Both the position numbers and the translations under genes were made by a program. The notes below the pieces were generated by a model. It was not told the DNA's origin and made no database searches. It was given only the letters and a program-made list of their open reading frames with translations. Below are positions 1 to 57,351 of a stretch of DNA of 57,351 nucleotides, one piece after another; position 1 is the first letter of the stretch; each line of letters opens with the position of its first letter. The stretch is from Planctomycetia bacterium (GTDB lineage Bacteria; Planctomycetota; Planctomycetia; Gemmatales; Gemmataceae). The DNA lies in the NCBI GenBank assembly GCA_005772955.1, contig SXID01000096.1, forward strand, positions 1 through 57,351, read 5' to 3'.

Positions 1-145
1 AATTGCCGTAGGGCTCGTCGCCGAACACGGTGATGTCGAAGAGGTCGGGGCGCAGGCTGAGCACGTCTTCCAGGAATCTCGCCCCGGCCATCCCGTTCCC
101 GATCACGACGAGTTTTGGTCTCTGCGGATTAAGCGCACGAATCAC
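1..145 (-). CDS. nirB: Nitrite reductase large subunit, N-terminal fragment (window edge)
   Basis: Only the first 48 codons are present; the gene runs off the left edge. The fragment has the FAD-binding start of NirB-type NAD(P)H nitrite reductases: a beta strand into the dinucleotide loop VVIGNGMAGARFLEDVL (about residues 14-30), then DITVFGDEP. NirB reduces nitrite to ammonia in the cytoplasm using sirohaem and an Fe-S cluster. The start is GTG at 145-143, sharing GTGA with the stop of the upstream cobA-type gene, which implies translational coupling. That partner makes the sirohaem precursor, which supports NirB over other FAD-dependent reductases. The catalytic half cannot be seen, so a related nitrate/nitrite-associated reductase remains possible. 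Confidence 0.8.
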   Translation of the reverse strand, partial: MIRALNPQRPKLVVIGNGMAGARFLEDVLSLRPDLFDITVFGDEPYGN

Positions 146-915
146 GTGAGAACTCCCGCTTGCGAAGTCGCTTGCGAAGTCGCAAGCGGCTGACACCGGT
201 TCACCACTTCCCCCACCACGAACACCGCCGGCCCCGTGATTCCCGCTGCAACGCAGCCAATATCACTCAAATCGCCAATCAGCACACGTTGCCCGGGCAG
301 CGTGCCGCTTTCGATCACCGCCGCTGGCGTGTCGGGTGACAGCCCACTGTCACTGAGCTTCGCGGCGATCTTCGCGACGTGACGCACCGCCATGTAGAAC
401 ACCAACCCCGGCATCCGCGCGAGCGCTTCCCAGTCGAGCGTGCAGTCGGGCGAATCCGGGTCGTGGTGGCCGGTAACAAGCGCCACGGCTTGGCCCGCGT
501 CGCGGTGCGTGAGCGGGATGCCGGCCGCGGCACACGCTCCCGCGGCGGATGTCACGCCCGGTACGATCTCGAACTTCACCCCGGCTTCCGCGAGGACTTC
601 GGCCTCCTCGCCTCCGCGACCGAACACGCACGGGTCGCCGCACTTCAGTCGGCACACCGACTTGCCTTCGCGGGCGAACCGCACGAGCGCGTCGTTGATC
701 GTTTCTTGTTTCGTGGAGCCGACGCAGTAGCCGCGTTTCCCAACCGAGACGAGTTCCGCGCCCGGCTTGGATTCTTCGAGTAGTTCAGGCGAGATGAGCG
801 CGTCGTGGAGGACGACATCAGCGGATTGGAGAATGCGGAGACCGCGCACGGTGATGAGGTCCGGCGCGCCCGGTCCCGCACCGACAAGGTAAACAACTCC
901 CGCTGACCGACCCAT
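142..915 (-). CDS. cobA: Uroporphyrinogen-III C-methyltransferase (SUMT)
   Basis: A 257-residue protein of normal SUMT length. SUMT transfers two methyls from S-adenosylmethionine to uroporphyrinogen III, giving precorrin-2 for sirohaem or cobalamin. Visible motifs are the N-terminal VYLVGAGPGAPDLITVRG loop, LKCGDPCVFGRGGEE (SAM-binding GDP box) and VPGVTSAAGACAAAGIPLTHR. The reading frame stays open upstream, but the ATG at 915 is chosen because GGAGG lies about 8 nt before it and the SUMT fold starts right there. No CysG oxidase/ferrochelatase domain is fused. The 4-nt overlap with nirB points to sirohaem supply for nitrite assimilation. Confidence 0.93.
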   Translation of the reverse strand: MGRSAGVVYLVGAGPGAPDLITVRGLRILQSADVVLHDALISPELLEESKPGAELVSVGKRGYCVGSTKQETINDALVRFAREGKSVCRLKCGDPCVFGRGGEEAEVLAEAGVKFEIVPGVTSAAGACAAAGIPLTHRDAGQAVALVTGHHDPDSPDCTLDWEALARMPGLVFYMAVRHVAKIAAKLSDSGLSPDTPAAVIESGTLPGQRVLIGDLSDIGCVAAGITGPAVFVVGEVVNRCQPLATSQATSQAGVLT

Positions 916-1483
916 CTGACATCCTCCGGCAATACGTCCCCAACAACGCGTCTGGGAAGAGTCAGCCCGCGCGGAAAGGTGATTCGAGCAATCAGTCCGA
1001 GAGAGTGGTTTGCGGATTGCATTTGGTGTGCCAGACTGTGACTCGCCACAGCCACGGAGCCGAATACGTGGCAAACCACGTTAGATTCTTGCCTGATTAT
1101 CTCGCGAATCACTTCCGTCACGGCTTCGCGCGACATGCCTACCCCGCCCACGGTTCGCGCAAGCGTGCCCCGCAACTGCCCACCGACGGTGCATACGAGC
1201 AGGTGCCGGGTCGGCGGTAGAGACTCTGCGTTCAGTACTGACGTTAGCGAAGATGGAGATCGCGCCGGATCACGGGACCACCGAGATGTGGAAGGTGACC
1301 GTCAACCGTTGTCTCGCGCTGTTCGCGATCGGATGGCCACCGGGAAGTTCCTTGACCGGCAATGCGGACGCAGAGACAAGACCTGTTCCGGCGTTGCTGT
1401 CCGCGCCGGGCTGAAAATGCGTTCGGCGCGGGTGCCGCCGAGGCCACACCCGCGCCGAACCTTGCTTACGCACTCACTCGCGG
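916..1483. other. Gene-poor gap between cobA and the macroglobulin gene
   Basis: I find no supportable gene in these 568 bases. A minus-strand frame is open across roughly 1260-916 and runs on into cobA out of frame. Its product matches no family I recognise and has no convincing start. It could be a decayed gene or chance in GC-rich DNA. No clear promoter or strong hairpin is visible. Confidence 0.5.
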
Positions 1484-4400
1484 TCACTCCTTCGGCACGA
1501 TCTTGATCGCCAGCGGTGGCACCCAACACTTGTGGTCCGCGTTGTAGTACACATACCCGCGACTCGCCGGGCCGCGGTACTCGCCGGGCACGTCGCACAC
1601 CAGGTCGATCGTCAGCACCATCCTCTGCTCCGGGGCCATCTCGCGCCAGTACAGCACCAGTTCGCGTGAACCGCGAAGCTCGAAGAAACTGAGTTGCCCC
1701 TTCTCGCGCAGGTCGGTGAGTTGCTTCATGTCGGTCGGCACCTTCATCCCGGCCGGGATGCCGATGACCGCGACCGTCATGCCCTGCCCGGTCTTCTGGC
1801 GGTTCTCAATCGTCACCGTTAGCGGCACCGTGTCGCCCTCGTTCGCTTCCGCTTTCGCGAGCTTCGTGTCGATCTTCACCTGGCACTTCTCGGCGCTGAT
1901 CGGCGTGAGCGTCGTGTAGGTGTAACTCAGCGCGAACGGGTACGCCTGCTTCGCGTCGGTCACGATCTCCACTTCGGTCGTTTCGCCCGGCTTGAAGATC
2001 GCCTCTGCGTTCGCGATGTCGAGGCCGATCACCTCCACGTCCTTCTCGGTGAACTTCCGCGTCGCAATCACCTTGCCGCCGACCGAGACGTTAATCTCAC
2101 CGCTCTCGGACGGGTGCTTGGTCTTGTTCGCGAACAACGTGAGCGCCTTCAGCGCCATGATGGTCGATTGCGTTGAGCCGAACCCACCGTAGCCACCGCG
2201 CTGTTGCGAAATCCACTTCGTGGATTCCTTGATCGCGGTGCCGTACTTCGGGTGGTTGACGCGGAGCCAGCCGAGGAGCGTGATCGCGGTGGTCTCGATC
2301 TCCAGGTCGCGCCCGCCGGATCGCGTGATGCTCGTCACCGCGCCCGTCACCGCACCGGCCTTCACGTGCTTGTCCTTGAGGCGGTCGAGAAGTTGCTGAG
2401 CGTCTTTCTCGTCGCCGCGCAAGTTCAGCACGTTCGCGACCAGCGCGACGAAGTACGCGTCCTTCCCGCCGACGGAGTTCTCGTCCATCGCCTGCGCCTT
2501 TAGCGCCGCGATCTCCTTCGTCAGATCCAGTTTCTCCAGGTTGTCAGGGTCACTCTCGACCAGCGCCCACACGATGTACGCGTCGGTCGTGTGCTTCGGG
2601 GCGCCGCCGAAGCTGTCGAGCGCCCGCGCGTTCCGCTTGAAGCCGCCCTGCCCGTCGCGACGCGACAGCAGGTACGTCTGCGTCCGCTTGATCATCGCCG
2701 CATCGACCGCGTGAACGCGGGCCATGTCCTTGAACTGGAGCAGGCCGTATGCCGTGAGCGCTTCGTGCTGCTGGTCCGCCCCGCCGAACCACTCGAAGCC
2801 GTGCTTCGTGCTTTGCGGCGTGTCCCGGCACTCGAACGAAACCAACTTCGCGTAGCCCGAATCGAGCAAGCCCTTCGCCCGCTTCGCGGCCTCGGGATTC
2901 GTCTGGTTCGTCTGGTTCATGTAGTCGAGAATCAGCGTGTTCGGGTAGTTCGAGGTGGAGGTCTGCTCGAAGCACCCGGACGGCTCGCGAAGCAATCCGT
3001 CGAGACCCTTCACGAGATCGGACAGCGACGTGGGATACACTTCGAGCCGCACCTTGAGCGTGCCCGGCACCATGTCCTTTGGCAGCACGATTTTACCCGC
3101 GGCGCGGCGTTCGATCATATCGCTGAACGACCCGACGCCCGGGAAGCCGTCGGTCACGATGTTCGTCGTGCGCAGAATGCTGTCCTTCTCGGCACCACTC
3201 GTTCCCGTGACGAGGAGCGAGCCTTCGCCTTGAATCTTGTCCGCCTTCAGGCGAACGATCTTCCGGCCCGAGCGGTTCGGATCGAGGGCGAGCGCGTCCG
3301 CGAAGATACCGTCGGCCTTGAACCCAGTCGCGAGCGTGGTGAACGCGACGCTCCGCTTCTCACCGCTGTCGTTGGTCACGCGCACCGGCACGTCGATGAT
3401 GTCGGTGTGCGAGACTTCCAGCGGCAGTTTCGGATCGACGCTGAACGGCTTGCGTGCCTCGATCATCTTGGTGACCGCGCCGATGCGGCCGTCGAGCGTG
3501 TGCCCGGCGACGAGCACTTCGTATCGCGCGATGTCGTCGGAGAGTTGGAACTCGACGGTGGCCTTGCCGCTTTCGGGTAGCACGAGGACCGGGTGCCAGT
3601 ACACGGTTTCGGTGAAGTCCGAACGCACCTCGCCGAGCGCCGGGTCACGTTGGTGCGCGTACTCGCGCACCACGAACGGCATCACAACCGGCATCGGCAT
3701 ACCGGGGCCAAAGCCGCCCTTACCGGGGAACGGTTCCGGTGCGAGGCCACCCATCGGCCCACCGCCGGGGAACGGCCGACCGGGGCGCCCGGCCTGCGCG
3801 GGTTGCTGCTCCTTCGCGAGTGCGTTCGCGACCCTTGCTTTGTCGCGCTGCATCGCGTCAGCCGGCTCTCGCTTCACGTTCTCGGCGAGTTTGTTGACTT
3901 GATTGAACCTCCCGTCGGCGGGCTTCGCTTCCCCCCTCGCATCCGCCTTCGGTCGCGGCACGGCCACTCCGGGCGCCATCGGCGCTCGCGGAGCGGCGGC
4001 ATCCATCACGACGCGTTCGTCCAGTTCCCGCTCTGCGCCCTCTCCGCGGGCCGCTTCCGCGTTCGGAGCCTCCTTGCGCGCCGCGAACATCTGCGCGCCG
4101 CGGGGCTTCGGGGCGAGTTCGTCCCACGCGACTTCGGCGGCTTGCGTGCCACGCGTCATTACGATCGCGCCGAGCGCACACGCACCGAGGACGAACAGCG
4201 CGACCGAACCGAGGTAGAACGGCCGACGCGAGCCGCCGGGCTTCTGCGATGCGAGCGACAGCCCGCTGATGCCCAGCCCGATCAAACACACCATCAGCGC
4301 GGGCAGCGCCCACGACTGAATCCGCCGCGACCGCGTCTCGTAGCGGTACAGTTCGGCCGCGGTTTCGGTGTGCTGCTTGTTCGCGGCGTCGAACACGGTC

Positions 4401-6934
4401 TTCGCGGTCGCGACCTCACCCGCCAAGCCCGGCCCCTGCGCAACGCTCAGTGCGTTCCAGTCGGTCTGCGCGACTGACAGCGCGATCGTCGTCTGCTCCA
4501 TCTTCGGCCGGTACTCTGCGTTGATCCGCTGTTCTTCGAGTTGGTACAGCGCGAACGGCGCGGATGTGCGCTGACCGTGCGCGACGAGCATCTTCTCGAC
4601 GTCCACCTTGTCGTTCGGGTTGCCCGGCGTGCCGGTCTGCTCCGCGAACCGCCGCCAGCCCTGTGTGCCGAGCAAGAGATCAAGCGCAACGCCGGCTCGT
4701 GGGTGATCCGTGAGCAAGAAGTCCGCGTGTTCGAGTTCGGCCGGGTGCTTGATCTCGCCCGACAGCATGAAGTGCGTCGGCATCAGTCGGTCGGTCTTGT
4801 TATCGGCCATCGTGATGACGCTTCGATTCACGACACCAACGAGCAGCACCGCGGGCGTCGGCTTCTCCTTCTCGTTGAACGCGGAGAGTTCGAGCTTCAC
4901 CTTGCCGCTCGGCGTGTAACCCGACTTGTCAGGGCTGATGTTCAGCATGAGTTGCGACGCCGACTTGCGGTACACGAGCCGTTCCGCGAGCGGAATCAGG
5001 TTTGCGGCACCGGGCGCGCCGCCCTTCGGTTCCTCGAACACGGTGACGCGAGTCACGCCGCCAACCGCCTCGTCGCCCGCAAGGCCGATTTCGACCGGCT
5101 TGCCGGCCTCAACGTCGAGTTTCTGGTGCGCGATCAAGCGACCGCGAGCGTATGCGCCGACGTGCAACGTCTTCGGCTTCGCCGTTTGCAAGCGAACGCG
5201 AATCGTCGCGCCCTGCGCGGTCACCGTGTCAAGCGAAGTGATCGCCACGCCGTCGGCCTTCGCAGGCGGCAGCGGGAACCCTTCCGGCGTGGGCGGGACG
5301 ATGCCGGTTGGTGAACTGAGTTTGAGGAAGTACTTCGCACCGGCCTTCGGCGTGAGCGTGAAACTCCCGTGCCCGCGATTCACGCCGGGGTTCTCGGCGT
5401 CGGTCTCGGTCTTGATGTCAGCGACGACGGTGTTCGTGCCGTCGGTGATGACACCCTTCACGTCGGCCGGCTTGTTGATCGGCGTGCGCACCTGGAAGTA
5501 CACGCGTCCGGGGACGCCATCGATCAACTCGCCGCCTTCGGGGAAGAACTCGACGCGAAGGTTCTTCGTGACGAGCGGAATCGGGCGCAGGATGTTCTCG
5601 AGGTCGCTGCCGTCCTCGATGGTCACGCTCAGCGTCGCGTTCGGCGGCGTGTCTTTCTGTGCCTTCTCGAAGATGTCCATCGGCACATTGAACCGGACGT
5701 TGAGAACCGCCTTGCCGGTGCCCGGCTCGACGGTGAGCGCGAGCTTTTCGTTCTTCTGGTCGGGGAAGGGTTTGCCGTCCACGCTCGCGACGACTTGCGC
5801 GGTGGCGTTCTTCATCGGTCCGCCCGCGGTGCGTGACACCTCGATGCGTGCCTGCACCACATCGCCGGGGCCGTAAGACTTGCCATCGAACTCGAGCTTC
5901 TTCTCGAACGTGTCCGGCACGTAGCGGTTCACGATGAACTTGCGCGTTTCGAGCAGCGTGCCTTCGGGCTTCTCGCTGGTCACTTCGTAGAGGTCGAGTT
6001 TGTACTCGCCGCCCGACGCGTTGGCCGGGATCGTGTATTCGCCCACGCCGATGCCGCGGAGGGGCTTCTTGTCAGGCCCCATCACCGGTTGCAGGTCGCG
6101 CAACAGCCGCCCGTTGCCCACGTCGAGTTGAGTGACGGCGTCGCCGGAGTCGCGCAGGCTGAACCGGAGGTGCTGATCGTTCGTCGGCGGCAAAAGCGTG
6201 GAGCGTTCCAGCGTGAGCGAGCGGAACCGGATCGTCTCGCCCGGCTTGTAAAGCGGCTTGTCGGTCTGGAGGTGCGTGATGTACACCGGGCGCGCGAGCG
6301 GGATGCGTTCGGCCAGCACGCTCGTGCGGTTGTCGTCGGTGAACGCGACCACTTCGAGGAACAGGTCGGTTCCGGGCTTTACCTTCTCCCAGAACTTCGC
6401 GGTGAGTACGAGCGGGGTCGCGTCCGTGGGGTTGTTGTGCGTGTCGCGGAGGAGTTCGGCCCCGTTCGCGTCCTTCACCGCGATTTCCAGTTTGGTGGCC
6501 TTCACCACCTTACCGTCGCGCTGAAGGGCTTCGATTTGCCACGTGTTCGGCGCACCCGGTTGAACCCGCGCCGGGCCGGTGAGCCGCACGGTGAAGTTCT
6601 TCTCTTCGAGGATCTTCCGCGCCGCGGCCATCTCGGCCCGATACTTGATGCCGATGGTTTGCTCCGCGTCCGTGGCGTCTTTCATCGCCTTCTGCGCGGC
6701 GTCCTGTGCGGCCTTGTGTTCCGCTTGCAGCCGGTCGTACTCGCCTTTCGCGTTCGTCAGTGCAGTCTGCTTCGCCTTCGCGTCGCGTGACTTCTCGACC
6801 CAGTTGACGACCTGATACCCCGCCGGGATGCTCAGGAACAACACGAGAATGATGCCCACCGCGCGCCAGTTGGTGGGGTGGTTCGTCTCGGCTTCCGGCT
6901 TCTGCCCCGGTGACGGGTCACGGTTGTCGGACAT
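1484..6934 (-). CDS. Membrane-anchored alpha-2-macroglobulin family protein with CFEQ thioester motif
   Basis: About 1816 residues. The ATG at 6934 is preferred over upstream in-frame codons because GGGAGA precedes it and an N-terminal membrane helix follows (about residues 24-44). Next come a short coiled coil (about 48-90), a long series of beta-rich macroglobulin-like domains, two more hydrophobic helices (about 873-893 and 903-925), and a Pro/Gly/Ala/Arg-rich stretch. The A2M domain (YWHPVLVLPESGKATVEF, about 1112) follows, then the thioester region with SGCFEQTS, its Cys near residue 1322. Family members trap attacking proteases through a Cys-Gln thioester at the cell envelope. Cys and Gln are kept, but the usual CGEQ or CLEQ reads CFEQ. 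A penicillin-binding protein 1C partner, common beside bacterial A2M genes, is absent. Confidence 0.92.
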   Translation of the reverse strand: MSDNRDPSPGQKPEAETNHPTNWRAVGIILVLFLSIPAGYQVVNWVEKSRDAKAKQTALTNAKGEYDRLQAEHKAAQDAAQKAMKDATDAEQTIGIKYRAEMAAARKILEEKNFTVRLTGPARVQPGAPNTWQIEALQRDGKVVKATKLEIAVKDANGAELLRDTHNNPTDATPLVLTAKFWEKVKPGTDLFLEVVAFTDDNRTSVLAERIPLARPVYITHLQTDKPLYKPGETIRFRSLTLERSTLLPPTNDQHLRFSLRDSGDAVTQLDVGNGRLLRDLQPVMGPDKKPLRGIGVGEYTIPANASGGEYKLDLYEVTSEKPEGTLLETRKFIVNRYVPDTFEKKLEFDGKSYGPGDVVQARIEVSRTAGGPMKNATAQVVASVDGKPFPDQKNEKLALTVEPGTGKAVLNVRFNVPMDIFEKAQKDTPPNATLSVTIEDGSDLENILRPIPLVTKNLRVEFFPEGGELIDGVPGRVYFQVRTPINKPADVKGVITDGTNTVVADIKTETDAENPGVNRGHGSFTLTPKAGAKYFLKLSSPTGIVPPTPEGFPLPPAKADGVAITSLDTVTAQGATIRVRLQTAKPKTLHVGAYARGRLIAHQKLDVEAGKPVEIGLAGDEAVGGVTRVTVFEEPKGGAPGAANLIPLAERLVYRKSASQLMLNISPDKSGYTPSGKVKLELSAFNEKEKPTPAVLLVGVVNRSVITMADNKTDRLMPTHFMLSGEIKHPAELEHADFLLTDHPRAGVALDLLLGTQGWRRFAEQTGTPGNPNDKVDVEKMLVAHGQRTSAPFALYQLEEQRINAEYRPKMEQTTIALSVAQTDWNALSVAQGPGLAGEVATAKTVFDAANKQHTETAAELYRYETRSRRIQSWALPALMVCLIGLGISGLSLASQKPGGSRRPFYLGSVALFVLGACALGAIVMTRGTQAAEVAWDELAPKPRGAQMFAARKEAPNAEAARGEGAERELDERVVMDAAAPRAPMAPGVAVPRPKADARGEAKPADGRFNQVNKLAENVKREPADAMQRDKARVANALAKEQQPAQAGRPGRPFPGGGPMGGLAPEPFPGKGGFGPGMPMPVVMPFVVREYAHQRDPALGEVRSDFTETVYWHPVLVLPESGKATVEFQLSDDIARYEVLVAGHTLDGRIGAVTKMIEARKPFSVDPKLPLEVSHTDIIDVPVRVTNDSGEKRSVAFTTLATGFKADGIFADALALDPNRSGRKIVRLKADKIQGEGSLLVTGTSGAEKDSILRTTNIVTDGFPGVGSFSDMIERRAAGKIVLPKDMVPGTLKVRLEVYPTSLSDLVKGLDGLLREPSGCFEQTSTSNYPNTLILDYMNQTNQTNPEAAKRAKGLLDSGYAKLVSFECRDTPQSTKHGFEWFGGADQQHEALTAYGLLQFKDMARVHAVDAAMIKRTQTYLLSRRDGQGGFKRNARALDSFGGAPKHTTDAYIVWALVESDPDNLEKLDLTKEIAALKAQAMDENSVGGKDAYFVALVANVLNLRGDEKDAQQLLDRLKDKHVKAGAVTGAVTSITRSGGRDLEIETTAITLLGWLRVNHPKYGTAIKESTKWISQQRGGYGGFGSTQSTIMALKALTLFANKTKHPSESGEINVSVGGKVIATRKFTEKDVEVIGLDIANAEAIFKPGETTEVEIVTDAKQAYPFALSYTYTTLTPISAEKCQVKIDTKLAKAEANEGDTVPLTVTIENRQKTGQGMTVAVIGIPAGMKVPTDMKQLTDLREKGQLSFFELRGSRELVLYWREMAPEQRMVLTIDLVCDVPGEYRGPASRGYVYYNADHKCWVPPLAIKIVPKE

Positions 6935-7366
6935 GGTAATTCTCCCGCGATGGACGTGGTCGAAGTGTTGGGCACAACGGAACGAGTACGCTACTCGCGC
7001 CAATGCTACCTGATCCATTCGACGTGTGACAGGCGCAGTTCGTTTGGGTGCGCGCGGAAAATAGCGCGAAACAATTCGCTCGCGCGTCTGACTGTTTTTG
7101 GGTTTCTGCGCTCGGCGCAGCGCCGCCTCTGTTACAATTCGAACAGTGTCCTTTCCCGGAGTGGTTTCGCGATCTGTCCGATCGTGCCCACTCACAACAC
7201 TGGCGCCTCACATGGGGCGGCCACTTTCACCCGAATCCCGTCAGTTTGGTTCGATCCGCAGGCATCTCCTTGCGGCTCCGAATCCGGTCGCTCACACGAC
7301 GGGGCGGTGCGGGTCTTCAAGTCCCCTCGTGCCGGGTTGAAAGCCTCTCTCACGGAGGTTTCGAGC
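6935..7366. other. Divergent intergenic region
   Basis: This 432-base gap separates the divergent macroglobulin and Uma2-like genes. I see no coding sequence in it. It holds one extended -10-like element on the plus strand (7130-7138), listed separately. Reading frames extend through it from both sides, but neither shows family similarity. Confidence 0.5.
7130..7138 (+). promoter_or_regulatory. Candidate extended -10 promoter element
   Basis: TGTTACAAT fits an extended -10 (TGnTATAAT-like). No good -35 is visible at 17 nt spacing. It points toward the Uma2-like gene about 230 nt downstream. Confidence 0.3.
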
Positions 7367-7840
7367 ATGTCCACCACCGTATTGCCCGCCCACCGTTCGC
7401 TCGCGGCGACTTCGCAACGCATGGCCGAGAACTGGCTCCGCAACGTCTTTTCGCCGGACCTGTACACCGTACTCGCTCGCGACCCGAAGACTGTGGTGCC
7501 CGACGGCGACTACACGCCCGACATCACGGTTGTTCGCGCCAAACCCAAGACCGACGCGGAGCGCCTTCCGGTTCTGGTGATCGACATTGAAGACGCCGAC
7601 GCCGCCTACGACCTCGCGGAGCAGGCGGGCCGGACCGCTGCCACGGGCGTGACCGAGTACTGGGTGCTCGACGTGATCGCGCGCAAGTTGCACATCTGCC
7701 GCGACCCGCGGCCCGACGCGGACGCACCGCACGGGTTCTGCTACAAACAGGTTCGGGTCTGCTCGCCGAACGCGCTGGTCGCCCCGCAGGTCGCGGAACT
7801 TCACCTCGCGCAAGTAATCGACCTGCTGCCGCGGGAGTAA
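7367..7840 (+). CDS. Uma2-like (DUF820) PD-(D/E)XK fold protein
   Basis: A 157-residue protein with a good ribosome site (GGAGG about 9 nt before ATG 7367). It carries the Uma2/DUF820 landmarks: PDITVV near residue 46, an acidic LVIDIED strand, and GVTEYWVLD near residue 102 (the usual GxxEYWxxD). The fold is that of restriction-type nucleases, and the family is greatly expanded in planctomycetes and cyanobacteria with no agreed function. The catalytic Lys normally found just before the GxxEYW helix is not obvious here (EQAGRTAATG), so nuclease activity is doubtful. The membership call is by motif only. Confidence 0.7.
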   Translation: MSTTVLPAHRSLAATSQRMAENWLRNVFSPDLYTVLARDPKTVVPDGDYTPDITVVRAKPKTDAERLPVLVIDIEDADAAYDLAEQAGRTAATGVTEYWVLDVIARKLHICRDPRPDADAPHGFCYKQVRVCSPNALVAPQVAELHLAQVIDLLPRE

Positions 7841-7937
7841 ATCGCGAATCCCAGAATCGGAACAACAAAGCCCAATAAAACCCAAGACGCGCGGTGTTTG
7901 GCTCTAAGATTTGTTGTTTGGTTTTTGGGATGTATTC

Positions 7938-8657
7938 ATGAACGAAGACGAGTGGCTAACCGGGACCGACTTCAGCACTCACGTGCGGTATATCCTCGAC
8001 TACCTCTCCCCGCGCCGCCAGCGCCTGCTGGCGGTCGCGTTCTGCCGCGCTGTCAGCGACCTCTTCGATCACCCGGACCTGACCGACGCGCTCGACGTGA
8101 TCGATCGCTACGCCGACAGCCGAACCCCCGACGACACGATGGAGAACGCCCGCTGGCGGTGCCGCGCCGTCGCGCAGGAGGCGTACGAGGCTTACCGCGC
8201 GTCGAGCGAACATCCCGCCCTCGATATTGATATGGCCGCGAGGCTACGTTCCGAGTTCGCTTGGGCTGTGTCGTTCGCCGCGACAAGGCCGCTGCCGCTG
8301 GAAATGGTTGGCACGCGAGTACTCGACGCCGCAGTCCAGGCGCACACGGGGACCTTCGAGTTGGTGCCCGCTCCGACACCCGCGACCGCGGTGCAACACC
8401 TCGTAATGCGAGCGACGGTGTGGGAAGTGGCCGGCAACCCGTTCCGCGAACCGCACTTCTCCCCGGAGTGGCGCACGGACACCGTGGTGTCGCTCGCTCG
8501 CCAGGTGTACGATTTGCGAGAGTTCAGCGCGATGCCGATCCTCGCGGACGCCCTTCAAGACGCCGGGTGTGACAACGAAGAGTTACTCGCCCACTGCCGA
8601 GGTGAGAGGACGCACGTTCGCGGGTGTTGGGTGCTGGATTTGGTGTTGGAAAAGTAG
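7938..8657 (+). CDS. Planctomycete-specific hypothetical protein
   Basis: A 239-residue, probably alpha-helical, soluble protein with no signal peptide. The ATG at 7938 follows a weak GGGA site and begins MNEDEWL, which resembles the start of a large Gemmata-type family that I recognise only by pattern: a short acidic WL segment, then a basic RRQRLLAVAFCRAV helix. The C-terminus, ILADALQDAGCDNEELLAHC and a final HVRGCWVLDLVL, is also typical of that family. Function is unknown. These proteins are usually found in many scattered copies per genome. It lies 97 nt after the Uma2-like gene and may be co-transcribed with it. Confidence 0.7.
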   Translation: MNEDEWLTGTDFSTHVRYILDYLSPRRQRLLAVAFCRAVSDLFDHPDLTDALDVIDRYADSRTPDDTMENARWRCRAVAQEAYEAYRASSEHPALDIDMAARLRSEFAWAVSFAATRPLPLEMVGTRVLDAAVQAHTGTFELVPAPTPATAVQHLVMRATVWEVAGNPFREPHFSPEWRTDTVVSLARQVYDLREFSAMPILADALQDAGCDNEELLAHCRGERTHVRGCWVLDLVLEK

Positions 8658-8710
8658 GCTCTACACCCGAGTGTCGAGAACCTCAGGTGGGGTGTGGTCG
8701 GTTACTCGCG

Positions 8711-8719
8711 TGTTACACT
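8711..8719 (+). promoter_or_regulatory. Candidate extended -10 promoter element
   Basis: TGTTACACT lies about 72 nt upstream of the cytochrome-WD40 gene and matches an extended -10. It resembles the element at 7130-7138. No clear -35 is seen. Confidence 0.3.
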
Positions 8720-8790
8720 CGCGTTGTAGCAATCGTCCGACATTTCTGATACGTCGGATAGGTGACGCTCCGCGCTCACGGGAAGACGAT

Positions 8791-11451
8791 ATGCGCACAA
8801 CCCTCCTACCGATACTCGCGCTCTTTGCCTTGGCCTCGCACGCGAGCGCTGCTGATGGCGACAAGCAACTCGCGCAACAGGCGAAGGCCGTACTCAAGAC
8901 GCACTGCTACCGGTGCCACGGGCAGGACGGCAGCATCGAAGGATCGATGAACTTCGTCACGGATCTCGCGAAACTCGTCGCGCGCAAGCACATCGTGCCC
9001 AACGACCTCAAGGGCAGCCGGCTTTACAAACGCGTAAACGAAGGCACCATGCCGCCGCCCGATGAACAACCGCGACCGTCGGCCGCTGAACTCGCGATCC
9101 TCAAGAAGTGGATCGAAGCGGGTGCACCCACGGGCGAAGCCGAAGCCGCACGCGTCACGATCACACAGCCCGACACCTACGCCGCGGTTCTCGCCGACCT
9201 CGAAACGTTCGACAAGCGCGCGCGGCGTTTCCAGCGATACTTCACGCTCACGCACCTCTCCAACGCGGGCCTCTCCGACGAGGAACTTCAGACGTACCGC
9301 AACGCGCTCGCGAAACTCGTGAACAGCCTGTCGTGGGGGTCGAAGATCGTGAACCCCGTCGCGATCGATGGTAACCGCACCGTTCTGCGCATCGACCTGC
9401 GCTGGTACGTGTGGGACGCGACCATCTGGAACCGCATTCTGCAAGAGTACCCGTATGGCGTGATCGACGACTCCGTGAGCGCGCGGGCGGTGTCCGTTGG
9501 CACGGCCGCGAAACAACCGCTCGTGCGCGCCGACTGGTTCGTTGCCACAGCGTCGCGCGCACCGCTCTATTACGACGTGCTCCAACTCCCCGCGAACCTC
9601 GCCGACTTGGAGAAACTGATCCGCGTTGATGCCGCGGAGAACATCAAGCAAGAGCGCGTGTCGCGCGTTGGGTTCAACGGCAGCGGCATCTCGCGATTCA
9701 ACCGCATTCTGGAGCGCCACGATTCGGCACAGGGCATGTACTGGCGCACCTACGACTTCGACGAACCGCAAGCAAACCTTGTCGATCGCGTGAACGGCGG
9801 CCTGTTACCGGATCGCCGGAACATCTTCGCGTTCCCGCTGGGGCCGGGCGGACTCGCGGAGAACCCGTTCCAGCACGCGGGCGGCGAAGCCATCTTCGCG
9901 CTACCGAACGGGCTGCACGCGTACTACCTCATCAACGCGGTCAACAACAGACTGGACAAGGGACCGCTCAACATCGTGAGTGACCCGAAGCGCCCGGATC
10001 GTGCCGTCGAAGCGGGCGTGTCGTGCATGTCGTGTCACGTCACCGGGATTCTGCCGAAAGTGGATCAGGTGCTCGACCACCTCAACAAGAACCCGAAAGC
10101 GTTCAAGCGCGAAGAAGCCGATGTGGTTCGCGCACTGTATCCCGGCAAAGAAGCCGCGATCAAGACGATGGAGGCCGACGGAAAGAAGTACGCGGAAGCC
10201 GTCGCGAAGACCGGGGCAAAGGTAAGCCGCTACGAGGTCGTCAGCACCATCACGCAGAAGTACGAAGCGGACGTGGATCTACTCACGGGTGCGAGCGAAG
10301 TCGGGCTGACTGCCGACGAGTTCCGCGCGCGCATCAGTCAGTCCGACACGATGGTGAAGCACGTGGGTTCGCTCCGCGCAGGTGGCACCGTGACGCGGCA
10401 GCTCTGGTTGCAGGCGTTCGGCGACATCGCGCGCGAACTCGCCCTCGGCGGTCTCTATCAATCCAACCTCAACGGTCCGACGCTGAAGGACAACACCGGC
10501 GAACTCGACCCGCTCGAAGCCCGTGGCGACTCTGCGAACCAGTGGGCGTTTAGCCCAGATGGCCGCAAGGCAATCGTCGCGAGTGGCGACCGCAGCGTGC
10601 GCTACTACGACGTGGAAGGACGGCGCGACATCAAGCGGTTGGTCGGGCACACCGCGAGCGTGTGGTCGGTCGCGCTCAGTGCGGACGGCAAGTGGGCCGC
10701 GTCGGGCGGCATGGACGGCACCGCTCGCGTGTGGGATTTAACCAGCGGTCTCGAAGCCGCGAAGTTCGCGGACCACACCAGTCTTGTGAGCGCGGTCAGC
10801 TTCACGCCGAACGGCAAGTGGGTCGTGAGCGGCAGCTTCGACGGCACCGTGGTTTACTGGAAGATCGCCGACGGCAAGGAAGGCTGGCGCGCCGAGAAGT
10901 TGGGCCTTGTCACCGCGGTCGCGATGGACCCACAAGGGAAGTTCGTCGCGGTCGCGACTCAAAGCGCACTCGTGCTACTCGATCTCGCCGACGGGCGCGA
11001 ACTGAAACGCTACGGCAAGTTTGCGTCGCCGCTGTCGGCCGTCGCAATCAGCCCGAACGGAAAGTGGATCGCGGCCGGCAACGACGCGGGCACGGTTCGC
11101 GTGTGGTTCCTCGGCGAGGACAAGGCGAAGTTCACGCTTACGGGTCACGAAGGCGGCGTGCGAAGTGTCGCGGTGAAGGACGGAGGCCGCTGGGTGCTGA
11201 CCGGCGGCGCGGACCGCACACTGCGGCTGTGGGACACGTCCGCCGCGAAGCAGGAGATACCCATCTTCCGCAAGCACGTCGCGAGCGTGACCGGAGTCGC
11301 GTTCCTCGACAACGGCACGCAGTCCGTTTCCGGTGATCGCGATCTCACCGGGCTGCCGTGGAAGATCGACAAGTTCTTGGGGGCCGCGCCCGTGGTGCCG
11401 AAGGTGGAGTCGCCGAAGACGCCGGACATGATCCCCTATGCGAAGCCGTAG
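8791..11451 (+). CDS. Secreted cytochrome c-like / WD40 repeat fusion protein
   Basis: An 886-residue protein. ATG 8791 follows GGAAG and starts a signal peptide (MRTTLLPILALFALASHASA). A planctomycete-type cytochrome c domain follows, with haem motif CYRCH near residue 37 and the downstream methionine region GTMPPPDEQPRP. A middle domain ends in a second CxxCH (CMSCH, near residue 412). The C-terminal third is a run of WD40 blades with GHTASVWSVALS, DGTARVWD and GHEGGVRSVAV motifs, enough for one propeller. In planctomycetes such proteins are thought to act in the periplasm in electron transfer coupled to a scaffold, but no substrate can be named. Two CxxCH motifs suggest two haems or a dihaem pair. 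Confidence 0.85.
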   Translation: MRTTLLPILALFALASHASAADGDKQLAQQAKAVLKTHCYRCHGQDGSIEGSMNFVTDLAKLVARKHIVPNDLKGSRLYKRVNEGTMPPPDEQPRPSAAELAILKKWIEAGAPTGEAEAARVTITQPDTYAAVLADLETFDKRARRFQRYFTLTHLSNAGLSDEELQTYRNALAKLVNSLSWGSKIVNPVAIDGNRTVLRIDLRWYVWDATIWNRILQEYPYGVIDDSVSARAVSVGTAAKQPLVRADWFVATASRAPLYYDVLQLPANLADLEKLIRVDAAENIKQERVSRVGFNGSGISRFNRILERHDSAQGMYWRTYDFDEPQANLVDRVNGGLLPDRRNIFAFPLGPGGLAENPFQHAGGEAIFALPNGLHAYYLINAVNNRLDKGPLNIVSDPKRPDRAVEAGVSCMSCHVTGILPKVDQVLDHLNKNPKAFKREEADVVRALYPGKEAAIKTMEADGKKYAEAVAKTGAKVSRYEVVSTITQKYEADVDLLTGASEVGLTADEFRARISQSDTMVKHVGSLRAGGTVTRQLWLQAFGDIARELALGGLYQSNLNGPTLKDNTGELDPLEARGDSANQWAFSPDGRKAIVASGDRSVRYYDVEGRRDIKRLVGHTASVWSVALSADGKWAASGGMDGTARVWDLTSGLEAAKFADHTSLVSAVSFTPNGKWVVSGSFDGTVVYWKIADGKEGWRAEKLGLVTAVAMDPQGKFVAVATQSALVLLDLADGRELKRYGKFASPLSAVAISPNGKWIAAGNDAGTVRVWFLGEDKAKFTLTGHEGGVRSVAVKDGGRWVLTGGADRTLRLWDTSAAKQEIPIFRKHVASVTGVAFLDNGTQSVSGDRDLTGLPWKIDKFLGAAPVVPKVESPKTPDMIPYAKP

Positions 11452-11463
11452 GTTGGATTTCTC

Positions 11464-11492
11464 TTGCCCTCTCCCGCAAGGGGAGAGGGCAA
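11464..11492. terminator. Bidirectional hairpin between convergent genes
   Basis: A 12-bp stem (TTGCCCTCTCCC type) with a 5-nt loop lies between the cytochrome-WD40 gene and the convergent metal permease. The short A run after it supports termination on the minus strand. The same hairpin sequence recurs at 30452-30484 and 48547-48568. Confidence 0.6.
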
Positions 11493-11507
11493 AGCCAAAG
11501 CAGGTGT

Positions 11508-12602
11508 TCACAACACCTCTCGCGCCTTCGCCCTTCCCGCGTCCGTGAGCTTCAGCGCTTCACCTGCCCGCACCACCAACCCATTGCGCTCCGCGCGCGA
11601 CACCACCGCGGCCACCTGCGCCGGCTTCCACGACAGGTGATTGTGCAGCCCGACGCAGCGCGATTCTTCCGCTTCTTCCGGCGTGCCTTCGTGCTGCATC
11701 AGGTGAACCGCGAGCATCAGTTCGTGGAACGCCCGCTTCTGCCGAATGTGTTGGAACGCTTGCGCGATCAAACCGCGACCGGGCGCGACCAGGAACACCA
11801 CCGCGAACAGCAACCCCAACGCCGCGGCCACCGCGCCGGCGGTCGTCGTGTTCGCGGCGGACGCCGCGAACGTGCCCGCGAACGCCGCGACCACACCGAA
11901 CGCAGACGCCAGCACCAGCATGATCGCGAGCCGGTCCGTCAGTAGGAATGCCGTTGCCGCCGGCACCACAAAGAACCCCACCACCAACACCGGGCCGACC
12001 GCGTCGAACGCGGCCACCGCCGTGACCGACACAACCGCCATCAGCGCGTAGTGAATCACCGCGGGGCGGAAGCCGAGCGAGGCCGCCAGCCCGGGGTCGA
12101 ACGTCGAGAGTTTCAGTTCCTTGAAGAACACCGTCACGAGTAGCACGTTCACCGCGAGCACCGCGCCAAGTATCCACACCGGCTCGATCGCGGTGCCGAA
12201 GGCTTCCCAGCGCGGATCTCGCGCCGACTCCGGTTGGCCCAGCAACACCTGATCCACGTCGAGGTGAACATTCTTCACGCTCACGCTCACCATCAGCACA
12301 CCGGCCGCGAACAGTGCCGCGAACACCAGCCCCAGCGCCGCGTCCGCTTTGACGCGCCCACTCTTCTCCAGCGATTCGACCAGCACCACCGCGAGCAACC
12401 CAGCAGCGACCGCACCGACCAGCAGCCACGGCGAATCCAGGTCGCGTATGACGAAGTACGCGAGCACGATCCCAAACAGCAGCACGTGACCGATCGCGTC
12501 GCTGGTCATCGCGCTGCGGCGCAGCACGAGGAAGGCGCCCGGCAGCGCGCACGCCACCGCGACAACCGAGAGCACCAAACAGAGTTCGAGAGTGGAACTC
12601 AT
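11508..12602 (-). CDS. Metal ABC transporter permease (ZnuB/MntB/TroD type) with C-terminal winged-helix domain
   Basis: A 364-residue inner-membrane protein with ATG at 12602. It has about eight hydrophobic helices and the family landmarks LPGAFLVLRRSAMTSDAIGH near the start, FDPGLAASLGF in the middle and VGPVLVVGFFVVPAATAFLLTDR near the end of the membrane part. Such permeases import Zn, Mn or Fe with an ATPase and a binding protein. After the membrane part, about 80 residues (AFHELMLAVHLMQHEG to KLTDAGRAKA) look like a DtxR/MntR-type winged helix, suggesting a metal-sensing or regulatory fusion. No ATPase or binding-protein gene is in the neighbourhood. The second permease lies at 14488-15414. 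Confidence 0.85.
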   Translation of the reverse strand: MSSTLELCLVLSVVAVACALPGAFLVLRRSAMTSDAIGHVLLFGIVLAYFVIRDLDSPWLLVGAVAAGLLAVVLVESLEKSGRVKADAALGLVFAALFAAGVLMVSVSVKNVHLDVDQVLLGQPESARDPRWEAFGTAIEPVWILGAVLAVNVLLVTVFFKELKLSTFDPGLAASLGFRPAVIHYALMAVVSVTAVAAFDAVGPVLVVGFFVVPAATAFLLTDRLAIMLVLASAFGVVAAFAGTFAASAANTTTAGAVAAALGLLFAVVFLVAPGRGLIAQAFQHIRQKRAFHELMLAVHLMQHEGTPEEAEESRCVGLHNHLSWKPAQVAAVVSRAERNGLVVRAGEALKLTDAGRAKAREVL

Positions 12603-12616
12603 GGCGAAGCGGTATT

Positions 12617-12675
12617 CGCCGCTTGCGGCTTCGCGGGCGCACCGACGTGATGCAGACGCGAGGCCGCAAGCGGCG
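12617..12675. repeat. Inverted repeat in permease leader
   Basis: Perfect 13-bp arms (CGCCGCTTGCGGC at 12617-12629, complement at 12663-12675) lie immediately upstream of the winged-helix permease. The stem core GCCGCAAGCGGC recurs at 29462-29477. Confidence 0.7.
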
Positions 12676-12687
12676 GAAGAGTTGCGG

Positions 12688-13695
12688 TCACGGCAGGCTG
12701 ATGACGGCCCCTGAGCGAATGTCGCCCATCGGTTGGAAAACGGTCTGGGCAACATTGTACGTAATCGTGCGAACCGAGCCGTCGGCGAGAACGACGTTCA
12801 CACCGCTGAGGTGCTGGCTCCCGAACCGGAACGTGTCGCCCAAACCGGGTTGGTCCTTCAGCGGCGGGTTAGCCGTGCTCCGGCACACGTCGTTGTTCAT
12901 CCCGGTGAACGCACACTCGTTGTCCCCGGGGTCGGCGCCAGTGGTGTAGTTGGTCGGGTTCAGGTACTTTTCTCCGAGCATCACCTGATTGGTCGTGCCT
13001 TTGGTGATGTCGGTGATCCGCACTCGACTGCAACTGTAGGCAATGCCGTTGAACGTGGTGGGGTTCGCCGCGCCAGAGCCACCCCCGGTCGCCCAGTACG
13101 CCGGGTTACTCCCGGTCGCCAAGTCCGGTGGCCCGGCGAAGGACTCGACTGAGCCGGTCGAGGACACACATATTGCGTAATCCGTCCGGGCGAACACGGT
13201 GGAGGCGTTGGCATTGTAGTAGGTGACACTGCCCCCAGTGATCGGGAGCGCTTGCCGGCGGCTCGGACAGATGAAGAACGCGACGGGCGTCGCATTCCGG
13301 GTGGTGTAAGCGGTCAGTTGCGCGGCCCCAGTCTGCCCCTTTCCCATGTCGTACAGGCTCGCCTGTTCCACGAACGGCAGGAGGCTGAACACCCACCCGC
13401 CGGGTTGCTCGGGGCCGCTGCCGCGGTCCGCGTCACCGGTCCAGTACCACCCCCACCCGGCCGACGGGAACGCGCCCGTTGTATCGTGGCAGTTGTGCAT
13501 CCCCAGGCCCAGTTGCTTGAGGTTGTTTGTGCACTTCATGCGGGCGGCGGCTTCGCGCACCTTCTGCACTGCGGGCAGCAGCAACCCGATCAGGATTGCG
13601 ATAATGGCGATCACCACCAGTAACTCGATCAACGTGAACCCCGCACGATTCGCACGGCGTGGGCGGTCGAAAGGCGGTCGAAAGAGAGAGAACAT
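12688..13695 (-). CDS. DUF1559 protein with type IV prepilin-like N-terminus
   Basis: A 335-residue protein. It opens with a short basic leader, then [20 protein letters not shown], the prepilin-peptidase cleavage motif and hydrophobic spine (about residues 19-41). [22 protein letters not shown] follows, and the C-terminal end has [20 protein letters not shown], the two signatures of DUF1559. This family is hugely expanded in planctomycetes, where members are presumed pseudopilins or surface proteins of unknown use. It sits between two metal permease genes on the same strand, 63 nt after the EF-hand lipoprotein gene, so the two may work as a surface pair. Confidence 0.92.
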
Positions 13696-13758
13696 AGACG
13701 GACTCCGAACGGATGGAAACGGAAAGATAGAAATGACCCGGTGGTCCGAATATCGGAA

Positions 13759-14370
13759 CTACCGGGAGGACAGCGCAAACAAAAGCGGCTGACTTCCCCG
13801 ACCGCCGAACACCTCGGCTCCGAGGGTGGTCTGGACGTTGTATCTGACGGGGAGGTTCTTCCCGCCCGCGTCGGACCGCGTCACCTTGACCCGGTACAAG
13901 CCGGGTTGAAGTCCCGGTTGCTCCTTCCCGTCGATCACGAACTTGGGGACGGTTCCGTTGGCCTGACTCTTCCCGGTCGCCTCCTGAATCGTCCCACCCA
14001 TGCACGCCTCGGGAACGAACTGAACTGTCGCATCGGCCAGTGGGACGCCGTCCAGGGTAACCGACACGGGAACGGAAATCAGACCGGTGTTCGCCGCGGA
14101 GTAGCTCTCGAACCGGGCACGCAACTCGTCTTTCGAGACTTTCCCGTCCCGGTTCGCATCGACCCCCCCGAGTACCCCTTTGAGGGCGGGGAACACGTCG
14201 AGTTCCGACCCCTCGATGAAACCGTTCTTATTACGGTCGTACTCGGTGAACGCCGCTTCCACCATGGCAGTTGCGTCAAACGGCGCAGGGGGAGGAATTT
14301 CCGGCGGTGCGGGGCTTCCGCACCCGGCCACGAAGAGCAGACCCGGAACCGTTAGAAGGAGTGCGCGCAT
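13759..14370 (-). CDS. Lipoprotein with two EF-hand motifs
   Basis: A 203-residue protein with a lipobox (LLFVAGC, Cys at about residue 17), so it is predicted to be lipid-anchored at the cell envelope. Two calcium-binding loops are visible, DRNKNGFIEGSE (about 44-55) and DANRDGKVSKDE (about 70-81), both with the D-x-[DN]-x-[DN]-G pattern. The C-terminal half resembles the transthyretin/carboxypeptidase-regulatory-like fold common in planctomycete lipoproteins (DGVPLADATVQFVPE, then GLQPGLYRVKV). Its position just upstream of the DUF1559 gene matches a recurring pairing of DUF1559 proteins with small lipoproteins in this phylum. Its ligand is unknown beyond likely Ca2+. Confidence 0.8.
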   Translation of the reverse strand: MRALLLTVPGLLFVAGCGSPAPPEIPPPAPFDATAMVEAAFTEYDRNKNGFIEGSELDVFPALKGVLGGVDANRDGKVSKDELRARFESYSAANTGLISVPVSVTLDGVPLADATVQFVPEACMGGTIQEATGKSQANGTVPKFVIDGKEQPGLQPGLYRVKVTRSDAGGKNLPVRYNVQTTLGAEVFGGRGSQPLLFALSSR

Positions 14371-14487
14371 TGCAACCTGCGACCGTTTGCTGGAGGTCGG
14401 AGAATACGAGTGAGTTTAGCTCAACGGGAACCGATTTCCCAGAGATTCTTCCCAGGCCGGGAATCGGCCGTCAAGTATCGGCGGCTG

Positions 14488-15414
14488 TTAACTCGGGCCG
14501 GTAGAGGGCGCAGCCGACCCCACAGTCCGGCGCAGTGTCCACACCCACCCGCGAGCGGTGCCGAAGACGAGCGACAGCAGCACAAGTGCGGTGGCGCACA
14601 GCACGATGGTCGGGCCGGTCGGCACCGAACCGGCTTTCGGGAACTGGTAACTCAACAGGTGGCTCCCGATCGTGCCGGCGATACCCGCGAGCGCACCGAA
14701 CAATCCCGCGAGCAGCACCACACGCCCGAGTCGGTCCGTCCACTGCCGCGCCGCGACACACGGCGCGATCAGTAGCGCCGTCATTAACACCACCCCCACC
14801 GCCTTCAGCCCGATCACGACCGCGACGACAGTAAGCGTCGTGAGCAGCAGTTCCACCGCGCGCACGGGGAAGCCCAGGCTCGCGGCGAACGCCGGGTCGA
14901 AGCTCACCACTTTGAACTGCTTCCACAACACGAGGATCGTGAGGAGCGTGAGTACGCCGAAGCCGCCGATCACCCACAGGTCCGACACAGCGACCAGCGC
15001 GGCCTGGCCGAACAGGTAGCGCTCCAGCGGCGTGAGTGCTGCCCCCGTGACGTTCCGTTGGATGTAGGTGAAGAGCACCAGACCCAGCCCGAAGAACACC
15101 GCCAATACGCCCGCGAGCGCGGAGTCGAACGGTACCCGCGAGCGGCGCGTGATTTGCGTGACGATCAGCATCGCGAGCCACCCGGCCACGGCCCCGCCCA
15201 GCACGAGCGCGAGCGGCGCGCGCCCGCCGACCAGGAACGCCGCCGCGACGCCCGGCAGCGCCGCGTGCGCCACCGCGTCGCCTTGAAGACTCTGCCGGCG
15301 CAACACCGCGAACGATCCCACCGTGCCCGCGACGAGGCCTAGCGCGGTCGTGCCCGCCGCCGGCACCCACAGAGCGGAGGTGTTCAACTGCGATAAGAGG
15401 TCGTCAATCGTCAC
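14488..15414 (-). CDS. Metal ABC transporter permease (ZnuB/MntB type)
   Basis: A 308-residue inner-membrane permease. The GTG start at 15414 overlaps the stop of the upstream CDF gene as GTGA. An in-frame ATG lies further upstream at 15483, but it would sit inside that gene. Landmarks are SFAVLRRQSLQGDAVAHAAL, SFDPAFAASLGFPVRAVE and VVLMTALLIAPCVAARQWTDR, with about eight or nine membrane helices. It lacks the winged-helix tail of its paralogue at 11508-12602. Coupling to a cation exporter is unusual, because the two protein types move metal in opposite directions. The ATPase and binding protein must be encoded elsewhere or be missing. Confidence 0.85.
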   Translation of the reverse strand: MTIDDLLSQLNTSALWVPAAGTTALGLVAGTVGSFAVLRRQSLQGDAVAHAALPGVAAAFLVGGRAPLALVLGGAVAGWLAMLIVTQITRRSRVPFDSALAGVLAVFFGLGLVLFTYIQRNVTGAALTPLERYLFGQAALVAVSDLWVIGGFGVLTLLTILVLWKQFKVVSFDPAFAASLGFPVRAVELLLTTLTVVAVVIGLKAVGVVLMTALLIAPCVAARQWTDRLGRVVLLAGLFGALAGIAGTIGSHLLSYQFPKAGSVPTGPTIVLCATALVLLSLVFGTARGWVWTLRRTVGSAAPSTGPS

Positions 15415-16358
15415 GGCGTCTGGCTGGGTTGTGTCGGCGGGGTGGGTTCTTCGCCCAGTCGCCGCAAGTATTCGGGTTCCCACGATTCCTGTTCGTCTAC
15501 CGGTTCCACGTGAATCGTCACGGCCACTTCCGGCATTGCGGCTTCGAGTGCGGCTTCGAGTTTCGTCGCGAGGCGGTGTCCTTCACGCACCGAGACGTCG
15601 CCGTTCACGAGCAGGTGGAACTCCACAAACCGGCGTGCGCCGGACAGTCGCGTGCGCAGTAGATGGAACGTCGCGCCTGCGGGCAGATTGGTGCGGATCA
15701 CCTCGCGAATCCGGTCACGCTCTTGGAGGGGAATGGCGTGATCCATCAGCCCGTCGAACGACCGCCTGATCAGGCCAAGCCCGGTCCATGTGATGTGGAA
15801 TCCCATTGCGAGTGCGAGTAGTGAATCGAAGAACGTACGGCCTGTGAGGTACACAAGCGCCAGCCCGAGCAGAACGCCGACGGAGGTCCACACGTCGGCC
15901 ATGAGGTGCTTGCCGTCGGCTTCCATTACGATGGACTTGTGGACGCGCCCGTGGTGTAGCAGAACGCGCGCGACCGCGAAGTTCACGACCGACGCGGCCA
16001 GCGCGAGGCCGCTGCCGAGTTCGATCGCTTCGATTGGTTCGGGGGAGATGAGCCGGCGGATGCCATAGCCAGCGGCGCCGAAACCGGCGAGTACGATCAG
16101 CACGCCTTCGAGGCCGCTCGACAGGAACTCGATCTTTTCGTGACCGTAGGTGTGCGACGGGTCCGCGGGCCGAGAGGCATACCACAGCGCGAAGTACGCG
16201 GTGATGGCCGCGAGCAGGTTCACGACGGATTCGAGCGCGTCGGTGAGCAACCCGACCGAGCCGGTCAGCGCGTAGGCGGTACTCTTCATCCCGATGGTGA
16301 TGAGCGCGGCGACGATTGAGAGCGCCACCGGCCAGCGCAGCCGCGCGAGAGGTTCCAT
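15411..16358 (-). CDS. Cation diffusion facilitator family transporter
   Basis: A 315-residue CDF antiporter with six predicted helices and a cytoplasmic C-terminal domain. ATG 16358 is chosen over a longer frame because MEPLARLRWPVALSIVAAL opens directly into helix 1. The conserved HTYGHEKIE loop after helix 2 and HLMADVW (HxxxD of helix 5) are present. In helix 2, however, the site residues that align with the usual D/H-xxx-D appear as E and N (LTDALESVVNLL), so metal preference may differ from the zinc type. The C-terminal domain has GARRFVEFHLLV and VTIHVEP, typical of the family. It is coupled to the downstream permease by a 4-nt overlap. Confidence 0.88.
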   Translation of the reverse strand: MEPLARLRWPVALSIVAALITIGMKSTAYALTGSVGLLTDALESVVNLLAAITAYFALWYASRPADPSHTYGHEKIEFLSSGLEGVLIVLAGFGAAGYGIRRLISPEPIEAIELGSGLALAASVVNFAVARVLLHHGRVHKSIVMEADGKHLMADVWTSVGVLLGLALVYLTGRTFFDSLLALAMGFHITWTGLGLIRRSFDGLMDHAIPLQERDRIREVIRTNLPAGATFHLLRTRLSGARRFVEFHLLVNGDVSVREGHRLATKLEAALEAAMPEVAVTIHVEPVDEQESWEPEYLRRLGEEPTPPTQPSQTP

Positions 16359-16371
16359 GCGGGCATTGTAG

Positions 16372-16454
16372 AAGAGAAGGGGAGAAGGGGTGAAAGGGAG
16401 AAGGGAGTTAGAAGACAACCACAGTGTCATCTCACTCCCTTCTCCCCTTCTCTT
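16372..16454. repeat. Inverted repeat overlapping a stop codon
   Basis: Perfect 18-bp arms at 16372-16389 and 16437-16454 are built from the word AGAAGGGG. The right arm overlaps the stop codon of the minus-strand tetratricopeptide gene (16453-16455). It lies between that gene and the CDF gene. Confidence 0.75.
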
Positions 16455-17217
16455 ACTTTCGGCCGGTCAACTCGCCGATGCGTTTCTCGGCCTGACGGAT
16501 GTGTTCGGTGTTGGTGTCGTGTTCGACCACGGCGCGGTACAGTTCGATGGCCTTCGCGCGCTCGTTCAGTTGACGGTCGTAAAGAACGGCAGCGCGGAGC
16601 CGGGCGTCGGTGCGTCCCCCTTTCACCCACTGGAAAGACCGCTCGAAGTATCTCGCGGCACGGTCGTACTGCTTGTACGCGCGACTCTCGTAGATGTCGC
16701 CGAGTTGGTACGCCACGTCGCCAATCTTGTCCGAACTCGGGTATTTCTCCAGCACCTCGCGGAGCAGGAGTTCGGCCCGGCGCATGTTCAGGATGTAGTC
16801 GTCGCCCAGACCCTTCCCCTTGTACTCCATCGAGGCCTTGTACAGTTCGTTGGCCTCGCGCACGTTGACGCGGGCTTCGAGTGTGGGCGGGGGCACGTCC
16901 TTCACGTCAAGGTTGTACGACGGCTTCAACAGGAGGTGGTAGGCCATCAGTTCTCGCTCGACCCACATGAGCCGCTGCTTCTCGCCGCTCTTGGTGTAGT
17001 GTTCGTGGAGCGCCTTGAGGCTGTTCTCGTACTCCTTGCGGGCGGCGATGTTCCGCTCGACGAGTTGCACGTCGGTGGCGGTGGGTGGGGGGTTGTCTCC
17101 AGACGGCACCGCGGCCGTCTTGGCCGGTTCGGTTAGCGGTTTGCTCGGCTGGGCGGCCACGGCCCACCCAACCGTGGCCACGCCCACCCCGGCCAGCCCC
17201 AGCAGCATCATTCTCAT
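16453..17217 (-). CDS. Exported tetratricopeptide-like protein
   Basis: A 254-residue protein with a signal peptide (MRMMLLGLAGVGVATVGWAVAAQ). A helical segment (about 50-90) follows, then two or three TPR-like helix pairs in the C-terminal half: AELLLREVLEKYPSSDKIGD, YDRAARYFERSFQWV and AKAIELYRAVVEHDTNTEHI. The pattern resembles YbgF/BamD-type periplasmic TPR proteins, but the diagnostic partners (tol-pal) are absent. It is separated from the CDF gene by a palindromic spacer and from the YacL-like gene by another. Its partner protein is unknown. Confidence 0.7.
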   Translation of the reverse strand: MRMMLLGLAGVGVATVGWAVAAQPSKPLTEPAKTAAVPSGDNPPPTATDVQLVERNIAARKEYENSLKALHEHYTKSGEKQRLMWVERELMAYHLLLKPSYNLDVKDVPPPTLEARVNVREANELYKASMEYKGKGLGDDYILNMRRAELLLREVLEKYPSSDKIGDVAYQLGDIYESRAYKQYDRAARYFERSFQWVKGGRTDARLRAAVLYDRQLNERAKAIELYRAVVEHDTNTEHIRQAEKRIGELTGRK

Positions 17218-17226
17218 ATTCGGAAC

Positions 17227-17370
17227 CCCACATCAGAGATCAGAGGACAGAGATTCAGTGGATAGAAGACAGGAAGGGCAGAGGGCGGAAGTTAGAGAAG
17301 ACAAACGCTCTTTGTCTTGTGATCTCTGCCTTCTGATCTCTGTTCTTTGCTCTCTGTCCTCTGTTGTGGG
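17227..17370. repeat. Word-array inverted repeat in spacer
   Basis: The left side holds repeated CAGAGGACAGAG-like words and the right side their complement (CTCTGTCCTCTG), bracketed by CCCCACA and TGTGGGG. It fills almost the whole spacer between the YacL-like gene and the TPR gene. Similar words continue at 18530-18590 upstream of the YacL-like gene. Confidence 0.65.
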
Positions 17371-17371
17371 G

Positions 17372-18517
17372 TCAACTCTTCGGGTCGCCCCCCTTTGACG
17401 GCTCGTGCGGCCCTGGCTCACCCCTCGCATCACCCGGCCCGGATGCGCTCGGCGTGCTGCTCCCGGAGTACGGCGTGTGCGACCCGCTCGACCGCTGATC
17501 GGGCCGACCGAAGATCATCCGGCCCGCGGGTGTTTGCAACACACTCGTGACCACGATCCCGATGTCCTGCCCGATCAGCGCCCGACCCTGCTCGATCACC
17601 ACCATCGTGCCATCGTCGAGGTAACCGACGCCTTGCCCCATCTGGTCCCCGGCCTTCACGACCTTTACCTGCATGTACTCGCCGGGGATCGCCACCGTCT
17701 TCAGCGCGTTCGCAAGTTCGTTCAGGTTGATGACATCGACGCCCTGCAGTTGCGCGATCTTGTTCAGGTTGAAGTCGTTGGTGACGACGCGGGCATTGAG
17801 CGCCTTTGCGAGGATCACGAGCCGTTCGTCCACGCGGATCCGCTCGCCGGTGTGCAGTTCGGGCACGTTCCCGTCGTGCATCTGCAGGTCGAGTTTCGGG
17901 TTATTCTGGAGCCGCTTCAGTACGTCCAAGCCGCGGCGCCCGCGGTTGCGTTTCAGTTTGTCGGAACTGTCCGCGATGGCCTGAAGTTCTTGCAGCACGA
18001 ACCGCGGCACGACGAGCGTCGTGTCAATCAATCGAGTATCGCACACGTCGGCGATGCGGCCATCAATGATTACGCTCGTGTCGAGCACGAGGGGCTTGCC
18101 GCCCTTCACCTGTTTGGAAAACTCGACATAAGGGATAATGAAGCGAAACTCATCCTTCGTCTGCAAAAGCGTTGAAATCGTCACATAGCAACAAACCACG
18201 GTAATCAGCACGCGGCCCAGCGTAACGATCTGTCCCCGTCCGAACAGGTTCATCATTAGTGGCTCGAGGACCAGCGAGAACAGGTAGCCGAGCAATAGTC
18301 CAAGGAGCAACCCGAAGTACATTGCGGAGATGGTGGTGATGTGTTTTTGCTTCTCTCGCATGTCCGTGAAGAGTACGCCTCCGCCGATCGCGAGGATGCC
18401 GAGCGGGGCGAAGACCATCGCCGCCGTATCTTCCGTGTCCACGAAGAAACTGATGGCAACGATCGCCATCCCGACCAGGAGGATGATGTAGGCAACGCGT
18501 AACAGCGTGAGGAGCAT
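17372..18517 (-). CDS. YacL-like PIN/TRAM domain membrane protein
   Basis: A 381-residue protein. ATG 18517 is chosen because membrane helix 1 starts there (MLLTLLRVAYIILLVGM). Four hydrophobic helices cover about residues 1-115. The PIN ribonuclease-type domain follows, with KPLVLDTSVIIDGRIADV (acidic residues D146 and D152) and a later VVTNDFNLNKIAQL. A C-terminal TRAM domain (GEYMQVKVVKAGDQMGQGVG) suggests RNA binding. The protein ends in a Ser/Pro/Gly-rich tail of about 40 residues. Homologues in Firmicutes (YacL) and Thermus act as PIN/TRAM nucleases, with Holliday-junction resolvase activity reported for Thermus. Either RNA or DNA could be the substrate here. Confidence 0.88.
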   Translation of the reverse strand: MLLTLLRVAYIILLVGMAIVAISFFVDTEDTAAMVFAPLGILAIGGGVLFTDMREKQKHITTISAMYFGLLLGLLLGYLFSLVLEPLMMNLFGRGQIVTLGRVLITVVCCYVTISTLLQTKDEFRFIIPYVEFSKQVKGGKPLVLDTSVIIDGRIADVCDTRLIDTTLVVPRFVLQELQAIADSSDKLKRNRGRRGLDVLKRLQNNPKLDLQMHDGNVPELHTGERIRVDERLVILAKALNARVVTNDFNLNKIAQLQGVDVINLNELANALKTVAIPGEYMQVKVVKAGDQMGQGVGYLDDGTMVVIEQGRALIGQDIGIVVTSVLQTPAGRMIFGRPDQRSSGSHTPYSGSSTPSASGPGDARGEPGPHEPSKGGDPKS

Positions 18518-18698
18518 TGGGAACCAGAGGTCAGAGGACAAAGGGCAATAAACAGAGGACGGCGGGAGAAAAACAAGAATCGGGCGTGGGCACAGAGACA
18601 GAGAGGCGGGAGTATCACGTTCCGGTTTTGGTTTTGGGCCTTTCCCTGTCCGCGTCCCTGCCCCTGTTTCCGGTGGTCGGTCCTCTAACACTCCGATT

Positions 18699-19919
18699 CT
18701 ACAGTTCAATCGATGGCAAAAACAGGCGCCGGTATTCGAGTTGGGCGAAGCGGTCGGTCATGCCCGCGAGGTAATCGCCCACAACACGCTCGAGGCCGTC
18801 GAGCCGGGTGCGGGCCGCGGTGACCCACCCCGGCGGCGGCGGGCCGATGATCGCGTCGGCCCCGGTCCACCGGCGCAGGTGCTTTTCGGGCAGCAGTGCC
18901 GGCGAGCGCACGTACTCCGCGAACAGCGTCTGGAGGATGCGTTTCCCGTTGGCAGTCATCCGCAGCACGCGGTGGTGCTTGTACACGCGCTGGTGAAGGA
19001 ACCGCTCCAACCCGGCCTTCAGGCAGCGCACATTGGGCGTAAACCCGACAAGCGGTGTGTTCGCGTTACGAACGTCCTCGACCGATCTTACGTTGGCGCT
19101 CGCGATCCGGTTCGCGGTCTCTTCCAGTAGGTCGGTCACCTGCCACGCGAGCAGTTCACGGACCACCGCGACCCGCAGCGGCCCGTCAGACAGTCCCGGC
19201 GTGTGCGCGTGAACACGTTCCGCGGCGCGCGTCCAGAACTCGACGCGGCACAGTTCGTCCATCGTGATGAAGCCGAGGCCGAGCGCGTCGTCGGTGTCGT
19301 GAGTGTCGTAGGCGATGGAATCGACCACGTCCGCGATCTGCGCTTCGAGGAGCGGCCCGCCGCTGTCGCGGAACTCGGCGCACTCCGCGGCGTCGGTGCG
19401 CCCGCAGTGTTGGACGAACGCTTCGCGCACTTCAAACGACAAATTCAGTCCGGGGAACTGCGGGTAGCGTTCCTCCAGTTCATCGACGCGGCGCAGGCCG
19501 AACAGGTTGTGGTCGAACCCGCCGTGCGGCTTGAGGCACTCGTCGAGTGCGTCCTCGCCGGCGTGCCCGAATGGCGGGTGTCCGATGTCGTGCGCGAGCG
19601 CGATGGCTTCCGCCAAATCTTCATTCAGCCTTAACCGGCGGGCGACGGTGCGTGCGAGCTGCGTGACTTCGAGCGTGTGCGTGAGTCGCGTGCGGTGGTG
19701 ATCGTTCACGCTCGCCACGAGAACTTGCGTCTTACCGGTCATGCGGCGGAACGCGGTGCAGTGAACGACGCGCTCGCGGTCGCGCTGGTACAGCGAGCGG
19801 AACGGGTGATCGGTTTCGGGGTGTTTGCGTCCGCGACTGGCGCGAGAGGGCATCGCGTAGGGCGCGAGCCACCCGTCTTCGAACGCGAGCCAGGCGTCGG
19901 TCGTGATGGGAGAAGACAT
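18699..19919 (-). CDS. dgt: Deoxyguanosinetriphosphate triphosphohydrolase (HD domain)
   Basis: A 406-residue protein of the dGTPase family, which hydrolyses dGTP (and in some groups other dNTPs) to the nucleoside and triphosphate. Motifs are FRRMTGKTQV, RTRLTHTLEVTQLARTV (first His of the HD set), ALAHDIGHPPFGHAGE (HD doublet and following His), and VDSIAYDTHDTDDALGLG (final Asp). Length and order fit the type I form found in many planctomycetes and actinobacteria. The ATG at 19919 starts close to the conserved N-terminal region. No phage-defence neighbours are present, so a housekeeping nucleotide-pool role is most likely. Confidence 0.92.
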   Translation of the reverse strand: MSSPITTDAWLAFEDGWLAPYAMPSRASRGRKHPETDHPFRSLYQRDRERVVHCTAFRRMTGKTQVLVASVNDHHRTRLTHTLEVTQLARTVARRLRLNEDLAEAIALAHDIGHPPFGHAGEDALDECLKPHGGFDHNLFGLRRVDELEERYPQFPGLNLSFEVREAFVQHCGRTDAAECAEFRDSGGPLLEAQIADVVDSIAYDTHDTDDALGLGFITMDELCRVEFWTRAAERVHAHTPGLSDGPLRVAVVRELLAWQVTDLLEETANRIASANVRSVEDVRNANTPLVGFTPNVRCLKAGLERFLHQRVYKHHRVLRMTANGKRILQTLFAEYVRSPALLPEKHLRRWTGADAIIGPPPPGWVTAARTRLDGLERVVGDYLAGMTDRFAQLEYRRLFLPSIEL

Positions 19920-19969
19920 CGCCTCAGAATACCAGAGGCGGAGGGAGGTGGGTAGCGGCGGTTAGGCGC

Positions 19970-20081
19970 GTTCTTGGCGAGCGGGGGCGTAAGCCCCCTG
20001 TTGCGCACTCAACCACTCCTGACTAACGTAAAAGGGATTGGGCGCGCAACAGAGGGCTTACGCCCCCCGCTCGCCAAGAAC
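19970..20081. repeat. Long inverted repeat with GTAAGCCCCC core
   Basis: Near-perfect arms of about 38 nt (19970-20006 and 20044-20081) share TTCTTGGCGAGCGGGGGCGT and the TAAGCC core. They lie between the dGTPase gene and the addiction-module gene. This looks like a REP-type mobile palindrome. I recall the core as recurrent in Gemmata genomes, but have not checked. Confidence 0.75.
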
Positions 20082-20085
20082 AGGC

Positions 20086-20316
20086 TCACTTCTTGGCCCT
20101 CGCGAGCGCCCTCGCCTTGATGACTTCCCACGGGGTGACCGCGGCCGGCCGCGCAATGCTGTCCGCGAGCCGGCGCTCCAGTTCCGCGAGTTGCGCCGGC
20201 GGAACCGGCGCCTCCTCCGCCTCTTGTGCTACGCTCTCTAAAATCGCTTCGGCCAACACAAGGCGGTCTTCGGCGCTGAGCCGATCAATGCCATAGTCTT
20301 GAAGTGTTGGACTCAT
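20086..20316 (-). CDS. Putative addiction-module component (TIGR02574-like antitoxin)
   Basis: A 76-residue acidic-helical protein. It shows the family pattern: an LSAEDRLVLAEAILESV helix near the start, then PVPPAQLAELERRLADSI and a final TPWEVIKARALARAKK (usually WEEVKARL). Such proteins are annotated as antitoxin-like members of type II modules, normally beside a RelE/ParE-type toxin. No toxin gene is found within the neighbouring few hundred bases, so it is either an orphan or acts with a distant partner. Size and start are consistent with family members. Confidence 0.75.
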   Translation of the reverse strand: MSPTLQDYGIDRLSAEDRLVLAEAILESVAQEAEEAPVPPAQLAELERRLADSIARPAAVTPWEVIKARALARAKK

Positions 20317-20388
20317 TACGATGCCTCTGGTTGAGCGGGATTGTGATAGTCTAACGCCCGGCAGGAAGGAACGGGATCCGCGACCGCT

Positions 20389-21099
20389 TCACCACCGGTA
20401 TTCGTCGCTCACCTCGCGGTCGTTGTTGAACACCAACCCGATGATTCCGAGAACCACGTTGATCACGTCGAGATTCACCAACTGGAGGATTTGAAGGACG
20501 AGGAGCGTGTGCGGGTTGGTCCGGCGCCACCCGTTCCCGAGCAAACCGGCCCCGCGGACGATCGCGAGAATGCCAAACACGATTGCGAAGTACAGCCCCG
20601 GCCATAAACACCACAGCGGGAAAATCACAATGCTGAAGAAGTTCGCGAGCAGCGCCCAGGCTCCCCCACCGATCAGCATCCCGCCGATCGCTCCGACCTT
20701 GCCGGGCTTGCGGGAGCCGCCGCGCCGCCGGCGGGAGCGGCGCGGCGGTTCGTCCTCGTCCCCATCGTCGTCGTCGTCGCGCCTCCGTCGAGACCCGCGC
20801 GCCCAAGGCTTGTCGTCCTCATCCCCGTCGTCCTCGTCGTCGCGCCTCCGGCGCGACCGTGGCGCGCGAGGCTCTTCTTCCTCTGCATCCGCTTCGGCCG
20901 GTTCCGCGGGCCACGTGTGAACGATCGGTGGCGTGGGCGGAAGTGGAGGCGGGACCGGACTTGGGGGCGGCGGGGGCGGCATCATCGCCGGGATGGTGAT
21001 CGCCGCGTCGCATCGTGGGCATTCGATCGTTTCGCCGGCGCGGTCGTCGCCCAAGGTCAGGCGCGTGTTGCAACCGGGGCAGAAGATGATGATGGGCAC
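20389..21099 (-). CDS. Zinc-ribbon membrane protein with Asp/Arg-rich linker
   Basis: A 236-residue protein. The GTG at 21099 is chosen because GGCGGAG precedes it and the zinc ribbon begins at once. The N-terminus has CPGCNTRLTLGDDRAGETIECPRC, a four-Cys ribbon (about residues 7-30), then a proline-rich stretch. Next is a strongly charged linker of alternating Asp/Glu and Arg blocks (about 75-130). At least two hydrophobic segments follow (GGGAWALLANFFSIVIFPLW and the YFAIVFGILAIV region). Planctomycetes encode many such ribbon-linker-membrane proteins of unknown function. The charged linker is encoded by imperfect DNA repeats like those in the gene at 25490-26581. Confidence 0.75.
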   Translation of the reverse strand: MPIIIFCPGCNTRLTLGDDRAGETIECPRCDAAITIPAMMPPPPPPSPVPPPLPPTPPIVHTWPAEPAEADAEEEEPRAPRSRRRRDDEDDGDEDDKPWARGSRRRRDDDDDGDEDEPPRRSRRRRGGSRKPGKVGAIGGMLIGGGAWALLANFFSIVIFPLWCLWPGLYFAIVFGILAIVRGAGLLGNGWRRTNPHTLLVLQILQLVNLDVINVVLGIIGLVFNNDREVSDEYRW

Positions 21100-21179
21100 A
21101 CGGTTCTCCGCCGGGTCGGTTGGGCATGTCGTCCGGTTTGGCGAACGTGAGTGGATTGTCCTCGTACCCTGAGTAGAGG

Positions 21180-22265
21180 TCAAGCGCAGTGGCCGATCGT
21201 CACGGCCGTTCGCTCGCGGCTGGATTGGTAGATCGCGCTGAACAACTCCACCACCGCGCGGCCGTCGGCGCCGGTCACCAGCGGCGGGCGGTTCTCGCGG
21301 ATCGCCTGCAAGAAGTCGCGAATCTGGAGCGCGTGGTAGTGCGTGGTCGCGTTCACGCGCGCGAAACTCGCCCGGTCTTCCGCCTGGAACGCGGCGAGGC
21401 GACTCTCTTCGCCCGGTATGGTCCACAGATCCGTGAGCGGCGGCTCCGCGATCTCCGACACGCCCGCGATGAACGTCGCGCCGCGGTCCGTTTCGACGCC
21501 GATCGACGCACCGCTTGCGCCGTGAATGTGAACCTTCGTGTAGATGCCGGGCTTCTGCGACAGGCTCGTGACGATCGAACCCACGCCGCCATTCGCGAAG
21601 CGAATGGACGCGACCGCGGTGTCGTCCACTTCGACGGTCGGGTGGTTCAGGTTCGCCCAGTAGCCGCTCACTTCGACCGCTGGCCCCATCAGCCAAAGGA
21701 GGATATCGAGCTGGTGCGGCGACTGGTTCACGAGCACGCCGCCGCCTTCGGTGTCCCACTTCCCGCGCCACGGGTCCGACGTATAGTACGCCGCGTCGCG
21801 CCAACTGTACTGGATGAACACGCCGAGCGACGGCTTCCCGATCTTGCCCTCATCGATCGCGCGTTTCATGCGCTGAACCGGTTCGTAGAACCGGCGCTGA
21901 CTGATGACGCCGAGTGTGACGTTGTTCTTCCGCGCGGCCGCGAGCATTGCGTCGCAGTCCGCGAGGTTGGCCGCGAGTGGCTTCTCGACGAGGACGTGAA
22001 CGCCGGCTTCGGCGGCGCGCACGGCGGCTTCCGCGTGGAGCGGGTGCGGCGTCCCGATGATGACCGCTTCCGGCCGCGTCTCGCGCAGCATCTTGCCGAG
22101 ATCGGTGAACGGCTGAACGCGGTTCTTCGATGCGAACGCGAACACGCGTTCAAGGTTGATATCGCACACCGCGACCAACGAGGCTTCAGGAAGCGACGCG
22201 AGCGCCGCGGCGTGGATGCCAGCGACCTTCCCGCACCCGACGAGAGCAACACGAATAGGTGTCAT
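21180..22265 (-). CDS. Gfo/Idh/MocA family oxidoreductase
   Basis: A 361-residue NAD(P)-dependent sugar or cyclitol dehydrogenase-like protein, with ATG at 22265. The N-terminal Rossmann domain has VALVGCGKVAGIHAAAL, the conserved VLVEKPLAANLADCDAM (EKP motif) and TPHPLHAEAAVRAAEAG. The C-terminal catalytic domain has GGGVLVNQSPHQLDILLWLMG, which carries the typical catalytic-region His. There is no Tat or other signal peptide, so it is cytoplasmic. The substrate cannot be told from sequence. It lies upstream of a pair of inverted repeats and is not linked to the second family member at 23441-24421, which is on the other strand. Confidence 0.9.
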   Translation of the reverse strand: MTPIRVALVGCGKVAGIHAAALASLPEASLVAVCDINLERVFAFASKNRVQPFTDLGKMLRETRPEAVIIGTPHPLHAEAAVRAAEAGVHVLVEKPLAANLADCDAMLAAARKNNVTLGVISQRRFYEPVQRMKRAIDEGKIGKPSLGVFIQYSWRDAAYYTSDPWRGKWDTEGGGVLVNQSPHQLDILLWLMGPAVEVSGYWANLNHPTVEVDDTAVASIRFANGGVGSIVTSLSQKPGIYTKVHIHGASGASIGVETDRGATFIAGVSEIAEPPLTDLWTIPGEESRLAAFQAEDRASFARVNATTHYHALQIRDFLQAIRENRPPLVTGADGRAVVELFSAIYQSSRERTAVTIGHCA

Positions 22266-22281
22266 GTGGTTGTTGTAGGGT

Positions 22282-22380
22282 GGGTCAAGGCTTTGCGCAG
22301 GCCCACCACATGCGACACCAATTCGATCCACATTCTTGCAAGTAACTCAGTGCGGGTGGGCCTGCGCAAAGCCTTGACCC
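22282..22380. repeat. Perfect 26-bp inverted repeat
   Basis: Arms at 22282-22307 and 22355-22380 are perfect complements (GGGTCAAGGCTTTGCGCAGG and on). A third, single copy with one mismatch lies at 44775-44800, in the rpmJ-rpsM spacer. Confidence 0.85.
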
Positions 22381-22391
22381 GCTCTCCAACA

Positions 22392-23258
22392 CTAATCTTT
22401 CACCGGGTTCTTCTCGCTGATCTCGACCTTCGTGGTCGCTTTCTGATCGATCTCGGCGTCGATCTGCTGGTTCTGCACCTCGATCGTCATCGACCCCTTC
22501 AGCTTCATTGTGGTGGACGACGACTTCATCCGCCCGGCCTTCGTGTCGAACAGGATGGTGCCCTTCACGTCGTCGCTCTTCATGTCGGCCTTCACGATCT
22601 TGAACGGCAGGGCCGCGTTGCCCTTGCCAGCCTTGAACGTCACGTCGGCGGTTGTCTTGATCGTCGCGATGTCATTCTTGACGCCATCGACGGTGTAGGT
22701 GGTCTTGTTGACGAGTTCGCCCAGCCCGGCCAGCGGCACCTTGTCGGTACGCGTCCACTTGTCGCCGGCGCCCGTCGGCGGGGCGATGAACACCTGGCTG
22801 AACAACATCCGCACCGCGTTCTCCGGCATGACCGCCTCGAACACCTTCCGCATCATGTCGTCGCCGTCGCTGAGTTTGTCGAGGAACTTGTCGTAGCCTT
22901 CCAACTTCGTGATGTCGAACCCCTTGTCGAACGTGGCGGTGAGAGCCGCGCCTTTGAACCGGTCGGTGAGCGTCGCGGTCCCGGCCGGACCGCCCTCCAT
23001 CGTCACCTTCGTGTAGGTCATCTCGATCTGGAGTATGCCGGCCTTGATGGACTTCACGTCGAACCGCGCGACCGTGGTCGTGGTCATCTTCTGGTTGATG
23101 GTCTGGCCCATCACCTTGATGTTCTGGTCGATCTCCTGCGCGGTGGTGGCGTAGAACGCATCTCCCTCCTTGAGGGACCACTTGAGGTTCACGGGGTCTG
23201 CGGCGACAGCCGGGGCCGCGAAGAGGCCAAGGGCCGTGAGAGCGAACAGTGTGCGCAT
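22392..23258 (-). CDS. Exported DUF6263-like protein
   Basis: A 288-residue protein with a signal peptide (MRTLFALTALGLFAAPAVAA). The mature part is beta-rich, with alternating strands and many Thr/Lys residues: KWSLKEGDAFYATTAQEIDQ near the N-terminus and TTMKLKGSMTIEVQNQQIDA near the C-terminus. This matches the planctomycete family annotated DUF6263, for which no function is known. It is probably periplasmic or surface-exposed. No lipobox is visible. The call rests on overall pattern. Confidence 0.65.
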   Translation of the reverse strand: MRTLFALTALGLFAAPAVAADPVNLKWSLKEGDAFYATTAQEIDQNIKVMGQTINQKMTTTTVARFDVKSIKAGILQIEMTYTKVTMEGGPAGTATLTDRFKGAALTATFDKGFDITKLEGYDKFLDKLSDGDDMMRKVFEAVMPENAVRMLFSQVFIAPPTGAGDKWTRTDKVPLAGLGELVNKTTYTVDGVKNDIATIKTTADVTFKAGKGNAALPFKIVKADMKSDDVKGTILFDTKAGRMKSSSTTMKLKGSMTIEVQNQQIDAEIDQKATTKVEISEKNPVKD

Positions 23259-23440
23259 GAGCTGACTCCGGTAGGGTAACAAGGGCACTGCCACTGTATC
23301 GATGGAATCGCGAGCCTGCAATCGTGGGCGGCTTGCGGCACGCGAGCATTGCGAAGGTGCGAGCGGCTCAACTGCCTTCTTGCTGCGAGCCGCGCTCGCG
23401 GCTACAACTCAAACTCCGAACCCTCCGGGAGCGCGTTTCA

Positions 23441-24421
23441 ATGGCAATCACCAAAGACACTATCGGCGTCGGGTTCATCGGCGCCGGCGACATCTCCGTT
23501 CTGCACGCGGCGGCTGTCAAGAAGTGCCCTGGCGCAAAGCTCGTCGGGCTGTGGAACCGCAACCAGGACCGCGCGAATCAGCGCGCGAAGGAGTTCGGGT
23601 GCAAGAACTACGCTTCGCCGGAGGCGCTCGTCGCGGACCCCGCGATTGACGCGGTGTTCGTCCTCACGAACCTCGAAACGCACCTCGAATACACCGTGCA
23701 GGCGCTCGGGATGGGCAAGCACGTGCTGGTCGAGAAGCCGGTGGGAATGAGCGTCGCCGAGATCGAGCGCATGAAGGCGCTCGCGGACGCGAAAGACCTC
23801 GTGTGCATGCCCGGACACAATTACGTCTACGAACAGGGCATGGTCCGCACGCGCGAACTCGTGGAGGGCGGCGACCTCGGCAAGATCGTCTCGGCTTACG
23901 TGATGTACAACATCCATCACCCCGAAGAGGTCGCCTCGCGGTACCCCGGTGTCGTGCGGCAGATCCTCACGCACCACTCGTACATCCTGCTCTATCTCGT
24001 GGGCAAGCCGGTCGAACTGTGCGCGATGAAGGCGACGTTGCACTACAAGGAGTACAAGGAAGAAGACATCGCGATGGTGCAGATGCGGTTGCACAACGGG
24101 GCGTTGGCGCACTTCTGCGCGAGCTTCGCGGCCGACGACCACGCGGCCGACCCGTGGACGGTGATGGTGAAGGTGATCGGCACCGCCGGCAGCACGCGAT
24201 ACAGCTACCGCGACCATGTCGAGATCAAGCCCGGCCTCGTCCACTCGCAGACGTACACCGCGTACCAGGGTTCCATCACGAACGAGGTGCGGCACTTCCT
24301 GATCGACTGCCTGCGCATGGGTCAGAAGCCACTCAGCACGCTCGACGATGCCATCACCGCACAGAAGCTGATCGAAGCCGCTGAGAAGTCCATCGCAGAA
24401 CACAGTGTCGTCACACTTTGA
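23441..24421 (+). CDS. Gfo/Idh/MocA family oxidoreductase
   Basis: A 326-residue cytoplasmic dehydrogenase-like protein. ATG 23441 follows GGGAG at a good distance. The dinucleotide loop is GVGFIGAGDISVLHAAAV (about residues 9-26) and the EKP motif is HVLVEKPVGMSVAEIERM. The C-terminal domain begins with the GHNYVYEQGM region, and TGAGS-like GTAGSTRYS occurs later. It is followed 71 nt later by an aldo/keto reductase on the same strand, an arrangement typical of sugar or inositol catabolic operons in planctomycetes. The substrate is not predictable. Confidence 0.9.
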   Translation: MAITKDTIGVGFIGAGDISVLHAAAVKKCPGAKLVGLWNRNQDRANQRAKEFGCKNYASPEALVADPAIDAVFVLTNLETHLEYTVQALGMGKHVLVEKPVGMSVAEIERMKALADAKDLVCMPGHNYVYEQGMVRTRELVEGGDLGKIVSAYVMYNIHHPEEVASRYPGVVRQILTHHSYILLYLVGKPVELCAMKATLHYKEYKEEDIAMVQMRLHNGALAHFCASFAADDHAADPWTVMVKVIGTAGSTRYSYRDHVEIKPGLVHSQTYTAYQGSITNEVRHFLIDCLRMGQKPLSTLDDAITAQKLIEAAEKSIAEHSVVTL

Positions 24422-24430
24422 AAGCAGTGT

Positions 24431-24474
24431 TCACCGCAGAGACCTCTCCGGTCTCCGCGGTCTCTGCGGTGAAT
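24431..24474. repeat. Perfect hairpin between oxidoreductase and aldo/keto reductase genes
   Basis: Arms TTCACCGCAGAGACC (24431-24445) and its complement (24460-24474) enclose a 14-nt loop. It lies 10 nt after the upstream stop and 19 nt before the downstream ATG, with the GGAGG site just outside it. Confidence 0.8.
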
Positions 24475-24492
24475 CATGTCTTTGGAGGCTTC

Positions 24493-25425
24493 ATGGAACT
24501 TCGTCCCCTCGGTAAGACCGGTCTGAACGTCTCGATTCTCGGTCAGGGCGGGGCCGCGTTCGGGCAGCAGTTCGGCCCGGTGTCGGCGCAGCAAGCCGCG
24601 GATTGCATCCATGCGGCCATCGACGCGGGCGCGAACCTCGTCGATACCGCCGCGTTCTACGGCAAAGGCACCGCCGAGGAGTTTCTCGGTAAAGCACTCG
24701 AAGGTGGGTGGCGCGAGAAGGTCAACATCTGCACGAAAGCCTGCCGGCTCGACAACGCGGTGTTCGACTTCACGCCGGAAGGAACACGCGCGTGCGTCGA
24801 GGCGTCGCTCAAGCGACTCCGCACCGATCACGTCGAAATACTGCTCGCACACGACATCGAGTTCGCCACGGACTATGACTACGTATTCAACGAAACGTAT
24901 GCCGTGCTTCAACAGTTGAAGAAAGAAGGCAAGACGCGATTCATCGGCATGTCGTGTTACCCGCTACCGCTTCTCAAACAGGCTATCGAGCGGTGCGATT
25001 TGGATGTGGTCATCAGTTACGCGCATTGCAACCTGTGGAACACGCGATTACTTACTGAGTTCATGCCGACGGCAGAGGCGCGCGGCGTCGGCGTGATGAA
25101 CGCCAGTCCGCTCGCGATGGGGTTGCTCACAAACCAGGGACCGCAGCCGTGGTTCCCCGGGCAGCCGGAGGTTGTGGCCGCGTGCGCAAAGTCCGCGGAA
25201 CTGTGCCGCAGTCGCGGTGCGGACATTAGCTTTCTTGGGATGCAGTTCGCGCTGAGCCAGAAGCAGATTCCGTGCACGCTCACCGGCGCGGCCCGAACGA
25301 GCGAACTCGAAGTGAACCTGAAGGCGATGGCTGCGCCAATCGACCGGTCGCTACTCGCCGACGTGATGAAGGTACTCGACCCGATTCGCGACTGGACGTG
25401 GAAGTGTGGCAACTGGAAGGGCTGA
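24493..25425 (+). CDS. Aldo/keto reductase
   Basis: A 310-residue TIM-barrel NAD(P)H oxidoreductase. ATG 24493 follows GGAGG. The catalytic tetrad is visible: Asp and Tyr in NLVDTAAFYG (about residues 48-57), Lys in NICTKA, and His in EILLAHDIE. The N-terminal MELRPLGKTGLNVSILGQGG is typical. Overall pattern resembles the galactose/fuconate dehydrogenase subgroup (AKR11-like, with late NASPLAMGLLTNQGP). It follows a Gfo/Idh/MocA gene, suggesting a two-step sugar oxidation. The last codons overlap a large palindrome (25424-25481). Confidence 0.9.
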   Translation: MELRPLGKTGLNVSILGQGGAAFGQQFGPVSAQQAADCIHAAIDAGANLVDTAAFYGKGTAEEFLGKALEGGWREKVNICTKACRLDNAVFDFTPEGTRACVEASLKRLRTDHVEILLAHDIEFATDYDYVFNETYAVLQQLKKEGKTRFIGMSCYPLPLLKQAIERCDLDVVISYAHCNLWNTRLLTEFMPTAEARGVGVMNASPLAMGLLTNQGPQPWFPGQPEVVAACAKSAELCRSRGADISFLGMQFALSQKQIPCTLTGAARTSELEVNLKAMAAPIDRSLLADVMKVLDPIRDWTWKCGNWKG

Positions 25426-25481
25426 TTCGGGTGGCCGACTCTCTCTGATACACGTATCAGAGAGAGTCGGCCACCCGAATC
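25424..25481. terminator. 28-bp perfect palindrome at convergent gene ends
   Basis: Arms at 25424-25451 and 25454-25481 are perfect complements with only 2 nt between them. The element overlaps the TGA of the aldo/keto reductase gene and ends 8 nt from the end of the convergent DUF1559-like gene. It would form a very stable RNA hairpin in both transcripts and a DNA cruciform. No U run follows. Confidence 0.7.
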
Positions 25482-25489
25482 GGTTCCCA

Positions 25490-26581
25490 CTACCAGTCCT
25501 CGCCCAGCACCTCGCCGCCGCTGCGGGTGATCGCGTTCCGCAGCGTCCGCTCCGAGACGTTCTTGCTTACAAATCGCACCGAGCCGTCGGCCATCAGTAT
25601 CTGCGTGCCGGTCATGTCCTTGGCCCACAGTTGTGGTAGCGGGCCAGTCGGGTTGTACAGCAACTCACGCGGTGCCGCCCACGGCACATGTTCGGCCGCG
25701 TGAACCATCATGATCGTGTTCGACGTGCCATCGGACACGAATGCGAAAGAGGTCGGTTTCCCGTCCTCGTTGAACAGCGCGCCGCCGCCGTAGAAGACGC
25801 GATAGGGCGTCTGTGTCGAGGCCCGCTCAGCACCGTAAGGCGAGGTGAAGGTGGCGATCGGAATGTTCGAGTACTGTTGGTTCTTGGGGCTGTCCCACGC
25901 CTGCGACTTGTCGAACTGCTTGTACAAGTTGTCCTGTTCGATGTACGGGAGCAACCCCACGCGAAAGCTCAGGTTGCGGTTGACCTGTCCGCCATCCTGG
26001 GCGAACGGGGCGGTCATGCGCCCGGTTGAGTCGTGTTGGCCGTGCATCGCGAAGCCGAGTCGCTTCATGTTGTTCGAGTCGCGCATTCGCTCGCTGGCGC
26101 TGCCGGCTTTCATGAAGATGAATACCGCGAGGCCGATCCCCGCGAGCGTGCCCAACCCGCCCGTGAGCAACCCCGCGACCGCCAGCCCGCGCCCGGTCGG
26201 CTTGCGCAGCGCGAGTCCCGAACAGATGAGCGCGGGAATCCCCGTGAGGCCCACGGTGCAGAATGCCAGAATGCCCAGGATCAACCCCGCGATGGCGAGG
26301 CCGTTCGACGGCTGTGGCCGCTCACGCGGGCGGTCGTGTTCGTAATCGTCGTCCTCGTCGCGTGGCCGTCGTCGTGGCCGGTCGTCCTCGTCGCGTTCGT
26401 CGCGAGGCTGTCGTCGTGGCCGGTCGTCCTCGTCGCGTTCGTTGCGTTCATCGCGTGGTCGTCGTCGTCGGGGTCGGTCGTCCTCGCCCTCATCGTCCTC
26501 GTCGCGTGGTCGGCGGCGTGTCCGGTCGTCATCATCGTCGTCGCGACTCTTCTTGTCCCACGGTCGGTCGTTGGCGGGCAT
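25490..26581 (-). CDS. DUF1559-type protein with charged N-terminal linker and two membrane helices
   Basis: A 363-residue protein starting at ATG 26581 (MPANDRPWDKKSRDDDDDD). Residues about 10-90 are a low-complexity run of Arg/Asp/Glu/Pro repeats. Two hydrophobic segments follow (GLAIAGLILGILAFCTVGL and GLAVAGLLTGGLGTLAGIGL), like a DUF4190 unit. The C-terminal part has NNMKRLGFAMHGQHD and QILMADGSVRFV, matching the core of DUF1559, but with no prepilin leader. It would be held by its helices, with a charged cytoplasmic arm. This is a different architecture from the DUF1559 protein at 12688-13695. Function is unknown. Confidence 0.75.
   Translation of the reverse strand: MPANDRPWDKKSRDDDDDDRTRRRPRDEDDEGEDDRPRRRRPRDERNERDEDDRPRRQPRDERDEDDRPRRRPRDEDDDYEHDRPRERPQPSNGLAIAGLILGILAFCTVGLTGIPALICSGLALRKPTGRGLAVAGLLTGGLGTLAGIGLAVFIFMKAGSASERMRDSNNMKRLGFAMHGQHDSTGRMTAPFAQDGGQVNRNLSFRVGLLPYIEQDNLYKQFDKSQAWDSPKNQQYSNIPIATFTSPYGAERASTQTPYRVFYGGGALFNEDGKPTSFAFVSDGTSNTIMMVHAAEHVPWAAPRELLYNPTGPLPQLWAKDMTGTQILMADGSVRFVSKNVSERTLRNAITRSGGEVLGEDW
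26320..26540 (-). repeat. Imperfect tandem coding repeat (Arg/Asp/Glu/Pro units)
   Basis: The DNA encodes about four imperfect copies of a 12-15 residue unit like RPRRQPRDERDEDD. The nucleotide words GTCGTCCTCGTCGCG recur on the plus strand. Replication slippage is the likely source. A related charged repeat lies in 20720-20870. Confidence 0.7.
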
Positions 26582-26698
26582 CGCGGCCTCGGCAAAGTGT
26601 GGAGCGGTGTCGACGAATAGGATGATAGGGCGATCCGTCGCGGTTGCTAGAACGCGATCCTGCCGCTGAACGAGTCCTTCTCGATGAAGGAGTTGACC

Positions 26699-27709
26699 AT
26701 GAACCCGGAGACACCGACTCCGGGGGACGTTTCCCCCTCGCTCACGCCGACGACCGGCGAGTCCCTTCGCGCCCGGCTCATGTTCGTGCTCGCGTTCGCA
26801 CACCTTTTGCTCGTGGCCGGGCTGGTTCACCGGGCGACGAGCAAGAGCGTGACGCAGTGGGAACTGGACGCGATGTACGCGGGGCTGCTCGCGCTGTGGC
26901 CGGTGTTCGCGGCCGAAGCCGCGTCGGGCGTGGTTCGGCGCGACCGGTCGAAGCGGCGCCGGCCGGTCGTGCTGCGGGCGCTGCTCGTCGCGCTGATGCC
27001 GCCGTGGCGCATGGCTCTCGCCGACCCGCGCACCGGCTTCATCTGGGTACCGCGAATCGGCTGGCAGCAACCCGGTAAGGAACTCTTCAAGCGACTCGAC
27101 CTCTCCTTCGGCGGGCCGATGATCCTGTTCGCGTTCCTGATCCTACCGATCCTCCTGATTGAATACCTGCGCACCGAGCAGGTGAAAGAGATGGCCGCAC
27201 TGGCGCTGGCGCTGGACATCGGCATCGCGGTGGTGTGGGTGGCGTTCGCGACGGAGTTTGTGTTCAAGGCGTCGGCGCACCCGAAGCCGTTCGCGTTCGC
27301 GCAAGAACGCTGGCTCGATGTCGCCATCGTCGCGCTCCCAATGCTGGAGTTCGTCCTTACGAAGTGGGTGGATGCGGCCCCGATCGCGCGGTTGCTCCGC
27401 ATCGGGCGCGCCATCTCGCCAGAGCAGATCGCACGCATGCAGCGACTCTACCGGCTCCAGGGACTGGCGACGAAGGCGTGGCACGCGATCCTGCTCCTGG
27501 AAGGCATCAGCAGGCTACTTGGCAACACACCGCAGAAACGGCTCGCGAAACTGGAAGAACAGATCGCGGAACTCGAAGAACAGATGAAGGAACTGCGCGA
27601 AGACGCGGACGAAGTGCGCACGCAGATCGCGGAGAAGGCAGCGAAAGAAACGGGAGCCGAAAACGCGCCGGGTGCGCAACCCGTTGACCTACCCACGCCG
27701 GTGCCGTAG
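26699..27709 (+). CDS. Ion-channel-like membrane protein with C-terminal coiled coil
   Basis: A 336-residue protein. ATG 26699 is chosen over an ATG 15 nt upstream because GAAGGAG lies 7 nt before it. About five hydrophobic segments are visible, including LMFVLAFAHLLLVAGLV, MYAGLLALWPVFAAEAA, MILFAFLILPILLIEYL and ALALDIGIAVVWVAFA. An Arg-rich helix follows (APIARLLRIGRAISPEQIARM), and then a Glu/Lys coiled coil (about 275-315, KLEEQIAELEEQMKEL). The helix-plus-basic-segment pattern resembles the voltage-sensor part of ion-transport proteins, but no pore motif is seen. It could instead be an unrelated membrane protein. Confidence in function is low. Confidence 0.6.
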   Translation: MNPETPTPGDVSPSLTPTTGESLRARLMFVLAFAHLLLVAGLVHRATSKSVTQWELDAMYAGLLALWPVFAAEAASGVVRRDRSKRRRPVVLRALLVALMPPWRMALADPRTGFIWVPRIGWQQPGKELFKRLDLSFGGPMILFAFLILPILLIEYLRTEQVKEMAALALALDIGIAVVWVAFATEFVFKASAHPKPFAFAQERWLDVAIVALPMLEFVLTKWVDAAPIARLLRIGRAISPEQIARMQRLYRLQGLATKAWHAILLLEGISRLLGNTPQKRLAKLEEQIAELEEQMKELREDADEVRTQIAEKAAKETGAENAPGAQPVDLPTPVP

Positions 27710-27749
27710 TTTCGTGCTGTCTCCCTTTGCGATTCTCGGAGCCTTACTG

Positions 27750-28985
27750 ATGCTCTCCTCACGCGCTCTGTTGTTGTTCGTTCCCCTCGTGCTGTTGCCG
27801 GCTCTCGCGCCCGCGCAACCGGCCGTGCCGAATCCCGACAAGCTCAAAGCGATCCCGCCCGCAATCGAGAAGTTCGTCGAGTCGGGCGACCTGACCGGTG
27901 CGGTGACCGTCGTCGGCCGCAAGGACGGCATCGTCGCGTTCGACGCAGTCGGCCAGCGCGACATCGAAGCGAAAAAGCCGATGACGAAAGACACGCTGTT
28001 CCGCATCGCGTCGATGACCAAGCCCATCACCGCAATCGGGATCATGATCCTCGCGGACGAAGGAAAGTTGTCGCCGGATGACGACGTGGCGAAGTACCTC
28101 CCGGAGTTCACGGGGCAGATGCTCCTGGTTCCGGCAACGCCGGCCACGGGTGCGTCGAGCGGCACGCCAATCTCGCTGAAGAAACCGGTGCGCCCGGTGA
28201 AACTCCGTGACTTGATGACACACACGAGCGGTGTGGCGAACTACCCCGTTGGCGTCAACGACGTGTACGTGAAGCGGAACCGCACGCTCGCGGAGACGAC
28301 GCTGGCGGCCGCGCTACAACCGCTCGTGTCCGAACCAGGCACACAGTGGAGCTACTCGAACCCCGGTATCGACGTACTCGGTCGCGTCATCGAAGCCGTT
28401 AGCGGCGAGAGCTACGAGAACTTCCTGAAGAAGCGAGTGTTCGACCCGCTCGGCATGAAAGACACGACCTTCTTCCCCACGAAGGATCAGCGCGACCGAC
28501 TCGCGATGACGTACTTCAAGGACAAGAACAACAAGATGGCGGCGACCGGCATCACGCTCATCGGTTTGCCCACGGACGCGAAACACCCGATCCCGGCCGG
28601 CGGGTTGATCTCGTGCGGCGACGATCTCGCGAATCTCTACCGCATGATGCTGAACAAGGGCACGCTCAACAGCAAGCGCATCCTGAGCGAGAAAGCGGTC
28701 GCGGAGATGACAAAGGTGCAAACCGGCGAGATCAAGACCGGGTTCGTTGAAGGCATGGGCTTCGGCTACGGGTGGGCGGTGGTGCGTGAGCCGAAGGGCG
28801 TGACCGCACCGCTCTCCGCTGGCACCTATGGGCACGGCGGCGCGTTCGGCACACAAGGGTGGATCGACCCGACGCAAGACCTGTTCGTGGTGTTGCTCAT
28901 CCAGCGCACCGGAGTGCCAAACGGTGACGCCTCACCGATGCGCGTGAGACTGCAAGAACTCGCGGTGGGAAGTTTGAAGAAGTGA
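27750..28985 (+). CDS. Exported serine hydrolase of the beta-lactamase class C/S12 family
   Basis: A 411-residue protein with a signal peptide (MLSSRALLLFVPLVLLPALAPAQ); the ATG at 27750 has GGAG 9 nt upstream. The active-site SxxK is SMTK at residues 88-91, in RIASMTKPITAIGIMIL. The second motif is YSN in QWSYSNPGIDVLGRVIEA (about residue 203), and the third is HGG in YGHGGAFGTQGWIDP (about 362). This set defines penicillin-binding/class C-type enzymes, which include esterases and peptidases. Antibiotic hydrolysis cannot be assumed. It sits directly upstream of the ribosomal cluster but has its own palindromic end and is probably not part of it. Confidence 0.9.
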   Translation: MLSSRALLLFVPLVLLPALAPAQPAVPNPDKLKAIPPAIEKFVESGDLTGAVTVVGRKDGIVAFDAVGQRDIEAKKPMTKDTLFRIASMTKPITAIGIMILADEGKLSPDDDVAKYLPEFTGQMLLVPATPATGASSGTPISLKKPVRPVKLRDLMTHTSGVANYPVGVNDVYVKRNRTLAETTLAAALQPLVSEPGTQWSYSNPGIDVLGRVIEAVSGESYENFLKKRVFDPLGMKDTTFFPTKDQRDRLAMTYFKDKNNKMAATGITLIGLPTDAKHPIPAGGLISCGDDLANLYRMMLNKGTLNSKRILSEKAVAEMTKVQTGEIKTGFVEGMGFGYGWAVVREPKGVTAPLSAGTYGHGGAFGTQGWIDPTQDLFVVLLIQRTGVPNGDASPMRVRLQELAVGSLKK

Positions 28986-28989
28986 GCAA

Positions 28990-29020
28990 GCGAACCCCCG
29001 GCCTTGCGGCCGGGGTTCGC
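28990..29020. terminator. Hairpin after the serine hydrolase gene
   Basis: GCGAAC and the CCCCGGCC/GGCCGGGG arms form a strong stem (one bulged C) 5 nt after the stop. There is no U run. Related stems lie at 30498-30522 and 37882-37905, inside the ribosomal cluster. Confidence 0.55.
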
Positions 29021-29069
29021 CAACAATCGCCGCCGCGACCTTGACGGTCGTTCGCACAACCCTTACCTT

Positions 29070-29075
29070 TATACT
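29070..29075 (+). promoter_or_regulatory. Candidate -10 element of the rpsJ promoter
   Basis: TATACT lies 51 nt before the rpsJ start codon, in an unusually AT-rich stretch. A TTGACG at 29041-29046 would be a good -35, but the spacing (23 nt) is too long for a normal promoter. A second -10 (TACCTT) at 29064 would give 17 nt spacing. Confidence 0.3.
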
Positions 29076-29126
29076 TTCCTGTATTTCCGCACCGCCGGAC
29101 GCGGTGAAGCGAGTCGAGGAGTTACC

Positions 29127-29456
29127 GTGGCCGGACCAACTGGTGAACGCATCCGCATCCGTATGGAAGGCTACGACCACGAGGTACTCGACCGTACCGC
29201 GGCCGAGATCGTGAAGACTGCGCGGGACAACCAGGCGGAAGTTCACGGGCCGATCCCACTGCCGACCCGCATCGAGCGGTACACGGTGTTGCGCTCGCCG
29301 CACATCGACCGCAAGAGCCGCGAACAGTTCGAGATTCGGACCCACAAGCGGCTCATCGACATCCTGAAGCCGAACCAGAAAACGATCGAGGCGCTCAACA
29401 AGGGTCTCAACCTGCCGCCGGGCGTGGACATCAAGATCAAGGTGATGGTAGGCTGA
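29127..29456 (+). CDS. rpsJ: 30S ribosomal protein S10
   Basis: A 109-residue protein of usual S10 length. The GTG start at 29127 follows GAGGAG at 5 nt. The S10 signatures are [18 protein letters not shown] at the start and [20 protein letters not shown] (about residues 53-72), which carries the conserved HxDKKSREQFE-type loop. S10 sits in the head of the 30S subunit and also binds NusB in antitermination. It is the first gene of the cluster, but the usual next gene, rplC, is missing. The following 229-nt spacer suggests a transcriptional or processing break. Confidence 0.95.
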
Positions 29457-29685
29457 CCCGCGATGCCGCAAGCGGCATTTGCAAAAAACCAGTTGTCACC
29501 GCCGTTACGCGCGGTACAAAGATTAGCTCCCGCCCGCCGCGGCCCTCCAATCGGAGACTAACGCGGGCGGTTTCATGCGAGAAAAGCGACCCCGCTTCAC
29601 CGCCGAGAGCCTCGCTTGCGAGGCACTCAACACCGCGGTTCCGCCGGGCAAACCGGCGACGGCAGGGTCAGGAGTGGCTTGAACA
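29457..29685. other. rpsJ-rplD spacer where rplC would normally be
   Basis: No rplC (about 600 nt) fits here and none is seen on either strand. The spacer has a hairpin ATGCCGCAAGCGGCAT at 29462-29477. A second possible stem, CCGCCCGC with GCGGGCGG, ends at about 29570 and is followed by TTT. Both may be terminators or attenuators in a leader of rplD. Confidence 0.55.
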
Positions 29686-30441
29686 ATGGCTGATAGCACC
29701 ACCGCATCAACCCCTGAAAATGGGGCCGATACTTCTGTCGCCCGTTTGATCGAGGTCACGGCCTCAATCACGGTCCCGGTCGTTAACCGGACCGGCGCGG
29801 AAGTGGGCACGGTCTCCATCGACCCGGCCGAGTTCGGCGGGAAGATCAGCCGCCAGTTGATGCACGATGTGGTCCTGATGTACCTCGCCAACCAGCGCGC
29901 CGGTACTCACCACACGCTGCGTCGCGGTCAGGTGGCCGGCAGCACGAAGAAGTTGTTCCGGCAAAAGGGCACCGGGAACGCCCGCGCCGGCACGAAGCGC
30001 ACGAACAAGCGCCGCGGTGGTGGCACCGCGAAAGGCCCGAAGCCGCGCGACTACGAGTACCACCTGCCCAAGAAGGCCGTGAAGGCCGCGACCCGCATGG
30101 CGATCCTGTCCAAGTTCCTGGACGGGCAAGCGATCATCGTTGAAGACCTGAACTTCGGCGCACCGAAGACGAAGGAAATGGCCGGCGTCCTCAAGGCCAT
30201 CAAGATCGGCAAGAAGACGACCGAGAAAGGCGACAAGGATGTTACCCTGGCCGACGTGACCGTCCTCATCGGGACCGAGAAGCTCGACGCGAACGTGTAC
30301 AAGTCGGCCCGCAACATCCAGGGCGTGAAGGTGCTGCCCGCGGCCGAGTTCAACTGCTACACCGTGTTGAAGCAGAAGCGACTCGTGCTGACGCGTTCGG
30401 CGTTCGAGGCGCTGCGGACCTTCGGCAAGACAGCGGAATAG
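29686..30441 (+). CDS. rplD: 50S ribosomal protein L4
   Basis: A 251-residue protein, longer than the usual 200-210. Core motifs are NRAGTHHTLRR-like NQRAGTHHTLRRGQVAGSTK, KLFRQKGTGNARAGTKR and RRGGGTAKGPKPRDYEYHLPKK, the L4 exit-tunnel loop. The extra residues are mainly an acidic/Thr N-terminal arm of about 25 residues (MADSTTASTPENGADTS). CAGGAG precedes ATG 29686 at a slightly long distance. In many bacteria L4 represses its own operon, so the palindrome-rich leader here could be a control site, though no match to a known L4 leader was tested. Confidence 0.95.
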   Translation: MADSTTASTPENGADTSVARLIEVTASITVPVVNRTGAEVGTVSIDPAEFGGKISRQLMHDVVLMYLANQRAGTHHTLRRGQVAGSTKKLFRQKGTGNARAGTKRTNKRRGGGTAKGPKPRDYEYHLPKKAVKAATRMAILSKFLDGQAIIVEDLNFGAPKTKEMAGVLKAIKIGKKTTEKGDKDVTLADVTVLIGTEKLDANVYKSARNIQGVKVLPAAEFNCYTVLKQKRLVLTRSAFEALRTFGKTAE

Positions 30442-30451
30442 TCGGTTTTGG

Positions 30452-30484
30452 TTTTGCCCTCTCCCCTTGCGGGAGAGGGCAAAA
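30452..30484. repeat. Terminator-like hairpin inside the ribosomal cluster (rplD-rplW)
   Basis: A 14-bp stem (TTTTGCCCTCTCCC with its complement) has a 5-nt loop and flanking T and A runs. It is the same family as 11464-11492 and 48547-48568. It is shaped like a bidirectional terminator but lies between two essential genes, so it must be read through or processed. A second stem follows at 30498-30522. Confidence 0.75.
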
Positions 30485-30532
30485 AAACGAAGCGGCGAAC
30501 CCCGGTCGCGAGGCCGGGGGTGGAGGAACGAG

Positions 30533-30898
30533 ATGGCAACTACACGACCGAAGCCGAAAAAATACCAGCGCAAACTCGCGATCCGTAAGCCGTGTGTCCA
30601 CGGCGAGTCGGGCATCGAACTCCGCCCGTACCAGGTGATCCTCCGCCCGCTCGTCACCGAGAAGGGCACGCACCAGAGCACCCGGTACAACGCCTACGCC
30701 TTCCAGGTGAACCCGCTCGCGACCAAAACGCAAATCAAGGCGGCGGTCGAGGAGCTATTCAACGTGAAGGTCGAGGCCGTCCGCACGCAGGTGCGTGAGG
30801 GCAAGAAACGCCGGTTCCGGCAGGCGATGGGCCAACTCCCTACGTGGAAGAAGGCCGTTGTCACGCTGAACGAGGAAGACAAGATCGAGTTCTTTTAA
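30533..30898 (+). CDS. rplW: 50S ribosomal protein L23
   Basis: A 121-residue protein. ATG 30533 follows GGAGG at 6 nt. The L23 core begins at VILRPLVTEKGTHQSTRYNA (about residue 35) and continues with YAFQVNPLATKTQIKAAVEELF and VKVEAVRTQVREGKKRRF. L23 binds 23S rRNA domain III at the tunnel exit and docks trigger factor and SRP. A 30-residue basic N-terminal extension (ATTRPKPKKYQRKLAIRKP) precedes the fold and is absent from short bacterial L23. It lies 91 nt after rplD across two hairpins. Confidence 0.95.
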   Translation: MATTRPKPKKYQRKLAIRKPCVHGESGIELRPYQVILRPLVTEKGTHQSTRYNAYAFQVNPLATKTQIKAAVEELFNVKVEAVRTQVREGKKRRFRQAMGQLPTWKKAVVTLNEEDKIEFF

Positions 30899-31000
30899 CA
30901 GTGGGCAGTGGTCCGTGGGCAGTGAGCAGTTGAAAGTGACTGCCTGCTCGTCTGACGGAATTGTTTTCACTGCACACCGCACACTGCACACTGAGAACTG
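30899..31000. repeat. Word-array inverted repeat, rplW-rplB spacer
   Basis: The left side is built of GGGCAGTG/GAGCAGTT words, the right of CACACTGCACACTG words that complement them imperfectly. The right side ends 2 nt before the rplB start codon. No clear Shine-Dalgarno site remains. Confidence 0.65.
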
Positions 31001-31002
31001 CC

Positions 31003-31881
31003 ATGGGTATCAAGCAATACAAACCAACTTCCGCGGGCCGCCGTTCGGGGATGGTGTCCGATTTCGCGGACTGTACCAACCCAAACGAGAACAAGCCCGA
31101 GAAGTCGTTGCTGTCGCCGAAGCCCAAAAAGGGCGGGCGCAACAACCAGGGCATCACATGCGTGCGGTTCCGTGGGGGTGGCCACAAGCAGCGCTACCGC
31201 AAGATCGACTTCAAGCGCGTGCGCGATGAAGTCATGGCGACCGTGATTCAGATCGAATACGACCCGAACCGCACGAGCCGTATCGCGCTGATCGAGTACC
31301 CGCGTGACGACAAGCACGAGTTCTCCCGAACCTACATCCTGGCGCCCAACGGCCTGAAAGCCGGCGACAAGGTGATTTCGGGTGAGTCGGAACTGGTCGA
31401 ACCGAAGCCCGGCAACTGCATGCCGCTGTGGAAGGTGCCGCTGGGCATGACCATCCACAACATCGAGATGATCCCGGGTAAGGGCGGTCAGATTTGCCGC
31501 AGCGCTGGCTGCGGCGCGGTGCTGACCGCTCGCGAAAAGGAATGGGCACAGCTCACCATGCCGAGCGGTGAAATCCGCCGCGTGCCGAGCAAGTGCCGTG
31601 CGACGATCGGCGTCGTGTCGAACGCCGAGCACATGAACATCAGCATTGGCAAGGCGGGCCGAATGCGGTGGAAGGGTCGCAAGCCCCACAACCGCGGTAC
31701 CAGTATGAACCCGACTGACCACCCGCTGGGCGGTGGCGAAGGGCGGAGCAAGGGCGGTCGCAACCCGGTATCGCCGACGGGCGTCCCCGCGAAGGGCGGC
31801 AAGACCCGCCACAAGCGGAAGCCCGGCGGCAAGGCGATCATCCGTCGCCGGCCGGCCGGTCCGTTCCAGAACACCGCGTGA
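31003..31881 (+). CDS. rplB: 50S ribosomal protein L2
   Basis: A 292-residue protein, the peptidyl-transferase-centre protein L2. Motifs are GIKQYKPTSAGRRSGMVSDF, RNNQGITCVRFRGGGHKQRY, LAPNGLKAGDKVISG and the C-terminal NPTDHPLGGGEGRSKGG. The first His of that loop, corresponding to E. coli H229, is kept, while the usual DHPHGGGEG reads DHPLGGGEG. The C-terminus is longer than usual after the basic KTRHKRKPGGKAIIRRR. The ATG at 31003 has only a weak GAGA upstream, since the spacer is filled by a palindromic word array. Confidence 0.96.
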   Translation: MGIKQYKPTSAGRRSGMVSDFADCTNPNENKPEKSLLSPKPKKGGRNNQGITCVRFRGGGHKQRYRKIDFKRVRDEVMATVIQIEYDPNRTSRIALIEYPRDDKHEFSRTYILAPNGLKAGDKVISGESELVEPKPGNCMPLWKVPLGMTIHNIEMIPGKGGQICRSAGCGAVLTAREKEWAQLTMPSGEIRRVPSKCRATIGVVSNAEHMNISIGKAGRMRWKGRKPHNRGTSMNPTDHPLGGGEGRSKGGRNPVSPTGVPAKGGKTRHKRKPGGKAIIRRRPAGPFQNTA

Positions 31882-31884
31882 TTT

Positions 31885-31995
31885 ATCGTAGTCATCACGC
31901 TCCGCGTGATGTCGCCTTTGCGAGTGCAGGTGCGATTCGAGAAACGTTATCGCTTGCTGCGGCGCGGACATCACGCGGAGCGTGATGACTACGAT
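31885..31995. repeat. 28-bp perfect inverted repeat, rplB-rpsS spacer
   Basis: Arms at 31885-31912 and 31968-31995 are perfect complements. Each arm contains its own smaller palindrome, CATCACGCTCCGCGTGATG. It begins 3 nt after the rplB stop codon. This is the clearest REP-like element in the cluster. Confidence 0.9.
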
Positions 31996-32051
31996 GAAGA
32001 GTTGACAGAAATCAACTGGTCTTTCGCGCGGCGGTTGCTAATGTGAACAGT

Positions 32052-32081
32052 CCCGGTCCGAACGAGCCGGGTTTTCGTTTT
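32052..32081 (+). terminator. Terminator- or attenuator-like stem before rpsS
   Basis: CCCGG (32052-32056) pairs with CCGGG (32067-32071) and is followed by TTTTCGTTTT. The stem is short, so it is weak. A TTGACA at 32002-32007 lies upstream but has no matching -10. It could attenuate transcription into rpsS. Confidence 0.4.
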
Positions 32082-32115
32082 GTACCGGCATGGATCCAAG
32101 AGGCGGAAGAAGAGT

Positions 32116-32412
32116 ATGAGCCGGTCGCTAAAGAAAGGCCCGCACGTTGACCTCCGCTTATTGGCGAAGGTTGAGAAGCAGCAGGGCAGCAGGGACAAGG
32201 AACCGCTCAAGACCTGGGCGCGGGACTGCACCATCGTGCCCGAGTTCATCGGCGCGACGTTCCTTGTTCACAACGGCAAGACGTTCATCAAGGTGTACGT
32301 CACCGAAGACATGGTCGGCCACAAGTTGGGCGAGTTCTCCCTAACGCGAACGTTCAAGGGGCACTCCGGCGGCAAGAAGGCTGCCGCCGCGGCGCCCCCA
32401 GCGGGCAAGTGA
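32116..32412 (+). CDS. rpsS: 30S ribosomal protein S19
   Basis: A 98-residue protein. ATG 32116 begins [19 protein letters not shown], the universal S19 start, with GGAAG upstream. Later motifs are [23 protein letters not shown] and [19 protein letters not shown], which contact the head of the 30S next to S13. A short Ala/Gly/Lys tail ([12 protein letters not shown]) follows the normal end. It is preceded by a 234-nt spacer with a large palindrome, so its transcript may be separated from rplB. Confidence 0.96.
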
Positions 32413-32523
32413 GTTCGTCCTTGGTCGTTGGTCCTGAGTCATTCGGCCTCCTTTCGCCGCGTGGCGAGAGTGTGAAGTCGGCTCCGGGTTAGTGGCAAAT
32501 GACGAGTGACGAAGGATCAATGA
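32413..32523. repeat. Word-array inverted repeat, rpsS-rplV spacer
   Basis: GTCCTTGGTCGTTGGTCCTGAGTCAT-like words at 32413-32442 face their imperfect complement (AATGACGAGTGACGAAGGA and on) at 32498-32523. The GAAGGA ribosome site of rplV lies inside the right arm. Confidence 0.65.
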
Positions 32524-32524
32524 C

Positions 32525-32995
32525 ATGGACTACAAGGCACTCCACCGATTCGCGGACACCGGACCCCGGAAGATCCGGCTGTTCGCTGACCTGATCCGCG
32601 GCAAGAACGTGGACGAGGCGCTGCAACTGCTGCGGTTCTACCACAACCGTGGCGCGAAGTTGCTTCTCGCCGTCGTTCAGAGCGCGTATGGGAACGCCGA
32701 CGATCGGGAGTGCCCGGACCCGGACAGCCTGATCGTTTCAGAATGTCGCGTGGATGGCGCTCCGACGTTCAAGCGAATTCAACCTCGCGCCCGTGGCACC
32801 GCGTTCGGGATCAAGCGCCGGATGGCGCACATCCACGTGACGCTATCCGACCCGCCGGAAGAGGCGTTCGTCCCGCCGGTCCCGACCGCCGGGATCACCG
32901 GCACGACGACACCCACAGCGACAACGCCAGCAACGCCGGGCGCCGAGACCGCGACCACGCCACCAGCGACACCCACCAGCGCGCCCACCACGTAA
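32525..32995 (+). CDS. rplV: 50S ribosomal protein L22 with Thr/Pro-rich tail
   Basis: A 156-residue protein; typical L22 is about 110. The core reads RKIRLFADLIRGKNVDEALQ, then the conserved loop RIQPRARGTAFGIKRRMAHIHV (about residues 85-106), which lines the nascent-chain tunnel. After about residue 113 comes a disordered tail of Thr, Pro and Ala (PTATTPATPGAETATT). The ATG at 32525 is preceded by GAAGGA inside the right arm of the spacer palindrome. Tail function is unknown. Confidence 0.95.
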   Translation: MDYKALHRFADTGPRKIRLFADLIRGKNVDEALQLLRFYHNRGAKLLLAVVQSAYGNADDRECPDPDSLIVSECRVDGAPTFKRIQPRARGTAFGIKRRMAHIHVTLSDPPEEAFVPPVPTAGITGTTTPTATTPATPGAETATTPPATPTSAPTT

Positions 32996-33016
32996 TAACG
33001 GGGTGAGCGCGGCGCG

Positions 33017-33039
33017 GGGGCCGGCGGAGGGCCGGCCCC
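33017..33039. repeat. Hairpin in rplV-rpsC spacer
   Basis: GGGGCCGGC, loop GGAGG, GCCGGCCCC: a perfect 9-bp stem. The loop carries an anti-16S-like GGAGG but is too far from rpsC to be its ribosome site. Confidence 0.75.
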
Positions 33040-33063
33040 TCACTTGTTTCAACGCAGAGAGTT

Positions 33064-33089
33064 GTTTAGCCGCGACCCGAAGGGGAGCG
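33064..33089 (+). repeat. 26-nt dispersed repeat, copy 1
   Basis: The word GTTTAGCCGCGACCCGAAGG and the next 6 nt are identical to 54948-54973 inside pfaA. A 23-nt inverted match lies at 36294-36316. It sits just upstream of rpsC. Confidence 0.85.
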
Positions 33090-33102
33090 TGAGGACCGAA
33101 AC

Positions 33103-33885
<783 letters not shown>

Positions 33886-33943
33886 CCAAGCGAACGCGGC
33901 CGTTAGAATCAGCGACCATTGGATTTGACCGGGGAGAGCGGCG

Positions 33944-34402
33944 ATGCCTCAGATGCCCAAACGGGTGAAGTTCCGAAAAGCGTCGCGCGGCGTGGTCCGC
34001 GGGCGCACGACCCGGCGCAAATACAACGGGCCGATCAAGGGGTTCGCGCACCGCGGCAACTACGTCGCCTACGGCGACTACGGCCTGCAAACGCTCGAAG
34101 GCGGGTGGCTGTCGGCCGAGTGTATCGAGAGCGGGCGTGTGACCATGACGCGGTTCGTGTCGGGCGAGGGGCGGTACTACATCCGCGTGTTCCCGCACAA
34201 GCCGGTTACTTCCATCCCCGCGGAAACGCGAATGGGTAAGGGTAAGGGCGAGCCGGAATACTGGGCGGCTGTCGTTCGGCCGGGGCTGATCCTGTTCGAG
34301 ATCGGCGGTATCCCGGAAACCGCGGCCAAAGAATGTCTCGCGCGTGTTGCGTACAAGATGCCGTTCAAGTGCCGGTTCGTGACCCGGCGGCCCAATATCT
34401 AA
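33944..34402 (+). CDS. rplP: 50S ribosomal protein L16
   Basis: A 152-residue protein, slightly longer than the usual 136-140. MPQMPKRVKFRKASRGVVRG is the L16 start, with GGGAG before ATG 33944. The conserved region VTMTRFVSGEGRYYIRVFPHKPVTSIPAETRMGKGKGEPEYW contacts the A-site tRNA and contains the Arg hydroxylated in some bacteria (R in ETRMGKG). It is followed directly by a palindromic word array whose left arm starts at the last base of its stop codon. Confidence 0.96.
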   Translation: MPQMPKRVKFRKASRGVVRGRTTRRKYNGPIKGFAHRGNYVAYGDYGLQTLEGGWLSAECIESGRVTMTRFVSGEGRYYIRVFPHKPVTSIPAETRMGKGKGEPEYWAAVVRPGLILFEIGGIPETAAKECLARVAYKMPFKCRFVTRRPNI

Positions 34403-34497
34403 GGATGAAGGATGAAGGATGAAGGATGAATCAGGAGAATGATGAAGCGGCGGCCCTGTTCCGACCTTCAACCTTCAACCTTCATCCTTCATCCTTC
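34402..34497. repeat. GGATGAA word-array inverted repeat, rplP-rpmC spacer
   Basis: Four tandem GGATGAA words (34402-34430) face tandem TTCAACC and TTCATCC words (34467-34497). The arms pair over about 28 bases with few mismatches. It starts at the last base of the rplP stop codon. Confidence 0.85.
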
Positions 34498-34511
34498 CCA
34501 CGAGGTGGGTG

Positions 34512-34979
34512 ATGCCAAACCGTATGAAAGAATTCCGGGGAATGAGCGACGAACAGTTGTCGCTTGCCCTGAAGGACACCGAGAAACACCTGTTCCAGCT
34601 ACGGTTCCAGTCGGCGACCGACCGGCTGGAGACGCCGTCGGAGATGCGCAAGGCGCGGCGCGACATCGCCCGTATCCGCACGCTGCAACGGGAAAAGGAA
34701 CTGGCTAAACTCGGCGGCCTCACAACCGACCAACTTGGCACCCGCATCGCGTCGCTGAAGGCGAAGGAAGACGCGGGCCTGCCGGGGAAGCGCACGGCCC
34801 ATCGCCAAGGCGCGCGGCTGACACGGTTCTACGCGGCGAAGGGTGGGAAGTTCCCGATCGCGCCGCCAGTGGCGCCGGCGCCTGCACCCGCCGCCGCCGC
34901 CCCCGTTGCTGCTGGTGCGAGTACCGACGCGAAGAAGCCGGAAATCAAGAAGAACGCGCCGAAGGGGAGTGGTAAGTAA
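34512..34979 (+). CDS. rpmC: 50S ribosomal protein L29 with long C-terminal extension
   Basis: A 155-residue protein, more than twice the usual 60-70. The L29 core is at the start: MKEFRGMSDEQLSLALKDTE and FQLRFQSATDRLETPSEMRKARRDIARIRT (about residues 5-62). Beyond that the chain continues with a basic helical part (GLTTDQLGTRIASLKAKEDAG) and a low-complexity Pro/Ala/Lys tail. ATG 34512 follows GAGGTG. Its last codon overlaps rpsQ (TAATG), so the extension is not a misread into a neighbouring gene. L29 sits at the tunnel exit, so the tail could reach chaperones or the translocon. Confidence 0.93.
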   Translation: MPNRMKEFRGMSDEQLSLALKDTEKHLFQLRFQSATDRLETPSEMRKARRDIARIRTLQREKELAKLGGLTTDQLGTRIASLKAKEDAGLPGKRTAHRQGARLTRFYAAKGGKFPIAPPVAPAPAPAAAAPVAAGASTDAKKPEIKKNAPKGSGK

Positions 34980-35344
34980 TGGCGGACACTAGCACACCGG
35001 CCGCGAAGACCACGGCCCAACGCATCCTCGAAGGCGTCGTCACCCGAGACAAGACGACCAAGACCCGGCGCGTCGAGGTCGAGCGGTTGGTCCGCCACCC
35101 GAAATACGGCAAGTACGTCAAACGCCGCACCGTGTGCTACGTCCACGACGAAAAGAACGAGTCGCACCTCGGCGACACGGTCGAGATCGTCGAGAGCCGG
35201 CCGCTCTCCAAGATGAAACGCTGGAACCTGGTCAAGATCGTCAAGCGGGCACCGAGCCGCACGCTCTCGAACCTCGAAGGCGCCGTCGCCGGCAGTGACG
35301 CCGCTGCCGTGGCGACGCCGGCCAAGACCGAAGAGAAGAAATAG
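34979..35344 (+). CDS. rpsQ: 30S ribosomal protein S17
   Basis: A 121-residue protein; usual S17 is about 85. The OB-fold core reads RILEGVVTRDKTTKTRRVEVER, then HPKYGKYVKRRTVCYVHDEKN and GDTVEIVESRPLSKMKRWNLV. A Thr/Ala N-terminal arm and an acidic/Ala C-terminal tail (AVATPAKTEEKK) flank it. It overlaps rpmC by one base (TAATG) and is one of only a few tightly spaced junctions in the cluster. Confidence 0.95.
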   Translation: MADTSTPAAKTTAQRILEGVVTRDKTTKTRRVEVERLVRHPKYGKYVKRRTVCYVHDEKNESHLGDTVEIVESRPLSKMKRWNLVKIVKRAPSRTLSNLEGAVAGSDAAAVATPAKTEEKK

Positions 35345-35446
35345 TGTTCCGTTCGCAGTGTTCCGTGTTCAGTAAAGAGCAAAGGCCGCGATTGATGCCG
35401 TCCTTCTTCGCTGAAAAACTGAACGCTGAAAACTGAGAACTGAACC
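35345..35446. repeat. Word-array inverted repeat, rpsQ-rplN spacer
   Basis: GTTCCGT/GTTCAGT words at 35345-35372 face ACTGAAC/GAACTGAAC words at 35418-35446. It begins right after the rpsQ stop codon and ends 12 nt before the rplN ATG. Confidence 0.75.
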
Positions 35447-35457
35447 GTGAGGCAGTC

Positions 35458-35823
35458 ATGATCCAGATGTATACCTACCTCGATGTGGCCGACAACACCG
35501 GGGCGAAAGAAGTGATGTGCATTCAGGTGCTCGGCGGCAGCAAACGCCGGGTCGCGTACCTGGGCGACATCATCCGCGCGAGCGTGAAGAAGGCGCTGCC
35601 GGGTGGCGACGTCAAACAAGGCGACGTGGTCAAGGGCGTCGTGGTCCGCACCCGCGTCGCGACCCGCCGGGAAGACGGCAGTTACGTCCGGTTCGACCGC
35701 AACGCGCTGGTGCTGCTCGACAACGACAACAACCCGCGTGGCACCCGCATCTTTGGTGCGGTTCCTCGTGAACTGCGTGCGAAGTTCAATAAGATCCTGA
35801 GTCTGGCCTCCGAGGTGGTCTGA
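35458..35823 (+). CDS. rplN: 50S ribosomal protein L14
   Basis: A 121-residue protein of standard length. [21 protein letters not shown] is the L14 start (usually MIQxxSxLxVADNSGAR), followed by [40 protein letters not shown] and [14 protein letters not shown]14 lies at the 50S-30S interface beside L19 and is the binding site of the silencing factor RsfS. GTGAGG is just upstream of the ATG. Confidence 0.97.
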
Positions 35824-35826
35824 GGC

Positions 35827-35936
35827 GTGTTTAGTGTTTGGTGTTTTGTGTTTGGTTGGGCGCTCGGCATCGTGCCGGCCGCGTGAACGACGCAGAACGC
35901 CGAACACAAAGTACTAAACACCAAACACGAAACACT
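35827..35936. repeat. Word-array inverted repeat, rplN-rplX spacer
   Basis: GTGTTTAGTGTTTGGTGTTTT words at 35827-35854 pair with AAACACCAAACACGAAACAC words at 35901-35936 (one mismatch in about 20). It ends 4 nt before the rplX ATG, which has no Shine-Dalgarno site. Confidence 0.8.
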
Positions 35937-35939
35937 GTC

Positions 35940-36281
35940 ATGTACATCTGCAAAAACGACGTGGTTCAGGTGATCGCCGGGGACGACAAGGGCACCCGCG
36001 GCAAGGTGCTGCGCGTCATCCGGGCCGAGGGCAAGATCGTCGTCGAGGGCGTCAACCGCGTCTACCGGCACCTGAAGCCGTCACGACGCAACCCGCAAGG
36101 CGGGCGGCTCTCGAAAGAGATGCCGGTGGACGCCTCGAACGTCCTGCTCATCGACCCGGTGAAGGGCGTCCCGACTCGCGTCGGCGTGCGTTCGCTCCCG
36201 GATGGCAGCAAGGAACTCTTCGCCAAGAAGAGTGGCACTCGCCTTCGCGTACTCAAGAAGGCGAAGGTTGCGAAGAAGTAA
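35940..36281 (+). CDS. rplX: 50S ribosomal protein L24
   Basis: A 113-residue protein. The KOW motif is at the start: KNDVVQVIAGDDKGTRGKVLRV (about residues 5-26). It is followed by GVNRVYRHLKPSRRNPQGGRL and DASNVLLIDPVKGVPTRVGVRSL. L24 is an assembly initiator at the tunnel exit. ATG 35940 has no purine-rich ribosome site: the right arm of the spacer palindrome ends 4 nt before it, implying leaderless-like or hairpin-dependent initiation. Confidence 0.96.
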   Translation: MYICKNDVVQVIAGDDKGTRGKVLRVIRAEGKIVVEGVNRVYRHLKPSRRNPQGGRLSKEMPVDASNVLLIDPVKGVPTRVGVRSLPDGSKELFAKKSGTRLRVLKKAKVAKK

Positions 36282-36293
36282 CACGGACGGTCG

Positions 36294-36316
36294 CGCTCCC
36301 CTTCGGGTCGCGGCTA
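36294..36316 (-). repeat. Dispersed repeat, inverted partial copy
   Basis: CGCTCCCCTTCGGGTCGCGG and 3 more nt are the exact complement of 23 of the 26 nt at 33064-33089. It lies 13 nt after the rplX stop codon. Confidence 0.8.
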
Positions 36317-36396
36317 CGCGAGAAGTTCAACACACAACGACCCGTACCGTACCCGTTATCGTGGGTTCGCCATAGGTCGCATGAGGTAGATCGAAG

Positions 36397-36972
36397 ATGG
36401 CCGTCGCAACTACGATTTCCGCGCCGCCGCGACTCCTGGACAAGTACAACAAGGAGATCGTTGCTGCGCTCTCCAAGAAATTCGGGCGCGAGAACCGGTT
36501 GAGCCTCCCGAAGCTCTCGAAGATCGTCCTGAACATGGGTGTCGGCAAGGCGCTTCAGGACAAAGAGCGGATGAAGATCGCGGCGGATCAGCTCGGCCTT
36601 ATCGCCGGGCAGCGCGCCCAGATCACGAAGGCCCGCATGGCCGTCAGCGGTTTCCGGCTTCGCGAAGGATATGAGATCGGTTGCCGCGTCACGCTCCGCG
36701 GTAAGCGGATGTACGAGTTTCTCGATCGGTTGATCAACCTCGCGTTGCCGCGTATCCGCGACTTCCGCGGGATCAACCCGAAGAGTTTCGACGGCAACGG
36801 CAACTACAGCATGGGCCTGACGGAACAACTCGTGTTCCCCGAAATTGACCCCGACAAGGTGACGTTCACGCAGGGTATGGACATCACCTTCGTCACGACA
36901 ACCAAGAACGACGACGAGGCCCGCGAACTGCTCCGTGCCTTCGGCATGCCGTTCCGGGAAGAGACCAAGTAG
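36397..36972 (+). CDS. rplE: 50S ribosomal protein L5
   Basis: A 191-residue protein of normal length (about 180). L5 motifs are KLSKIVLNMGVGKALQDKE, QITKARMAVSGFRLREGYEIGCRVTLRG, RIRDFRGINPKSFDGNGNYS and DITFVTTTKNDDEARELLRAFGMPF. It binds 5S rRNA in the central protuberance with L18. ATG 36397 has GAGGT 9 nt upstream. A slightly extended N-terminus (MAVATTISAPPRLL) precedes the conserved core. Confidence 0.96.
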   Translation: MAVATTISAPPRLLDKYNKEIVAALSKKFGRENRLSLPKLSKIVLNMGVGKALQDKERMKIAADQLGLIAGQRAQITKARMAVSGFRLREGYEIGCRVTLRGKRMYEFLDRLINLALPRIRDFRGINPKSFDGNGNYSMGLTEQLVFPEIDPDKVTFTQGMDITFVTTTKNDDEARELLRAFGMPFREETK

Positions 36973-36988
36973 TCGCGAGTGTTGAGTG

Positions 36989-37034
36989 GCGAGTTGCGAG
37001 CAAAAACACGCGGTGTTCTTTGCTCGCAACTCGC
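36989..37034. repeat. Perfect 16-bp hairpin, rplE-rpsN spacer
   Basis: GCGAGTTGCGAGCAAA (36989-37004) and its complement (37019-37034) enclose a 14-nt loop. More CGAGT/ACTCG words surround it. It begins 17 nt after the rplE stop. Confidence 0.85.
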
Positions 37035-37131
37035 TCCTGAAAACTCGCTCCTCAGACAGTGGAACGGCCGGCTCCCCCAAAGTGTGTAACTTTGGATTCC
37101 GAGTCGGAACGCCGCACCGAGAGACCCCGCG

Positions 37132-37392
37132 ATGTCAACCAACGCGAAAGAAGCGACGTACCGGCGCCAACTGGTGGCCGTTGCGAAGCACAAGACTGAG
37201 CTGAAGAAGCCAGCCGGACAACAGGACGCGACGAAGTTGCTGCGCCCCCGTGATCTCGTGAAGATCTGTCGGCGATGTCAACTCTGCGGCCGTGCCCGTG
37301 CGGTGTACCGCAAGTTCGGCTGTTGCCGCATTTGTTTCCGAAAGCTCGCGAGCGACGGGTTGATTCCCGGCGTGCGCAAGGCATCCTGGTAA
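37132..37392 (+). CDS. rpsN: 30S ribosomal protein S14, zinc-binding type
   Basis: An 86-residue protein. The zinc ribbon is intact: [24 protein letters not shown] (about residues 46-69), two Cys pairs binding one Zn. The ending [11 protein letters not shown] is the usual S14 end. Zinc-type S14 is normally about 61 residues; here a basic N-terminal arm of about 25 residues ([19 protein letters not shown]) makes it intermediate between the zinc and long types. No second, zinc-free S14 is in the window. No strong ribosome site precedes the ATG at 37132. Confidence 0.95.
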
Positions 37393-37416
37393 CCACGAAA
37401 GGGGAGGAAAACTGAG

Positions 37417-37875
37417 ATGATGACCGACCCGATCGCGGACATGCTGACGCGCATCCGCAATGCCAACAGCATCGAGCGCCCGTTCGTCGAAATGCCGGCC
37501 ACCAAATTGAAGGTCGCCGTCGCCAAGGTGTTGCTCGAAGAGGGCTTCATCCTCGGCTACCACACTGGTCTCTACACCGAGACGCAGATTGAGGGTGGCG
37601 GGAAGCAGAAGGACTTCGCGGAGGTCGAACAACTCGGCCAACCGCACGTCGTCCTGAAGGTGTACCTGAAATACGGCCCGGACGGTGAACGAGTCATCCG
37701 CCACATCGAGCGGTACTCGAAGCCCGGTCGCCGCGTGTACCAGGGCTACAAAGAAGTGAAGCGCGTCCTCGACGGGCTTGGCATTGCCATTCTCTCGACG
37801 AGCCGCGGCGTGATGTCCGACCGCCAGGCGAAGAAGGCCAAGGTTGGTGGCGAGATTCTCTGCACGGTGTGGTGA
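37417..37875 (+). CDS. rpsH: 30S ribosomal protein S8
   Basis: A 152-residue protein; usual S8 is about 130. MTDPIADMLTRIRNANS and the final STSRGVMSDRQAKKAKVGGEILCTVW are canonical. About 20 extra residues lie in the middle (YTETQIEGGGKQKDFAEVEQLGQPH), between the two S8 domains. S8 binds helix 21 of 16S rRNA and in E. coli represses the spc operon at rplE. Two ATG codons in a row (37417 and 37420) follow GGGGAGG; either may be used. Confidence 0.96.
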   Translation: MMTDPIADMLTRIRNANSIERPFVEMPATKLKVAVAKVLLEEGFILGYHTGLYTETQIEGGGKQKDFAEVEQLGQPHVVLKVYLKYGPDGERVIRHIERYSKPGRRVYQGYKEVKRVLDGLGIAILSTSRGVMSDRQAKKAKVGGEILCTVW

Positions 37876-37881
37876 TTTGGC

Positions 37882-37905
37882 GAGCCCCGGCCTCGCGGTC
37901 GGGGT
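37882..37905. repeat. GC-rich hairpin, rpsH-rplF spacer
   Basis: GAGCCCCGG with CGGGGTTC (one G-T pair) and CTCGCGG between. Same family as 28990-29020 and 30498-30522. It begins 7 nt after the rpsH stop. Confidence 0.7.
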
Positions 37906-37967
37906 TCCCCTGAAACAACGGCTCCGACCTGGGCCAAGTGCCCAGTGAAGCCAAAGGGAACACAGCA

Positions 37968-38513
37968 ATGTCGAGAATCGGAAAACAACCGATCGCCATC
38001 CCCGCGGGGGTGAAGATCGCCGTGAATGGTGGCAACGTGAAGGTCGAAGGGCCGAAGGGCAAACTCGAACTCACGGCGCACCCGAACATGAAGGTCGAGT
38101 CCGACGGTAAGACCCTCAAGGTCACGCGGCCCGACGACAACCGCCAGAACCGGGCGCTGCACGGTCTGACCCGTGCGCTCATCAACAACATGGTCGTCGG
38201 TGTCACGACCGGCTACTCCAAAAAGTTGAAGATCGAAGGTGTCGGCTTCCAGGTTGCGGCCAAGGGCAAGGGCGTCGAACTGACGGTCGGGTACGCGAAC
38301 CGCATCGTCCACAACCCGCCCGAAGGCATCACGGTCGCGGTCCCCGATCCGACCACGATCATCGTCACCGGCGCGGACAAGCAGAAGGTCGGCCAGTTCG
38401 CCGCGGAAATCCGCGCGAGCCGCAAGCCGGAACCGTATAAGGGCAAGGGTGTCCGGTACGAGAACGAAGTCGTTCGCCGGAAGGAAGGCAAGTCCTTCGC
38501 GGCCGGGAAGTAG
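37968..38513 (+). CDS. rplF: 50S ribosomal protein L6
   Basis: A 181-residue protein, standard length. MSRIGKQPIAIPAGVKIAV is the L6 start, and the C-terminal part has the L6 signature PEPYKGKGVRYENEVVRRKEGKS. The middle VVGVTTGYSKKLKIEGVGFQ is conserved. L6 sits near the factor-binding site. AGGGAA upstream of ATG 37968 is a fair ribosome site. Confidence 0.97.
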   Translation: MSRIGKQPIAIPAGVKIAVNGGNVKVEGPKGKLELTAHPNMKVESDGKTLKVTRPDDNRQNRALHGLTRALINNMVVGVTTGYSKKLKIEGVGFQVAAKGKGVELTVGYANRIVHNPPEGITVAVPDPTTIIVTGADKQKVGQFAAEIRASRKPEPYKGKGVRYENEVVRRKEGKSFAAGK

Positions 38514-38623
38514 TCATTGGTCCGTGGTCATTTGTCATTTGTCATCGATACGTGTCGTTAGTCCCTGTTGTTGACGAACGCAATTCTGCGTTCAGCCAAT
38601 GACCAATGACTAATGACCAGGGA
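38514..38623. repeat. GTCATTTGTCATT word-array inverted repeat, rplF-rplR spacer
   Basis: GTCATTGGTCCGTGGTCATTT-like words at 38514-38545 face AATGACCAATGACTAATGACC words at 38597-38623, pairing imperfectly. It starts at the rplF stop and ends 8 nt before the rplR ATG. Confidence 0.8.
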
Positions 38624-38631
38624 CGAGCAAG

Positions 38632-39153
38632 ATGAACGCACAGAAACACAAGTTGAAGCGGGCGGAGCGGCGGCGGTACCGCGTACGCAAGATCATCTAC
38701 GGGACACCCGCGAAGCCGCGTCTTAGTGTGTCGCGGAGCAACCTGCACATCTCCGCACAGTTGATCGACGACCTGAACGGCGTCACGCTCGCTGCCGCGA
38801 CCAGTCAGGGCAAAGACTCCGGCTTGAAGCACGGTGGCAACGTGAAAGCCGCGGCCGAGGTGGGCAAGAAACTCGCGGAAGCGGCCAAGGCCAAGGGTAT
38901 CACGGTCGCGGCTTTTGATCGTGGCGCGTTCCGGTTTCACGGACGTATCGCGGCGCTCGCGGTCGCGGCCACCGAAGCCGGGTTGGTCTGCACCGACCTC
39001 GAATCGATGAAGGCGAAGTTGGCCCCGAAGGCCGGCGAAACGCCCGCCGAGAAGACGAAAGAAGCGAAGCCCAAGGGCGAGAAGAAGGACGCGAAGCCCA
39101 AGGGCGAGTTTGGCCTGAAAGAGAAGAAGAAGCCGGAAGACGATAAGAAGTAA
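38632..39153 (+). CDS. rplR: 50S ribosomal protein L18 with Lys-rich tail
   Basis: A 173-residue protein; usual L18 is about 120. The core is RYRVRKIIYGTPAKPRLSVSRSNLHISAQLIDD, then AAEVGKKLAEAAKAKGI and FDRGAFRFHGRIAALAVAATEAGL (about residues 98-121), which binds 5S rRNA. The last 45 residues are an unusual Lys/Glu/Pro run with two GEKKDAKPKGE-like units. The frame is clean to the TAA, so the tail is real coding sequence. No good Shine-Dalgarno is visible; the word array ends 8 nt before the ATG. Confidence 0.94.
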   Translation: MNAQKHKLKRAERRRYRVRKIIYGTPAKPRLSVSRSNLHISAQLIDDLNGVTLAAATSQGKDSGLKHGGNVKAAAEVGKKLAEAAKAKGITVAAFDRGAFRFHGRIAALAVAATEAGLVCTDLESMKAKLAPKAGETPAEKTKEAKPKGEKKDAKPKGEFGLKEKKKPEDDKK

Positions 39154-39256
39154 GCACGACCCCTCCGAAGCCGCTCGCGGCTTAGCAAGTAGTCTTGCTC
39201 GCTTCCCTTCAGGGTGTTGGGGAGGGGTTCTTCAAATACAACGAACGAGATTACAC

Positions 39257-39278
39257 GAGGGGAATGTCCATTCCCCTC
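39257..39278. repeat. Perfect 9-bp hairpin before rpsE
   Basis: GAGGGGAAT, loop GTCC, ATTCCCCTC, ending 16 nt before the rpsE ATG. Smaller stems (AAGCCGCTCGCGGCTT and AGCAAG-CTTGCT) fill the rest of the 141-nt spacer. Confidence 0.8.
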
Positions 39279-39294
39279 CCAGAGGGCTGACGAA

Positions 39295-39813
39295 ATGGCG
39301 CGTGAGCGACGGGACGGCAGGGGCGACGGCGACTCGCGCGACAACGCGCTGGTCGATTTTGTCGTGAAAATTCGGCGGTCCGCCTGCGTCGTCAAGGGCG
39401 GCCGGCGGTTCAGTTTCAACGCTCTCGTGGTCGTCGGTGACCGCCGGGGCAAAGTCTCTTACGGCTACGGCAAGGCCAACGAAGTGCCGCCCGCCGTTGA
39501 GAAGGCGATCAAAGAGGGCGAGGGCAACGTCCAGCGCTCCAAGAAGGTCTCCGTCCGCGGGAGCACGATCCCGCACCGCGTCATCGGGAAATACGGTGCG
39601 AGCAAGGTGATCCTTGTTCCGGCCGGCCCTGGCACGGGCGTGAAAGCTGGTCCTGGCGTCCGCGAGGTGCTCCAGGCCGCCGGCATCACGAACATTCTTA
39701 CCAAGGTTCACGGCAGCACAAACCCGCTGAACCTCGTCAAAGCTACGCTCCAGGGGTTGTCGCAACTTCGCACGAAGGAAGACGTCGCCCGGTTGCGGGG
39801 GGTGCAACTCTAA
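39295..39813 (+). CDS. rpsE: 30S ribosomal protein S5
   Basis: A 172-residue protein, standard length. ATG 39295 follows GAGGG. S5 signatures are VVKIRRSACVVKGGRRFSFNALVVVGD (RNA-binding domain), GYGKANEVPPAVEKAI and GPGVREVLQAAGITNILTKVHGSTNPLN. S5 acts in decoding fidelity and at the mRNA entry. It overlaps rplO by one base (TAATG); the gene usually between them, rpmD, is absent. Confidence 0.97.
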   Translation: MARERRDGRGDGDSRDNALVDFVVKIRRSACVVKGGRRFSFNALVVVGDRRGKVSYGYGKANEVPPAVEKAIKEGEGNVQRSKKVSVRGSTIPHRVIGKYGASKVILVPAGPGTGVKAGPGVREVLQAAGITNILTKVHGSTNPLNLVKATLQGLSQLRTKEDVARLRGVQL

Positions 39814-40349
39814 TGGATCTGTCAACCGTTTCCTCCCCCGGCATTGACAAGCGGAAGCTCAAGCGGCGCGTCGGTCGCGGCATCGGCTCCGGTCACGGCA
39901 AGACCAGCGGTCGCGGGCACAAGGGCCAATACGCCAGCGCCGGTGCCGACCTGCCCAGTGGGTTGTTCGAAGGCGGCCAGATGCCGCTGTTCCGCCGGTG
40001 GCCCAAGCGCGGGTTCAGTCACGCGACCTGGGACAAGTCCGCCGCCGTCGTGAATGTCGGCGACCTCGAAGCATTCGACGCAAACAGCACTGTCGATATG
40101 GCGTCGCTGAAGACTTGCCGGCTCGTGGTCGGCTCGTTCGACCGACTGCGCATTCTCGGCGACAACGCGGCGAAGTTGACCAAGAAACTGACGGTGCGGG
40201 CCGATCACTTCTCGAAGGCCGCGAAGGCCGCAATCGAGAAGGTCGGCGGCACGTGCGACCTGATTCCCGCTCCGAAGAAACCGGTCCGCAACAAGATGGG
40301 GTCGAAGAAGAAGGCCCAAGACGCCGCACGCGCAGCGAAGAAGAAGTGA
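39813..40349 (+). CDS. rplO: 50S ribosomal protein L15
   Basis: A 178-residue protein; usual is about 145-150. The conserved start KRRVGRGIGSGHGKTSGRGHKGQ (about residues 18-40) binds 23S rRNA, followed by FEGGQMPLFRRWPKRGF. The C-terminal part has a Lys-rich end (MGSKKKAQDAARAAKKK) beyond the normal fold. It starts on the last base of the rpsE stop (TAATG). The following 126-nt spacer contains the longest perfect stem in the cluster. Confidence 0.96.
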   Translation: MDLSTVSSPGIDKRKLKRRVGRGIGSGHGKTSGRGHKGQYASAGADLPSGLFEGGQMPLFRRWPKRGFSHATWDKSAAVVNVGDLEAFDANSTVDMASLKTCRLVVGSFDRLRILGDNAAKLTKKLTVRADHFSKAAKAAIEKVGGTCDLIPAPKKPVRNKMGSKKKAQDAARAAKKK

Positions 40350-40353
40350 GGAA

Positions 40354-40448
40354 TGAGGAGGTCGGAAGAAGTGAGGAGTGAGGAGTGAGAGTGGAAAGCC
40401 TACTCCTCACTCCTCACTCCTCACTCCTCACTTCTTCCGACCTCCTCA
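40354..40448. repeat. 35-bp perfect inverted repeat of GGAGTGA words, rplO-secY spacer
   Basis: Arms at 40354-40388 and 40414-40448 are perfect complements with a 25-nt loop. Both are built from tandem GAGGAGTGAG words. It begins 5 nt after the rplO stop codon and ends 27 nt before secY. Confidence 0.93.
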
Positions 40449-40475
40449 CTTTTGAAGTGAAGTAGGGACACGACC

Positions 40476-42020
40476 ATGAATTGGCGCACCATCAGCCTCG
40501 CCTCCGGTATCGCGGCACTCATCGGCGGTGTGGTCGCGTTCTCCTATGGCGGCCAGGAGTTGTCGTGGCTTGGCTGGACGCTCACGCTCTTCGGTGCCGC
40601 GGCCAGCATTCTGGGCCTCGTGCCCGACCAACTCCTCACCATCTTCAAGATCCCGGAGTTGCGCAAGAAGATCTTCATCACGCTAATCTTCCTCGCGGTC
40701 TACCGCATCGGCTACTACGTCCCGCTCCCAATGATCGACCAGGCCAAGATGGCCGAGAAAATGGCGCAGGCCCAACGCGGCGCGCTCGGTCAGGTGCTCG
40801 GGTTTGTCTCGCTGTTCTCCGGTGGTAACCTGTCGAACGCGTGTATCTTCTCGCTCGGCATCATGCCGTACATCTCGGCATCCATCATCATTCAGTTGCT
40901 GTCCAGCGGCGTGGTGCCGTCGCTGGAGAAACTGAAGAAAGAGGGCGAGGCCGGGCGGAAGAAGATCAACGAACTCACGCGATACCTCACGGTCCCGATC
41001 TGCATAATCCAGGCGATCATGGTTGTGCAGGCGGTAATGAAACCCGAGGACGCGGGGGGAGCGATGGGCCTCGCTCCGGCGGGCTACGACACCGGTTTTG
41101 AGTTGTGGTGGTTCGGGTTCACCGCCGTCGTCACCATGACCGCCGGAACGGTGTTCCTGATGTGGCTCGGCGAGCAAATCGATGAGTACGGGATCGGTAA
41201 CGGTATCTCGCTCATCATTATGGCCGGCATCGTGGCCCGCATCCCGGACGCGACCAACTCGCTGCTGATCGACACCACGACCGGCAAGATCAAGGACTCG
41301 GTGTTCACCCTCGGCGGGGCCGGTGGCGACATCAGTTTCGAGAAGTTGATCGTCCTCGCGTTCCTGTTCGTCACGGTCGTGGTCGGTGTGATTGCGATGA
41401 CGAAGGCACAGCGGCGCATCCCAACTCAGAGTGCGAAACACGTTCGCGGGCGACGCGTGTACGGCGGCACGCGTCAGCACCTGCCGATGAAAGTGAACGC
41501 GGCCGGCGTCATGCCCGTTATCTTCGCGAGTACGCTGTTGATTCTGCCGTGGTTCCTGTTCAACACCATCTACACGCTGTCCGATAGCTCGCTCGGCTGG
41601 GCGGGCGCGCTCTCGAACATGTTCCAGAACCACCGCGGCTGGCTCTACAACTTCATGTACGTGATCATGATTTACGTGTTCACGTACTTCTGGGTTGCGA
41701 TCACCTTCAACCCGAAGGAGATTGCGGACAACCTGAAGGATCACGGGAGTTTCATCCCCGGCTACCGGCCGGGCAAGAAGACGGCGGACTACCTCGAGCG
41801 AGTCCTGATGCGGGTCACGTTCGTGGGCGCCGCGTTCCTCGCGGTCATCGCGATCATCCCCAACGTCATCTCCAGTGAACTGGAGATTCCACCGCAGGTC
41901 GCGAGCTTCTACGGCGGCACTGGCTTGCTCATCGTTATCAGCGTGGCGCTTGACCTCGTGCAGAAGATCAACAGCCACCTCGTCATGCGGAACTACCCAA
42001 GCCTTACCGACGAAACGTGA
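40476..42020 (+). CDS. secY: Preprotein translocase subunit SecY with extra N-terminal membrane segments
   Basis: A 514-residue protein; usual SecY is about 430-440. The canonical start (IFKIPELRKKIFITLIFLAVYRIG) begins only at about residue 55. Before it lie two extra hydrophobic segments (SLASGIAALIGGVVAFSY and WLGWTLTLFGAAASILGLV). No internal ATG sits at the canonical start, so the extension appears genuine. Conserved SecY regions include FSLGIMPYISASIIIQLL, GEQIDEYGIGNGISLIIMAG and the late RPGKKTADYLERVLMRVTFVGA. SecY is the pore of the Sec translocon. Two extra helices would keep the topology of the core unchanged. Confidence 0.95.
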   Translation: MNWRTISLASGIAALIGGVVAFSYGGQELSWLGWTLTLFGAAASILGLVPDQLLTIFKIPELRKKIFITLIFLAVYRIGYYVPLPMIDQAKMAEKMAQAQRGALGQVLGFVSLFSGGNLSNACIFSLGIMPYISASIIIQLLSSGVVPSLEKLKKEGEAGRKKINELTRYLTVPICIIQAIMVVQAVMKPEDAGGAMGLAPAGYDTGFELWWFGFTAVVTMTAGTVFLMWLGEQIDEYGIGNGISLIIMAGIVARIPDATNSLLIDTTTGKIKDSVFTLGGAGGDISFEKLIVLAFLFVTVVVGVIAMTKAQRRIPTQSAKHVRGRRVYGGTRQHLPMKVNAAGVMPVIFASTLLILPWFLFNTIYTLSDSSLGWAGALSNMFQNHRGWLYNFMYVIMIYVFTYFWVAITFNPKEIADNLKDHGSFIPGYRPGKKTADYLERVLMRVTFVGAAFLAVIAIIPNVISSELEIPPQVASFYGGTGLLIVISVALDLVQKINSHLVMRNYPSLTDET

Positions 42021-42030
42021 GCAGGAAAAA

Positions 42031-42084
42031 GAAACCTACCCCCCAACCCCCTCCCTGAAGGGAAGGGGTTGGGGGGTAGGTTTC
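42031..42084. repeat. Perfect 20-bp hairpin with CCCCCCAACCCC core, secY-adk spacer
   Basis: GAAACCTACCCCCCAACCCC (42031-42050) and its complement (42065-42084), with a short CTCCCTGAAGGGAA loop. The same core occurs inside pfaA at 54111-54197. It begins 10 nt after the secY stop. The rest of the 224-nt spacer, up to adk, has no gene. Confidence 0.9.
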
Positions 42085-42244
42085 TTGCCCCCCCTTCTCT
42101 TTTTTCGGCCGTTGGTGACAATACAGAGGTTGTGAAGGATCGGTGTGCCTCTCCCCGACCCGGCACCGGGCACGCTCGACTTCGGTTGGCGTGGGCCGGG
42201 CGACGCTCCGGCCGTTGCCGGCGGCCCCCGCAAGGTGACGGTTC

Positions 42245-42799
42245 ATGCGACTGGTGCTCCTCGGACTCCCCGGCTGTGGCAAAGGGACGCAAGCCCGACT
42301 GCTGGTTGAGCGACTCGGCCTCACTTACATCGGCACAGGCGACATCCTTCGCGACGCGATCGCCCGTGGCACCGAAATGGGGCGCGAGGTTGCGCCGTTG
42401 ATGGAGCGGGGACTTCTCGTTCCCGACCATCGCGTCAACGATGTGGTGGCCGAGTTGTTCCGCGGTGAGAGTCGACCGGAGAAATTCGTTACGGACGGGT
42501 ATCCCCGAACCTACGCCCAGGCGATCTCGTTCGACGCGCTACTCCGACTGGAGCATCTCGATCTGACCCACGTGATTCTCCTCACGATCTCGGACGACGA
42601 GGTGGTGCGGCGGATGCTCGCTCGCGGGCGTGAGGACGATAACGAGGACACGATTCGCCGACGGCTCAACGAGTTCCACAAAAACAACGACACGCTGGTT
42701 GAACACTACACCCGCTGCGGGGTGCTCCGCGAGATTCCCGCCGTCGGTGCGGTCGAAGACATCCACGCGAACATCGTTCGAGCGCTCGGCGCGAAGTAG
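42245..42799 (+). CDS. adk: Adenylate kinase (short-lid type)
   Basis: A 184-residue enzyme interconverting ATP + AMP and 2 ADP. The P-loop is LLGLPGCGKGTQA (about residues 5-17), and YIGTGDILRDAIARGTEMG and VTDGYPRTYAQA form the AMP-binding region. The short lid (RGREDDNEDTIRRRLNEFHKNNDTLVEHY) lacks the Cys4 zinc finger. The length fits the short family. ATG 42245 has only a weak ribosome site (AAGGTGACGGTTC). Adk beside secY is the usual spc-alpha arrangement. Confidence 0.96.
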   Translation: MRLVLLGLPGCGKGTQARLLVERLGLTYIGTGDILRDAIARGTEMGREVAPLMERGLLVPDHRVNDVVAELFRGESRPEKFVTDGYPRTYAQAISFDALLRLEHLDLTHVILLTISDDEVVRRMLARGREDDNEDTIRRRLNEFHKNNDTLVEHYTRCGVLREIPAVGAVEDIHANIVRALGAK

Positions 42800-42810
42800 A
42801 GGAGGCACCG

Positions 42811-43299
42811 GTGTTCGTCGCCGCGCTGGTTCTGCTGACCGCCGCCGACCCGGGGAAGCCGGAGTTCACCTACGGTGATTTCGCGCGACCCGCAGACAAG
42901 GTTGCCGCGACCGTCGAGAAGAACCGGGTCGTGTTCACGGTGACGAGTACGCGCGGGATCGGTGCCGCCACAATCAACCTCAAAGAGGGCGCGTGGCCGA
43001 AAGAGGTCGTGATTCTGCTGACCTACGAGAAGGGCGAGGGCTTCAAGAACCTGGAGAACTTCCGGCTCACGACGGACCGCATTTCGGCGACTGGGTCGAT
43101 CAAGTCGTCAGGGAAGGTGACGTTCGCGTTCCTCAACGCGAAGGGTGAACGCGAACCGCTCGAAGCAGGCGACTCGGGTGGAACGCTCGCCATCAAGATC
43201 GTGCAGACGGACAAGGGAATCGAATTGCGGCTGCCGCCGGACATGCTCGTCGGCTCGAAGTTCGTGACGCTCAGTTGGATTGACGCATTCCGGCGCTGA
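42811..43299 (+). CDS. Small exported hypothetical protein in the adk operon
   Basis: A 162-residue protein starting at GTG 42811, 12 nt after the adk stop. GAGGAGG at 42799-42805 is a very good ribosome site. The N-terminus MFVAALVLLTAADPG is a short, weak signal-like hydrophobic run. The mature part is beta-rich, with patterns like VVFTVTSTRGIGAATINLKEG and GIELRLPPDMLVGSKFVTLSWID. I do not recognise a family. Its insertion between adk and map, and translational spacing with adk, suggest it is expressed with the ribosomal genes. An alternative downstream start cannot be excluded. Confidence 0.7.
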   Translation: MFVAALVLLTAADPGKPEFTYGDFARPADKVAATVEKNRVVFTVTSTRGIGAATINLKEGAWPKEVVILLTYEKGEGFKNLENFRLTTDRISATGSIKSSGKVTFAFLNAKGEREPLEAGDSGGTLAIKIVQTDKGIELRLPPDMLVGSKFVTLSWIDAFRR

Positions 43300-43360
43300 A
43301 CCAACCCGAAGCGAAGGAGGGAGGCTGCGATGATACGTGACGGCATACGTCTGATTCGCG

Positions 43361-43433
43361 CCTCCCGTAGCTCAGCGGTTAGAGCCGCATCCTTATAAGT
43401 TGCAGGTCGTCGGTTCAAATCCGACCGGGAGGA
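43361..43433 (+). tRNA. tRNA-Ile (anticodon UAU)
   Basis: A 73-nt cloverleaf: acceptor CCTCCCG/CGGGAGG with discriminator A, D arm GCTC-AGCGGTTA-GAGC, anticodon arm GCATC-CTTATAA-GTTGC, T arm GTCGG-TTCAAAT-CCGAC. The anticodon TAT at 34-36 would read AUA Ile codons. The anticodon stem has a T-T mismatch and position 26 is C rather than a purine. CCA is not encoded (CTC follows). Most bacteria read AUA with tRNA-Ile(CAU) modified by TilS, so a UAU species is uncommon. It lies between adk and map. Confidence 0.85.
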
Positions 43434-43499
43434 CTCGCCGGCGCGTTGGCCGCGATGGGGTTGCTCGCTAGAGCGCTTTCCGGAAATGCGTAGCACCTC

Positions 43500-43561
43500 A
43501 ACGAACCGCGACCGCAAGGGAGCGGCAAAGCTCAACCACTCCCTTGCGGTCGCGGCTCGTT
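43500..43561. repeat. 23-bp inverted repeat upstream of map
   Basis: AACGAACCGCGACCGCAAGG and 3 nt (43500-43522) pairs with its complement (43539-43561), one mismatch. Its CCGCGACCGCAAGGGAG core resembles the 26-nt dispersed repeat. TAGAGCGC and GCGCTCTA outside form a second stem. Confidence 0.8.
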
Positions 43562-43604
43562 AAACAACGCTACACCGTTCCCAAACGCGCTCTAAACTCA
43601 ACAT

Positions 43605-44444
43605 ATGCTCCGACCCAATACCAACCGTCCGCCGGAACTGAAGTCCGCCCGCGAGATCGCGCTCATGCGAGAGGCGGGCAAACTCGTCGCGCGCGCGCTG
43701 AAGATCTGTCGCGACCTTGCCAAACCGGGCGTGAAGACGATCGAGATCGACCAGGCGGTCGAGGCGTTCTACGCGCGTCACATGGCCATTCCGCTGTTCA
43801 AAGGCTACCCCGGCAAGACGCCGTTCCCCGCGGTGACGTGCCTCAGCGTCAACGAGCAAGTCGTTCACGGCATCCCCGGCCAGCGCGTGCTGAAGGAAGG
43901 CGATTTGCTGAAGGTGGACACCGCGTGCAAGCTCAACGGCTGGTGTGCCGACCGCGCGATCACCGTTCCTATCGGTGCCGTGTCGCCCGAGAAGGCCCGG
44001 CTGCTGAAGGTCGGTGAGGAGACGCTTCAAATCGCGATCGACTTGTTGCCGAAACGCAAGTGGTGGAGCCAGGTCGCGAGCGAAATGCAAAAGCATGTCG
44101 AGCAGGCCGGGTTCAGCGTGGTCACGTCCTATGTGGGTCACGGCATCGGGCGAAGCATGCACGAGAACCCACAGGTCCCGAACTATGTGGACCGCGAGAC
44201 ACGCAAGGCGGACTTCAAACTCGAACCGGGCTTGACGCTCGCCGTCGAACCGATGGTGAACATGCGGCGTGCGGAAGTGGACACGCTCGGTGACCAGTGG
44301 ACTGTGGTGACGCGTGACCGGCTCGCGAGCGTGCATGTCGAACACACGCTCGCGCTCACGTCCAGTGGCGTGTTCATCATCACGGCCGACGAAGGCGCGT
44401 TCGACGAGGAGCCGACCCCACCAGCGCCCTCTGTCGCACAATAA
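43605..44444 (+). CDS. map: Methionine aminopeptidase, type I
   Basis: A 279-residue metalloprotease removing N-terminal Met. The five metal ligands are visible: Asp in LLKVDTACKLNGWCADRAI (two Asp, about residues 105 and 116), His in SYVGHGIGRSMHENP, Glu in LAVEPMVNM and Glu in VHVEHTLAL. A short N-terminal arm (MLRPNTNRPPELKSAREIALMREAG) and a Pro-rich tail flank the fold. Placed between the tRNA and rpmJ, where infA usually follows map but is absent here. Confidence 0.95.
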   Translation: MLRPNTNRPPELKSAREIALMREAGKLVARALKICRDLAKPGVKTIEIDQAVEAFYARHMAIPLFKGYPGKTPFPAVTCLSVNEQVVHGIPGQRVLKEGDLLKVDTACKLNGWCADRAITVPIGAVSPEKARLLKVGEETLQIAIDLLPKRKWWSQVASEMQKHVEQAGFSVVTSYVGHGIGRSMHENPQVPNYVDRETRKADFKLEPGLTLAVEPMVNMRRAEVDTLGDQWTVVTRDRLASVHVEHTLALTSSGVFIITADEGAFDEEPTPPAPSVAQ

Positions 44445-44455
44445 TTCGCGCCCAC

Positions 44456-44505
44456 TTCGCCGGTTGTGGCTTTGCGAGCAAACCTGCGAAGCCACAACCG
44501 GCGAA
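44456..44505. repeat. Perfect 17-bp hairpin, map-rpmJ spacer
   Basis: TTCGCCGGTTGTGGCTT (44456-44472) and its complement (44489-44505), loop 16 nt. It begins 11 nt after the map stop codon. The remaining 140 nt to rpmJ hold no infA-like frame. Confidence 0.88.
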
Positions 44506-44649
44506 GGCAAGAATCTGGCGTTCGCCACTTGTCGGTTCTGCGGTCCCGGCTAGATTGAAGGTTTACCGGACGTGTACGGTTTTTACGGAATTTGGAGTGG
44601 CCGTGACGCCCCGATTCGGGCGACAGGCTGCGAGGTTAATGGGTGCCCC

Positions 44650-44763
44650 ATGAAGGTGCGAGCGAGCGTGCGACGGATCTGCGAGAAGTGTAAACTTATC
44701 AAGCGGAAGGGCGTCGTGCGCGTTATCTGCGAAGACCCGCGACACAAGCAACGGCAAGGCTAG
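44650..44763 (+). CDS. rpmJ: 50S ribosomal protein L36, zinc type
   Basis: A 37-residue protein, standard length. [37 protein letters not shown] shows the zinc ligands Cys11, Cys14, Cys27 and His32. ATG 44650 is the standard start; a frame upstream stays open but is not conserved. No clear ribosome site is visible (GGTGCCCC precedes the ATG). It follows map directly, in infA's usual company, but infA itself is missing. Confidence 0.95.
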
Positions 44764-44774
44764 TTTTGTAGGGT

Positions 44775-44800
44775 GGGACAAGGCTTTGCGCAGGCCCACC
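44775..44800 (+). repeat. Third copy of the 26-nt repeat (single arm)
   Basis: One mismatch to the arms of the inverted repeat at 22282-22380. It begins 12 nt after the rpmJ stop, filling most of the rpmJ-rpsM spacer. Confidence 0.8.
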
Positions 44801-44831
44801 ATCCCCAACCTCAAGCGACAGAACACCAGCT

Positions 44832-45215
44832 ATGCCCCGTATCCAAGGCGTTGACATTCCACCGGACAAGCCGACTCACATCTCGCTGCGGTACATCCGC
44901 GGGATTGGGCCGACGACTTCGTTGGAAGTGTGCGAGAAGCTCAAGATCGACCCGCAGCGGCGGGCCAAAGAGCTGACCGACAAGGAAATCGCCGAGATCG
45001 CCGTTCTGCTCGACAAGGAGTACCTCGTTGAGGGGCCGCTCCGCCGTGTCGAGGGCGGGAACATCGCGCGGCTCAAGGAAATCAAGTGCTACCGTGGCGA
45101 ACGGCACCGTAAGAACCTGCCGGTCCGCGGTCAGCGATCCAAGACGAACGCCCGCACCCGCAAGGGCGTCCGCAAGACGGTCGCCGGCAAGAAGGGCGTC
45201 AAGGATATGCGGTAG
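44832..45215 (+). CDS. rpsM: 30S ribosomal protein S13
   Basis: A 127-residue protein of usual length. MPRIQGVDIPPDKPTHISLRYIRGIG is the S13 start (helix-two-turns-helix), and the end PVRGQRSKTNARTRKGVRKTVAGKKG is the conserved basic tail that reaches the P-site tRNA. The ATG at 44832 has no Shine-Dalgarno (ACACCAGCT precedes). It follows rpmJ by 68 nt. Confidence 0.97.
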   Translation: MPRIQGVDIPPDKPTHISLRYIRGIGPTTSLEVCEKLKIDPQRRAKELTDKEIAEIAVLLDKEYLVEGPLRRVEGGNIARLKEIKCYRGERHRKNLPVRGQRSKTNARTRKGVRKTVAGKKGVKDMR

Positions 45216-45220
45216 TGCCG

Positions 45221-45346
45221 CAGGAGTCAGGAGGCAGGAGGCAGGAGTCGGTTCTTCCCGACCCCTCTTCGCTGTTTCTGATTCTTGGCTTCTCTTATCC
45301 TTCAACCCTGACTCCTGAATCCTGAATCCTGAATCCTGACCCCTGC
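45221..45346. repeat. CAGGAGTC word-array inverted repeat, rpsM-rpsK spacer
   Basis: CAGGAGTCAGGAGGCAGGAGG words at 45221-45250 face CCTGACTCCTGAATCCTGAA words at 45308-45346. It begins 5 nt after the rpsM stop and ends 5 nt before the rpsK ATG. Confidence 0.85.
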
Positions 45347-45351
45347 AAAAC

Positions 45352-45732
45352 ATGGCTAAGAGCAAGAAAAAGAAGGCCCGCCGCAACGTAAGCCGCGGCA
45401 TCGCCCACGTGCAGAGCACGTTCAACAACACGATTATCACCATCACCGACACGAACGGCGACACGCTGTGCCATTCGTCGGGCGGTGCGGTCGGGTTCAA
45501 GGGCAGCCGCAAGAGCACGCCATTCGCGGCGCAACGGGCTGCCGAAGAGTGCGCCTCCAAGGCGTCGAAGTTCGGCGTCAAGGAAGTTGAAGTGCGGGTC
45601 AAGGGGCCAGGCGCCGGACGCGAGTCCGCCGTCACCGCGCTCCAGGCCTCCGGGTTGAACGTCAAGGCCATCGAAGACGTGACCCCGCTCCCACACAACG
45701 GTTGCCGACCGCCCAAGAAGCGGCGCGTTTAA
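45352..45732 (+). CDS. rpsK: 30S ribosomal protein S11
   Basis: A 126-residue protein of standard length. S11 motifs are [22 protein letters not shown] (about residues 18-39), [27 protein letters not shown] and the C-terminal [19 protein letters not shown]11 lies on the platform near the mRNA exit. The ATG at 45352 has no purine-rich site; the right arm of the word array ends 5 nt before it. Confidence 0.97.
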
Positions 45733-45782
45733 GACCACACCGGACCGCTTTGCGGTCTGGTCTCCGCGGGTTCGTGTCAGGA

Positions 45783-45818
45783 GTCAGGATTTCGCGGCTC
45801 GCGCCGCGGAATCCTGAC
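45783..45818. repeat. GTCAGGAT hairpin, rpsK-rpsD spacer
   Basis: GTCAGGATTTCGCGG with CCGCGGAATCCTGAC form a 15-bp stem (one G-T pair). A second stem, GACCGC-TTT-GCGGTC, lies just after rpsK. The rest of the 222-nt spacer has no gene. Confidence 0.8.
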
Positions 45819-45954
45819 TTCGACGTTGTTGTGCCCCTTCCCGTTCCGACTCTGGGGTTCGCCGGGAAGACACTCCAACGGACACCAACCTTTGCGTTTC
45901 GGCCGACGAACGTTTCGTCCGCCAACTGACCCCTGTTCCTTGTCCTCCCTCACT

Positions 45955-46593
45955 ATGGCACGCAACACAGACCCCGTTTGCAAGATGTGTCGTCGGGAAC
46001 AGGTGAAACTGTTCCTCAAGGGCGACCGGTGCTTCAGTCCGAAGTGCCCGATCGACCGCGAAGCCCTACCGCCCGGTATGCACGGCGCGCGGCGTTCCAA
46101 GACCTCCGAATACGGCATCCGTCTCCGCGAGAAGCAGAAGCTCAAGCGGTTCTACGGTGTGCTCGAAGCGCAGTTCCGCCGCTACTACCAACTCGCGACA
46201 CGCGCCACCGGTAACACCGGCGAGCAGTTGCTCTCGATTCTGGAACGCCGTCTCGATAACGTCGTCCACCGGCTCGGGTTTGCCATCAACCGCAACGCTG
46301 GCCGCCAGATGGTCGCCCACGGGCACATTCTGGTGAATGGCGTGAAGTGCGATATCCCCAGCATGTTGGTCAAGCCGGGTGACATCATCAAAGTGAAGGC
46401 CCGCGACGGCAGCTTGAAGATGGCCCGCGAGACGCTCGCGAAGGGCGTGGTTCGCATCCCGGACTTCCTCGAACTGACCGGGAGCCAGGACGCCCCCGAA
46501 GGCCGCATGACACGCGTGCCGAGTCGCCAGGACACCGACGAGCGCATCACGGACATCCGCGAGCAGCTCATCATCGAAATCGCCACCCGCTAA
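45955..46593 (+). CDS. rpsD: 30S ribosomal protein S4, zinc type
   Basis: A 212-residue protein, standard length. ATG 45955 begins ARNTDPVCKMCRREQVKLFLKGDRCFSPKC, the zinc knuckle with CxxC and a C-x6-C pair. The S4 domain follows: ERRLDNVVHRLGFAINRNAGRQMVAHGHILVNG (about residues 98-130). S4 nucleates 30S assembly and in E. coli represses the alpha operon. The ATG has weak upstream purines. Its stop codon is the first bases of a palindrome. Confidence 0.97.
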   Translation: MARNTDPVCKMCRREQVKLFLKGDRCFSPKCPIDREALPPGMHGARRSKTSEYGIRLREKQKLKRFYGVLEAQFRRYYQLATRATGNTGEQLLSILERRLDNVVHRLGFAINRNAGRQMVAHGHILVNGVKCDIPSMLVKPGDIIKVKARDGSLKMARETLAKGVVRIPDFLELTGSQDAPEGRMTRVPSRQDTDERITDIREQLIIEIATR

Positions 46594-46668
46594 AGTAGTA
46601 GGCACACGCGGTGTACCGTTGCTTCACGGGTGGTATCGCGACGGCACACGGAGTGTGCCTACTACTTT
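46592..46668. repeat. Perfect 16-bp hairpin at the rpsD stop codon
   Basis: AAAGTAGTAGGCACAC (46592-46607) and its complement (46653-46668). It begins inside the rpsD TAA. The loop is 45 nt and itself has short ACGG-CCGT pairs. Confidence 0.88.
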
Positions 46669-46773
46669 GACTTCCGGCCGTGACCGCCGGTGTTGTTTCG
46701 CGAAATGGCCGTCTGGTTCGCTTCTCCCACGGTCGCGGGGAGGGGCGGAAAGCCGATGGCAGGAGGATCGACC

Positions 46774-47784
46774 ATGCGCGTTCGTTGGCGCGGATTAGAG
46801 TTGCCGAGCCGGGTCCAGGCAGATCGCTCGACACTCACCGACATCTACGGGAAGTTCCACGCCGAACCCTTCGAGAAGGGCTTCGGTATGACCATCGGCA
46901 ACAGCATCCGCCGCATCTTGCTGTCCTCTTTGGAAGGCAGCGCGATCACCAAGGTGAAGATCCAGGGCGTGCAGCACGAGATTTCGACCATCACCGGCGT
47001 GGTGGAAGACGTGACGGACATCATCCTGAACGTCAAGAGCCTCGTGGTGAAGAACCTCTCGGATCAGCCCAAGACGATTCGCATTCAGAAGCACGAAGCC
47101 GGGTCGGTTCGCGGCGTGGACGTGCAGCACGACGAGTCGATCCAGATCATCAATCCCGAACACCACATCGCGACGCTGACCAGCGACGTGCCGTTCGTGA
47201 TGGAGATGACGGTCGAGAATGGTCGCGGCTACCGCACCGCCGACGACAACGCCGGGAAGGAACGCGAGGTCGGGGTGATCCCCGTCGATAGCAGTTTTTC
47301 TCCGGTCGTGCGAGTCAAGTACGACATCGAAGAGACCCGCGTCGGTCAGAAGACGAACTACGACCGTCTCGTGATGGAGATCTGGACGAACGGCACGCTC
47401 GCGCCGCAGATGGCGATCGTTGAGGCCGCGAAGATTCTCCGCAAGCACCTGAACCCGTTCGTGCAGTACACGGAGCCGGGGCCGGAGGTGCCGCTGGACG
47501 AAGTTTCCGTCGAAATCGGCGGCAACACGTCGGTCGCGGACGCGCAGAACGCGGAACTCGACCGCAAACTGAACATGAGCCTCGCCGAACTCGATCTGTC
47601 GGTGCGGGCGACGAACTGCTTGGAAACCGAAGGTATTCAGACCGTTCGCGATCTGGTGATTCGGACGTCGGAGGAGCTGCTCGAAGTGCGCAACTTCGGG
47701 GAAACCACCCTTCGCGAAGTGAAGTCCAAGCTCGAAGAACGCGGACTGATGCTCGGGATGCGGATCCCGCCACGCCGCTCGTAG
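46774..47784 (+). CDS. rpoA: DNA-directed RNA polymerase subunit alpha
   Basis: A 336-residue protein, standard length. ATG 46774 follows AGGAGG; upstream in-frame codons have no such site. The N-terminal dimerisation domain has [26 protein letters not shown] (about residues 31-56), and the C-terminal domain has [53 protein letters not shown], with the usual helix-hairpin-helix. It is followed by rplQ after a 157-nt spacer. Confidence 0.98.
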
Positions 47785-47818
47785 TTCGTGGCGCGCGCCG
47801 CGAACACAAGAGGTCAGA

Positions 47819-47856
47819 AAACAGCGGACCGAGTCCGAAATGACCGGCCGCTGTTT
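47819..47856. repeat. Hairpin in rpoA-rplQ spacer
   Basis: AAACAGCGG (47819-47827) and CCGCTGTTT (47848-47856) form a 9-bp stem, with GAGGTC and GACC words around it. The rest of the 157-nt spacer has no gene. Confidence 0.7.
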
Positions 47857-47941
47857 CGTCACCTTCACCTGCCTTGGCACGGGGTGGAGTTCTTGCTTCT
47901 GATCTCGGATTTCTATCCTCCAACCTCTTCTGAGGGAAGCC

Positions 47942-48529
47942 ATGCGCCACCGTAAGCGCGGTCGTCACCTGAACCGCAACGCGAGTCACCGTCGGAGCCT
48001 GTTCCGCAACCTGACACGCGCACTCATCACGCACGAGAAGATCGTCACCACGCTGCCGAAGGCCAAAGAGATGCGGTCCTTCGTCGAGAAGATCATCACG
48101 CTTGCCAAGAAAGCGAACGCGGTGACCGTTGCCGCCGCCGGCAAGGGCGATGCGGAAGAGAAGAAGGCCAAGACCGAGGCGCTGCACTACCGCCGTCAGG
48201 CGATGGCGCTGCTCGGCCCGACCCACGGCACCGGCATCTGGGACAAGAAAGACGAAACCACCGGCGATACGGTGTTGAAGAAGCTGTTCCGCGAGATCGG
48301 GCCGCGGTATGCCGACCGTCCGGGCGGCTACACACGCGTCCTGAAGCAGCACTACCGACGCCTCGGCGACGGCGGCGCCACGGCGGTCGTGGAACTGCTG
48401 AAGGCCGGTGAGAAGAAGGTGCAAAAGAAGGGGCCAGCGACGATCGCGCCGGCACCGGCTCCTGCGCCAACCCCCATCGCCGCCGCTCCGACGACGCCCG
48501 CGGCCACCGAGACCCCGGCCACGAGTTGA
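47942..48529 (+). CDS. rplQ: 50S ribosomal protein L17 with Ala/Pro tail
   Basis: A 195-residue protein; usual is about 120-130. MRHRKRGRHLNRNASHRRSLFRNLTRALI is the L17 start, then TTLPKAKEMRSFVEKIITLAKK and GPRYADRPGGYTRVLK. The last 45 or so residues are a disordered Ala/Pro/Thr tail (APAPAPTPIAAAPTTPAATE). GAGGGAAGCC before ATG 47942 is a good ribosome site. It ends the ribosomal cluster. Confidence 0.96.
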   Translation: MRHRKRGRHLNRNASHRRSLFRNLTRALITHEKIVTTLPKAKEMRSFVEKIITLAKKANAVTVAAAGKGDAEEKKAKTEALHYRRQAMALLGPTHGTGIWDKKDETTGDTVLKKLFREIGPRYADRPGGYTRVLKQHYRRLGDGGATAVVELLKAGEKKVQKKGPATIAPAPAPAPTPIAAAPTTPAATETPATS

Positions 48530-48546
48530 CAGTCGTGTTGTCGGTG

Positions 48547-48608
48547 CCCTCTCCTGCAAGGGAGAGGGACAAGAATCTTCACGAACCCCCGCATTTTGCG
48601 GGGGTTCG
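48547..48608 (+). terminator. Double-hairpin terminator after rplQ
   Basis: First a CCCTCTCCTGCAAGGGAGAGGG stem (48547-48568, same family as 11464-11492). Then CGAACCCCCGCA / TGCGGGGGTTCG (48582-48593 and 48597-48608), a 12-bp stem followed by TTCGTTTCTGTTT. This is the best terminator in the window and probably ends the alpha operon. Confidence 0.8.
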
Positions 48609-48685
48609 TTCGTTTCTGTTTGACCGTTCGCGCGCGATCGGGTCCAATCGCTCTACGAACTTTACGGTCTGGCGAGGCGGTTTCC

Positions 48686-51106
48686 ATGAACAAGCGCGTT
48701 GTGGTGGCGCTGATCGTCTGCGCGTCGCTGCTCTGCGGTGGCGGACTGATCGGCCTCACCCTTTTGGTGAAGGTGATGGGGGAACGACGCGCCGTGGTGC
48801 GTGACCGCGCACGTGCGGAACTCGAGCAGATGCGCGAGAGAGCACAGGTGCGCGAAAAAGACCCGGACCTGTTCCTGGAGCGAGTCACCGAACACACCGT
48901 GGACTGGGACGAGGTCGCGGTCGCGTACGAGAACTCGAAGCCGCCACCGGTTGCCGACGTCGCTGAGTTCGCCCCGGTTTTCGAGGCTCTCGGGCGCGCG
49001 ATCGAACGCGAGGACAAGGAGGCGGCGGACCGGCTCACCGATCTGAAGCGGTTCGTCGAGGAACTGGTCCGCGTGTCCGGGTGGCAGGCCGATAACCCGG
49101 CGCGCACGCAGGAGCTGCTGGAAAAGGAGTTCCGAGACCATATCGCGCGGTGTCTTGTCGAGGACAAGGGCCTGCGCTGGAAGCACACGGACATTCGCCG
49201 CATCGACTGGCTCGACGGCGGCAAGGAAGCGTCCGTCTACGCGGTTCACCGGTCGGGCACGGGCGAGTCGTTCAAGGCACGATGGTGGTTCATACGGCGC
49301 GACGGTGAGTGGAAGGTTTTCGACACCACCGACCTGTACCTCGCGCTGCGGTTCACCCGCGACCCGGCGACGCTGAACGTGCAGGAGGTGACGCAACTCA
49401 ACTCGCAGAAGCCGGGTGGGTACAACGCGGCGCGAGCGGCAATCTCGGTCGCCACACGGGCCATGAACAATGGTCTGAACCCGGACGAGGCCGACGCCGC
49501 GCTCGCGCCCACTCGCGGTCTTCGTTTGGCGCCTGAGGACGCCGCGATCCGCGCGATCGTGGAGGGCCGCGTTCTCACCCGCCGCGGCGCGTTCGACGAC
49601 GCCCTGCTCCAGTTCGATGTAGCCGAACGGCTCGTGCCGGGGATGCCTGCGGCGGCCTCGTACCGCGCCGCGGTGCTGAACGAGGCCGGGCGGTTCGAGG
49701 GGGCGCTCGCTGCGATTCGCGAGTACCGGCTGCGGTGCGGACCCGACTCGCACGCGCACGCGGCCGAGGCGTATGCGCTTGAAGGACTGGGCCGCCAACG
49801 CGAGGCAGCGAATGCCTACCGCGCCGCACTCGACGACGACCCCGACGCGAGGCGCTCGCTCCTGGGGTTGCGCCGGGTGATTCCCGACAAGGAGAAACCC
49901 GAACTCGGCACGCGTCTCGCAAAGGCACGGAACCCGCGCCGAATGTACGACGAGATAGTGGGCGACCTGCACCGCGACCGCGACGACATCGCCGCGGACA
50001 TTCTGCTCGATGCACTGCGCAAGGCGCGGCCCGACGACCCTCGCGGGCTGGGCGACGATGTCCGCCGCAAGGTGAAAGTCGCGAAGTTCGACGACGCGAA
50101 GAAGCTCATGGAGCACGGCTTGAAGGCCGCGACCCGCGACGACCGTGAGCAGGTTCTCGATTCGTACCTGTTCGCCATGCGCAGCACGAAGAAGACACTC
50201 GACGCGTACACGGCCGTTCCCACCGCCCACGTTGCGTATGCATTCCGCACTCTCGCCGAAGACCTCGACGATGAGTACTACGACCGCGACGACGGCACCC
50301 CCGCCGCTCAACTCGCGCAACTGAAAGAACTGGTCGCGGCCCACCGGAAAAGCCTGCCGGACGACCCGTGGATCTGGTTCTACCAGGGCGCGATTCACCA
50401 GAACGAGAAGGATTACGACAAGGCGGCGGAAGCGTTTGCGACCGGCAGCGCGCGGCTGCCGAAGGTTGTGGTCAACGACCCCGATGGCGAGGACGATGAC
50501 GCGGGCGCCGCGCGCCGGTTCCGCTGGCGCCGGATCGCGTGCATGTTCAGCGCGAAGAAGGGGCTTGAAGCCTACGAGAAGGTTACGCCGACGGCGGACG
50601 TCTTCCAGCAACTCGCGGGGCTGTACGATCGCGCCGACGATTTCGACGGCCTCGCGGCGCTGCTCACGGCCCACCGCAAGCGCGAACCGAACGACATCCA
50701 TCGCACGTACTGGCAGGCGCACCTGAGTTTCCGCAAGCGCGACTACGCGACCGCGACGCTGCTGTACAAGAAGTTCATGCTGGAGACCGACGAGAAGGTG
50801 TTGAACCGGTGGTCGGCGCGCGAAGAGTACGTCCGCGGCACACTGCGCACGAAGCCGGAGGACGCGTCGAGGTTGCTGACGGAATTGGGTGCGGATAAGG
50901 TGGCGCACGCGCTGCGCGCCGCGGTCGCGGCGGAAACCGGCGACCGGTCCGAACTGGAACGCCTGCTCGCGGAGACAACGAAGAACGGCGCGAAGGTATG
51001 GTTCTACCACGACGAGGATTTCCGCCGCGCGATTGGTCAGGAGCAGTGGCGCGACCTGCGCACGAAGTACCCCGACCCGAACCCGCCGTCGAAGCTCGAC
51101 GGGTAG
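48686..51106 (+). CDS. Membrane-anchored tetratricopeptide-like protein
   Basis: An 806-residue protein. ATG 48686 is chosen because MNKRVVVALIVCASLLCGGGLIGLTLLV is a membrane anchor, with GGCGAGGCGG upstream. The cytosolic or periplasmic remainder has many TPR-like helix pairs, for example AFDDALLQFDVAERLVPGMPA, RFEGALAAIREYRLRCG and DYDKAAEAFATGSARLP. Their spacing is irregular. No enzymatic motif is visible. It follows the ribosomal terminator and precedes the TIGR02996 gene by 5 nt. Function is unknown; a scaffold role is the only inference possible. Confidence 0.7.
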   Translation: MNKRVVVALIVCASLLCGGGLIGLTLLVKVMGERRAVVRDRARAELEQMRERAQVREKDPDLFLERVTEHTVDWDEVAVAYENSKPPPVADVAEFAPVFEALGRAIEREDKEAADRLTDLKRFVEELVRVSGWQADNPARTQELLEKEFRDHIARCLVEDKGLRWKHTDIRRIDWLDGGKEASVYAVHRSGTGESFKARWWFIRRDGEWKVFDTTDLYLALRFTRDPATLNVQEVTQLNSQKPGGYNAARAAISVATRAMNNGLNPDEADAALAPTRGLRLAPEDAAIRAIVEGRVLTRRGAFDDALLQFDVAERLVPGMPAAASYRAAVLNEAGRFEGALAAIREYRLRCGPDSHAHAAEAYALEGLGRQREAANAYRAALDDDPDARRSLLGLRRVIPDKEKPELGTRLAKARNPRRMYDEIVGDLHRDRDDIAADILLDALRKARPDDPRGLGDDVRRKVKVAKFDDAKKLMEHGLKAATRDDREQVLDSYLFAMRSTKKTLDAYTAVPTAHVAYAFRTLAEDLDDEYYDRDDGTPAAQLAQLKELVAAHRKSLPDDPWIWFYQGAIHQNEKDYDKAAEAFATGSARLPKVVVNDPDGEDDDAGAARRFRWRRIACMFSAKKGLEAYEKVTPTADVFQQLAGLYDRADDFDGLAALLTAHRKREPNDIHRTYWQAHLSFRKRDYATATLLYKKFMLETDEKVLNRWSAREEYVRGTLRTKPEDASRLLTELGADKVAHALRAAVAAETGDRSELERLLAETTKNGAKVWFYHDEDFRRAIGQEQWRDLRTKYPDPNPPSKLDG

Positions 51107-51111
51107 AACCG

Positions 51112-51957
51112 ATGATGAACGACGAAGACTCGCTTCTGGCGGCAATCACGGCGCACCCCGAAGAGGACACGCCGCGACTCGCGTTTGCCGACTGGCTCGA
51201 CGAACACGACCGGCCCGTTCGCGCCGAGTTCGTTCGCGCACAAATTGCGCTGAAGGCGAACGGAAACCTCTCGACCGAAGAACGGCAGAAGCTCGCGCAC
51301 CGGCAGCAGTTCCTGCTCGAAAAATACCGACGTGATCTTGTCGGACCGCTCGGTGCCGACCTCATCAGTTACGAGGTCCTGTTTGATCGTGGGTTCGTAT
51401 CTGAGTTGCGCGTCACGGCTCTGCTGTTCATCCAGCGTGCTGAAGAGTTCGGCGAATTGCGCCCGATTCCGCGCGTTTGCATCCGAAATCTGAATCGGGC
51501 GGCTATCACTCGGTTCATTCGCCCGGAACTCGCTTGTGTAACCTCCATCGCGGTGCGAGACCCTGGCCCGAACGTGGTTCCCGCTCTGACCGCGTGCCCG
51601 TACCTGTCGCGGTTGGAATCGCTTGACTGGACGGTCCACGGGCCTGGTGATGGGCTGGGCGATCCGGGGTTAGTGGCCATCGCGTTCAGCGACAATGTAC
51701 CGCAACTCACCGACCTCGACGCAGCCAACAACGAAATCAGCGATTTGGGCGTTGAGCGGCTGGTCGCGTCTCCGCTGTGGCGCCGGCTCAAACGCTTGAA
51801 CCTGTCTCGCAACCAACTCACTCGAGAGAGCGCGGAACGTCTCGCGAACGCACCGGGCAACCAGATCGAATACCTCGGCCTTCACGGTGTTCACGTTGGT
51901 GCGATCGGTCGCCGGCGGCTCGTGGCTAAGTACGGCGAGCGTGTTTGGTTGGGGTAG
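51112..51957 (+). CDS. TIGR02996 repeat-companion domain protein with LRR-like repeats
   Basis: A 281-residue protein with two ATG codons in a row (51112 and 51115). The N-terminal DEDSLLAAITAHPEEDTPRLAFADWLDEHDRPVRAEFVRAQIAL (about residues 4-47) is the TIGR02996 companion domain, typical of Gemmata-like planctomycetes. The rest has leucine-rich repeat-like units (LTDLDAANNEISDLGVERLV, LKRLNLSRNQLTRESAERLA). The companion domain is found with many repeat types and its role is unknown. It starts 5 nt after the upstream stop and is probably co-expressed. Confidence 0.88.
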   Translation: MMNDEDSLLAAITAHPEEDTPRLAFADWLDEHDRPVRAEFVRAQIALKANGNLSTEERQKLAHRQQFLLEKYRRDLVGPLGADLISYEVLFDRGFVSELRVTALLFIQRAEEFGELRPIPRVCIRNLNRAAITRFIRPELACVTSIAVRDPGPNVVPALTACPYLSRLESLDWTVHGPGDGLGDPGLVAIAFSDNVPQLTDLDAANNEISDLGVERLVASPLWRRLKRLNLSRNQLTRESAERLANAPGNQIEYLGLHGVHVGAIGRRRLVAKYGERVWLG

Positions 51958-52063
51958 GACCGTTTCCCCATACAGCCCAGAGTCCCGGCACTGTTCGCGC
52001 CGGACGAAAAGCGATATGCCATAAGGTGTATCGCTCGCTCCACTGGCGCCGCACAATTACGCG

Positions 52064-53710
52064 ATGACTCACTCGGCCGGCACCCTCAGCGGCCCGCCCG
52101 CACTCGGATATTGGATTCCGAACGGCGCGCCCTCGTTCGACACGTCCGATGCTTTCCGAAGCGCCATCGGCGACCTCAAATCGCCGGTCGTGCTTCTGCG
52201 TACCAACGTCGGGTTCGCGGTCGCGCACGGCGGCTCGGTTTCGCTCGGCTCTGGCGGTAGCGGGCACGCGGTCGCGGCGTACCTTCCGCCGCTGCCGCCG
52301 GAGCAACTCGGCGACCCCACGTTTCTCCACGAACACGCGGTCCGCTACCCGTACATGACCGGTGCGATGGCCAACGGCATCGCGTCCGCCGAGATCGTGG
52401 AGGCGATGAGCAAGGCCGGGATGCTCGGCAGTTTCGGCGCCGCCGGGCTTTCGCTCGAGCGCATCGGCGCCGCCATCGACCGGTTGAAGTCGAACCTCGG
52501 CGACGCCCCGTATTGCGTGAACCTGATTCACAGTCCGGGCGAACAATCGCACGAGATGGCGACGGCCGAGTTGCTGCTCAAGAAGGGCGTGACGCACGTC
52601 GAGGCGAGCGCGTACCTGGACCTCACGCCCGCGATTGTGCGGTATCGCGTGGCCGGGTTCCGCGGCGGCGTGACCAGGTTCGCGATCCCGATGAACCGCG
52701 TCGTCGCGAAGGTGTCACGCGTCGAAGTCGCGACCAAGTTCCTCAGCCCGCCGCCGGAGAAAATGCTCCGCGCGCTCGTCGCTGCCGGACATGTGACTGA
52801 GCTTCAGGCGATGCTCGCGGCAAAGTTCCCGCTCGCGGACGACATCACAGTCGAAGCCGATTCCGGCGGGCACACGGACAACCGACCCGCGATCACGCTC
52901 CTGCCCACCATCATCGCGCTACGCGATCGGTTGCAAGGGCAGTTCCGCTACGAGGCCCCGCCACGCGTAGGATTAGCCGGCGGCATCGCGACGCCCGCGA
53001 GCGTGGCCGGCGCGTTCGCGATGGGCGCCGCCTACGTCGTCACCGGCAGCGTGAACCAGGCGTGCGTCGAGTCCGGCAGTTCGGACAGCGTGCGCAAGAT
53101 GCTTGCGGAAGCAGGGCAAGCGGATGTGATCATGGCACCGGCCGCAGACATGTTCGAGATGGGCGTGAAGGTGCAGGTGCTCAAACGCGGCACGATGTTC
53201 GCCATGCGGGCACAGAAACTGTTCGACCTGTACCGCGCGTACACCAGTTGGGAAGCGATCCCGGAGGCGGAACGTGTCCAAGTTGAGAAGACCCACTTCC
53301 GCACCACGTTCGAAGAGGTCTGGAACCTGACGCGCGAGTTCTGGGGCAAGCGCGAACCGGCGCAGTTGTGGAAAGCGGACTCCGACCCGCGGCACCGGAT
53401 GGCGCTGGCATTCCGCTGGTATCTGGGACTGTCGAGCCGGTGGGCGAACGCGGGCGAAGCCGGGCGGCAGATGGACTATCAGGTGTGGTGCGGCCCCGCG
53501 ATGGGTGCGTTCAACGAGTGGGCGAAGGGGTCACACCTGGAAGTTTCCCATAACCGCACGGTGGTTGGGGTCGCTCTGAATCTTCTCTACGGTGCGTGCG
53601 TCGTGACCCGCTGCGCGGCTCTTCGGCAGCAGGGCGTGAGCCTTCCCGACGCGTGCTTCCCGCTCGCACCAATGACGACGGACGAAGTCACCGACCGGCT
53701 TCGCGCTTAA
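52064..53710 (+). CDS. pfaD: PfaD-family enoyl reductase / nitronate-monooxygenase-like protein
   Basis: A 548-residue protein, usual for PfaD. It has a FMN-binding TIM-barrel resembling 2-nitropropane dioxygenase. Markers are YPYMTGAMANGIASAEIVEAM, DAPYCVNLIHSPGE, the VEADSGGHTDNRP segment, GLAGGIATPASVAGAFAMGAAYVVTGSVNQ and the PfaD-type C-terminus HRMALAFRWYLGLSSRW. In PUFA and hybrid polyketide synthases PfaD acts in trans as enoyl reductase. It lies 20 nt upstream of pfaA, which supports the call. ATG 52064 has no strong ribosome site. Confidence 0.93.
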   Translation: MTHSAGTLSGPPALGYWIPNGAPSFDTSDAFRSAIGDLKSPVVLLRTNVGFAVAHGGSVSLGSGGSGHAVAAYLPPLPPEQLGDPTFLHEHAVRYPYMTGAMANGIASAEIVEAMSKAGMLGSFGAAGLSLERIGAAIDRLKSNLGDAPYCVNLIHSPGEQSHEMATAELLLKKGVTHVEASAYLDLTPAIVRYRVAGFRGGVTRFAIPMNRVVAKVSRVEVATKFLSPPPEKMLRALVAAGHVTELQAMLAAKFPLADDITVEADSGGHTDNRPAITLLPTIIALRDRLQGQFRYEAPPRVGLAGGIATPASVAGAFAMGAAYVVTGSVNQACVESGSSDSVRKMLAEAGQADVIMAPAADMFEMGVKVQVLKRGTMFAMRAQKLFDLYRAYTSWEAIPEAERVQVEKTHFRTTFEEVWNLTREFWGKREPAQLWKADSDPRHRMALAFRWYLGLSSRWANAGEAGRQMDYQVWCGPAMGAFNEWAKGSHLEVSHNRTVVGVALNLLYGACVVTRCAALRQQGVSLPDACFPLAPMTTDEVTDRLRA

Positions 53711-53730
53711 CGTTTGAAGACAGAGACACG

Positions 53731-56700
53731 ATGACACCTATTGCCGACGCACAACCCGACACAACCAGCGCGAAACGTGACGCGCGATTCGAGCCGCTCG
53801 CGATCGTCGGTCTGGGCTGCCTGTTCCCGAAGGCGGCCGGGCCGGGGTTCTTCTGGGCGAATGTGAAGCACGGTGTAGACGGCATCACCGCGGTGCCGCC
53901 GACGCACTGGAACCCGGACGACTACTTCGATGCGGACCCCAAAACCCCCGACATGACCTACGCCCGCCGCGGCGGATTCCTTTCCGCAGTCGAGTTCAAT
54001 CCGCTCGAGTTCGGCATCGCGCCGCGCGACATTGAAGCCACCGACACCACGCAACTCCTGGGCCTGGTCGCCGCGAAGCAGGCGCTGACCGACGCGGGCA
54101 TCGTTCTGAAGAACCTACCCCCCCAACCCCCCTCCCTTCGGGGAGGGGGGAGTGAAGCCCCCCTCCCCGAAGGGAGGGGGGTTGGGGGGATAGGTTCTGA
54201 AGTCTCCCGCGATCGCGTTTCGGTCATCCTCGGCGTGACGGGCACACTCGAACTCGTCATTCCTCTCGGCGCGCGATTGGGCCACCCCAGATGGAATCGC
54301 GCGATGCAGGACGCGGGCATCCCGCAGGAGCTTGCCGACGACGCTGCGGCTCGCATCGCGGAGAGCTACGTTCCGTGGCAGGAGAACAGCTTTCCCGGGT
54401 TGCTCGGGAACGTGGTCGCGGGGCGCATCGCGAACAAGCTCGACCTCGGCGGTACGAACTGCGTCGTCGATGCCGCGTGCGCCAGTTCGCTGAGTGCCGT
54501 TCACCTCGCGGCCCTCGAGTTGCAGGCGGGCCGGTGCGATGTCGCCGTGTCGGGCGGGTGCGACACGTTCAACGACATCTTCATGTACATGTGCTTCAGT
54601 AAGACACCGGCGCTGTCGCCCACCGGCGATGCGAAGCCGTTTGCGGAAGACGGCGACGGCACCATCCTCGGCGAAGGCCTGGGGATGGTCGTACTGAAGC
54701 GCCTCGCGGACGCCGAGCGCGCCGGCGATACGATTTATGCTGTTCTGAAGGGACTGGGTTCGTCCAGCGATGGCAAGGGTAACGCGATCTACGCACCCAG
54801 TGCTGCAGGTCAGAAGAAGGCGCTACTCGCGGCATACCAACTTGCGGGCGTAACACCCGACACGATCGAGTTAGTCGAAGCGCATGGCACCGGCACGAAA
54901 GTTGGCGACACGGTCGAAATCACGGCGCTAACGGATGTCTACACCACGTTTAGCCGCGACCCGAAGGGGAGCGCGCTGAAGCCCAAACCCTGGTGCGCGA
55001 TCGGCTCGGTGAAGTCGCAGATCGGGCACACGAAGGCCGCGGCGGGCGCGGCGTCGCTCATCAAGGCGGCGCTCGCGATCTACAACAAGGTGCTGCCGCC
55101 GACGCTGAAGGTCACGCGGCCGGTCGAACCACTGCTCGCGGCCGACACGCCGTTCTACGTGAGCGCTGAGATGCGCCCGTGGCTGCCTCGCGCCGAACAC
55201 CCGCGGCGCGTGGCACTGTCCGCGTTCGGCTTCGGCGGCAGCAACTTCCACGCGGTGCTTGAAGAACACCGGCCGGAGAAGCGCGAGCCGGACTGGGACG
55301 GATCGACCGAAGTCGTCGCGCTCGCGGCCGACACGCCGCAGGCGCTCGCGGCCGAACTCGCGAAGCTGCCGACCGAGTGGAACGCGTTCGCCCGTGCCGC
55401 CGAAGCCTCACGCGCATCCTTCAATGCGTCTGCCGCGTGCAGGATGTGCTTCGCGGTCCACCGCGCGCTCACCGACCTGCCGAAGATGCTCGCAGGCGCG
55501 AAGGCCAAACTCGGCGCCGACCCGGACGCGACGAGTTGGCACACTCCGGACGGCGTTCACTACGGGCGCGGACCGGTCGCCGGCCAACTTGCGGTGCTGT
55601 TCCCGGGCCAAGGTTCGCAGTCCGTCGGAATGCTCCGCGATCTCGCGTGCCTGTTCCCGGAATCGCTCGATACGCTCGCGGTCGCGAACGAAGCCGTCGC
55701 TGCGTTGTCACACGAAGACACCGATGCGCGCCGGTTGAGCGACTACATCTACCCGCCGACCACGTTTGACGCCGAGCGGAAGAAGGACAACGACCGCGCC
55801 CTTCGCGACACGCAGAACGCACAGCCGGCCCTTGGCGCGGTGAGCTTCGGACCGTGGCGAATCCTGAGTACGCGGTTCGGCCTCAAGGCCGATGCGTTCG
55901 CGGGGCACAGCTACGGCGAACTCGTCGCACTCGCCGCCGCCGGGCGCCTTGAGACTCGCGACCTGTTCCGTCTGTCGCGTGTTCGCGGTCAACTGATGGC
56001 CGATCGCCGCGCCGACGACCCCGGCGCGATGCTCGCCGTTCTCGCGCCGCTGCCCGACATCGAATCGGTGATCGCGCGAGAGAATCTGAACGTGGTCGTG
56101 GCGAACCGCAACGCACCCAAGCAGAACGTACTCTCCGGGGCGACGGCCGAGATAGAACGCGCCGCGAAGGTACTCTCCGAATCGCGATTGAAGGCGATGC
56201 GGCTTCCGGTCGCGGCGGCGTTCCACTCGTCGCTCGTCGCTGACGCCGCCGGCCCGTTCCGCGCTGCGCTCGAAGGGACGCCGATCACAGTTTCGCAGGA
56301 AACTCTTCCGGTGTACGCGAACACGACGGCTGCAAAGTACCCGGCCGACGCAAACGCGGCGAAAGACATGCTCGCGAACCAGCTCGCGCAGCCGGTTGCG
56401 TTCGTGGAACAGATTCGCGCGATGGCCGCAGCTGGTGTCCGCACGTTCCTCGAACTCGGGCCGGGATCGGTACTGACGCGGCTGGTCGAAGCGATTCTGG
56501 CAGACACGCCGGTCGCGGACGCAACCGCCTTCGCGCTCGATGCTTCTGGGGGGAAGCGGCCCGGTGTGTTAGATTTGGGGAACGTGTTGGCGCGTCTCGC
56601 GGCCGGGGGATACGCTGTCACGCTCGCAGCTTGGGAACGTGAAAGCCGGTGCCGCCCGCCCGCGCCGCGGAGCGGGAAGCCGGGCCTCACGGTCAGCGTG

Positions 56701-57351
56701 TGCGGCGCGAACTCGGTGACCCCACGCGAAAAGCGACCACCCCGCGCCCCGCAGCATTTGTCCTCCGCGAACGGCAACGGTAAGCCGCACGCGGGCGTTC
56801 CCGCACTCGCGATTCCGGCACGGTCGAAGGGCCATGTGATGTCAGACGCCAACGCTCCCGAACCGAACGCGCTCGCCCAGGCGCTGCTCATGACGCAGCA
56901 GAGCCTCGCCGCGATCCAGCGGATGCAGGAGCAAACCGCGGCACTGCACCGGCAGTTCCTCGACGGGCAGGAGACCGCGCATCGCACGTTGCAAACGCTC
57001 GTCGATCAACAGCAAACATTGCTGCTGTCGGGCCTCGGCGCGGGCACACCGTTGCCCACAGTCGCGTATGCTCCCTCGCTCCCGCCGGTTGTGCCCGCTC
57101 CGATCCCCACGCCGCCCGCTCCGATCTTTCCCGCGTTCGCGCCGCCACCGCCGCGCCCCGCTGCACAGTCGCCGGTTCCGCCCACGCCGGTCGCGAAGAT
57201 CTCGGCCCGAACCGAGGTCGCTTCGATGTTGCTGGCGGTGGTGAGCGAGAAGACGGGCTACCCGGCGGACAGTCTGGACTTGTCGATGTCGCTGGACGCG
57301 GACCTGGGCGTGGACTCGATCAAGCGTGTGGAGATTCTGTCGGCGTTGCAG
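53731..57351 (+). CDS. pfaA: Polyunsaturated fatty acid/polyketide synthase PfaA-like, N-terminal part (window edge)
   Basis: The first 1207 codons are present and the gene runs off the window. The ketosynthase occupies about residues 25-500, with catalytic Cys in DAACASS (residue 250), His in EAHGTGT (385) and His in GHTKAAAG (433). The acyltransferase starts near LFPGQGSQ (about 625) and has GHSYGE with Ser 727. A Pro/Ala linker leads to the first acyl carrier domain, with DLGVDSIKRVEI (Ser 1196), ending at the window edge. PfaA builds long polyunsaturated chains from malonyl units with PfaBCD. Two repeat-derived insertions lie in the KS coding region (residues 127-156 and about 406-415). 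HglE-like PKS are related, so product type is not certain. Confidence 0.93.
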   Translation, partial: MTPIADAQPDTTSAKRDARFEPLAIVGLGCLFPKAAGPGFFWANVKHGVDGITAVPPTHWNPDDYFDADPKTPDMTYARRGGFLSAVEFNPLEFGIAPRDIEATDTTQLLGLVAAKQALTDAGIVLKNLPPQPPSLRGGGSEAPLPEGRGVGGIGSEVSRDRVSVILGVTGTLELVIPLGARLGHPRWNRAMQDAGIPQELADDAAARIAESYVPWQENSFPGLLGNVVAGRIANKLDLGGTNCVVDAACASSLSAVHLAALELQAGRCDVAVSGGCDTFNDIFMYMCFSKTPALSPTGDAKPFAEDGDGTILGEGLGMVVLKRLADAERAGDTIYAVLKGLGSSSDGKGNAIYAPSAAGQKKALLAAYQLAGVTPDTIELVEAHGTGTKVGDTVEITALTDVYTTFSRDPKGSALKPKPWCAIGSVKSQIGHTKAAAGAASLIKAALAIYNKVLPPTLKVTRPVEPLLAADTPFYVSAEMRPWLPRAEHPRRVALSAFGFGGSNFHAVLEEHRPEKREPDWDGSTEVVALAADTPQALAAELAKLPTEWNAFARAAEASRASFNASAACRMCFAVHRALTDLPKMLAGAKAKLGADPDATSWHTPDGVHYGRGPVAGQLAVLFPGQGSQSVGMLRDLACLFPESLDTLAVANEAVAALSHEDTDARRLSDYIYPPTTFDAERKKDNDRALRDTQNAQPALGAVSFGPWRILSTRFGLKADAFAGHSYGELVALAAAGRLETRDLFRLSRVRGQLMADRRADDPGAMLAVLAPLPDIESVIARENLNVVVANRNAPKQNVLSGATAEIERAAKVLSESRLKAMRLPVAAAFHSSLVADAAGPFRAALEGTPITVSQETLPVYANTTAAKYPADANAAKDMLANQLAQPVAFVEQIRAMAAAGVRTFLELGPGSVLTRLVEAILADTPVADATAFALDASGGKRPGVLDLGNVLARLAAGGYAVTLAAWERESRCRPPAPRSGKPGLTVSVCGANSVTPREKRPPRAPQHLSSANGNGKPHAGVPALAIPARSKGHVMSDANAPEPNALAQALLMTQQSLAAIQRMQEQTAALHRQFLDGQETAHRTLQTLVDQQQTLLLSGLGAGTPLPTVAYAPSLPPVVPAPIPTPPAPIFPAFAPPPPRPAAQSPVPPTPVAKISARTEVASMLLAVVSEKTGYPADSLDLSMSLDADLGVDSIKRVEILSALQ
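54111..54197. repeat. 87-nt palindromic element inserted in frame in pfaA
   Basis: Two halves are near-perfect complements (GAACCTACCCCCCCAACCCC end, mirrored to GGTTGGGGGGATAGGTTC), with CCCTTCGGGGAGGG in each half. It adds 29 codons and encodes LPPQPPSLRGGGSEAPLPEG, an unrelated Pro/Gly run. The core matches 42031-42084. The reading frame is kept on both sides. Confidence 0.88.
54948..54973 (+). repeat. 26-nt dispersed repeat, copy inside pfaA
   Basis: Identical to 33064-33089 over 26 nt. It is translated as TFSRDPKGSA within the KS between the EITALTDVYT helix and the WCAIGSVKSQIGH motif. Confidence 0.85.

Follow-up and report, generated by a model that had tools for sequence, protein, structure and literature searches.

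In-frame copies of a dispersed palindromic repeat in pfaA and unrelated genes of a Gemmata-type planctomycete

Introduction

Protein-coding palindromes are already known from the Rickettsia palindromic elements (RPEs) and from the intragenic REPs of Opitutus. RPEs are described, in passages of PMC10969869, as palindromic, multi-family and dispersed elements of about 150 bp that often lie in frame in unrelated genes. Intragenic GTAG/CGTC REPs occur as REP dimers or groups within ORFs of Opitutus terrae, R. conorii and Thauera, where they span 20–30 residues; the sections of PMC3733652 that deal with them discuss them as possibly neutral in linkers or loops and assign Opitutus terrae, together with the Planctomycetes, to the PVC superphylum, and the name "Gemmata" has 0 occurrences in the main text of that paper. 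Long inverted repeats within translated genes have also been described in Nematomorpha mitochondria, where, according to passages of PMC6649704, both arms code for conserved protein.

Here we describe a dispersed palindromic repeat family, to which we give the name A/B, and its copy within a pfaA-type gene. The window, that is, the whole stretch of 57,351 nt that was analyzed, is contig 68 of the host genome (G000; 5.93 Mb, 278 contigs). Among the matches listed from the Gemmata and Planctomycetes literature, mostly non-subscription, there was no report of the A/B family or of repeated occupation of one loop.

Results

The palindrome within pfaA

The features of the window discussed below are the following.

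53731–57351, + strand: pfaA-type polyunsaturated fatty acid synthase ORF with KS, AT and ACP start; runs off the window
54110–54198, + strand: palindromic element in pfaA, A-type; arms 54110–54150 and 54158–54198, spacer 54151–54157
54127–54150, + strand: inner hairpin of the left arm (CCCCCCTCCCTTCGGGGAGGGGGG), read from the sequence
54158–54181, + strand: inner hairpin of the right arm, read from the sequence
42029–42086, + strand: short A-type copy (one hairpin), lying between the ORFs of SecY and ADK

The element at 54110–54198 is an inverted repeat with 41-nt arms, 98% complementary, around a 7-nt spacer; folded as RNA it reached −97 kcal/mol (z −11.7), and 0 of 200 shuffles were equally stable. 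The original prediction had placed an 87-nt palindromic unit (54111–54197) in the pfaA ketosynthase, where it would insert about 29 residues after the DAGI helix and before the SVILGVTG strand. The unit was confirmed to be in frame and free of stops, and the open frame running through it bears out the added residues, with KNLPPQPPSLRGGGSEAPLPEGRGVGGIGS as the encoded peptide. A core common to this element and the secY–adk hairpin had also been proposed; the core CCCCCAACCCC occurred four times in the window, compared with 0.07 expected, and every occurrence fell within either the 54110–54198 element or 42029–42086. Beyond that prediction, each arm of the pfaA element was found to contain an inner hairpin of its own (CCCCCCTCCCTTCGGGGAGGGGGG). 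Pfam analysis of the ORF, the start codon of which is our pick inside the open frame, revealed a KS-AT-ACP protein whose KS-N match was split into two stretches, and the truncated protein scored 887.9 bits with NCBIfam TIGR02813, below the full-protein cut-off of 1010.1.

The PfaA loop that holds the element was read between its helix and strand anchors in 78 of 80 loci of named relatives. Loop length was 11–20 residues at 59 loci, 22–23 at 3 and 25–49 at 16; the host loop has 42 residues. An A/B seed was present in only one of the 78 parsed loops, that of the sister species (L157), and the alignment of relatives thus revealed the 29-residue block to be patchy, as anticipated. In an AlphaFold model of 520 residues (mean pLDDT 77.7, pTM 0.83), the insert corresponded to residues 107–136, between helix 86–102 and strand 143–149, with pLDDT below 50 at residues 116–126 and 128–134; the best PDB match of the model was 4na1, a bacillaene ketosynthase. 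If translated, the insert would form a Pro/Gly-rich, probably disordered loop of about 29 residues.

Structure and distribution of the A/B family

Comparison of the pfaA element with G000 yielded 94 alignments (both strands counted), and a degenerate 16-nt arm pattern matched the genome 92 times, compared with 3 for the reversed control, so that the family is multi-copy, as a check for further copies had been expected to reveal. Neither of the two outcomes named as contrary to the original prediction, a conserved loop in distant PfaA proteins and a lack of other copies in the genome, turned up. The same arm pattern matched 160 times in G001, the sister species and closest relative, and 20 times in G015; the 16 remaining congeneric genomes had counts of 0–7, and 40 genomes from outside the genus had 0–2. 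An automatic arm search over 60 fetched stretches and the window located at least 46 palindromic A/B copies in G000, with copy sizes of about 46–155 nt. A full copy consists of two inverted half-units, GAAGAACCT[A/CT]..CCCCCCAACCCCC.., each bearing a hairpin, around a variable spacer, which in other copies ranges, by eye, from near none to roughly 70 nt; short copies consist of one hairpin alone. Two sub-types were distinguished, A (CCTACCCCCCAACCCC) and B (CCTCTCCCCCCAACCC).

Copies inside and outside genes

A frame open for at least 60 codons on each side spanned 21 of the 46 copies, with GC3 of 0.69–0.85 (L090:978, L098, L101 and L114, with GC3 below 0.66 in the spanning frames, were left out of this set), and a Pfam family was present in 20 of these 21 frames. 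Two copies, L086:3228 and L089, probably lie upstream of their genes, because composition before the insert was of non-coding type (GC3 0.43–0.44); the L115 copy is also probably upstream, because the PanB domain, and with it the protein, starts directly past the insert. Setting aside these copies, each of which probably precedes a start codon, reduced the number from 21 to 18, and all 18 exhibited coding-type GC3 (0.68–0.93 over 80 codons) immediately on both sides. Thus 18 of the 46 located copies lie in frame in unrelated genes, in agreement with the proposal that palindromes of this family sometimes enter genes.

Of the 18 in-gene copies, 10 had homology both before and after the insert, namely those in PfaA, a NifS-like aminotransferase, PMT, a type III PKS, an acyltransferase/AMP-ligase, the CCA-adding enzyme, QueG, a FAD oxidase, a P-type ATPase and GT87. 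The insert in the type III PKS falls between the N and C domain matches, those in QueG and GT87 lie inside the DUF1730 and GT87 matches, respectively, and that in the P-type ATPase immediately precedes the GDGI(N/T)DAPAL motif. In a further 7 copies (L060, L061, L065, L071, L076, L085 and L095) homology was one-sided as far as seen, and the first ORF of L117, which holds the remaining copy, matched no family. As for copies outside genes, scanning of the same-strand ORFs that flank 11 of them (10 together with the SecY/ADK copy of the window) revealed different genes on the two sides in 8, such as FixO/COX1, DnaG/sigma-70 and Complex1_51K/iron-sulphur protein; in L109, L110 and L070 one flank had no family match. 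The L068 copy sits inside a PSCyt2/PSD1 gene where the contig ends, and may also count as in-gene.

The original prediction held that insertions within genes survive only at 3n length; this applies to the net frame but not to the length of the element itself. With fixed element boundaries, 7 of the 18 in-gene copies were 3n, 11 were 3n+2 and none was 3n+1, so that under these boundaries the copies do not follow a strict 3n length rule. Copies of 3n+1 accounted for 0 of 18 in genes versus 7 of 28 elsewhere (Fisher P = 0.032; the same length test on the initial 21 copies gave P = 0.011). The consensus of each sub-type, A and B, contains a stop in one forward frame, and the in-gene peptides read the open frames, which the ORF-spanning search had itself demanded. 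These observations bear on the alternative that the palindromes are cut out of the mRNA, or that ribosomes skip them, leaving proteins with no extra residues. A hairpin of −97 kcal/mol in a coding region would be an obstacle, and in some relatives the loop breaks the frame of a gene that is otherwise conserved, both of which would suit such removal. Removal needs no frame, however; the 18 in-gene copies are in frame and avoid the stop-bearing frames (an outcome that the spanning-ORF search favors), and no recognized G000 gene was frame-broken by an A/B copy among the 8 decidable copies. We consider removal or skipping very unlikely.

Palindromes in the same loops of related species

Five genes chosen for their G000 copy (PfaA, P-type ATPase, QueG, type III PKS and FAD oxidase) were compared across species, all within the genus except for 3 of the 20 PfaA rows, which came from other genera of the family. 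With identical loops collapsed, 86 gene-species rows remained; a palindrome was called strong when its arms were at least 24 nt, and the count elsewhere in an ORF began after codon 40. For PfaA, 21 of 30 loci were used (17 parsed from the genus, 3 from other genera and 1 unreadable at an assembly gap), and for QueG 17 of 18, one partial locus being omitted. Unreadable rows numbered 2 of 20 for the P-type ATPase (both pieces of the frame-broken G015 gene), 2 of 20 for the type III PKS (one frame-broken, one at a contig end) and 6 of 24 for the FAD oxidase (two distant paralogues and four with weak anchors). Stops occurred within several relatives' P-type ATPase and type III PKS matches, all of them outside the loops that were read.

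Strong palindromes numbered 35 in the focal loops versus 6 elsewhere in the same ORFs, and 30 versus 5 when G000 was left out, a contrast that is not a clean test because the genes were picked for their G000 copy and the species are related. The focal loop held a strong palindrome in 4 of 20 rows for PfaA, 7 of 17 for the P-type ATPase, 10 of 17 for QueG, 5 of 17 for the type III PKS and 9 of 15 for the FAD oxidase. Single-linkage clustering by shared 11-mers divided these palindromes into 10 sequence groups, the largest of which (n = 21) consisted of A/B and its kin; the QueG palindrome of G014 belongs to this group yet looks unrelated, and was probably joined via its spacer. The focal loops carried inserts in many species, and several of these inserts were palindromes unrelated to A/B. 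Beyond the original proposal, palindrome families other than A/B occupy the same loops in other species, and two of these families were multi-copy in genomes that carry them in a loop. For GAGCGGGGGGCGTMAGCCCCCTG there were 54 matches in G010 and 33 in G018, including two in the PfaA loop of G010 and two in the QueG loop of G018, and CGCGACCGYCAGGGAGCGG, with one mismatch allowed, matched 331 times in G014, including the QueG loop; the controls gave 0 in all three cases. The sisters G000 and G001 differ in sub-type at 3 of 5 loops (PfaA, A and B; P-type ATPase, B and A-like; type III PKS, A-like and B, respectively). The five loci tested yielded no exact empty site, and all of them were occupied in the sister species as well.

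It is possible, but in our judgment unlikely, that Gemmata proteins have a limited set of landing loops, repeatedly re-occupied by unrelated mobile palindromes with the family switching even between sisters, such as those in PfaA, the P-type ATPase, QueG, the type III PKS and the FAD oxidase. Re-occupation of this kind may go beyond tolerance alone, with an existing hairpin preferred as a target or one palindrome replacing another; if true, selfish repeats would be a main source of loop evolution in conserved enzymes of the genus.

Second palindromes were seen in some of these ORFs. The FAD oxidase of G000 (L295, contig C22) contains one of another type (AGTTCCAAGTTCC...) at about residue 774, and that of G001 (L296) has a palindrome at about residue 762, near the counterpart of the L295 one. 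The PfaA ORF of G016 (L131) contains a second, C-rich palindrome (CCCACCCCCCCTCCCTGAAGGGAGG...) at about residue 565.

Four loops of relatives were frame-broken or interrupted, two of them at assembly gaps. The PfaA (L143) and QueG (L268) loops of G009 contained runs of N plus stops, and the 85 N in the interrupted PfaA loop were identical in G009 and the Gemmata sp. IIL30 record (L190); as G009 belongs to the host genus, that genus is probably Gemmata. In the type III PKS of G009 the frame changes across the insert with no N, and the P-type ATPase loop of G015 (L250) holds only an arm end and loses the frame. These loops may reflect assembly faults at hairpins or truly broken genes. Such gapped (G009) or truncated (G015) palindromes in draft genomes would be expected if short-read assembly had made or misplaced the hairpins altogether, an explanation to which we give hardly any credence: the independent record of the sister species carries the same family at the same PfaA loop, and in-frame palindromes occur in the same QueG loop of two single-contig genomes, G002 and G007, as well as in the FAD oxidase of G007. 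Separately, the N runs, stops and truncation at hairpins in drafts (L143/L190, L268 and L250) raise the prospect that repeats are under-counted in short-read genomes.

Spread of the family

Together, the structure, the copy number, the in-frame positions, the patchiness and the recurrence at the same loops make it likely, in our view, that A/B is a non-autonomous dispersed palindromic repeat that has multiplied in the host species and its sister, that the pfaA block is a copy that was inserted, is translated and is tolerated, and that survivors cluster in permissive loops. An A/B copy would have entered the PfaA ketosynthase loop between helix and strand and would be translated as a tolerated Pro/Gly-rich loop of about 29 residues, and other copies would have entered many genes likewise. 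Selection would purge insertions that break the frame, meet the stop-containing frame or hit the protein core; because insertions elsewhere would be lost in this way, the survivors would accumulate in a few permissive loops, so that different families would come to fill those loops in different species. The mobility suggested by the original prediction is supported by copy number and patchiness, from which we infer transposition as the probable cause of the spread.

In 45 copies, no direct repeat of 2–8 nt that would indicate a target-site duplication was enriched at the tested offsets; no long sequence was shared beside several A/B copies among the fetched stretches, and no RAYT was found beside an A/B palindrome. 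Shared flanks among these stretches gave no sign of an autonomous parent: the shared pieces were short repeats, with two pairs (289 and 301 nt, 68–69%) as the longest blastn matches, or pairs of similar coding sequence. In contig C143, a composite element of 2.1 kb was considered and rejected, as its inverted arms belong to separate in-frame palindromes in different ORFs.

One reading of the structure is that A/B is a REPIN, in which paired REP units are moved via single-stranded DNA by a RAYT (Y1) transposase with no target-site duplication. The paired inverted hairpin half-units, the variable spacer, the short single-unit copies and the result on direct repeats in 45 copies are consistent with this. 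A search for RAYT-like transposases had been suggested at the outset; they do exist in G000, with 8 Y1_Tnp matches, 6 of them above the curated cut-off, but an A/B palindrome lay alongside 0 of the 8 in the DNA examined (L121 and L124 being cut by contig ends). Strong palindromes of other families were found at 6 of the 8 loci. The palindrome at L121 belongs to the family of window 31882–31998, and the L121 protein resembles a REP-associated tyrosine transposase (NF047646, 64.3 bits; cut-off 80); the palindrome at L126, where the Y1_Tnp match is below the cut-off, belongs to the family of window 43500–43561, and the L126 protein scored 22.3 bits with NF047646, well under every cut-off. The L126 family is within one mismatch of the G014 QueG-loop repeat with its 331 matches. 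RAYT-type elements therefore probably exist in G000, and a close relative of one of their candidate families has reached a loop. Against the REPIN reading, A/B also fails to conserve a GTAG-type tag, with GGTAGG in A copies and GGAGAGG in B copies. We regard REPIN-type movement of A/B as a real but tentative possibility.

The other reading considered makes A/B a MITE that arose by deletion from an insertion sequence with a DDE transposase and is recognized through terminal inverted repeats GAAGAACCT.... The terminal inverted repeats and the copy sizes of about 46–155 nt would fit, but the 45 copies had no target-site duplication, the fetched copies included no full-length element or long shared flank, and the C143 arms 2.1 kb apart proved to be two in-frame copies in two ORFs; a MITE origin seems to us rather unlikely.

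The window is dense in repeats of other types. The palindromes at 31882–31998 and 43500–43561 represent candidate REPIN families with a mover (Y1_Tnp at L121, and the match below cut-off at L126), and that at 19970–20081 is a nested palindrome (GCGAGCGGGGG... / GGGGGCGTAAGCCCCC...) like the GAGCGGGGGGCGTMAGCCCCCTG family of the PfaA and QueG loops. Further palindromes lie at 22271–22391, 34401–34497, 35827–35935, 36975–37048, 40340–40451 and 46592–46668, their types including GTAGGGTGGGTCAAGGC, AAGGATGAAGGATG, GTGTTTGGTGTTT, GTGAGGAGTGAGGAG and others.

Discussion

Our analysis adds Gemmata-type Planctomycetota to the groups with protein-coding palindromes, in numbers large enough for effects on proteins to be studied. 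The species compared offer natural replicates, with one enzyme loop holding unrelated inserts by species alongside species with a short loop. Such replicates allow the direct question of whether loops are tolerated or targeted, and of how selfish DNA feeds the evolution of protein loops. The findings also call for caution: Pro/Gly-rich blocks like PLPPTPSPKKGGG in proteins encoded by these genomes derive from repeats, at which draft assemblies can fail.

Judged by sequence, the A/B family would be assigned to the descriptive class of protein-coding palindromic repeats, being multi-copy, in frame in unrelated genes and absent from orthologues elsewhere. Like REPINs, A/B consists of two inverted REP-like units with hairpins around a variable spacer, and G000 has RAYT-like genes with palindromes of other families alongside; unlike REPINs, A/B has no RAYT beside it, and many of its copies lie inside genes. 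Compared with the intragenic GTAG/CGTC REPs as presented in parts of PMC3733652, A/B differs in that it has no conserved GTAG or CGTC tag and no linked RAYT was found. A/B resembles the RPEs, as far as passages of PMC10969869 describe them, in being palindromic, multi-family, dispersed and often in frame in unrelated genes, and occupation of one loop by unrelated families is absent from those passages. It differs from them, in a comparison made by description and not by sequence, in belonging to a different phylum, in being GC-rich and in having two inner hairpins. In the coding palindromes of Nematomorpha, as given in passages of PMC6649704, the repeat is itself conserved protein sequence, whereas the A/B palindrome is a block added to the protein.
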